Below, in pieces: positions 1 to 33,168 of a stretch of 33,168 bases of DNA. This stretch comes from a virus. The notes beneath the pieces were generated by a model, which did no database searches, was not told the DNA's origin, and saw nothing but the letters and a program-made list of their open reading frames with translations. The stretch is taken from IMG/VR virus record IMGVR_UViG_3300035523_000140, positions 1 through 33,168 of that record, one strand, 5' to 3'. The first letter of the stretch is position 1; every line of letters starts with the position of its first letter. Both the position numbers and the translations under genes were made by a program.

Positions 1-810
1 GCCGTGGGCAGGGAGGTCGCCAGACACCAGCGTTGTGGCCGTCGTGACGCGCCCCTTGGCGTCCACGGTGACCTTCGTGTATGTTCCTGCCACCACGCCC
101 GTCGCCGCCAACGAGGCCATTCCTGACGCCACCGCCAGGCCGCCAGCAGGATCAATGGATACGATCCCTTTGCTCGCTACGGTCGCGTCTGGATAGTAGA
201 AGCTGCCGAAGGTCTGCCCGGGTGCGAAGTCGACGATGGCGTCGACGGCGAGATGGTTCTGGGCGTTGAGCTCGATCCCGAGGTCTCCAGAATCGTCGGC
301 CTTCCGCCACTTGAGCGAGCCGGTGTTCGGCAGGCGCACGAGGCCCGTGCCCGCCTTGGCGCCGCTCCCGTATGATGCGCCATCCAGGAAGGTCTTGTTG
401 CCGGTCACGACCTGGTCGCCGGCGGACCGGATGTAGTTGCGCGCCGCCACGGTGCCGAGTTCGTTTTCGATGGCGAGGACCGCCGACTGGAGTGCCGTCA
501 GGAAGCCGGAGACCATGTTGGCCCGGACGATCGAGCCGTTCTGGTGCACGGCTGGCACGGTGCCGAACGCGCCCCGCTGACAGCCGGTGAACTGGTTGGC
601 GGTCTTCGCCGTGTAGATGATCAGCTCATCGTCGACCGAGAGGATTCCATAGGCGGCAGCGAAGCCCAGGGATGTGGACGCCACGCTGAGGGTGGAGTCG
701 CCGGCGCCGATGGCGTTGGTGGCAGTGGTCTCGAGCGGCTTCGCCTGGAACGCGTCCATCGGCGTGAACAGGCTCGATGCGTCGTCGATTGCGGTTGGAA
801 ACTTAGCCAT
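1..810 (-). CDS. Tail fiber-like protein, C-terminus outside the window
   Basis: The reading frame is open from an ATG at 810 through the window edge, giving 270 codons without a stop, so the gene is partial. The N-terminal half reads like a phage base/adaptor region ending in a glycine- and alanine-rich stretch. Near the visible end is the motif GTYTKVTVDAKGRVT (about residues 242-256), a signature repeat of tail fiber and side-tail-fiber proteins that is normally followed by trimeric beta-structure. It most likely forms part of the distal fiber that contacts the host surface. The start overlaps the stop of the upstream 1279-residue tail gene by 8 bases, consistent with translational coupling. 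The receptor-binding C-terminus and any fiber-assembly chaperone would lie beyond position 1. Confidence 0.8.
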   Translation of the reverse strand, partial: MAKFPTAIDDASSLFTPMDAFQAKPLETTATNAIGAGDSTLSVASTSLGFAAAYGILSVDDELIIYTAKTANQFTGCQRGAFGTVPAVHQNGSIVRANMVSGFLTALQSAVLAIENELGTVAARNYIRSAGDQVVTGNKTFLDGASYGSGAKAGTGLVRLPNTGSLKWRKADDSGDLGIELNAQNHLAVDAIVDFAPGQTFGSFYYPDATVASKGIVSIDPAGGLAVASGMASLAATGVVAGTYTKVTVDAKGRVTTATTLVSGDLPAHG

Positions 811-3800
811 TGAGCATGCCCACGTTACAGGGGAACTGGTTCAAGGCGCCGTCGGCCTCCGGCGCGAAAGGCACCGCGACGACGACGGGCTCGGCCCGCA
901 CGGCCCGCGGCTTGTGGTAGATCGCGCTCTGCGCCTGGCCACCGCCACCGGGTGCCAGAGGGACCGGCCTGCTATTCAGGCAGAACTGGTCGAAGGCCCA
1001 GAAGCAGAGAGAGCCGATCTCCGTTTGCTTCCACATCGAATAAGCTTGCAGGATGGGCGGGTCTGGCACACCATAGATTCCGGCCAGATACATGCACTCT
1101 CCGCCGGGGCGGCCAAGTTCCAAGGGGAACCGCATGGTCTGCTTCATCAACGAGGTGTTCTTCTGCCAAATGTCGAAATCGAAACCCTCACAGCGGAAGT
1201 ACTTCACGCCGTAGCTTGAGCTTTTCCACTGGTGGGGCAGGTTGACGTGCATGTTGAGGCGGCGGAAGCCCGGGTCGGGCGCGGGCTTGCCCTGGTTGGC
1301 GTCGAGCGGCCAAAGACACTCGAACACGGAGGACGGATGGTACCTGCGGACGTAGGCGATGACCTCGGCGCAGTATTCCCAGATCCGGTCGTGAAGGAAG
1401 TCGGCGGCCTGCTGATCACTGGCGGGGTCGTCGGTGTTCGCGAGGAAGTGATGCAGCGGGCGGCCGAATCGCGCAAGGAAATCCGCTTTGGTCCCGTCGT
1501 CATAGAAGGGCATTCCGGAGGAGTTCGGGAAGTACCACCACTGCGTCTCGCCGAATTGCAGGACGATCGGCAATCCGGCGGACGCCAGTTGATCCGCACA
1601 CTCCTTGTACATCTGTTTCAGATAGGATCGGACCCGCGCGCCGAAGTGCATCTGCGTGGATGGGACCGGCAGATCCACGGGAGCGCCGTCCCAGTAGCGC
1701 GCTGACATCGCGGTGGGCGGCCGGTAGCATTCCATCGAGAAGGCGAAGCTGGCACCGATGCCGGCCTGCCGGAACTGGCCGGCGAGATCGCGGATCCAGT
1801 TCCGCACGCCCTGCGTCATGACCGGCGAAATGCTGTCGATCATTTCCCAATCGCCCTCGGTACCCGGAATAGACAGTCCCGGCGTGCCCTGGGCAACGGA
1901 GAGGTTGCCGCTCGTGGTGATGGTAAAGGTATAGCCCGGCGCGCGAGATCGGATGCTGATCACGCCAGCGCTGCTGGTGCACCAGACGCCAGGGAACGTG
2001 ACGTTCAGCAGGGCTCGGAGATGTGCGGCGACGTCGGCATCCGAGAGCCCGGCGCCCGGAGCGAAGTACAGCGTCGTCCCGGAGACATTGATCCAGAACG
2101 GATCGTCCGGCAGCCAGGAGCCGACCTGAACCGTGCAATTCGGGTAGGTCGCCTCGACGCGCCGCCGCTTGTTGTTCCAGAAGACGCCCATGTAGACATC
2201 GGCGTGCCCGCGGAAGCCGAGCTTCTGGAGTTGCCACACGTGCCAGGTGGGAGGCTTCTTGTAGCCGTGGTCGGTATCGAAGTCGATTGCCAGGGAGACG
2301 CGATCGTAGACCTGGACGGGATCCGGCACGTCCTGCGGGACCAACGGCCAGAGGTAGTCGTAATAGAAGTAGTAACCGATGCTGGCCGGGTTCTTGTCGA
2401 ACAGAGCCGTGATCTGAACGGTGTGCGAGCCGGCCGCGATGCCGCCGCCGATCTTCTTCATCGCGGCCAGCCCATTGTAGTCGTTCAGATAGAGATCGAA
2501 GACCTGGGCCGTACCACCGTCGATGACGACCTCGATCTTGCCGGCGCTGGTCCCGAGCCAGGTGCCGACATAGAGATCGTGGACGGTGCTGCGCTGGTAG
2601 GTGACAGTCATCGCGCGCACGTCATTGGCGGCCGACGGCGCACAGCGCCTAGCATGGCCGCCGCTCCACCATCCTGCGCCGTATGGAGCCGCTTCCCAGA
2701 AACCTGTGTACGTGGTGCACTTCGACTCCTCCAAACGGTCGTTCTCGCTCGGGCCTCCAACCTTCAAGGCCGTGGGACCGGTCAGATTGATGTTGGAGAT
2801 CGACACCTGCCACTCCACATCCGATCGCGTGCCGGTGATGGTGGAGATCCGCTGTACGGGGGTTCCTTGGCCCCAAGCCTGGGGAGTCGACGAGTCCTCG
2901 CCGCGGCGCACCAGGACACGGTGATACCAGCCGCTCGGCACGGCCGGATCGGGCATCACGAAGCCAAGGTTCGCCAGGCAGGTGATCCGCTCTTCGGACG
3001 CTGCATTGCCGACATAGTACTTGGTGTTTGCCGACATGGCGGCAGCGTTAACGATCTGCCACTCTTCCTCTGCGGCGGCCGGAGAAGCCGCCACACTGTG
3101 AAGCAGAAGCCCACCGTTGGCCAGGCCAAACTCGACGTCTTCGAATCGCGGCGCAAACGTCAGGTGGACCTTGACGATATCCGTCGCCGGTACGGGAACC
3201 AATGAAATCCGATCCCCATTAAGGAACCCGGTCAACTGCCCGAAGGGGAATGTGAACCTGTAGGCGCGGTCGTTGCCAGATCCCTGGACGGAGGTCGTGA
3301 GAACGGTATTCCCGATCTCGTCTCCGCCGCCATTGATGGCCACGATCTGATTCCCGTCATTGACCGACAGGCGCACTGGCATCCCGTTCGCGTCGCGTCC
3401 GTACTGCCCGAGCGCCGCGCCAAGGGTGACCTTCATTTCGAATGCCGTGTTGGTCGTCGAGAAGTCCTGCGCTGCTGCGAGCCCCAGAGAGGTCGGTTGT
3501 TCGCCATAGTCGGGAGTTGTGCTGATGATCATCCGGTCCTTCAGCACACTTCCGAAGTGGCGTGCCCGGGGCAGGACCCGGCACATGATCGTGTACTGTT
3601 CACCGAAGTGATGCTTTTTGAAGCTGGCAGTGAAGGTTCCGGCACCCACCGAAATCACCTTCACGACCTCATCGTTGGCTGACCCGATATCCACAGCCAC
3701 ATAATCACCAGCACGGATCTCTGCCGACGACGCCACTTTCACCGTCTTGACGCCCGGCTCCATTTCCCGAGAGAGCGTCGCTGGGCCGGACCCATCGGAA

Positions 3801-4642
3801 CTGCCCACTTGCACCGGGCCGTTCACGCCGGCTTCCAGGCTGACCGTGACGACATTGCCGCTCGCCGTACAATCGACGAGATAGCTGGAGATTCCGACCA
3901 TCGTAGCCAGCCGCGAAGCGATTTCGGCAGAGTCTGTCGCTCCGCTCTCGAGGACGCCCGCGCCGATGTCATTCACCCAAAGGTCGTGCCAGCGCGTCGG
4001 ATCACCCGTCCACCAGATTGCCTGCTCGCAGGATGTCTGGCAGGGCGTCCCGACGTTGCTGAGTAGGCGTGTCTCGAGATTGCATTCCGCAACCGCATCT
4101 ACAGAAGAGCACGACCATCGAGCGCCCATGAAGTGGACGTGCGCCGTATCGGTGAGTGCGGGAGTTGGCTGGCCGACCAGGAGCGCATCCAACGCTTCGG
4201 CCTTCCGGTCAGCGAGCCTGATTTTGAAGGAGCCGGGCTGGCAGCCGCCGGAGACGATCTGCGCGTAGATCATCAACCGGACTTCATAGACGTTTCCATC
4301 GGTGGTTGTGATCGTCAACTGGTCCCAACCCACCGAGGCGTAGCGCACGCAGTCCGGGCGGACATTGCCTTCCTCACCATTCACCGGCAGCACCTGCATG
4401 TCGAATTGCAGGGTGACGCCGGAGAGGTCCGTCACCGGCAACGGCTTCACGCGCAGGTGGTTGAAGTAATCGTATGCGCTGAAGAGCTGGACGTTGGCGA
4501 AGTCCTCTGCCGCTTGAAAGATGCCGGAGATCTGGAACCCGGTCTCCGTCGCATCGTGGATCGTAGTGGTCGCGGCTTTCCCGCTGAACCCCTGCAGTTG
4601 GACAGTCCTGCGGGGATCGAACATGTGAATTGGCTCAGGCAT
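803..4642 (-). CDS. Large tail protein with TIM-barrel/glycosidase-like C-terminal half
   Basis: A 1279-residue virion protein whose ATG directly abuts the TAG stop of the tail-tip gene upstream. The first ~750 residues are beta-rich and look like stacked small domains. From about residue 770 to 1260 the sequence resembles an alpha/beta TIM barrel of the glycoside hydrolase type: acidic residues occur at plausible strand ends in SMECYRPP (~971), QFGETQWWYF (~1032) and FECLWPL (~1108), with many Trp and Tyr typical of sugar clefts. TIM-barrel domains are known in tail proteins of gene transfer agents and some siphoviruses. I infer a tail-tip or tail-surface component that may bind or cleave host polysaccharide. 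The catalytic glutamates are not proven and the barrel could be purely structural. Some homologous families may be labelled non-contractile tail sheath, which I cannot check. Confidence 0.65.
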   Translation of the reverse strand: MPEPIHMFDPRRTVQLQGFSGKAATTTIHDATETGFQISGIFQAAEDFANVQLFSAYDYFNHLRVKPLPVTDLSGVTLQFDMQVLPVNGEEGNVRPDCVRYASVGWDQLTITTTDGNVYEVRLMIYAQIVSGGCQPGSFKIRLADRKAEALDALLVGQPTPALTDTAHVHFMGARWSCSSVDAVAECNLETRLLSNVGTPCQTSCEQAIWWTGDPTRWHDLWVNDIGAGVLESGATDSAEIASRLATMVGISSYLVDCTASGNVVTVSLEAGVNGPVQVGSSDGSGPATLSREMEPGVKTVKVASSAEIRAGDYVAVDIGSANDEVVKVISVGAGTFTASFKKHHFGEQYTIMCRVLPRARHFGSVLKDRMIISTTPDYGEQPTSLGLAAAQDFSTTNTAFEMKVTLGAALGQYGRDANGMPVRLSVNDGNQIVAINGGGDEIGNTVLTTSVQGSGNDRAYRFTFPFGQLTGFLNGDRISLVPVPATDIVKVHLTFAPRFEDVEFGLANGGLLLHSVAASPAAAEEEWQIVNAAAMSANTKYYVGNAASEERITCLANLGFVMPDPAVPSGWYHRVLVRRGEDSSTPQAWGQGTPVQRISTITGTRSDVEWQVSISNINLTGPTALKVGGPSENDRLEESKCTTYTGFWEAAPYGAGWWSGGHARRCAPSAANDVRAMTVTYQRSTVHDLYVGTWLGTSAGKIEVVIDGGTAQVFDLYLNDYNGLAAMKKIGGGIAAGSHTVQITALFDKNPASIGYYFYYDYLWPLVPQDVPDPVQVYDRVSLAIDFDTDHGYKKPPTWHVWQLQKLGFRGHADVYMGVFWNNKRRRVEATYPNCTVQVGSWLPDDPFWINVSGTTLYFAPGAGLSDADVAAHLRALLNVTFPGVWCTSSAGVISIRSRAPGYTFTITTSGNLSVAQGTPGLSIPGTEGDWEMIDSISPVMTQGVRNWIRDLAGQFRQAGIGASFAFSMECYRPPTAMSARYWDGAPVDLPVPSTQMHFGARVRSYLKQMYKECADQLASAGLPIVLQFGETQWWYFPNSSGMPFYDDGTKADFLARFGRPLHHFLANTDDPASDQQAADFLHDRIWEYCAEVIAYVRRYHPSSVFECLWPLDANQGKPAPDPGFRRLNMHVNLPHQWKSSSYGVKYFRCEGFDFDIWQKNTSLMKQTMRFPLELGRPGGECMYLAGIYGVPDPPILQAYSMWKQTEIGSLCFWAFDQFCLNSRPVPLAPGGGGQAQSAIYHKPRAVRAEPVVVAVPFAPEADGALNQFPCNVGMLNG

Positions 4643-7600
4643 CTAGGTTTGCACCACGACGGTGAGATCGGATCCGGAATTCGGGTACGGGACACCCTTG
4701 ATGTCGAACGAAAGGTCGTATCCCTCCCGGAGAACCGGCGTCGGCCAGACCGCGGGGCGCAGCGTCGTGTTTGCCGGGTGGTTCTTCGTGACCACCGCTG
4801 TGAAGGTCTGAGCCGCCGGATCGAGGCTCTGGATGTAGGCGTACTCCTCGTTGGGGCCGCCGAAATCGAAGAAGACGAAGTCGTACTCGACAAGCCCGGT
4901 GGTCGTCGCGTCGTGGGACGCCGTGTGCACCACCTGCGGAGCCGGGCTCGCCGCGATCGGCTGTGTCGTGACCAGCCCGTAGTCGCGATAAGGAAGCCGG
5001 CGAGACTCGGGAGGCCCGAAGCCCTCAACCACCAGATGCTCGTAGGTCGTCTTGTACGGGGTGCCCGCGTTCTGGGCGACGCCCATCTTTTCCAGGACTT
5101 CCCAAGTGTCACCACCATCGCGCGAGTACTTGACGGTCAGTGCGCACGAACCGTCGCTGCTACCGGTCTGGACGTACGCGAACACGCAGCGAATGGACGC
5201 AGAATCGTGCACGCGCATCGGAATCGCCACGCCGTCCTGGGCGGCCAGCGCACCCGGCACCTGGAACGTATAGGCGCCGCCCGTGCAAGTCCTCTCGCCG
5301 GGCATCAACGGCTCGTTGTGGTGCGAGAGCGGAAACACCGAGTAGGGTCCGTAGCCGAAGTGGTTGGCGACGCTGACGACCGCCGCAACGATGCACGCCG
5401 ACGGTAGCTTCGCCTCGACGCGCGCCGGCAGCCCAGGTGTCCGGAAGAATCCCTTCTTCACGCTGTAGGTAAAGGTCTTCGCATCAAGCTTGTAGAACTT
5501 CACTCCCGCCTGGTGGGCGCAACGCATAGTGTCGAATGTCGCTTGCCCGGCAGAAGCTGCCGGATACGCCCGCTGGAACTGGAACTGCCCCGTCAGCACC
5601 ACATCGCCCGTATTGCCGGGGCCGACGATCTGCGCGCACTCGTAAGAGCGACGCCCGCTGTGGCCTGCATCGGCGGCCTCGTCATTGATGACGACGAAGT
5701 CTCCAACTCGAAACGCTCGAGTCGTGCCAGGGTTGACCGTGCACTCTGTGAGAAGTGGATCGGTGGCCGCATCCACGTCCCCGTCAAACATGGCCCATAG
5801 GTCGGCGGTCAGTTCGTCCACATAGTAGAGCGAGAGGGCGACTTCCGAGGCGCTGACGACATTGGTATTCCCCGCGGCGTCCGGTGTGACGACCATGTTG
5901 TTGAGCGCGAAACTGCCGTAGTCCGTGAGCATGGGAGTTGCCGTCACAGCACCGGGGACGCCGGTGTCGATGAGGACCTCTTGCGGCTCTGGGGACGCCA
6001 CGACATCGGCGGGCTTCGGTCCAGCGACGAGGTCGTACATGGAGTCGGTCGTAGTCCGGCCCTGGATGTCGATCGAGTAGTCCTTGTTGAGCCGCCACGA
6101 CGTGACGCGGAACTCGCCCAGGCCGCCAGGCATGTCCGCATGCGTCATCGAGCAGACCATCCCCGGCTCGACGTTGAGCGCCAGGACCGTCGTCCGAAAG
6201 GCCAACTGGCGCGCCGCCTTCCACTCCGCAATGCTGGTGCCGCCTAACTCCTCGCGCAGCCGGATGCTCACAATGCGCGCCGCCTGCGACTTGGTGCAGG
6301 TGCCGGCCAGGTTCACATTCGACTTCAGGAAGAGCGGACCCGCCGCGCCGCCCAGAAGCGTGGCGCGATCGATGTCGTAGACGGTGACCGAGTTATTGAC
6401 GAACTTGTAGTCCTGGTCCGCGAAGTTGGCGGTGAGGTGGTTGAATGACGGCTTCAACGGGGCTAGCTGGAGCGAATTGAAAACGATGTTCCCAATAGTG
6501 AATGCCTCGACTGACGAGGAGTTCACGCGCACGCCGATCTTGAGCTTGCCGAACGAGAACGTGTAGTACCCCAGGCAGTTCATGAGCACTTCCTGGAGCC
6601 AGTCGCGGAGGGGCTTCTCCTCCTGCAACACGCCTCGGAATTTGAATTGCGTCTCGCTGCCGGTGCCGACGAGCGCGGTCACCTGCTGGTCGCAGACTGC
6701 CGCCGCTTCGAGTGCGGCTTGCACGTCGAACAGTGTCTCCGCGAAATCTAGCTGCTGAGTCGTCGCACCATATCCGAGGCGCAGGCCGCGCGCGCGCATC
6801 AGCATGTTCACTGCGATCCAAACCGGATTCACGAGAGCCGTCCCGTAGACTCGCACGCCGGGCGAGGTCCACACCCACCCACGCATGCCCATCTGGACGT
6901 ATGCCACCATCGCGTGATCGCCAGGCTTGGTGAGTTGCAGGCCCTTGGCGTCGCTACGCCGGATGACGATGAACGCGGTTCCGGCCGCGAAGTTGTCCTT
7001 GTATGTGGAGGCGCCGGAGTAGATCTTGCGCCAATCGCCGCCCGTGATGTTGCCGGATTGGTCGAGTGAAAAGAAGTCCGTCGATCCCGCTGGATCGGTG
7101 CCGAGACACTGGCGCAGGCCATAATCGTTATTGGGGTAGCCGTGGTGCGCCTGGCCATCGAGCGTACTGCCGACAAACGTCTCGGCTAAGCCGTCCTGAT
7201 CGAGGTCCACGTAGTGCGCCGCCGTGTAGGAGATGAGTGGCCCTTCGCCCACGATCCCCACTGCCTCGTAGAAGTCGCTCTCATCGCGGCCCGCCGCCAC
7301 CTTGCAGTTCACCGGCATTTCGCTGTCGGTGTAGATCTCTGGGATGACCTGGTCGTAAATGGAATCAGAGACCAGCGACACGCTGGTAATGCCTGACCGC
7401 CGGAAGCCGAAGACACCGGTGGAATTATCCCTAATGCCCACGCCCTGCGGTTCGGCAATGATCGCGCCATAGTACCGCTTCATGCCGTGCGCGAGACACC
7501 CGTTCGCCGTGTCGTATCCCTTGTCGCACTTGGCAAGATCTGCGGCGGGAAAGTGAATCAGATCGAGCCCGCCAGCAGTCGAGAATGGGCAGGCGCCGAC

Positions 7601-8500
7601 GTTGAACGCCTTCCAGCAGGAGCGCGACACCTTCCGCGTCGGATACGGCAGATTCAGTTCGTACAAGCCATCGGCGGCGGTGACCTTGAACTCAGCGCCG
7701 GAGTCGAACTGCCAGTTGATGATGTCGCCCTTCCACAGGTCGAGTTTGATCTGCTGCCCGACGTGGTACAGCGAGAACTCGATATTCGCGCGGAACAAAT
7801 CCACGTCGTTGGCCAGCTCGCGCATCACGCGATCGGCGTTGCCGAAGGTGAACGTGGCGTCGTCGGACTCGTTCCCCATGCCCTGCGAGATGCCATCGAA
7901 GTCGACAAGACGTGCCTGATACAGTTGCGCTCCGATGGTGCAGCGCCGGTCGGAGAGATAGATGGCAGGGTAGCTGCTCTGGAGAGGTTGGATCCTGATC
8001 AGCGGAATGATCTGCTGAACCTGGGAGAGCAGTGCGGTCTTGAGTGCGGCCGCCGGAAACCGGGTCACCGTCGAGGAGAGCGGATATGTGGGATTGGAGG
8101 CCGGGATCTCGATGAGCGTCACGCCCAGGCTGCAGGCGTGATCCGCGAGCATTTCCCAGGACAGAGGCTCGTTGGCGAACCGGCAGATGTAGGCGGTGGT
8201 GCCGTTGCCGTCATCGTTGGGTGCGTTGTAAGTGAACGCGCCGTAGGGACCGTACTTCGACTCCCAGAAGTCGCGGAGCGCGCGCCGGTCAGCGTCACGC
8301 AGGAAGGCGCGCCGCACGGTGAAGCGCTTTGCGCCCGCGCCCAGCAAGAAACGCTGCTCCAGCTTGCAGTTGCCGCTCCCAAACTGGTGGATCGCCACGT
8401 CCGGATGGTTCGATCGCCCGAACGGGTAGTCCGGGACGATGGGGAACGTGCCGGAGGCAGCGATTTCGGGCACGTCAATTCGGCCGATTTGATCAGGCAT
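4643..8500 (-). CDS. Tail tip protein, apparent fusion of gpM-, gpL- and gpJ-like parts
   Basis: A 1285-residue central tail-tip protein. Residues ~40-135 resemble a gpM/DUF2460-type minor tail domain, with an aromatic-rich core around the motif WESKYGPYGAFTY. Residues ~165-350 resemble lambda gpL or DUF2163 proteins and carry four cysteines (295, 304, 325, 335). Lambda gpL binds an iron-sulfur cluster through a comparable C-terminal cysteine set. Residues ~550-830 look like the gpJ/baseplate-hub family, and the remainder is beta-rich with fibronectin-III-like stretches. In lambda these activities sit in separate proteins M, L, I/K and J, so this appears to be a multi-domain fusion acting as the hub that plugs the tube and carries host-recognition domains. 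A separate M-like gene also exists at 11737-12138. No peptidase (gpK-like) motif was recognised. The start ATG has only a weak ribosome binding site, 9 bases after the upstream stop. Confidence 0.75.
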   Translation of the reverse strand: MPDQIGRIDVPEIAASGTFPIVPDYPFGRSNHPDVAIHQFGSGNCKLEQRFLLGAGAKRFTVRRAFLRDADRRALRDFWESKYGPYGAFTYNAPNDDGNGTTAYICRFANEPLSWEMLADHACSLGVTLIEIPASNPTYPLSSTVTRFPAAALKTALLSQVQQIIPLIRIQPLQSSYPAIYLSDRRCTIGAQLYQARLVDFDGISQGMGNESDDATFTFGNADRVMRELANDVDLFRANIEFSLYHVGQQIKLDLWKGDIINWQFDSGAEFKVTAADGLYELNLPYPTRKVSRSCWKAFNVGACPFSTAGGLDLIHFPAADLAKCDKGYDTANGCLAHGMKRYYGAIIAEPQGVGIRDNSTGVFGFRRSGITSVSLVSDSIYDQVIPEIYTDSEMPVNCKVAAGRDESDFYEAVGIVGEGPLISYTAAHYVDLDQDGLAETFVGSTLDGQAHHGYPNNDYGLRQCLGTDPAGSTDFFSLDQSGNITGGDWRKIYSGASTYKDNFAAGTAFIVIRRSDAKGLQLTKPGDHAMVAYVQMGMRGWVWTSPGVRVYGTALVNPVWIAVNMLMRARGLRLGYGATTQQLDFAETLFDVQAALEAAAVCDQQVTALVGTGSETQFKFRGVLQEEKPLRDWLQEVLMNCLGYYTFSFGKLKIGVRVNSSSVEAFTIGNIVFNSLQLAPLKPSFNHLTANFADQDYKFVNNSVTVYDIDRATLLGGAAGPLFLKSNVNLAGTCTKSQAARIVSIRLREELGGTSIAEWKAARQLAFRTTVLALNVEPGMVCSMTHADMPGGLGEFRVTSWRLNKDYSIDIQGRTTTDSMYDLVAGPKPADVVASPEPQEVLIDTGVPGAVTATPMLTDYGSFALNNMVVTPDAAGNTNVVSASEVALSLYYVDELTADLWAMFDGDVDAATDPLLTECTVNPGTTRAFRVGDFVVINDEAADAGHSGRRSYECAQIVGPGNTGDVVLTGQFQFQRAYPAASAGQATFDTMRCAHQAGVKFYKLDAKTFTYSVKKGFFRTPGLPARVEAKLPSACIVAAVVSVANHFGYGPYSVFPLSHHNEPLMPGERTCTGGAYTFQVPGALAAQDGVAIPMRVHDSASIRCVFAYVQTGSSDGSCALTVKYSRDGGDTWEVLEKMGVAQNAGTPYKTTYEHLVVEGFGPPESRRLPYRDYGLVTTQPIAASPAPQVVHTASHDATTTGLVEYDFVFFDFGGPNEEYAYIQSLDPAAQTFTAVVTKNHPANTTLRPAVWPTPVLREGYDLSFDIKGVPYPNSGSDLTVVVQT

Positions 8501-8509
8501 TACGCACGC

Positions 8510-8773
8510 TCAGCGTTCCTCAACTTTCACAATGAAGGAGCGGTCCTCCGTCCGGCCGCCGGTCGTGGTGATGCGATCGGTTACCGTGTACGACTGGTCC
8601 GCCACCCCGCCCGAAAGCCAGGCGGTTGTCTTGGTGGCGGTCTTGGTGTCGCTCACCTTCGTCAGCCCCGCTGGCACTGTCCAGTCGCTCGTGGCGATCT
8701 CGTCGCCGTCCAGCCACCTGGACCAGTCAATCGAGTAGTCGAGAATGGCGTCGGGGTCCTTGGTGAACGTCAT
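8510..8773 (-). CDS. Small conserved phage structural protein, Ig-like beta fold
   Basis: An 87-residue protein with a pattern recurrent in phage head and tail modules: a KDPDAILDYSIDWSRWL opening, then a tryptophan (SDWTVP), a glycine-glycine turn (LSGGVADQ) and a closing strand pair with TTTGGRTEDRS. This fits a single small beta-sandwich domain. It is placed between the repeat protein and the tail tip, and its ATG overlaps the upstream stop by 4 bases (ATGA), so it is probably translated by coupling. The exact role is unknown. I infer a minor virion protein, perhaps a tail-surface Ig-like domain, by position and composition only. Confidence 0.7.
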   Translation of the reverse strand: MTFTKDPDAILDYSIDWSRWLDGDEIATSDWTVPAGLTKVSDTKTATKTTAWLSGGVADQSYTVTDRITTTGGRTEDRSFIVKVEER

Positions 8774-9345
8774 GGGTGGATGCTCCTCGTCTCCTTCTGC
8801 ACCACAAGGGTCCGGTCCTCCGCGGCCGGCGCCAGCGCCCGGACTTCGCGCCGCACGGCGAGGGAGCGGGATTCAAAGCCGGGTGCCATCGTGCGGATCT
8901 CTCTCCGTGCGACCAGTGTGCGGATGAGGGGAGTCGCAACCGCCGACAGGATCACGCCGATGGCTTGCGACCAACCGGCCGCAACACCAGACAGCGCGCG
9001 CACGCAGGCAAGCCGCCCGAGAAGGGTGGTGGCACCGGTCGCGGTACCGGCCAGCGGGCGCACACATGTCAGCCGTACGCGAACCTCGGCTACTCCTGCG
9101 GCGGTTCCCCGGAGCATCGCGAGGACCGACAGACGCGCGGACGTCTCGCCGCCAGCGGCTGCGATCCCGGCCAAGGTGCGAGTTGCCCGGAACGCGCCTG
9201 AGGCGGTCCCGCAACCAGTCGCCGCGCCCACCATGCGCCGGAGCACCGCGAGTTGGGCGGTTCCCGAGGATTGTCCGCATGCCACGCCACTCAGCGGGTG
9301 GATGACGGGAACATGCGCCCCTTTGAACAGCAGGAGCAGCGACAT
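8770..9345 (-). CDS. Uncharacterised phage protein with degenerate tandem repeats
   Basis: A 191-residue protein starting MSLLLLFKG, a start style common to small tail-region proteins. Residues ~30-130 are built from degenerate repeats of roughly 18-22 residues with the core (V/T)RxLxGxAxG, for example MVGAATG, LAGIAAAGG, LRGTAAG, LAGTATG and LSGVAAG. The last 50 residues switch to a charged pattern (RREIRTMAP, RREVRALAP) that also repeats. Repeats rich in Gly, Ala and Thr occur in phage surface proteins, but I recognise no named family. The gene begins 4 bases after the stop of the kelch-like protein and its TGA is shared with the ATG of the next gene. Ribosome binding is weak, so it probably depends on coupling. 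Confidence 0.65.
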   Translation of the reverse strand: MSLLLLFKGAHVPVIHPLSGVACGQSSGTAQLAVLRRMVGAATGCGTASGAFRATRTLAGIAAAGGETSARLSVLAMLRGTAAGVAEVRVRLTCVRPLAGTATGATTLLGRLACVRALSGVAAGWSQAIGVILSAVATPLIRTLVARREIRTMAPGFESRSLAVRREVRALAPAAEDRTLVVQKETRSIHP

Positions 9346-9349
9346 TCGC

Positions 9350-10894
9350 TTACTTCTGCACGGCCATCTCGAAGACCTCCGCGCCGCCCATCCGCTGCAA
9401 CAGAATGAAGACGAGCTTCGTTGCGCCGTCCACGAACATGGCCGTGGCCATGCGAGCGCCGACCGCCGACGTACCCTGCGGATACCGCATGTAATAGGCG
9501 GGGCTGATGACGCGATTCTTCACGTCGAACTTCAGGCAGCGCTGGCCGCCGTTGTAGTTGATGAACGCGAAGCGTCCGTTGCCGGTGAATGGATCGGGTG
9601 TGATTGTGGTCCCAGTCGTGAACAACGCGCCGCCAGAACCGCCGTACGCCACGCCGCCAGTCCACAGGCCATTTGCGCCGCCTGCGATATCAAACAGGTC
9701 GAGCGTCGCCACGTTGCCGCCGCGAAAGCTGTAGATGTAGCTATGGCGCGCCTGCTTGGCGGAGTCCGGGCGCATGAAGAACGAGGGGCAGGAGACGCAC
9801 CCTGCTGCCATCGCGGCAGGACGCACGCCGAAAGTGGTTGTATCCCAGGTGTTCGCGGTGATGTTGTAGGTGAACGTGCTGGTGCTCGCCGAAGACCAGA
9901 GCACAATCCGGTCACCGTTGTTCTCGATGACGAAGACTGCGTTTGCCGATGGCGTAACACTCCAGGCGGGCACCGTGTACACCGGCGACGCCCCCGCCGT
10001 GTGAGACGTGATGTTCCTGCGCTGCCCGGCTGCGGTCGGGTTTACAGTATCCTGCAGGATCCGGATCTGGAAGTTCCGGTACTCGTTCAACAGCACCGCC
10101 GCATCGCCACTGGCAATCTGCCCCGTGATATTGGTCGCCGCCGACGCTGTCGCTGTCAACTGACCGAAGAACCCGTCGCCCGGATTCGCATCATACGGCA
10201 CATAGGATTCGTCGAGCCCGACGAAACTGGAGTCGGTGCTGATCGTGGCCGGCAGGTTTGTGGTCGCAAGGCTGGAGGAGAACGAGTTGGTAGCGATGTC
10301 GTAATACTTCCAGATGCCCGCCGCCAGAGTGCCAGCACCCAACAGAAACAAGCGGCCCGAAAGGAGTTCGTACGCGTCACCAGCGGCGGGAGCGAAGGAA
10401 AGCGGCGAATCGAGATAGAGCGTCGGCGCGGAGCCGCCGGTGTTGCCGACGATGTACCGCTCCTCCGTCTTGCCGGAGCCACCCGCGCTATTGCCGACGA
10501 TCCGGATCTTGTGCCCGTTGCTGTTCCCCTTGTTAGCCAGCTGGTTGGGTGCGACCGCGGCCGGGAGAGCGGTATTCAGCACCACGCTGGACGTGGTAGC
10601 TCCGGAGGCCAGCGTTCCGCGCGGCCCCTGCGACGGCATCATCACTGCGCCGGCGCCCGCGCCGAATGTGCCGGCCAGGGCAGGCGACGCGAGCGTGAAC
10701 CAATCGTCGTCCTCAACGTCGTACGCGTGCAGCCCGGTATTGCTGGCCAGCTGGAAGACGTACGCGCCGCGGTCGCTGTTGTTGCGGAGGCCCGCCACCA
10801 ACTGTGTGCCCGCGCCGGAAGCGACAGGAGCGTTTGCGACCGGCCGCCACTCGGGAAGATCGATGAGAGGTTTGAAGTTCAGAGTCGTCGGCAT
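9350..10894 (-). CDS. Virion protein, possible kelch-like beta-propeller
   Basis: A 514-residue protein whose ATG directly follows the TAA of the gene upstream; an AAAGGA site about 8 bases upstream supports this start. It is rich in Gly, Ser, Thr and aromatic residues. Recurring segments pair a Trp or Tyr with short beta strands (GIWKYYDIATNSF, ITANTWDTTTFG, YIYSFRGGNVATLDLFDI), as in kelch-type beta-propeller blades. The final residues (LVFILLQRMGGAEVFEM) look like a closing strand. It lies among tail fiber-region genes and is probably exposed on the tail or neck. The propeller assignment is inference from repeat rhythm; a generic beta-helix or multi-domain structural protein is the alternative. 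Confidence 0.7.
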   Translation of the reverse strand: MPTTLNFKPLIDLPEWRPVANAPVASGAGTQLVAGLRNNSDRGAYVFQLASNTGLHAYDVEDDDWFTLASPALAGTFGAGAGAVMMPSQGPRGTLASGATTSSVVLNTALPAAVAPNQLANKGNSNGHKIRIVGNSAGGSGKTEERYIVGNTGGSAPTLYLDSPLSFAPAAGDAYELLSGRLFLLGAGTLAAGIWKYYDIATNSFSSSLATTNLPATISTDSSFVGLDESYVPYDANPGDGFFGQLTATASAATNITGQIASGDAAVLLNEYRNFQIRILQDTVNPTAAGQRRNITSHTAGASPVYTVPAWSVTPSANAVFVIENNGDRIVLWSSASTSTFTYNITANTWDTTTFGVRPAAMAAGCVSCPSFFMRPDSAKQARHSYIYSFRGGNVATLDLFDIAGGANGLWTGGVAYGGSGGALFTTGTTITPDPFTGNGRFAFINYNGGQRCLKFDVKNRVISPAYYMRYPQGTSAVGARMATAMFVDGATKLVFILLQRMGGAEVFEMAVQK

Positions 10895-11323
10895 TTAGCT
10901 GATCCTTTGACGGACGGAGTTGTGCCAGAGATTGCGATCCGTGGGCTTCAGCAGCACGTCCTGAATCGGGTAGCCGTTCATCTGGCTCTGATTCGTCACA
11001 GTGCTTACGGTGGTCACCGTGGTCACTGCCGAAATGGTCGACAACGTGAGGCTCCCGGTGATGGCATCCAGCAGAACGCGCAGGCGTCCCGTGCCGGGGT
11101 CCTGCGAAATGGGCCTTGTGATGGCCTCCAAGATCGCGTACAGGGCAGCGCTGATGTCCGAGAGACTTACCTCCTGCGTGCCGTCCGCTCGCACACTGGC
11201 ATGGTTCTCCGACCCCTCCGCGCCGTCCGTGAGTTTCATTCGCTGGTAGTGCCGGCCAAACGCGACTTGATCGGTCGCGACCGTCGCTCCAGCACCAGGC
11301 GAGATGTCGATGTTGTCGGCCAC
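10895..11323 (-). CDS. Small phage structural protein (GTG start)
   Basis: A 142-residue protein. The start chosen is GTG at 11323 because a near-perfect site AAGGAGG lies about 9 bases upstream. The N-terminus (GATVATDQVAFGRHYQRMKLTDG) has a motif I recall from short proteins of tailed-phage tail modules, often beside fiber genes. A Thr/Ser/Val-rich strand-like segment (residues ~93-112) follows. The protein ends directly against the start of the kelch-like gene (TAA then ATG). Function is unknown; a minor virion component or fiber attachment part is plausible. Confidence 0.7.
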   Translation of the reverse strand: MADNIDISPGAGATVATDQVAFGRHYQRMKLTDGAEGSENHASVRADGTQEVSLSDISAALYAILEAITRPISQDPGTGRLRVLLDAITGSLTLSTISAVTTVTTVSTVTNQSQMNGYPIQDVLLKPTDRNLWHNSVRQRIS

Positions 11324-11327
11324 GATC

Positions 11328-11726
11328 TCAGTCCTCCTTCACCACGAGCGTTCCGGGCATGAACTGCCCGTAGTCGTCCTGCTCCACCGTCTTGGGCACC
11401 GGGAGCACGTCCCAGTACAGGAGACTCCCGTTCGCAAGCGCGTCGTAGACCCCGAACGCCACCGCTCGTGCCCAGTCCGCCAGCGCCGGACCGAAGGATG
11501 CGGTGTCCGTGTTTGTGATCTTTCGGACATTCCCCGTGTCGGTTGCCGGAGTGTCGAACGTAACGGCTTGCCTTGAGTAGCCGTTCCCGGCGAGTTCCGT
11601 TCCCGCCGCTGCATCGTTCGCGGGCGCCACGGAAAGCAAGCCGACGTATGGTGTCATCCCGTTGAGCGTGGTCCCGCGCAGGACATTCAGCACGGCGTCG
11701 GAGTGGATTTGCGATTTCCCAGGCAT
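11328..11726 (-). CDS. Gp80-like tail fiber family protein
   Basis: A 132-residue protein matching the pattern of the small Gp80-type tail fiber family: an N-terminal helix (DAVLNVLRG), a strand with PYVGLLS, then GTELAGNGYSRQAVTF, then a tryptophan-containing ADWARAVAFGVYDAL and a GSLLYWDVL strand. The motif 'tEl.g.gYsRqav.f' with later 'fGvyDal..G.lLy' is what I used. It has a good ribosome binding site (GAGGGAGA) before the ATG. It sits immediately downstream of the M-like gene and probably contributes to the tail tip or fiber base. Family recognition is from memory of the motif, without alignment. Confidence 0.75.
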   Translation of the reverse strand: MPGKSQIHSDAVLNVLRGTTLNGMTPYVGLLSVAPANDAAAGTELAGNGYSRQAVTFDTPATDTGNVRKITNTDTASFGPALADWARAVAFGVYDALANGSLLYWDVLPVPKTVEQDDYGQFMPGTLVVKED

Positions 11727-11736
11727 TGTGTCTCCC

Positions 11737-12138
11737 TCAAGCCAGTTCGATCAAGTCGATGGACACGTCGGACCTTCCTGGTCCGTTGGACTGCTGCCAA
11801 TCGCCGTTGAACCGGACGATGTACCGGCCAACGGTTGCGACGCCCGTTGGATCATGTGAAAACGCCGGGTTCGTTTCGTACGGGTCGTAGAAGTAGAACG
11901 GTTCGGTCGCGCCGTTCCGCGCGTCGAAGAAGTTCCGAAGTTCGATCAGCGCGGTGGGTGTGAGGCGCTTCGCCTGCCGCCACTGACGCCTGCTACTTAC
12001 CGCCAACACCGACCGTTGCGACTCCCCGTTCTTGTACTCGTTCTCGATCACCGGGTACGTCCGTTGATGGACGAACGTGCGGCACAACGACTGCGGGAGG
12101 ACTGAGGCAGGTGCTGCGTTCTCGACGTTTCCGGGCAT
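11737..12138 (-). CDS. Minor tail protein, gpM/DUF2460-like
   Basis: A 133-residue protein located directly after the tape measure, the position of lambda gene M. Motifs include TYPVIENEYKNGESQRS, then RLTPTALIELRNFFDARNG, then an aromatic cluster FYFYDPYE, then GRYIVRFNG, ending in SIDLIEL. This arrangement (basic wR..rLt, Ffear.G, FyfyDp, GRY.VRF) is typical of distal-tail proteins that close the tail tube below the tape measure. The N-terminal domain of the tail-tip protein at 4643-8500 shows the same general pattern. The start ATG lies 4 bases from the tape measure stop with a weak ribosome site, suggesting coupled translation. Confidence 0.75.
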   Translation of the reverse strand: MPGNVENAAPASVLPQSLCRTFVHQRTYPVIENEYKNGESQRSVLAVSSRRQWRQAKRLTPTALIELRNFFDARNGATEPFYFYDPYETNPAFSHDPTGVATVGRYIVRFNGDWQQSNGPGRSDVSIDLIELA

Positions 12139-12142
12139 GGCT

Positions 12143-15100
12143 TCAAGATGTCAGCGTGCCGGGGCTCAATTGGAGGCTGGTAAGCTCGCGCCTGTTGGCG
12201 TTCGACTTCGTCGCGGCCATCGATGCGCTCTGCACCAAGCGCGGGTTATTGGTGATGGCCTGCACCGCCTGGCCTTGGAGTAGGGCGGTCGTGGCTGGCC
12301 CGTCGAGTTGAATCACCAAACCGCCGCCAGAGGGAGTTCCGGTGCCAATCTTATCGAGTCCAGGGAGTCCTCCCAAACCCGGCAGCGGCGTCCCGTTACT
12401 GTACGACGGCGCCTGGAAGAGTGACCCGCCCGTCTCTACCAGCGAGAGGGGCGTCACAGTTCCGGGCATGCCGGTCGGTTTCTGCCCCGTGGTCATGGCA
12501 TACAACTGGATCAAGTCGCGAATCTGGGGCGAGCGGATGGCCATGTCGATGTTGCCGCCGAAGCCGGACTTGGTCATGTCTACGATTTGCTTCAACACGC
12601 CCTTGTCGGAAATGTCGACCCCGTAGAGTGCCTTGATCTTGTCCTTCGTCTTCTCTGTCGCGCCCTTGATGAACATGCGGATGCCTCCGGCGAGTGCGCC
12701 AATCGCAGCGCCGATGGCGGCACCAACTGGACCGCCGAACTTCGCCCCGATCAGCGCTCCGCCCGCGGTCGTTTCGCCCAAGCCAAGCCAGCCACCGCGG
12801 CGAAGGCCATCCATGGCGAGCATCGCACCGCCTGCCAGCATTGCTCCGCCCTTCATGCCGCCGACGCCTCGGTAGGAACCGGCGACCTCGCCGCCGAAGT
12901 CGCCGCCCTTCGGCCCAAAACCGATGTTGCCAAGGCCGCTCAACAGGCCCTTCCAGCCGCCAAGCATGCCGCCGCCTCCGCTCCCGCTGGTACCGGCTCC
13001 GTTAGCGCTGCCGAGCCCGAGCATGCCAAGCAGCCCACCAACACCGCCTGCGCGTCCACTCCCGCCATCGGGCGCGACGAATGGAGGAGTGGCGCCTGGC
13101 ATGCCACCGCCCGGCATCAAGACCGCACCCAGGGAGCCGAACAGCCCTCCGCCACCGCCGCCGCCGAATATTGGCGACGAACCGCCACCCATGCCGCCCA
13201 GGATGCCGCCACCCTGGCCGAACGACACGCGCGTCCCCGTGAACAACTGCATCAGCATCGCGGCCACGCGCGACGTGACGACTTCCTTGATCGCAGTGAG
13301 CATCGCGGTCTTCAGCGAGTTGCCAATCGCAGCCCACACGGACTGCGACTTCGTCAGCAGCGCGTCGAACACGCCACCGGCCTGCTGCTTCAGAGAATCG
13401 AAGATCCGCCTCTGCTCATCCCGGACCAACTGTTCCTGCCTGATCGAGGCATGCTCGCGAGCAGCGCCGATCGCCGCGTCCGACGCCTCGTCCGAGGTTG
13501 CGCGGACGGCGGCCCGCTCGCCCCGAAGTTTCTCCAACTCAGCTGCGATCACTGCCGCATCATATGCGAGGCCGCGAAGCCGGGTCTCTTCCTGTGTGAG
13601 CATTCGGGTGGTGTCGCCATCGTAGAGCGCCTGCCTCACCTCGTGTACTTTCTGCAGGTACTCCACTTCGATCGCCATCTTCTTCTGCTCGACGGCGAGC
13701 TTCTGCGCCAGGGCTTGCGCATCACTGGCCTCCAACGACCGCAGGCGCGCGTCACGCTCAAAGCCGGCGCGCTGCTCGTTGAAGCTATAGACCTGGGAGG
13801 CATTGTCCATTGATCGGTTCAGCACCTCGGCTTCGTGCTGCAACCGCGATTCGAGGAGCTTGCTCTCGCGTGCCATCCGCACGTTGAAGAACTCGTTCCA
13901 GTCCTTGATTGCCTCCTCGGCGTCCTTGCGCTGGATCGCCTGGACCTTCAGGCTGAGGTCCTTCTCCAAGTTCTCGCGCGTCTCCGCCAACATGCGGAAG
14001 TGTTGCTCAACGCCCCGATCGTCGATGAAGCTGGTGTGCTTCTGCGCCTGCTTCATCACGCCGTATACGGCAGAGGACACTGGGGACTGTCCCGTCTGGG
14101 CGGCCATCAACGCATCACGTGACTCGCGCAGTGCCTCGGCCTGCCTCTTGCGGATGTCCTGCGCGCGCTTCAGTTGTTCCAGGCTCGGCTCGTGGATTGG
14201 CGCCTCGTTGCCGATGATCTTGATCCTGCTCTTGCTGAAATCCCATCCTTCGCCAGGCAGCGCCTTCCTCCCAGAGATCAACTCGCGGATCTGGTCGTCC
14301 GTCAGGCCCTGCTTTCGCAGCGCATCCGCCGAGGTCCTGCCTTCGAACAAATCACTGCGCAGTGCGTCACGCTTCTGTTGGTCGACTTGCTGCTCTACGC
14401 GGTCCCGGCCTTCTTTCCACGTGTTGTGAATCGCAAAACCGGCAGCGCCGATACCGATCGCTGCGAGAGCAATGGGATTGGCTGCCATCACGGCTCCCAG
14501 GCCTGAGATCACAGATCCAAGGCTCCCAATGCTGGAGGTGATGGCGACGATCTTGCTGACCAGCGCCGCAGTCGCCAGCGCGCCGCTCAGAAACAGCGCT
14601 GCCTGCCCGAACTTGCCGAGGAGGTCGGCGTTTTCGCGCAGCCAGCCAACCATATCCCTTAGCGCGCGAACGATGCTGCGGAATTCATCCTGGAACTTCG
14701 CGCCGATCGCCTCCCGCAGTTCGTCAGTTTCCCGCGCGAGCGCCTTCATCTGCGCTTCTGCCGTATTCGACGCGGCCGCCGCAGCGCCCTGAATCTTAGC
14801 AGCCTCACGGACCACTGCGGCGTATCGGATCTGCTTCGTTTCGTTCTCTGTCAGCGTCCGCCCCAGCTTCAACTCCTGGATCTCGGTCTCTTTGTTCAGG
14901 TCCAGATACAGACCCAGGCTGCGCAGGCCGCGAGAAGCGCCGGATTCAACAGCCAGCAGGATCTTCTCCATCGCCTCACCAGCCGGAACATTCTCGATGG
15001 CTGCAGCGTCCTTGGCGATCTTCGCAAGACCGGTCGCCTTGCTCAGATCCATGTCCGCAATTATCAGCCGGTTGACCGTGTGGATGGCTTCCTCGCCGTG

Positions 15101-15466
15101 GTAGCCAACCCGTCGAACGGCTGCCACCGTAGCCTCGAATGCGCCTGCGGTCACACCGTGCGCCTTCGCCAAGGCAAGCCCGGACTGCTCGAGCTTGGCT
15201 TCGTGAGCAGCCATCTTCGCTGCCTCCACCGTCCATTTCATCGCCCACTCGATGGCCTTCTTGATGCCCTCGGCCAGGAGACTCCCGGCGGCGGCGCCCT
15301 TCACCATGGAAGCGGTCATGCCGTCGATACCCGCGGACGCACCGCGGGCGGCCTTCCCCGCCGCCTGCTCCATGCTGGAGAGACCGGTGTTGACGCTCTT
15401 GATGGAGGCATTCGCCTTGTTGACGTCCACCTCGACTACGAGTTCGAGCTTATTGTTGTCGGCCAT
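12143..15466 (-). CDS. Tail tape measure protein
   Basis: A 1107-residue protein that sets tail length and is ejected ahead of DNA. The N-terminus (LELVVEVDVNKANASIKSVNTG) has the beta-alpha start seen in many tape measures, followed by long charged helices. A hydrophobic segment at about 285-349 could insert in the host membrane. Residues ~400-700 are strongly helical and charged. A Gly-rich region spans about 745-790, and another small-residue hydrophobic stretch lies near 900. By the usual rule of about 0.15 nm per residue the tail would be near 165 nm long, which is an estimate. In lambda this gene (H) follows G/GT directly; here an inverted two-gene cassette lies in between, so late transcription must cross it. 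Only a weak AAGAG site precedes the ATG. Confidence 0.92.
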   Translation of the reverse strand: MADNNKLELVVEVDVNKANASIKSVNTGLSSMEQAAGKAARGASAGIDGMTASMVKGAAAGSLLAEGIKKAIEWAMKWTVEAAKMAAHEAKLEQSGLALAKAHGVTAGAFEATVAAVRRVGYHGEEAIHTVNRLIIADMDLSKATGLAKIAKDAAAIENVPAGEAMEKILLAVESGASRGLRSLGLYLDLNKETEIQELKLGRTLTENETKQIRYAAVVREAAKIQGAAAAASNTAEAQMKALARETDELREAIGAKFQDEFRSIVRALRDMVGWLRENADLLGKFGQAALFLSGALATAALVSKIVAITSSIGSLGSVISGLGAVMAANPIALAAIGIGAAGFAIHNTWKEGRDRVEQQVDQQKRDALRSDLFEGRTSADALRKQGLTDDQIRELISGRKALPGEGWDFSKSRIKIIGNEAPIHEPSLEQLKRAQDIRKRQAEALRESRDALMAAQTGQSPVSSAVYGVMKQAQKHTSFIDDRGVEQHFRMLAETRENLEKDLSLKVQAIQRKDAEEAIKDWNEFFNVRMARESKLLESRLQHEAEVLNRSMDNASQVYSFNEQRAGFERDARLRSLEASDAQALAQKLAVEQKKMAIEVEYLQKVHEVRQALYDGDTTRMLTQEETRLRGLAYDAAVIAAELEKLRGERAAVRATSDEASDAAIGAAREHASIRQEQLVRDEQRRIFDSLKQQAGGVFDALLTKSQSVWAAIGNSLKTAMLTAIKEVVTSRVAAMLMQLFTGTRVSFGQGGGILGGMGGGSSPIFGGGGGGGLFGSLGAVLMPGGGMPGATPPFVAPDGGSGRAGGVGGLLGMLGLGSANGAGTSGSGGGGMLGGWKGLLSGLGNIGFGPKGGDFGGEVAGSYRGVGGMKGGAMLAGGAMLAMDGLRRGGWLGLGETTAGGALIGAKFGGPVGAAIGAAIGALAGGIRMFIKGATEKTKDKIKALYGVDISDKGVLKQIVDMTKSGFGGNIDMAIRSPQIRDLIQLYAMTTGQKPTGMPGTVTPLSLVETGGSLFQAPSYSNGTPLPGLGGLPGLDKIGTGTPSGGGLVIQLDGPATTALLQGQAVQAITNNPRLVQSASMAATKSNANRRELTSLQLSPGTLTS

Positions 15467-15491
15467 CGAAGCACTCTTGACGATGCTAGAC

Positions 15492-15504
15492 GATAATCAT
15501 CTGT
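15492..15504 (+). promoter_or_regulatory. Possible -10 element of the inverted cassette
   Basis: The hexamer GATAAT at 15492-15497 ends 7 bases before the ATG at 15505. No Shine-Dalgarno sequence is visible upstream of that ATG. A -10 element this close would place the transcription start at or near the A of the ATG, which fits a leaderless transcript. No convincing -35 is present at 16-18 bases spacing (TTGACG at 15477 is too close), so the call is weak. Confidence 0.35.
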
Positions 15505-15969
15505 ATGGCGGAAGATTCAGTTCGTGATCTCGTGAGATACATTCGTGCTGTGCTCCAGGAGAAAGGCCCTCTCGGCGCATTCCTGCTTTCAGAATTGGAC
15601 GCGTCAATTTCGCGTGGAGTCGAAGAGACCTCATCCAGCGATCGCCAGGAGAAGGTTCTACCAACGCAAATCATCGGCCGGCGCGCGCCGAACGATGCGG
15701 AACTGCTTGGAATTCTGGTCAGCACGTTTGAGACCTACCTGCTGACACTACCTGCGGTATCTGATAGCTTGACCACCTATCTGCGTGGACACCATAAGGT
15801 CGAACAAGTTGAAGTCACGCTTGATCCTAGCCTGCTCGGTGTAGAACGGCAGCGCACTGGCCGGGCTCAAATCGATGAGATCGCGCCCCGCATCCCAGAC
15901 GAGAATGCACGCGCCGCGCTCAGAGCACTCAACGAGTTCGTGGCAGAAGCCATGGACGGGAGGGAATGA
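15505..15969 (+). CDS. Uncharacterised protein, first gene of the inverted cassette
   Basis: A 154-residue acidic, mostly helical protein on the opposite strand to the tail genes. Visible features: an N-terminal amphipathic helix (VRDLVRYIRAVLQEKGPLGAFLLSELDA), a central NDAELLGILVSTFETYLL helix, and a C-terminal helix ending NEFVAEAMDG. No membrane segment, signal peptide or catalytic motif is evident and I do not recognise the family. It is followed after only 3 bases by the nuclease-like gene, so the two probably form an operon and may act together (partner, antitoxin-like regulator or sensor; inference only). Only 38 bases separate it from the divergent tape measure start. Base composition of the cassette is visibly more AT-rich than the flanking phage genes, suggesting separate acquisition. 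Confidence 0.8.
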   Translation: MAEDSVRDLVRYIRAVLQEKGPLGAFLLSELDASISRGVEETSSSDRQEKVLPTQIIGRRAPNDAELLGILVSTFETYLLTLPAVSDSLTTYLRGHHKVEQVEVTLDPSLLGVERQRTGRAQIDEIAPRIPDENARAALRALNEFVAEAMDGRE

Positions 15970-15972
15970 GAA

Positions 15973-16668
15973 ATGCCCAAACCCTCGCTGGCCCAGCTCA
16001 AAGCGTTGATCGATGTAGTACTCAGCTCACTCAGTCCAAATACTGCCGTGTATTTGAATCGCAACACTGCTGATGCCGCATATGCAGGCTACATCTTCGG
16101 GTTGGTGTTACAAGCAGTGGAGCGCGTAGCCGATCCGAACTCGGTTCGACTCGATTCGGCTCAATCTGGGCCACAACAACCGCCGCCGCCGAGCGTATTT
16201 GTTATACGTGGAGCTCCTGGCGCGCTTCATTCGGTAGACCAGGATTTTGGGTTCGCAGTCTTCGGCTACAAAGAGCAGGACTATGAGATTCACCTTGGGG
16301 TGCAATATCGAGGATCGTCCGACGTGTTACATGAATTCGACATCTCGATTATTCCAGCCCAGGACGCAGACGATAGTCGGAAAAAGCGGAGGCCCCCAGG
16401 ACCGGGAAAGGCGTGCGCAGTTTTCGAATGCAAGTTCTACGACAAGAACTTGGGGATCGAACTTGGAAGGGAGTTCGTGGGACTTCGGTCCGACTTCACG
16501 TCCGTGCCGATGGCACGTCTAGTCACGAATTCTGATTCTGAGAGCGTCGCGCTCTTTCTCAAGAAGAATAACCGGCCGAAACTCTCCAGGCGCATTGAAC
16601 CTGGCAACGCAAACATGGAAGTTGAATTCGTGTGTGCCGTAGCGGATGAATTGAGAAACTCGCTTTAG
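15973..16668 (+). CDS. Putative PD-(D/E)XK nuclease-fold protein of the inverted cassette
   Basis: A 231-residue protein with a strong ribosome site (GGGAGG, 9 bases before the ATG). An N-terminal helical part (1-55) is followed by a proline-rich linker (~66-73) and a core of about 100-185. The core shows YEIHLGVQY (E105), then LHEFDISI (E121, D123), then AVFECKFYDK (E152, K154), then GREFVGLRSDF (R166, E167). Spaced acidic residues followed by E-x-K in a beta strand are the hallmark of PD-(D/E)XK nucleases, including restriction enzymes, DNA repair nucleases and many defense effectors. I recall related uncharacterised proteins in other bacteria with the same HE-D...ECK...REF-GL pattern, but have not aligned them. 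With its small partner gene this is a candidate phage-exclusion or DNA-cleaving module. A catalytically inactive fold member is the alternative. Confidence 0.75.
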   Translation: MPKPSLAQLKALIDVVLSSLSPNTAVYLNRNTADAAYAGYIFGLVLQAVERVADPNSVRLDSAQSGPQQPPPPSVFVIRGAPGALHSVDQDFGFAVFGYKEQDYEIHLGVQYRGSSDVLHEFDISIIPAQDADDSRKKRRPPGPGKACAVFECKFYDKNLGIELGREFVGLRSDFTSVPMARLVTNSDSESVALFLKKNNRPKLSRRIEPGNANMEVEFVCAVADELRNSL

Positions 16669-16851
16669 TTAGTATTGGTCGCATCGTCGGACGGCTTCGC
16701 TCCGTTGGCCCGCTAGCCCAGAGATATGCGCATTGCAGGTAGTTTAGATCCTGCATGCGCCGTAGGGTCAGTTTATGGCTGTCGACCCCTTCTAACCGTC
16801 AGACATGGTCCACCTCTGGAGCGGAAACTATGGAAGTCGACCTTACTGTGC
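16669..16851. other. Non-coding gap between the inverted cassette and the G/GT genes
   Basis: About 180 bases lie between the stop of the nuclease-like gene and the stop of the minus-strand GT extension, so the two transcription units converge here. No convincing coding sequence was found on either strand. It contains one weak stem near 16687-16706 (ACGG/CCGT with a CTTCGCT loop) and a stronger hairpin at 16728-16760. It is the presumed right-hand junction of the insertion. Confidence 0.6.
16728..16760. terminator. Strong hairpin in the convergent gap
   Basis: GCGCATTGCAGG pairs with CCTGCATGCGC across a 10-base loop, giving 11 base pairs with a single bulged T. It lies between convergent genes, a usual place for a terminator, and could work for both strands. 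No U-rich run follows on either strand, so it may instead be an RNA-processing hairpin or a protein-binding palindrome. Confidence 0.45.
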
Positions 16852-17196
16852 TCATCTGACACGGTGCCCTCCCAATCCTGGCAGTTCTTCTCGTTCCAGC
16901 AAGTCCCGCTCGTCCGCGATAATCAGCACGGCGCAGAACTCGTCGGCGCGAATCTCGTCCAGGCCGATTCGAACCCCTAGTTTCAGCGCGCCCATCAGAT
17001 CGAGAGCGCGCCGGATGAGCAGCCCCTTCTCCCCGCATTGGGCTGCATCCAACCTGTCCAGTGGGCAATCGTCGCAGCGCTGGCCATTCTCCTCAGGCGC
17101 ATCGGGGCACAGGCCGGGATCGCACAGCTCCTCGCGGCGCAGCGCCCAGTGCACCAGGAACCGGAACGACGGATCATCCGGCCACTCCCCAGCTAA
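16852..17196 (-). CDS. Tail assembly chaperone extension (gpT-like), expressed by -1 frameshift
   Basis: A 114-codon frame open from the slip site at 17196 down to the TGA at 16854-16852. It has no in-frame ATG; the first alternative start is a GTG at 17154 without a ribosome site. The codons upstream of that GTG already look protein-like (GEWPDDPSFRFLVHWALRREEL), so translation most likely enters from the preceding gene by a -1 shift. The combined G-T product would be about 321 residues. Five cysteines at extension positions 25, 30, 41, 44 and 54 (CDPGLC, CDDC, QC) suggest a small metal-binding element. In lambda-like phages the T domain bridges tail tube subunits to the tape measure during assembly. 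Position between tail tube and tape measure supports the assignment. Confidence 0.7.
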   Translation of the reverse strand, partial: LAGEWPDDPSFRFLVHWALRREELCDPGLCPDAPEENGQRCDDCPLDRLDAAQCGEKGLLIRRALDLMGALKLGVRIGLDEIRADEFCAVLIIADERDLLEREELPGLGGHRVR

Positions 17197-17201
17197 AAAC
17201 T
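17193..17201 (-). promoter_or_regulatory. Predicted -1 ribosomal frameshift site in the G/GT overlap
   Basis: Read on the minus strand the end of the G-like gene is AGT TTT TAG. A run of five T allows the tRNA on TTT to slip back one base and still pair fully with TTT; the next codon in the new frame is TTA, which enters the gpT-like frame. The stop codon immediately after the slip codon would slow the ribosome. It is not a classic X-XXY-YYZ heptamer, so efficiency is uncertain. Confidence 0.55.
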
Positions 17202-17816
17202 TGCGTCACGATCCTCCGCGAATGCGGTGTCCAGCGCATCGATGGCAGCCTTCACCGCGACCGCCTGGTGGATGATGGGCACTTCGCTTGCATACCCCTC
17301 GGTGGCGGTGACGAGCTTCTTGTAGAGCGCCGCAGCGGACCCGATATTGATGGTCACCTCTTGCCGGCCAAATGGCATATCCAGTAACCGTGCGAAGCCG
17401 CGACGGTACTCAAACACGTCCTTGGCCGAAGGCATCTTCAGCGAGTGGAGGGTTGTTGCGCCCAGTACCCGGAGTGTGACCCTGAACGAATCGCCATCCG
17501 GGATCACGTCGTCCACTTCCGCCAGGCTCAACTGCTCGACCACCTTCATGGCTTCGAAGGCATCGAGTGCTGGGGCCTCGCCCTCGTGGGGCTTCTCTTG
17601 GATGAGTGCCACCAGTGCGGCGTCCACATCCTCGCCGTTGGCGACCGTGGTCTCGGAGATGCCGCGCCCCAACTGTTTCACCAGCACCTTGCGGCGTCGT
17701 TGGCGGGCGATCCATTCTTCGTCAGAAGGAAAGCGAACTCGAACGGTCTTCACGCCGCCCGGTGCTCGGAGATTGATTGCGATGGGCCTGCTTGCGTCAA
17801 ATGCTGGAGTTTCCAT
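17193..17816 (-). CDS. Tail assembly chaperone, gpG-like
   Basis: A 207-residue soluble, acidic protein between the tail tube and the tape measure, the position of lambda gene G. The start is the ATG at 17816, preceded by AAAGGA with 7 bases spacing; a longer frame exists upstream but overlaps the tail tube gene out of frame and is not credible. The N-terminus RPIAINLRAPGGVKTVRVRFPSDEEW is a short beta domain, followed by helices. Such chaperones coat the tape measure and recruit tube subunits, and they are usually made in two forms by a frameshift. Here the gene ends in a T-run and TAG that match such a shift into the next frame. Confidence 0.75.
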   Translation of the reverse strand: METPAFDASRPIAINLRAPGGVKTVRVRFPSDEEWIARQRRRKVLVKQLGRGISETTVANGEDVDAALVALIQEKPHEGEAPALDAFEAMKVVEQLSLAEVDDVIPDGDSFRVTLRVLGATTLHSLKMPSAKDVFEYRRGFARLLDMPFGRQEVTINIGSAAALYKKLVTATEGYASEVPIIHQAVAVKAAIDALDTAFAEDRDASF

Positions 17817-17830
17817 GGGTTGATCCTTTC

Positions 17831-18871
17831 TTACTGGCAGATAGCGTCCACATTGCATTTCGCAACCGCCGTGATGAGGCCGTTGGTCACGTCGTAGATC
17901 GGAGTTGCCTCCACCGCGACCGTAACGATCTGGTCCGTCTCGCCCACTTCCGCAGTGGCGAACGCCACCTTCTGCCACGTGATGTCGAGCGAGTTGTTGG
18001 TGTCGAACTGGAGATGGATCACCGCCGTGCCAGTGGTCTGCGCCTTGAGCAGAGTCAACTCCGTGGAGTTGTGATCGAAGCGAGCTACGAACTTGAGCGC
18101 GCCTTGCCGGTTGCCGAACTCCAGCCTGCCACGAATCGCGCCTGTGGTCGCGTCGCCTGGCGTCTGGAAGTTGGAGCCTGGATAGAAGCCCGCATCCATG
18201 CGGAGGTTGTTCTTCCACGACGTTTCGAGCGAGACGATGTTCTTGCTCGTCACGTAGTCGACGCCGTTGATCGTGAGAGTCAGGGACGCCGACGGCAGGA
18301 GCTTCTCCACGGTCGCTGCCGGCATGGTGATGGCGGAAGGCTCCGTCAGTTTCCCGCTGCCGTGGAACTCGATGTTGAGCTTGCTGTTGGCGCGGCCAGG
18401 ACCAGAGCCAATCGAGATCGTCCATCCTTCGACCGCGCAACCGGGCATCAGCCGGTCTATCACGGAACCAGCACCCGGGCGGATCTGTTCCACAAAGGAG
18501 AAGTACGGCAACTCCGTCGCGTCTCCGTTCGCCGGAATCAGCGGCGTGCAGGTGTAGATCCAGTTGCCCGCGGATCCGCTTTTCACGACCTTACCCAGCC
18601 CAAACGCCATGGCCCACGCAGCCATCTCCGCACTCAGGTACTTTTCGAGCGTGCCGCCCGTGTCCCAGGAGGTCTTGAACGTCGTTGTTGCGAACTCGTG
18701 GCCCTTGCCGTACTCCTCGGCGTCGTTCTCGGTGTTCAGTTTCGGGTTTGCGAGTTGGGCGTTGAGCTTCCTCAGGCGCCACATCGCGGCGACCAGATTG
18801 GCGGTCGCGATATCTGTCTGCTTGCCGAAGCCGAAGCAGATCTGGACTTCTTGCAGTCTAGTCGTCGACAC
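17831..18871 (-). CDS. Major tail tube protein
   Basis: A 346-residue protein. The start is GTG at 18871, chosen because AAGGAGG lies about 9 bases upstream. It begins MSTTRLQEVQICFGFGKQTDIATANLVAAMWRL, typical of tail tube proteins of the Phage_tube_2 type, and continues as a beta-rich fold with many Gly, Thr and Ser and strand pairs such as LTLTINGVDYVTSKNIVSLE. It polymerises into the hollow tail tube through which DNA passes. Position after the tail terminator and before the G/GT chaperones matches lambda gene V. Its length (346) is larger than lambda gpV (246), suggesting an extra surface domain. It overlaps the end of the 55-residue gene by 14 bases. Confidence 0.85.
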   Translation of the reverse strand: MSTTRLQEVQICFGFGKQTDIATANLVAAMWRLRKLNAQLANPKLNTENDAEEYGKGHEFATTTFKTSWDTGGTLEKYLSAEMAAWAMAFGLGKVVKSGSAGNWIYTCTPLIPANGDATELPYFSFVEQIRPGAGSVIDRLMPGCAVEGWTISIGSGPGRANSKLNIEFHGSGKLTEPSAITMPAATVEKLLPSASLTLTINGVDYVTSKNIVSLETSWKNNLRMDAGFYPGSNFQTPGDATTGAIRGRLEFGNRQGALKFVARFDHNSTELTLLKAQTTGTAVIHLQFDTNNSLDITWQKVAFATAEVGETDQIVTVAVEATPIYDVTNGLITAVAKCNVDAICQ

Positions 18872-19025
18872 GTTCTGCTACCTCCTTGGTTTTGACTGGC
18901 GTTCTGGCCGGCGGCTCGCATTGGCTCCAGCCAGCGACCATAAGCGATGTCAGGTTTTCGGGCGTTGCATCGACCTCTTTCGGTGCGCCCACGCCGAAAG
19001 GAGGAGCCATCCACACCTTATCCAT
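18858..19025 (-). CDS. Small conserved phage protein of the tail tube region
   Basis: A 55-residue protein. The ATG at 19025 shares one base with the TGA of the tail terminator gene (TGATG), and GGAGAC lies 7 bases upstream. The sequence MDKVWMAPPFG then KEVDATPENLTSLMVAGWSQ is a pattern I recall from short proteins that precede tail tube genes in related phages, with a short C-terminal basic tail (RTPVKTKEVAERVDD). It is too short for domain assignment. It may be an assembly co-factor, but there is no direct evidence. Confidence 0.65.
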   Translation of the reverse strand: MDKVWMAPPFGVGAPKEVDATPENLTSLMVAGWSQCEPPARTPVKTKEVAERVDD

Positions 19026-19498
19026 CAGTCGTCTCCGATCTCCGTAAATGACAGCGGCACTTCGAAGTAGTCCAACCCCTCCGCATCGGTCTGCCGCTGG
19101 ATCGATGGCAGATCCATCGGGTAGCAGGACGTGTGGACTGTCGCGTTGAGCATCGGCTGGCCGGCCGCCGTAGGCACGCCCTTCGTGATCAAACGGAACA
19201 GCCGGTAGTACGCGGTCTGCGCGTCGCCTTCGAACGTCTCCCGCGCGCGTAGGAATAGCGTGACCTGGTGCTTCCAGACATCGACACCACCGAACGAGCC
19301 GGGCTGCGTCCCCTGCCACACCACCATCAGGCCCGGCGCCGGCATGCTGTGGATCGCGTGCACCAAGCTGACCTGCTTCGGATACGAGTCGTGATACGGG
19401 TAGACCCGCTCCGTATCGCCGTCCATCTCTCTCACCAGATCCGGCACGTCGCGCAGCATCGCAACGAGGTTATTAACGATCTCGGAGGCGTCGATCAT
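19025..19498 (-). CDS. Tail terminator protein, gpU-like
   Basis: A 157-residue protein with an excellent ribosome site (GGAGG, 9 bases before the ATG). The N-terminal helix MIDASEIVNNLVAMLRDVPDLV is followed by YPYHDSYPKQVSLVHAIHSMPAPGLMVVWQG, then a strand pair around WKHQVTLFLRARE. This is the common pattern of phage tail terminators/completion proteins (helix, beta-sheet, and a final acidic strand such as FEVPLSFTEIGDD). It caps the finished tail tube and joins it to the head. Gene order (gp10-like, terminator, tail tube) agrees with the lambda Z-U-V order. Confidence 0.7.
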   Translation of the reverse strand: MIDASEIVNNLVAMLRDVPDLVREMDGDTERVYPYHDSYPKQVSLVHAIHSMPAPGLMVVWQGTQPGSFGGVDVWKHQVTLFLRARETFEGDAQTAYYRLFRLITKGVPTAAGQPMLNATVHTSCYPMDLPSIQRQTDAEGLDYFEVPLSFTEIGDD

Positions 19499-19500
19499 AG

Positions 19501-19950
19501 CTACTTACCTCCGAGGTGCCTTTCGATCACGAGCCGAGGCGCCGCCTCGCGCAGGACGCGGTTTGTGGCGTCCACGACAGCCGCCTTGTTCTTCGGCGAG
19601 AACACAATCCATGGTTCGATCTTGTTGGTGATCCACGCCTTGATCCTGTCCTTCCGCGTGGAGTTGCTGGCCTTCGCCTTGTTCTCGCTGACCGTCCGGA
19701 CCAGAAGGTTTTGCAGCATGCCACCGGAGAGCGTCAGGTTGCGCCGGTTGCCTTTTCCCATCTTCGTTTTCCGGATCGCATAGCGCTTGGTGAGCGGCTT
19801 CGCGGACGTGTCGGTCGGACCCTGTGCGGCGGACAGACGATTCTTCACAGCAGCTACTCCGACGCTGCCGATCTTGTACATCTGCTCCTGCCGAAAGTTC
19901 AGCCGGTCCAGCCGGATCTGCTTCTTCTGATAGATACGAATCGATGCCAT
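19501..19950 (-). CDS. Tail completion/neck protein, HK97 gp10- or gpZ-like
   Basis: A 149-residue very basic protein. The ATG at 19950 shares one base with the TGA of the connector gene (TGATG) and has a GGAGGG site; a longer frame upstream overlaps the connector out of frame. Features: a long N-terminal helix (KIGSVGVAAVKNRLSAAQGPTDTSAKPLTKRYAIRKTKMGKG), NLTLSGGMLQNLLV, and a basic C-terminus. The 'tdtSakpL...Ya..K' then 'LTLSGGMLqnl.V' order is seen in HK97 gp10/virion morphogenesis-type neck proteins. Assignment leans on this pattern and on gene order (connector, this gene, tail terminator). Confidence 0.6.
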   Translation of the reverse strand: MASIRIYQKKQIRLDRLNFRQEQMYKIGSVGVAAVKNRLSAAQGPTDTSAKPLTKRYAIRKTKMGKGNRRNLTLSGGMLQNLLVRTVSENKAKASNSTRKDRIKAWITNKIEPWIVFSPKNKAAVVDATNRVLREAAPRLVIERHLGGK

Positions 19951-20252
19951 CACGCCCTCCGCAATCCGAGGTTGAATCCGCCAGCCTGATCCGCCAGAGC
20001 GCGCCACACGATGTAATCAACGCCCTGGATTGTGGCGCGATCTCCGCGAACCGGGGGCGTCGCGAGATCGGAGATCGTCAGTGCGAGTTGCAGATACACA
20101 CCGTCCTGTTGCTGTTCTTCTTCGGTTGCCCGCGTCACCATTCCCGTCACGACAACCGGTTCACCGGCCTCGGGTTGATACACCACGGGTTCACCAAACG
20201 TCTGCTGACATGCATCGGTCAGCAGTGCCGCGAAGTTGGACCAGACACTCAT
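19950..20252 (-). CDS. Head-tail connector, gpFII-like
   Basis: A 100-residue protein. The start is the ATG at 20252 (MSVWSNFAALLTDACQQTFGEPVVYQP); no purine-rich ribosome site precedes it, which is unusual in this operon. The fold expected from the sequence (one N-terminal helix, then strands EPVVVTGMVTR, GVYLQLALTIS, ATIQGVDYIVWRALAD, ending with GFNLGLRRA) matches the small head-tail attachment protein of the lambda FII type, which closes the head and docks the tail. A 'gDrati.GvdYiVwr' segment is a good family indicator. Position directly after the capsid genes supports it. Confidence 0.7.
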   Translation of the reverse strand: MSVWSNFAALLTDACQQTFGEPVVYQPEAGEPVVVTGMVTRATEEEQQQDGVYLQLALTISDLATPPVRGDRATIQGVDYIVWRALADQAGGFNLGLRRA

Positions 20253-20298
20253 AGGGGGAGACTGGGGCGGTTCAGGAAACCGCCCCCGAATGATCAAG

Positions 20299-21060
20299 TT
20301 AGGCGGTGTGGACGCGGTAGGCGATCTTGACGGACATGACCGTGTCCGCGGCCGCGTTGCCGCCATACTCGCCGGCGCCCGTATTGTGCAGCACCAGTGC
20401 CTTGTTGACCGATCCCGTGTTGACCACGATCGCATCGATCTTCGGCAGCGCGTTCGTGATGATGTTCGCCGCCTGGTCGATGAAGCCGGTCGCTTCGATC
20501 GCCTGAGAGACGATGGCGCCGCTTCCGTCCGTGTACCGGATGGCCATATTAGCGGCACTCTCCGAAAGCACGTTCGTGCCGTAAGTGAGAACCAACACAG
20601 CGCTCACGAACTCGAGCACCTTGGTCGCGCCGGGAGCCGCCACCAGGGTCACAGGTGCGGCGCGCAGGGCTTTGATTTGGGCGTTGGTCAGGGCGACCAC
20701 CGCATACTTCAGAATCGAGCCGTCCAGCGGCGCGTTGTAGCCGCTCGAGAGACGGCAGTGGACCGTCGCGCTGGGGTTGCCCGCAGCTTCGACGGCGACC
20801 GCCACAGGAATCCCTGTGCTGGTCTTGTTGAGCTCCTTCGCAGAGTCGTCCCAGTACAGAACGTCTCCCGCGCCGATCGCCAGCGCGGAGGTCTTCTTCA
20901 GCCAGAATTCGCCTTCGGTCATTAGTGCGACCGAGGCATTGAGTACCGCGTCAAACGAGGCCACGCCGAACAGCGAGCCCACCAGGCAACCATCCCCGGA
21001 GAGCACTGCGTAAGGCGCGGCGAGGGTGATCGTATCACCCGACTTGATGAAATTGGTCAT
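20299..21060 (-). CDS. Capsid decoration (DUF2190-like) protein with extra C-terminal domain
   Basis: A 253-residue protein. Residues 1-110 match the DUF2190/capsid cement pattern: MTNFIKSGDTITLAAPYAVLSGDGCLVGSLFGVAS, then WLKKTSALAIGAGDVLYWDD and a closing strand ending VHCRLS. Residues ~115-253 form a second beta-rich domain (ALTNAQIKALRAAPVTLVAAPGA, then strands ending SVKIAYRV) that I recall as a separate small virion protein in other phages, so this looks like a fusion. It would bind the outer capsid surface and stabilise it. The ribosome site GGAG lies 8 bases before the ATG. It is separated from the capsid gene by a 76-base gap that holds a hairpin. Confidence 0.75.
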   Translation of the reverse strand: MTNFIKSGDTITLAAPYAVLSGDGCLVGSLFGVASFDAVLNASVALMTEGEFWLKKTSALAIGAGDVLYWDDSAKELNKTSTGIPVAVAVEAAGNPSATVHCRLSSGYNAPLDGSILKYAVVALTNAQIKALRAAPVTLVAAPGATKVLEFVSAVLVLTYGTNVLSESAANMAIRYTDGSGAIVSQAIEATGFIDQAANIITNALPKIDAIVVNTGSVNKALVLHNTGAGEYGGNAAADTVMSVKIAYRVHTA

Positions 21061-21088
21061 TGCCTTTTCTCCTTATCGTTCTCGAAGT

Positions 21089-21114
21089 GCGCGGGTCGGT
21101 CACCCAACCCGCGC
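21089..21114. other. Hairpin between capsid and decoration genes
   Basis: GCGCGGGT and ACCCGCGC form an 8-base-pair stem with a 10-base loop in the short intergenic gap. No U-run follows on either strand, so simple termination is unlikely. A role in mRNA processing or in limiting read-through from the decoration gene and its neighbours relative to the capsid gene is possible. Confidence 0.4.
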
Positions 21115-21136
21115 GCTACTGTTTCACTGCCGCAAA

Positions 21137-23140
21137 CTACGCGGTGTTCTTTTGCAGTCCGCGGTGATCGATCGCCGCCGCCGCGAAATCCAAACGCGCC
21201 TTGATCTCGATGCCATCAACTTCAAATCCTTGGCGGGTTTCGATGTAGACGCCCTGCTGCCCCTCGAGGTAGCAGTATTCAATCGTGTCGATGGTGCTCG
21301 GGTCCGCCGCCGTGTACCAGTTGGTGTCGCCGACGCTGGCCACCGCATCGAGGCGCGGCTCGACGATCGGCACCATCACGCGCACAAACGCCGGGATGTC
21401 GGCGGACGAAGCGGTTGCCGCGAGGTTGACCGGGTTGGTCAACTGGACCGCGATGCCCTCCAATGCGGCCGGCACGATCAGATATTTCGGTATTAGATTC
21501 AGGATGGTGCCCTTGGGCGCCGTCTGCTTGCGCATCAGCTTGCGGGCCGCCGTGATGTTGGCAACTGCCGTCAGACCGTTGGATGTGGACAGGTTCTTGT
21601 GGGTCGCGTGGAACAGCGCGACGTTGTCAGCCATCGCCGCATTCCCGGTGATCACGTTCCACACTGTGTCGCTCTCCAGCGTGGCCGCCGCGATGCCGAG
21701 ACCGAACGGGATTCGAGTGAGCGCCTGCAGGTCGTCGTTGATCACCACCTTGCGGGTGATCGGAACGATGCCACCCCAGGTGGCCAGCGAGTACGTCTCC
21801 TTCGAGTCGCTGAGATAGATCCGGACGAACTCCCCGGCCTCGTTCGTCTGCTGCAGCGCGGCAATGTCGCTCAACTGAACACGGTTCACCGGTTTGAAGT
21901 CCGACGCCGACACCTGGCGGCAGAACGGCGTGAAGGTTCGCGGCGCAGCCTCATACGCTTGGCGCAGAGTCTTGTTGGCGACGTTGGCCAGGATGTTGGG
22001 GAAGTCGCTGGTCGTCATGGCGCCGCCGACGTCGAAATACTCCGACGCGCCAAACCGGCCCTGCAGCGCGACGCGGGCGATGTCGTTGCGGCTCATCCCG
22101 CGAGTCTTCACGCCCCCTGCATCCAGGCAGGTGCGCGCCATTTCGAGCAGCGTCATGCCAGCGTAGTCGCGGCCCTTCTCCTGCACTTCGCGCGGCGCGT
22201 TGGGTGTCCCGCGCAGGAACAGGGCGGCCTCCATGCACTCGCGCCGCTTGTCCGTCGCGTCTTCGATGGTCGTGACCGTGCGGCCGGAATCGGCCTGCCG
22301 CGAATCTGGCCGATGCTGCTGTTCGATCGCAGCCAGGCTGTCGAGCAGTGCTGCGCTGAACTGATCGGGCGTGTTGCCGTTGTCGATGTACGGTTGCGAG
22401 AACGTGGTGCCGAGTTTCTCCAGGAACGGGGTCGCACGCCGATTAATCTCGGCGACACGCACGCGCTCGTTTTTGATTGCCTCGTCGCGCGCCGCGGCGA
22501 GCTGCGTTTCATTTACCAGGGCCGTTTCGCCCGTGACCTGTGTCGTTGCTTCCATAACAGGGGTCTCCTTGATTGGGCTGACTGCCCGTGATCCATCCGC
22601 CAACTGCTCTGCGGACAAGAACGTCGTGCCCGCATCCGCCGGGATCGGCACGAGTGAAATTTCGAACGGCTCCCAGTCGGTCGCCAGGATCTCCCGGCGC
22701 TTCTGGCCGTCCGGTGTGATATCCCGCTTCGCATGAATCGCGACACCGGGGCTGAGATTGGAGAAGATTCCGCTGCGCACGTTCTCCCACAGCGGAGTGC
22801 AATCTTCGTTCTGCGAGAACTGCAACGAGGCTTTCCCCAGGGGGCCATCTGCCCACGCCTTCAGCACAACGCCGACCTGGTTGTGCATGTCGCAGGATCC
22901 GTGGTTGTTAAGCACGGCCGCGCGGCTATTCAGCCGGTTCAGCCGGCAGCCAGCCATGTCGAGCGTCAGACTGTACTCTTCGCCGGTGCGCCAGTCGATC
23001 CGTACCACGGGCGCGCCCGTATACCAGATGCAGTCGATGGTCCGCTGCTTCCCATCCGCGCTGCTGAACGTTGCCGGAACGGCGAACCGCTCGACTTGCT
23101 GGCCAGCCGCTTCCTGCTCGCTGGATTCAGTTGGGTCCAT
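21137..23140 (-). CDS. Prohead protease-major capsid protein fusion
   Basis: A 667-residue fusion. Residues ~15-175 are a prohead protease with catalytic-type residues His80 (LNNHG), Ser130 (NLSPG) and Glu160 (PFEISLVPIPAD), as in the HK97 protease family. Residues ~196-330 are helical and charged, fitting an internal scaffold (delta-domain-like) segment. Residues ~350-667 are an HK97-fold major capsid protein: RTFTPFCRQVSASDFKPV, GIVPITRKVVINDD, then a TLESDTVWNVITGN loop and a P-loop-like IPKYLIVP strand. In lambda, protease (C), scaffold (Nu3) and capsid (E) are separate genes; fusions like this are known in Mu-like and related phages. The protease should cut itself off during maturation. 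A strong ribosome site sits inside the gene before Met196. The main start has AAGGAG 7 bases upstream. Confidence 0.88.
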   Translation of the reverse strand: MDPTESSEQEAAGQQVERFAVPATFSSADGKQRTIDCIWYTGAPVVRIDWRTGEEYSLTLDMAGCRLNRLNSRAAVLNNHGSCDMHNQVGVVLKAWADGPLGKASLQFSQNEDCTPLWENVRSGIFSNLSPGVAIHAKRDITPDGQKRREILATDWEPFEISLVPIPADAGTTFLSAEQLADGSRAVSPIKETPVMEATTQVTGETALVNETQLAAARDEAIKNERVRVAEINRRATPFLEKLGTTFSQPYIDNGNTPDQFSAALLDSLAAIEQQHRPDSRQADSGRTVTTIEDATDKRRECMEAALFLRGTPNAPREVQEKGRDYAGMTLLEMARTCLDAGGVKTRGMSRNDIARVALQGRFGASEYFDVGGAMTTSDFPNILANVANKTLRQAYEAAPRTFTPFCRQVSASDFKPVNRVQLSDIAALQQTNEAGEFVRIYLSDSKETYSLATWGGIVPITRKVVINDDLQALTRIPFGLGIAAATLESDTVWNVITGNAAMADNVALFHATHKNLSTSNGLTAVANITAARKLMRKQTAPKGTILNLIPKYLIVPAALEGIAVQLTNPVNLAATASSADIPAFVRVMVPIVEPRLDAVASVGDTNWYTAADPSTIDTIEYCYLEGQQGVYIETRQGFEVDGIEIKARLDFAAAAIDHRGLQKNTA
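22553..22570 (-). promoter_or_regulatory. Internal ribosome binding site and start in the capsid fusion gene
   Basis: On the minus strand AAGGAG (22570-22565) is followed after 9 bases by an in-frame ATG (22555-22553) encoding Met196. Starting here would yield a 472-residue protein with scaffold and capsid parts but no protease. This resembles the nested C/Nu3 arrangement of lambda and would provide capsid subunits in excess over protease. Confidence 0.6.
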
Positions 23141-23152
23141 CGTTATCTCCTT

Positions 23153-24700
23153 TTACGATTGATATGTCCGGGTGAACTCGAATCGATTCTTCGATTCCTT
23201 CGCCGGTGGCGTATCGGTCCCCGCCGCTGTGGCAACGCCGGTCTGTTCCACGCCCTTGTCGTTCACCTTGCGCGGGTCGCAATCCAGAATGAGGCCGAGA
23301 CTGTCCATGAGATCGTTAAGTCGCTTGATCTCCAGGAGCTGTTTCTCCGGGTCGTAGCCGTTCTGTGAGATCGCCTCGGACAGCGTCAGTGTGCCTGTCC
23401 TGATGCGCTTCAATTCCGACAGCGCATCCTTGAGCGGATCGACGCTTTCGAACTTCTGTGCCGTCCACTGGACTCCGTAATTCGCCTCCGGGACGCGGCC
23501 GATGGCGACCAGCACGTCGATAAACCTCCGCCATGTGGGGCGACAGAACATCGGGATCAGCGTCAACCAGCGGAACGCCTCGATCGCGTTGCGGAAGCAG
23601 AGCATGCCCGCGCGATACGAGGAGTAGTTGACGTTCGAGAGGTCGCCGGACAGCAACTCATACGGCACATCCACACCCGCGCCCACGCCCTGCAACTCCG
23701 CCATCAGGTATTCTCGGTAACCCCCGGTGGCAGCCGGAGAGTTGAACTTGATGTCCTCGCCCGGCTTCAGATACTCGATCATGCCGGGGTACATCCGCTC
23801 GAGTGTGTTACCGGTTCTTGGATCGGTCGACCGCGAGCCGATCGGCAGACCACCTGCGCCCTCCGGCCGGGTCACGATCCCCGCCAGGCACGCTTCCGTC
23901 TTCTTTCGCAGACGTTCCGCGTCCCTGTAGTCGTCGAGGTCGCGGAGCGCCAGCATCACCGGCGCCAGCCACGGAACACCGCGAACCTGTCCAGGCCGCA
24001 GGATGCGGTAGGTGTGCATGACTTGGTCGGCTGGAACCGGCCTGCTCTGTAGCCCACCCCGCGAGCTCGCTGTGTACAATCCGCCCGGGTGATCGTCGTA
24101 GAGCCAGTACGATTCCCGCTGCCCGATCAGATTGAACTGCACGCCCATCACGATCGAGCCGGTCGCAGTGCCCGTCGTGCGCGAGGCGTCGAGGTAGTCT
24201 CCCTCCAGCGCCTGGATCTGCAACGGCACACGCAACTTGTCTTTCTGGAGGCGGCTACGAAACCGGATGAGCCCATCGCCGCTCTCTGCCGTGGTCCGGA
24301 CGACCAAAGACTGCATGCCGTAGAAATCCAACTGCCCGCCCGGATCGCAGTTCTCCGCGAAGTGGGGCCACTCCGCATCGATGATCTTGTCGAGGGCGGC
24401 GTCGCCGGTCTTGGCCTGCGGCACGATGCCGGTACCGACCGTATTCGACACCAACTCGTTGACCGCCTTGCTCGCATAGGGATTGTTGCGCAGCAGATCG
24501 CGCGACCGGTTCCGCAACGCGACGAGCCCGGCGCCCACCTCTGTGTTCACATCGCCGGCACCGGACACCCATCCATCGGTTCGCCGCCCGGACTTTGCGC
24601 CATCATAGGCGAGCGTCACCTGCATCGCCGAGCGGTATTGCGCCCTGCGGTATGCAGCCTCTGGCGCGAACAACGCAATCAGTCTGTCGAGTGCGTTCAA
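23153..24700 (-). CDS. Portal protein, lambda gpB family
   Basis: A 515-residue protein. The start is a TTG that immediately follows the TAA of the gpW gene, with a weak CAGGGA site just upstream; no in-frame ATG gives a better N-terminus. The sequence is typical of the lambda-family portal: RNRSRDLLRNNPYASKAVNELVSNTVGTGI near residues 60-95, EGDYLDASRT near 175, and LRPGQVRGVPWLAPVMLALRDLDDYRDAE near 240-265, followed by a helical wing and crown. It forms the dodecameric ring at one vertex through which DNA enters and to which gpW and the connector attach. Gene order between gpW and the protease-capsid gene equals lambda W-B-C. Confidence 0.92.
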   Translation of the reverse strand: MNALDRLIALFAPEAAYRRAQYRSAMQVTLAYDGAKSGRRTDGWVSGAGDVNTEVGAGLVALRNRSRDLLRNNPYASKAVNELVSNTVGTGIVPQAKTGDAALDKIIDAEWPHFAENCDPGGQLDFYGMQSLVVRTTAESGDGLIRFRSRLQKDKLRVPLQIQALEGDYLDASRTTGTATGSIVMGVQFNLIGQRESYWLYDDHPGGLYTASSRGGLQSRPVPADQVMHTYRILRPGQVRGVPWLAPVMLALRDLDDYRDAERLRKKTEACLAGIVTRPEGAGGLPIGSRSTDPRTGNTLERMYPGMIEYLKPGEDIKFNSPAATGGYREYLMAELQGVGAGVDVPYELLSGDLSNVNYSSYRAGMLCFRNAIEAFRWLTLIPMFCRPTWRRFIDVLVAIGRVPEANYGVQWTAQKFESVDPLKDALSELKRIRTGTLTLSEAISQNGYDPEKQLLEIKRLNDLMDSLGLILDCDPRKVNDKGVEQTGVATAAGTDTPPAKESKNRFEFTRTYQS

Positions 24701-24910
24701 TTAGTCCCTGCTGTGACTGGCCAGAGTGAAGCCTGCCGCCGCCGTGGTCTGCCGAGCGGAAAGCTCTGTCTCCGCATCACGGAGCGCCTTATCCACATCC
24801 GCAAAGCTGTTGTACTCAACAGCGCGGTCGGTGTACTGGACGCGCTTCACGCCGGAGTACTTGGCGCGCTTCAGTGAATCGATCGCCGCCTGCAGTTCTG
24901 TGATTGTCAA
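24701..24910 (-). CDS. Head completion protein gpW-like (TTG start)
   Basis: A 69-residue protein of almost exactly lambda gpW length (68). I chose the TTG at 24910 because GGGGAGGAG lies 6 bases upstream and TTGA overlaps the terminase TGA by 4 bases. An in-frame ATG at 24937 would add nine residues that encode that ribosome site, and it has no site of its own. The sequence TITELQAAIDSLKRAKYSGVKRVQYTDRAVEYNSFADVDKALRDAE has the two helices and beta hairpin of gpW. It binds the portal after packaging and prepares the head for the connector. Codon use and position between large terminase and portal fit. Confidence 0.85.
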   Translation of the reverse strand: MTITELQAAIDSLKRAKYSGVKRVQYTDRAVEYNSFADVDKALRDAETELSARQTTAAAGFTLASHSRD

Positions 24911-26835
24911 AACCAACTCCTCCCCTTCGGCATCCATTCGGAGCGATCGCCGAAGTACGAATCGTTGTCGCCGCGACGAGGCGCCCTGTCCTGCGCGCCA
25001 GCACCTTCCAGTTCCGCCCAGTCATCATCGGAGAGCGAGTCGATACCGCAAATGGCCGCTGCCGCGCGGCAAAGAACCGCGAGGTCAAGTGGCTCGTTTC
25101 TGATCGACTTGTCGGGTACCCACTCCACCTTGCCGCTCGACCGGATGATCCGCGACTCGGAGCAGAGCCCGCGATAGAAGTCCTGGTCCTTGTAGGCGTA
25201 GTGCTGGAACCCGGGCGGGTACGTGCCGTCGTCGGGCAGCACGATCCGCAGCCAATCGTAGAACTCCTGCTTCGCCCAGTGGGTGCCAATGTGCCAGATC
25301 CGGACGTTTTGCCGCTTGCGCGCAGCGTCCGTACTCGACACCGACGCGATCAGTTTCAGGAAGTTCGGCGTGCCCTTCGTCGGCACCACGGTGCGCGGCG
25401 CATAGATCCTGTCGCCTGCCGGGCCGTGAGCCGGTTGCGGATGGCGCGCGGCGAAATCGTACACCATCTGCGGCCTGAATCCCGTGTCAATCGCCATCGC
25501 CATGATCGGCATGGTCCTGCCCGACTCGTGCGGCCAGTCGGTCGCCAGCAGTTCTTCCAACTCCTGCCAGACTTCCGGCGAGGACGTTTTCAGCGCCTGC
25601 CCGGCCTGATCGGGCACCTGAATCACCCGGTAGTCCACCGACCAGGACTCCTTACCCCGCCCATATGCCTTGATCTCCACTTCGAGCCGGTCGTCCTGCA
25701 CGTCGACGCCAGCCACAAGCAGCGACGCCTTCGCCGGCACGATCCCGAGGGCGTAATCCTCACGCCGCAGGTAGACCTTTTCCCAGTCGGGCGCCGACCC
25801 ACGTTCTGTCCAGAGTTCCGCCAGCACGGTGTTCAGAAACGCCTTGAGCGTCTCCGTCGAGTGCTTGGCCACCAGGAACTCCGCAGCGATCGTTCCCCAG
25901 GAGCGTTTCGGAGAAATGAGCTGGGACACACGAAACCCAGGAATCGGCGATCCTGGATTCTGCGCACGGTACTCGCCGCGCTCCACCATCCAAGACTTCT
26001 GGTGGTGCGGGATCTGCTGGTGACAGTTTTCGCAAAGGTATGCGGCATTTTCCGGCTCGCCTTCCGGCCACACAACTCCGCCGCCGGTGCCGTCGCTGAA
26101 CACCAGGATCTGAAAGTGGTTGCACAACGGGCACGGAACGAAATACTCGCGCTGGTCGCTCGTGTTCCAGGCCTTCTGAATACGACTCTCGCCGTCGATG
26201 GTCGGCGTCGAGCACATGACGATCTTCTTGTTGTGCTCGAACTCGCCGGTTCGCTGCATCGCCAGCGACACAGGATCGCCCTCCGATCCCGCGCTCGTGG
26301 GATACCTGTCCACCTCGTCCAGCAACAGGTACCGAATCGGACGCATGGCCAGGCCGGACGGCGAGATGGCGCCGGTGAATGTGATGTGCCCGGAACCGTT
26401 GGCGAACACCTTGTGCATCGCCGTGTTGTTTGAATCCCGCGACTTCACCGCAGCGAGCTTCCCGCGGAGGGCCGGCGAGTGCCGGAACAACGGCGCGACG
26501 CGATCCTTTGAGAGCGCCTTGGCGTCTTCCGATCTCGGCTCCACCGCCAGCGTCGGGCCCGGATCCACGTCCGCGATGTAGCCCAGGAAGTTCACCATCA
26601 CGCTCGTCTTGAGCATCTGCGCAGCGGACATCAACACGACCTGCTTGCACGGATGCGACGAGCTCAGGACATCCATCGGCTCTCGCTGGTAGGGTCGCGT
26701 ATGCCATTGGCCCCGTTCCGCCGATCCGGAGCCGGTAAGCACCACATTCTCGTCGGCCCAGTGCGACACGGAGATGTCCCGTGGTGGCAGCAGGGCCTCC
26801 GCTCCAACCTGATACATCGAGAATGCTGTGCTCAT
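24907..26835 (-). CDS. Terminase large subunit, GpA-like
   Basis: A 642-residue protein, essentially lambda gpA length (641). The start is the ATG at 26835, which shares one base with the TGA of the small subunit (TGATG). An N-terminal ATPase domain shows a Walker A-like segment SAAQMLKTS (70-78), a RSEDAKALSKDRVAP motif and Walker B RYLLLDEVDRYP (168-179). A zinc-ribbon pair follows (CPLCNHFQ, then CENCHQQ). The nuclease region lies in the C-terminal half (including VAGVDVQDDRLEVEI). It cuts concatemeric DNA at cos and pumps it through the portal. Acidic residues in VDVQDD and AIDTGF could be metal ligands by analogy with other terminase nucleases. Confidence 0.92.
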   Translation of the reverse strand: MSTAFSMYQVGAEALLPPRDISVSHWADENVVLTGSGSAERGQWHTRPYQREPMDVLSSSHPCKQVVLMSAAQMLKTSVMVNFLGYIADVDPGPTLAVEPRSEDAKALSKDRVAPLFRHSPALRGKLAAVKSRDSNNTAMHKVFANGSGHITFTGAISPSGLAMRPIRYLLLDEVDRYPTSAGSEGDPVSLAMQRTGEFEHNKKIVMCSTPTIDGESRIQKAWNTSDQREYFVPCPLCNHFQILVFSDGTGGGVVWPEGEPENAAYLCENCHQQIPHHQKSWMVERGEYRAQNPGSPIPGFRVSQLISPKRSWGTIAAEFLVAKHSTETLKAFLNTVLAELWTERGSAPDWEKVYLRREDYALGIVPAKASLLVAGVDVQDDRLEVEIKAYGRGKESWSVDYRVIQVPDQAGQALKTSSPEVWQELEELLATDWPHESGRTMPIMAMAIDTGFRPQMVYDFAARHPQPAHGPAGDRIYAPRTVVPTKGTPNFLKLIASVSSTDAARKRQNVRIWHIGTHWAKQEFYDWLRIVLPDDGTYPPGFQHYAYKDQDFYRGLCSESRIIRSSGKVEWVPDKSIRNEPLDLAVLCRAAAAICGIDSLSDDDWAELEGAGAQDRAPRRGDNDSYFGDRSEWMPKGRSWF

Positions 26836-27386
26836 CAGTAACCGGCGTCCGAGATGGCTTTCGCCATCTTCCGGCGCAGCGCATTCGTTTCGCCTGCGAG
26901 TATCCGGTGAATCTCTGCTTCGCTCTTCGCGGCTGCGACCAGCGGTGCCACACGATCCGGGTAGGCCGACAGCGCATCGCCGACGATCGAGGACCAATGC
27001 GCCGCATACTCACCGGCCTTGGTGGCCTGGATCAGTTTGCCGGCGCGCTCCTCATACTCCAACTGCGCCGTCTTCGCCTTGAACGTCTCTGTCACCGCGC
27101 GAGCCCGCAGATAAGCAGAAACAGGATCGCTCGATGCTTCGGGCGGACCCGGCATGCCCGAACCGCCTCGCGGTGGGGTGCGTGCACTGAGCGGCACCGC
27201 CTGCGGTCTGGTTGCCTGGTGCAGAGTCTTGCCCGCGAAAGTGTTCCTTTCCCACTCCTGGTTGGCCCGCTCGGGATCGATGGTCCCGTCCGCGTTCGGC
27301 GTGATCCGCTTGCTCGCAATCGCCTTCCGAACCGCGCCCTCGGTACAGCCACGGGCCCGTGCATATGCTCGAATTGAGACGCCCAT
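26835..27386 (-). CDS. Terminase small subunit, Nu1-like
   Basis: A 183-residue protein close to lambda gpNu1 (181). The N-terminal 45 residues form a winged-helix-like unit (SIRAYARARGCTEGAVRKAIASKRI then TIDPERANQEW) for DNA site binding. The rest is helical (YLRARAVTETFKAKTAQLEYEERAG), typical of the part that contacts the large subunit. It recognises the packaging site, which in lambda lies just upstream of this gene; the 27387-27863 non-coding stretch is therefore a candidate. No ribosome site is visible before the ATG at 27386, so an alternative start or leaderless expression should be considered. Confidence 0.85.
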   Translation of the reverse strand: MGVSIRAYARARGCTEGAVRKAIASKRITPNADGTIDPERANQEWERNTFAGKTLHQATRPQAVPLSARTPPRGGSGMPGPPEASSDPVSAYLRARAVTETFKAKTAQLEYEERAGKLIQATKAGEYAAHWSSIVGDALSAYPDRVAPLVAAAKSEAEIHRILAGETNALRRKMAKAISDAGY

Positions 27387-27863
27387 CAGGTTGACACTGC
27401 GAAAACACCGTCAAAGTCGATCTGTGTGTTTAGATTCATTCACTTGCCACACTGCGTACCTGCCGTGCGTACCTGAATAGTCCGCTCTAACAAGTGAGAT
27501 TGTGCGATGCTTCCACCCGCCGCTCTCGATCGATTCCCAGGTCCCAGAATTTGCCTCGGCGCCGCACGATAGCTATGGAGAGACCCGCCGGATCGGGCCC
27601 CCCCATGAATCGCCGCGCCCTAGTCGCAGAGGGGCGGGATGATGATGATAATGGGCATCGAGTCCATAGGATTCGCCTCCTTTCTGACGCTACGTTTGGC
27701 CGCCAGTGGCGACGTGTTGCGCCGTGTTGCGTCGCGTGGTGCGGGTCGTTGCCGCAGTGCCATCCATCACCTTGGGTGCATCTGGTGGCCACTGGGAGCA
27801 CGGGAACATGCAGGGCTCGCCTTGCAACTCTGGCTTCGGCACGAAAGGAGTTCAGAACATGAT
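27387..27863. other. Non-coding region upstream of small terminase, candidate cos/packaging region
   Basis: About 475 bases with no convincing gene on either strand; frames that cross it have irregular composition and no recognisable products. A weak plus-strand possibility starts at 27639 (ATGATGATG after a GAGGGGCGGG purine stretch), but I do not support it. It contains a 10-base direct repeat (27453-27475), a 7-base inverted repeat TCACTTG/CAAGTGA at 27440-27446 and 27491-27497, and a 9-base repeat CGTGTTGCG at 27713-27721 and 27723-27731. By analogy to lambda, the cos cleavage and binding sites may lie here. It must also carry a promoter for the minus-strand late genes, which I could not locate. 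Confidence 0.5.
27453..27475. repeat. Tandem 10-base direct repeat near small terminase
   Basis: TGCGTACCTG occurs at 27453-27462 and again at 27466-27475, spaced by three bases and flanked by the 7-base inverted repeat TCACTTG/CAAGTGA. Short iterated sites beside a Nu1 gene could be terminase binding sites, but a repressor site is equally possible. Confidence 0.5.
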
Positions 27864-27917
27864 CAGAATTCCCTTGATCGTGTTCGGCTTCAGAGTGATG
27901 AATGGTCATGCAAGGAG
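27864..27917 (+). promoter_or_regulatory. Leader copy A: promoter-like repeat with ribosome site
   Basis: A 54-base segment directly before the DUF6900-like gene and 47/54 identical, without gaps, to copy B at 28194-28247. Of the seven differences, six cluster in an 8-base patch. The TTGATC motif and GATGAAT, 17 bases apart, would be -35 and -10 elements; the variable patch lies exactly in that spacer. It ends with the AAGGAG ribosome site. A short frame beginning ATGATCAGAATT at 27859, with its own AAAGGAG, runs through the copy and could be a leader peptide. Confidence 0.6.
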
Positions 27918-27925
27918 CCACCGAG

Positions 27926-28132
27926 ATGAAGAACAGCAAGAAGCAAGCAACCAAGCCGGCCGCCAAGACGAACGCGATGGAAGCAGAGATCGCGCGCATT
28001 GCCAGCCAAATCCTGGGCCTGGAAACCCTCGACACCCGGAACGGCGACGGGCTGGACTTCAGCGACCAGGCTGTGTGGACGCTCAAGAGCGCGCTCGAAG
28101 CCGCCTACAACGCCGGCATGGCAGCCAAGTAA
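27926..28132 (+). CDS. DUF6900-like small protein
   Basis: A 68-residue protein with AAGGAG 8 bases before its ATG. A Lys/Ala-rich N-terminus is followed by MEAEIARIASQILGLETLDTRNGDGLDFSDQAVWTLKSALEAAYNAGM. The pattern 'i..eiLgleTLetRnsDglDF....vw.lk.ALeaAY.aG' is that of the DUF6900 family, common in phages and plasmids and without known function. The gene is on the plus strand, opposite the structural genes, has its own upstream leader repeat and is followed by an intrinsic terminator. It therefore looks like an independently expressed accessory unit. Confidence 0.8.
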   Translation: MKNSKKQATKPAAKTNAMEAEIARIASQILGLETLDTRNGDGLDFSDQAVWTLKSALEAAYNAGMAAK

Positions 28133-28151
28133 GCAGATCCACACCGCCCCG

Positions 28152-28176
28152 AGCCCGGCGACGCGCCGGGCTTTTT
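28152..28176 (+). terminator. Rho-independent terminator
   Basis: AGCCCGGC pairs perfectly with GCCGGGCT across a 5-base loop (GACGC), and the right arm runs into TTTTT. It lies 20 bases after the stop of the DUF6900-like gene and before the second leader copy, separating the two units. Confidence 0.85.
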
Positions 28177-28193
28177 CTGTCTCAGCACATCAG

Positions 28194-28247
28194 CAGAATT
28201 CCCTTGATCGTGTGGCGGACCAGAGTGATGAATGGTCGTGCAAGGAG
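28194..28247 (+). promoter_or_regulatory. Leader copy B: promoter-like repeat with ribosome site
   Basis: The second copy of the leader repeat, just downstream of the terminator and ending in the AAGGAG of the next gene. The left 20 bases (CAGAATTCCCTTGATCGTGT) are identical to copy A and the right 25 differ at one base. Because a terminator isolates it from upstream transcription, a promoter function is the simplest reading. Confidence 0.6.
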
Positions 28248-28255
28248 ATCAGCAG

Positions 28256-28495
28256 ATGACAGCCACCAAGACCAAACAGACCGCCGCCGCCTGCTACGCG
28301 GAGCGCCACACCGAGTGTAAGGACCTGCTCAAGCGCATCGCCAGCCGACTGCAGAAGCACCAGAAAGACCCGACGCAGAAACCAGCCGACTGGGGATACC
28401 CCGGCGACCTCGGGCGCGTCGCGGAACAACTGGCCTACGTCCTCGCCAGCCTCGGCGACCGCAGCGCAGTCGACGCGAAAGGACTGGAGTACTAA
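28256..28495 (+). CDS. Small uncharacterised protein of the plus-strand cassette
   Basis: A 79-residue protein starting at the ATG 8 bases after AAGGAG in leader copy B. It is charged and helical (ERHTECKDLLKRIASRLQKHQKDPTQKPADWGYPGDLGRVAEQLAYVLASLGD). The segment 'WgypGdLgrvaeqLayvla.Lgd' with an acidic end is recognisable as a small domain often found in phage or plasmid accessory genes, but no function is known to me. Its stop is followed by the next ATG after 2 bases, so the two genes are probably co-translated. Confidence 0.7.
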   Translation: MTATKTKQTAAACYAERHTECKDLLKRIASRLQKHQKDPTQKPADWGYPGDLGRVAEQLAYVLASLGDRSAVDAKGLEY

Positions 28496-28497
28496 CC

Positions 28498-28731
28498 ATG
28501 CAGAAGCAGAACGTGAAGATCGGAAGGACGTACATCGTCAAGGTCAGCAGTACGCTGGCCAAAGTTCGCCTCACCCGCGAACACGCGCGAGGCGGATGGT
28601 ACGGCACCAACTTGGACACTGGCCGCGAGATCCGCATCCGGACAGCCGCACGCCTCCGCTCGGAGGCTTCTTCGGAGCAGGGAATCAGCTACGACGTGGC
28701 GCGCAAGATCATCGACCAGATCGAATTCTGA
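28498..28731 (+). CDS. Small conserved basic protein, possible SH3-like fold
   Basis: A 77-residue protein with GGAG 8 bases before its ATG, following the previous stop by 2 bases. The core VKIGRTYIVKVSSTLAKVRLTREHARGGWYGTNLDTGREIRIRTAARLR consists of short strands with a central GGWYGTN turn, which could form a small SH3-like barrel. It is rich in Arg and Lys and may bind nucleic acid. I recall similar proteins in accessory gene groups of soil bacteria and their phages but know no function. Confidence 0.7.
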   Translation: MQKQNVKIGRTYIVKVSSTLAKVRLTREHARGGWYGTNLDTGREIRIRTAARLRSEASSEQGISYDVARKIIDQIEF

Positions 28732-28746
28732 AACAGGAGACCACCC

Positions 28747-29313
28747 ATGACCACTTTTTCAATAGACACTGACAACAACATCACGGCGTTTGCCGAATAC
28801 GAAGATGCGCTGAACCACCGCATCGGCTCAACCGAAGGGACGTTCGTCAACGAGAAGGAACTGGCCAAGCTGACCAGCCAATGGCCGATCGGCCGCTTCG
28901 TCGACGTCTGGAACGTCTTCGCTGGCGTGGTGCCCTTTGACTCGCTCAAGCCGGTCAAGAAGTTCACGGACCGCAGGACGGCCGTGGCCCGAATCTGGAA
29001 GGCTCTCCAGGCACTGACGCCTGCCCCCGCGCAACATCCGGCCCCCGCTGCGCCGAAGAAGGCCAAGGCGGCCAAGGATGCCACATCCAAGGACGCGGCG
29101 CCCGCGCCGCGCCAGGGCAGCAAGACGGCCATCGTGCTGGACATGCTGAGGCGCGCAGACGGCGTGACGCTCAAGGACATCATGACCGCGACTGCCTGGC
29201 AGGCCCACAGCGTTCGCGGCTTCATCAGCGGAGCGTTAGGCAAAAAGATGGGCATCAACGTCGAGTCCTTCAAGTCCGAGAGCGGCGAGCGCGCGTACCG
29301 CATCGGGCGGTAG
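28747..29313 (+). CDS. DUF3489 domain protein
   Basis: A 188-residue protein with an ACAGGAG site 8 bases before the ATG. Residues 1-90 form an N-terminal domain (FVNEKELAKLTSQWPIGRFVDVWNVFAG, then KKFTDRRTAVARIWKALQ). A Pro/Ala/Lys-rich linker spans about 92-122. Residues 125-188 are a DUF3489 domain: KTAIVLDMLRRADGVTLKDIMTATAWQAHSVRGFISGALGKKMGI, then an ERAYRI end. The latter looks like a winged-helix DNA-binding unit. The family is widespread in phages and mobile elements; a regulatory role is likely, but unproven. The gene ends the plus-strand cassette at a strong hairpin. Confidence 0.8.
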   Translation: MTTFSIDTDNNITAFAEYEDALNHRIGSTEGTFVNEKELAKLTSQWPIGRFVDVWNVFAGVVPFDSLKPVKKFTDRRTAVARIWKALQALTPAPAQHPAPAAPKKAKAAKDATSKDAAPAPRQGSKTAIVLDMLRRADGVTLKDIMTATAWQAHSVRGFISGALGKKMGINVESFKSESGERAYRIGR

Positions 29314-29327
29314 CAAGCGCGCCACAC

Positions 29328-29354
29328 CGCCGCCGGACTCACGATCCGGCGGCG
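29328..29354. terminator. Bidirectional hairpin terminator between convergent units
   Basis: CGCCGCCGGA pairs perfectly over 10 bases with TCCGGCGGCG across the loop CTCACGA, followed on the plus strand by CTTCTGTT. It lies between the stop of the DUF3489 gene and the stop of the opposing minus-strand gene, and overlaps the last codons of the latter. It probably ends both transcripts, although the U-rich run is poor. Confidence 0.65.
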
Positions 29355-29599
29355 CTTCTGTTCCGGATCTCTGCCATCAGTAGTTCCAGCCGCGCGTGGA
29401 CGTTTTCCTCGCGCAAGTGGCACTCCGCAGACCGCACGTACGTGCCATTGATCCGGGTGATGATCCGGTTCTCCAGTTCCGCCAGCTCCTTCCGCACTTC
29501 GGCCAGCAGCGCGCGGTTTTGCAGCCCTACATAGGCTCCGATGAGACCTGAGATAAGCGCCACTGCGGGAACCAGTACACTGATCATCTGCTCCACCAC
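29339..29599 (-). CDS. Small membrane-anchored coiled-coil protein (GTG start)
   Basis: An 86-residue protein. I prefer the GTG at 29599, since GGAGG lies 6 bases upstream; an in-frame ATG at 29587 is the alternative. Residues ~5-26 (MISVLVPAVALISGLIGAYVGL) form one membrane segment, followed by a charged helix LLAEVRKELAELENRIITRIN and a second helical tail ending EIRNRSAAGS. One cysteine at 60. Short N-terminal membrane helix plus coiled coil is found in phage holin/spanin-like proteins and also in other accessory membrane proteins. The gene is paired with a similar small protein upstream. No endolysin is in the window, so a lysis role is only a suggestion. Confidence 0.7.
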   Translation of the reverse strand: MVEQMISVLVPAVALISGLIGAYVGLQNRALLAEVRKELAELENRIITRINGTYVRSAECHLREENVHARLELLMAEIRNRSAAGS

Positions 29600-29657
29600 T
29601 TTCGTCCTCCAGCATCCTGAGTTCGATCGACCGCCGTGCGCCACCTGCCGGTCGTGC

Positions 29658-29894
29658 TCACGTCCTCGGAGACCCGGCGGTGACCCGCCCGAGTTCAGTT
29701 TCCAATCTCAACTGTCGCGCCTGCAGTTCTTTTACGGAAGCCGCAAGTGCCGGAACTTCAGTGTTGAGACTCCGGTGAGCGCGTCGCCACTCCTCGAGGT
29801 AGTCGATGACGGTTGCGGCGAAGCTAATGGTGCCCCACAGAACCATGCTGAACATCCAACCGAGCGCAACGTTATGTAACAGATTCGAATCCAT
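29658..29894 (-). CDS. Second small membrane-anchored coiled-coil protein
   Basis: A 78-residue protein with an AAAGGAG site about 8 bases before the ATG at 29894; a TTG at 29918 would add eight residues that cover this site. Residues ~8-30 (NVALGWMFSMVLWGTISFAATVI) are a single membrane segment, followed by a charged helix with heptad rhythm (EVPALAASVKELQARQLRLETELGR). Topology matches its downstream neighbour, and both follow the methyltransferases. Together they may form a membrane complex, possibly lysis-related; there is no direct proof. Confidence 0.7.
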   Translation of the reverse strand: MDSNLLHNVALGWMFSMVLWGTISFAATVIDYLEEWRRAHRSLNTEVPALAASVKELQARQLRLETELGRVTAGSPRT

Positions 29895-29914
29895 ACAGAT
29901 ACTCTCCTTTGTGA

Positions 29915-31180
29915 TCAAACTGGCACGTTCAAACAGCCATCGACGCTCTTGTTCGTCTTAACTTCGTCGAATGTCCGGCCGCTGGATTCGAGCGTCGCGG
30001 CCTTCCCGCTGAACTCCTGGAACCGCCGGATGATGACATCGCAGTACGTCGGTTCCAACTCCACCAAGCGCGCCTGGCGGCCGGACCTCTCGCACGCAAT
30101 CAGCGTTGTGCCAGACCCGCCGAACGGATCAAGCACCGTATCCCGGCCCTTGCTGCTGTTCCTGATTGCCCGCTCGACCAGCTCGACCGGCTTCATCGTC
30201 GGATGCAGGTCGTTGGTGTGGGGCTTCTTGATGAACCACACATCGCCCTGGTCGCGGGCGCCGCACCAAAAGTGATCCGTGCCTTCCTTCCAGCCGTACA
30301 GGATCGGTTCGTACTGGCGCTGGTAGTCGGACCGCCCCAACGTGAAAGTGTTTTTCGCCCAGACTACGAACGTGGACCAGTGCCCGCCCGCCTCGCGGAA
30401 CACACGCTGCAGCGTGTGGATCTCTGACGAGGACATGCAGACGTAGATCGCGCCCTTGGCGACGGTGAGCATATTCACGCAGGCGTCGCGCAGGAACTGC
30501 TCGAAGTCGCCGCCGAGGTTATCGTTTGCGATCGTCCGTTTGGCGCCGGGGCGCTTATCCGCCCCATAGTTCACGTTGTACGGCGGATCGCAAAAGACCA
30601 TATCGGCCAACCCTCCATCGAGGACCTTTTCGACGTCGGTCATCACCGTTGCATCGCCACACAGGAGCCTGTGTTCGCCAAGAATCCACACGTCACCCGG
30701 CACCGTGACTGCGTCGATTTCCGTCTCCGGAACCGCGTCCGGATCGGTCAGACCCTCGTTCGCTCCATCCGGCTCTGCCAGGATCACCGCGAGTTCCTCG
30801 TCGGTGAAGCCGACCAGGTCGAGGTTGAACGCGTCTCCCTTTAGCGACTCGAGCTCGACGCGCAGCATGTCATCGTTCCAGCCCGCGTTCAATGCGATTT
30901 GATTGTCAGCTAGAACCAGCGCACGCCGCTGTGTCTCTGAGAGGTGGCCCAGGACAATTACCGGCACCACCAGCATTTTCAACTTGCGGGCGGCCAGGAG
31001 CCGCGCGTGGCCGGCGAAGATCACGCCGTCAGCGCCAACCAAAATCGGATTTGTCCAGCCAAACTCGACTATGCTAGCGGCGACCTGGGCGATCTGCTCG
31101 TCGCTGTGAGTGCGCGCATTTCGGACGTACGGAATGAGCCGTTCGATGGGCCACTGCTCGATTTGGAGATCGATTCTCAA
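29915..31180 (-). CDS. ParB-domain / DNA adenine methyltransferase fusion (TTG start)
   Basis: A 421-residue protein. The TTG at 31180 is chosen because TTGA overlaps the TGA of the upstream methyltransferase by 4 bases; no in-frame ATG exists near the N-terminus of the domain. Residues ~20-110 are a ParB N-terminal domain (NARTHSDEQIAQVAASIVEFGW, GHARLLAARK at 57-66). The C-terminal half is a beta-class methyltransferase with motif IV DPPY (198-201) before motif I DPFGGSGTT (351-359) and a HPTMKPVEL motif (326-334). DPPY points to N6-adenine specificity. The role is likely modification of phage or host DNA, for protection from restriction. The pairing with a ParB-like domain is common in phage methyltransferases. 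Confidence 0.88.
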   Translation of the reverse strand: MRIDLQIEQWPIERLIPYVRNARTHSDEQIAQVAASIVEFGWTNPILVGADGVIFAGHARLLAARKLKMLVVPVIVLGHLSETQRRALVLADNQIALNAGWNDDMLRVELESLKGDAFNLDLVGFTDEELAVILAEPDGANEGLTDPDAVPETEIDAVTVPGDVWILGEHRLLCGDATVMTDVEKVLDGGLADMVFCDPPYNVNYGADKRPGAKRTIANDNLGGDFEQFLRDACVNMLTVAKGAIYVCMSSSEIHTLQRVFREAGGHWSTFVVWAKNTFTLGRSDYQRQYEPILYGWKEGTDHFWCGARDQGDVWFIKKPHTNDLHPTMKPVELVERAIRNSSKGRDTVLDPFGGSGTTLIACERSGRQARLVELEPTYCDVIIRRFQEFSGKAATLESSGRTFDEVKTNKSVDGCLNVPV

Positions 31181-32619
31181 GAGGCCACCCTTTGTTCCGG
31201 ATCGACTCCGCGCTGCGCAGCCACGTCCGCGAACGAATCGCCGTTGGACTCCAGCATCACGTCGAGACCCAGGCTCATCATGCGCCGCACAATCACGTCG
31301 CAGTACCCCGGTGAGATCTCGCAACCGTAGCCGGCCCGACCGAGCACATGCGCCGCCGCCAAGGTTGTGCCGCTGCCCATGAACGGATCGAAAACCACGT
31401 CGCCTGCGTCGGAGAACGCCTTCACGAAGAACTCCACCAGCGCGCGCGGGAACGGAGCGGAGTGCGATCCCTGACTCGACTCGCTCTTGACCTCGATCAC
31501 GTTGCTCGGGCGCGCCAGACCGGTGTGCCGGCCCGCACGGTCCTCGGCTCCCGGTTGTCCGGCAGCCCGCCCGCGCGGTCCAGTACCAAGCAGTCCGCTC
31601 CCGGAAGTAGCCTTCGGATTGTCAGGCGAATAGTCGAAGCAGTCGTCTGAGGCGTGACTCACAGCCTCCGCACAGAACTTGATCGCGGGTTGCCGGCAGA
31701 AGTGGAATACCGGTTCCCAGGCGTTCTTGAAGCGGTTCGGCCAACCGCCAGGCACGCCGTTATCTGTCTTGCGCCAGCAGAACTGATCCACAAACCGCCA
31801 GCCCCACTTGCGCCGGTGGGTAATGACCAGATCCATCACGTACAGGTCTCGTTCCCCTTCGTCCGCGTGCTCCTTGATGTTCAGGAAGAAGGAGCCGTCC
31901 GGCGCCAACACCAACTCGACGCCTTCGGCCACAGCCCGAAACCACTCCACGTACTCGTCGGGCTGAATCGGCTTAAAGCCACTGGTGGCGTCGTACTCGC
32001 GCTGCGTGGCGTACGGCGGCGACGTGATCGCCACGTTAGCACTGGCGCCTGCCATCAACTTCTCAACGGTGGCCTGGTCCCGGCAGTCGCCGCAGATCAG
32101 TCGGTGCGGCCCGATCAACCACACGTCCCCGGCAATCGTAACCGGCTGCGCAGGAGGTTCGGGAACCGCTTCCTCCTCGACGTGCGCGGCACCCTCCGGC
32201 TTGTCGACGGCCAGCAGTGCGACGAGCTCCTCGTCGGAGAACCCAACCACGGTCAGGTCGAAGCCGTCCACCTCGAGCGACGCTATCTCCTCGCGGAGCA
32301 TTACCTCATCCCACCCGGCGTTGAGCGCGAGCTTGTTGTCGGCGATCACTAGGGCCCGGCGCTGCGTCGGCGTCAGGTGGGCCAGCGCGATCACCGGCAC
32401 CTCATCCATGCCCAACTTGAGAGCAGCGAGGAGACGGGCATGGCCCGCGATCACTCCGCCGCCGGAGTCCACTAGGATCGGAGACGTCCACCCGAACTCC
32501 TTGATGCTGGCCGCCACCTGTGCCACCTGCTCGTCGGAATGCGTCCGTGAGTTTCGGGCGCATCGCTGCAGGCTGCCTACAGGTCGCAATTCGATCCGGA
32601 GCTGGGAGAGATCGATCAT
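31177..32619 (-). CDS. ParB-domain / DNA methyltransferase fusion with SPPY motif
   Basis: A 480-residue paralog of the next gene, encoded just upstream. ParB N-terminal domain at ~20-115 (NSRTHSDEQVAQVAASIKEFGW, GHARLLAALK at 59-68). Methyltransferase motifs: IV is TSPPY (SPPY 200-203) and I is FDPFMGSGTT (410-419), so also beta-class order. SPPY is more usual for N4-cytosine enzymes, whereas its neighbour has DPPY, so they may mark different bases. A low-complexity loop of Gly, Ala and Arg at about 340-370 is not shared. The start ATG at 32619 follows the stop of a small ORF after 4 bases, and no ribosome site is visible. No cognate restriction enzyme is adjacent, suggesting anti-restriction protection. 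Confidence 0.88.
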   Translation of the reverse strand: MIDLSQLRIELRPVGSLQRCARNSRTHSDEQVAQVAASIKEFGWTSPILVDSGGGVIAGHARLLAALKLGMDEVPVIALAHLTPTQRRALVIADNKLALNAGWDEVMLREEIASLEVDGFDLTVVGFSDEELVALLAVDKPEGAAHVEEEAVPEPPAQPVTIAGDVWLIGPHRLICGDCRDQATVEKLMAGASANVAITSPPYATQREYDATSGFKPIQPDEYVEWFRAVAEGVELVLAPDGSFFLNIKEHADEGERDLYVMDLVITHRRKWGWRFVDQFCWRKTDNGVPGGWPNRFKNAWEPVFHFCRQPAIKFCAEAVSHASDDCFDYSPDNPKATSGSGLLGTGPRGRAAGQPGAEDRAGRHTGLARPSNVIEVKSESSQGSHSAPFPRALVEFFVKAFSDAGDVVFDPFMGSGTTLAAAHVLGRAGYGCEISPGYCDVIVRRMMSLGLDVMLESNGDSFADVAAQRGVDPEQRVAS

Positions 32620-32623
32620 TGGG

Positions 32624-32836
32624 TTACGAAGAAGTGCAAGAACTGGGCGGCTGAAGCATTCGTCCCTGCACCTGCCGGATTTGGCCACGCATTCGCCCCC
32701 ACATGGGCTGTGTCGCGCTGTCCGCCTCCGGATTGGGTGGTTGGCCTATCGGCCGCCCGAGGCGTGTCTGCCTGCCGCCGAACGCACCGCGGACGCGAGC
32801 GAGGTACCGGCCACCGATCTGTCTTCGACGTTTCAT
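32624..32836 (-). CDS. Small basic ORF of uncertain status
   Basis: A 70-residue very Arg-rich frame (MKRRRQIGGRYLARVRGAFGGRQ). Its ATGA overlaps the TGA of the upstream gene by 4 bases and its TAA lies 4 bases before the methyltransferase ATG, so it fits the operon spacing exactly. Another frame, 32616-32873, also overlaps the methyltransferase start by 4 bases and reads more randomly, so I prefer this one. No family is recognised. It could be a small DNA-binding protein or a spacer. Confidence 0.5.
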   Translation of the reverse strand: MKRRRQIGGRYLARVRGAFGGRQTRLGRPIGQPPNPEADSATQPMWGRMRGQIRQVQGRMLQPPSSCTSS

Positions 32837-33168
32837 GGGACGAGGCAATCCTTAAGAACCTGCTGGAAGACACCCCGCGTGTTCACCAGCACGCCGTCCT
32901 CGTCGCGGCGATCCAGACACCGCAGTTTCCAGCAGCGCCCGTGCTGCAGCCTCTCGATGACGCTGTACTTGGTGCTCAGCCGTGCCTGTGTCTGAATGGG
33001 GTTACTGCCATCCGGGCTCTGCAGCCAGATGGCTCTGAGATGCCCCTTCCTACCCCACGACGGCTTCACATATCCGCCATCGATCAATCGTTGGGCCGCC
33101 TCGTAGGTGCGGGAACCAAGCGATGAGCCATCTGGCGCGTAGTAGGGGATCTGCCGTTCAATTTGCAT
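32833..33168 (-). CDS. Conserved phage protein of unknown function (start at window edge)
   Basis: A 111-residue protein whose ATG is the last codon of the window, so an earlier start outside is possible. A tyrosine-rich N-terminus (QIPYYAPDGSSLGSRTYEAAQRLIDGGYVKP) is followed by basic strands and helices (HLRAIWLQSPDG, ERLQHGRCWKLRCLDRRDEDGVLV). The 'YyapDGs.lG.rtyeaAqrLi' segment suggests a small helix-turn-helix or nucleic-acid-binding domain but is not diagnostic. It leads the transcription unit that contains the methyltransferases. Confidence 0.65.
   Translation of the reverse strand: MQIERQIPYYAPDGSSLGSRTYEAAQRLIDGGYVKPSWGRKGHLRAIWLQSPDGSNPIQTQARLSTKYSVIERLQHGRCWKLRCLDRRDEDGVLVNTRGVFQQVLKDCLVP

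Follow-up and report, generated by a model that had tools for sequence, protein, structure and literature searches.

The window, i.e., the whole stretch of 33,168 bases analysed here, is an IMG/VR virus contig of this length and contains on its minus strand a gene of 667 codons (23140 to 21137; the strand had not been given in the initial annotation), which encodes a fusion of prohead protease, scaffold and major capsid protein (21137-23140, 667 aa). The protein matches the profile NF045541 above its cut-off (637.4 bits vs. 525; residues 29-666), as well as phrog_4523, 'major head and protease protein' (E 2e-186), and the capsid family PF25209 (residues 338-665, E 4e-52). The profile of ClpP-like fusions, NF045540, stays below its cut-off (337.5 bits vs. 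475) and covers residues 198-666 only, and a CLP_protease domain was not found by Pfam in the window protein. Concerning the capsid part, it resembles shells of the HK97 fold (Foldseek E-values of about 1e-8 to 1e-7 and TM scores to the target of about 0.5-0.6) and is, by profile and fold, an HK97-fold major capsid protein. A sequence search of the PDB gave no match. As regards the protease domain, PF04586 (Peptidase_S78) matches 13 of the 31 aligned relatives, though not the window protein, to which TIGR01543 gives a weak match (15 bits, E 0.02, cut-off 59), and the domain appears to be S78-like.

The start codon of the fusion gene (ATG, 23140-23138) is preceded at a distance of 6 nt by the ribosome-binding site AAGGAG (23147-23152). 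Upstream of the gene and likewise on the minus strand, genes for a lambda-type portal (23153-24700) and for a GpA-type terminase (24907-26997) are situated, and a gene for a cement (decoration) protein (20299-21060, minus strand) lies downstream of it. In the latter, PF09956 covers residues 6-104 of 253, and around 150 C-terminal residues are outside the match.

Domain layout and the internal start site

In an AlphaFold2 model built with 31 relatives, the protease domain (about residues 15-166, 22643-23098; pLDDT mostly 80-93) is rich in beta structure; it is followed by a disordered linker (about residues 167-208, 22517-22642; pLDDT below 50), which differs in both length and sequence among homologs, and then by a long scaffold helix (residues 206-243) and the capsid region. 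Two residues, H80 and S130, do not vary among the 31 sequences and constitute, by analogy, a candidate catalytic pair.

The junction between the protease and the scaffold-capsid part reads on the minus strand, from 5' to 3', ATC AAGGAG ACCCCTGTT ATG GAA GCA. As described in the initial annotation, a Shine-Dalgarno (SD) motif AAGGAG (22570-22565; anti-SD duplex -8.5 kcal/mol) is followed after a spacer of 9 nt by an in-frame ATG (22555-22553), which encodes Met196 and lies within the predicted disordered linker between protease and scaffold helix. The reading frame agrees also with the second product that had been proposed, namely one of 472 of the 667 residues (21137-22555), predicted to consist of the scaffold helix and the capsid domain and to be without H80 and S130, which are both encoded upstream of the internal start.

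Within the scanned interior of the gene, Met196 is the only in-frame ATG or GTG with a five-base SD core 3-11 nt upstream. Taken by itself, however, the site of the window carries little evidential weight, since codons for the peptide KETPVM readily produce it: 84% of the synonymous codon permutations of the window sequence remake such a site. A case made from the window alone was thus rejected.

Conservation of the junction site

Altogether, 121 homologous loci were fetched from bacterial genomes and viral contigs. At an identity of 56% or more, all 45 homologs that cover the junction retain an in-frame ATG or GTG with an SD core 3-12 nt ahead of it, some having GTG for ATG and some GAGGAG for AAGGAG; the loss of the start codon or ribosome site in close homologs, which the initial annotation had named as speaking against its proposal, was not encountered among them.

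Among 42 representatives with less than 85% mutual identity, a junction site (an in-frame ATG or GTG with a five-base SD core 3-11 nt ahead of it) is present in 34, with about 2.6 sites expected. This corresponds to 34 sites in 1805 junction codons vs. 36 in the other 25213 codons of these genes, i.e., to densities of 0.0188 and 0.0014 per codon, a 13-fold difference. Under a synonymous null, 18.3 +/- 2.3 genes carried the site, and the maximum in 200 trials was 25. In 32 of 38 representatives (2.9 expected), the strongest of all initiation sites within the gene falls at the junction. Where the junction contains a dipeptide of K or E followed by E, it is written with the codons AAG or GAG plus GAG in 40 of 49 cases (21.8 expected), and at six loci (L060, L066, L067, L068, L070 and L112) the ATG is lost and a GTG is found 6 nt after the same AAGGAG or GAGGAG. 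The RNA at the internal start is on average less folded than 83% of the gene positions (p 9e-10) and, after GC matching, less folded than 65% of them (p 5e-5), whereby these p-values overstate independence, as the representatives within each family are related, and are indicative only. Some distant members (L032, L039 and Vibrio phage p42) exhibit no good site within the strict limits, and in p42 no site is convincing.

A second S78 lineage, found via the protein of Rhodobacter phage RcKemmy and comprising 31 representatives, extends the conservation that the initial annotation had suggested examining in related fusions: each of the 31 has an ATG or GTG at its junction, and 26 carry an SD core in the main column of the alignment. 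Here the SD is found in all three codon phases, encoding KG, RG, KEA, RS, KD or RT, and the junction peptides vary widely (SKGKT, NQTRTT, HRKEAD, QQRSLA, RTEDDD), with SD and ATG staying in place. The occurrence in all three phases, for which peptide selection cannot account, indicates that selection acts on the nucleotides, and among the sequence comparisons this lineage provides the clearest evidence for it.

In some close homologs, a blind scan that allowed TTG as start codon picked GTGAAGGCGGAGCGG-TTG in the scaffold helix. This candidate was rejected, as it depends on a TTG start and is situated within a conserved helix; the homologs concerned also retain the ATG or GTG site at the junction. 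Five loci with frameshifts or N runs (L017, L021, L023, L030 and L033) were not used as evidence for gene splitting. At a further locus (L078, 1470-3815), an in-frame stop is situated inside the protease domain, and the internal SD and ATG and the scaffold-capsid part are still open; this might reflect either a real loss of the protease or a sequence error.

Other fusions and relatives with split genes

The fusions of NF045541 and PHROG 4523, e.g., of RcKemmy and of Stenotrophomonas phage S1, possess the same domain order as the window gene and are homologous to it throughout. They are annotated as single products, and an internal start is absent from the annotation entries consulted. The same arrangement, at varying strength, is found in the S78-type fusions of RcKemmy, Stenotrophomonas S1, Bordetella PY223, Synechococcus MinM1, Paenibacillus Pd_22F, Microcystis yong2, LPPA33 and VP882, and in relatives from Shewanella and Vibrio no more than GGGGA is present.

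The ClpP-type fusions of NF045540 (MD8, LESphi2, mEp460) share the capsid family PF25209 and likewise exhibit an in-frame junction ATG after AGGAG or GAGGA, whereas their protease is a CLP_protease (PF00574) and not S78-like as in the window. The site is present in 15 of 16 LESphi2-like and in all 12 mEp460-like sequences. In the mEp460 type, it has the form GAGGA-10 nt-ATG and is the strongest interior site in none of six, such that its support is weak; in addition, the peptide (E/K)EF..MP is conserved together with the site in the ClpP-type fusions. For both reasons, a junction start in these fusions is suggestive, on weaker evidence than in the S78 types. Concerning the other end of the mEp460 gene (locus L122, 1544-3502), the frame is open upstream of the annotated start, and an SD-preceded GTG or ATG is found 5' of it in 12 of 12 representatives, which suggests that the protease start has been annotated too far downstream.

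In other relatives, the two parts are separate genes. Faecalibacterium phage FP_Epona, Dulem virus 34 and the contig MT835543 possess a protease gene followed by a separate scaffold-capsid gene, and the match of the separate protease to the S78 profile was confirmed in FP_Epona and Dulem virus 34. Such neighbouring genes are located at 1678-3814 (L132) and 1206-3320 (L379), as well as in L381, among the gut-phage relatives. Their capsid gene begins in the same inter-domain region as the internal start of the fusions and has a strong SD of its own, AGGAGGT or GAGGAGGC, before its ATG. Since the split relatives carry this SD, the site within the fusions is best read, from the sequence comparison, as the ribosome-binding site of the capsid gene, either retained through the fusion or recreated after it. 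In a contig of an alphaproteobacterial metagenome-assembled genome (L028, 855-3118), the protease and capsid parts do not share a reading frame, the split being at the same junction, and AGGAG precedes the likely capsid start at 1637.

Probable nested products and alternative explanations

The internal site, its conservation at the nucleotide level, its place between the domains, the reduced RNA structure and the relatives with split genes are observed, and from them we infer the production of two proteins, their ratio, their co-assembly and a purpose in protease stoichiometry. Initiation at 23140 would give the full protease-scaffold-capsid protein of 667 aa, and independent initiation at the internal AAGGAG and ATG (22570-22553) the scaffold-capsid protein of 472 aa. 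Both could co-assemble via their shared scaffold and capsid parts, such that the procapsid would bear only some tethered proteases, which at maturation would cut away the scaffold and themselves. We consider it highly probable that one gene gives rise in this way to two nested, in-frame, co-assembling products. The gene, judged from its sequence, probably makes a protease-free capsid protein also, and the interpretation of the initial annotation is supported overall.

It might be argued that the motif is a feature of the protein, i.e., a conserved linker peptide K-E-x-P-x-M that serves, for example, as a self-cleavage site of the protease, with SD and ATG being incidental. The conservation of KE(K/T)PxM in the window's own family and that of (E/K)EF..MP in the ClpP-type fusions agree with this; however, the peptides of the RcKemmy-like lineage change around an SD that occurs in every codon phase, the M of the window's family can be replaced by a V encoded by GTG at a 6-nt spacing, and the choice among synonymous codons is biased to AAGGAG or GAGGAG. 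For the S78 types, the peptide reading is largely refuted already, and we regard it as very unlikely. The site might alternatively be a relic, namely the ribosome-binding site of a once separate capsid gene that is of historical origin and of little present use, as relatives with a separate capsid gene and a strong SD at its start do exist. Nevertheless, it is kept at about 28-69% identity despite the changes of the linker, the exchange of ATG and GTG and the shifts in SD phase; this upkeep points to continued selection and not to decay, and we judge a relic to be very improbable.

A further possibility is that both starts work and the full-length protein dominates, the short form being minor and the site tuning assembly instead of protease stoichiometry. 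A canonical AAGGAG, with a spacing of 6 nt, precedes the upstream start as well, and the full-length protein may thus be translated efficiently. This explanation differs from that of two nested products only in the ratio and the purpose, and that hundreds of proteases per capsid would be unwanted is itself presumed. We consider a dominant full-length form unlikely.

In phage lambda, an in-frame internal start inside the protease gene C leads to a protease-free product, Nu3, which is the scaffold only, the capsid protein E being encoded by a separate gene. The parallel drawn by the initial annotation to these nested genes is apt as far as the architecture is concerned, for the window gene, too, possesses an in-frame start, which is conserved and preceded by an SD, at the boundary between protease and scaffold; it does not extend to the short product, which in the window is predicted to contain the capsid domain in addition to the scaffold. 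PMC8508860 cites Shaw and Murialdo 1980 for C/Nu3 and gives gp4 protease and gp5 capsid of HK97 as two separate genes. The HK97 pair has an S78-type protease, which that of the window appears to resemble, and shares with the window gene a capsid with an N-terminal scaffold (delta) domain.

The protease-capsid fusion family (NF045541) is already known; searches of the open-access literature yielded no paper describing an internal start in fusions of this kind. Fusions are described as one gene for Microbacterium cluster EE and small-genome phages (PMC7302621), for the Arthrobacter clusters AM, AU and AN (PMC5513430) and for MD8 (PMC8508860), and the passages of these three papers that deal with the fusions do not mention an internal start. 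If one gene made one protein, each of the several hundred subunits of a shell would carry a protease. A conserved second start, if true, would resolve this puzzle, would correct the annotation of a large fusion family and would offer a simple test system, in which a single codon change separates both products; a gene fusion could then retain two expression levels. It also seems somewhat probable that protease-capsid fusions in tailed phages generally have a conserved start at the joint, kept or acquired with the unrelated S78 and ClpP proteases, such that they would be two-product nested genes giving capsids in which subunits with a tethered protease are mixed with protease-free ones.

Elsewhere on the minus strand of the window, two overlapping neighbouring open reading frames (29915-31324 and 31177-32688) each match ParB-like and DNA methyltransferase families (phrog_498) and are apparently a tandem pair of paralogs.
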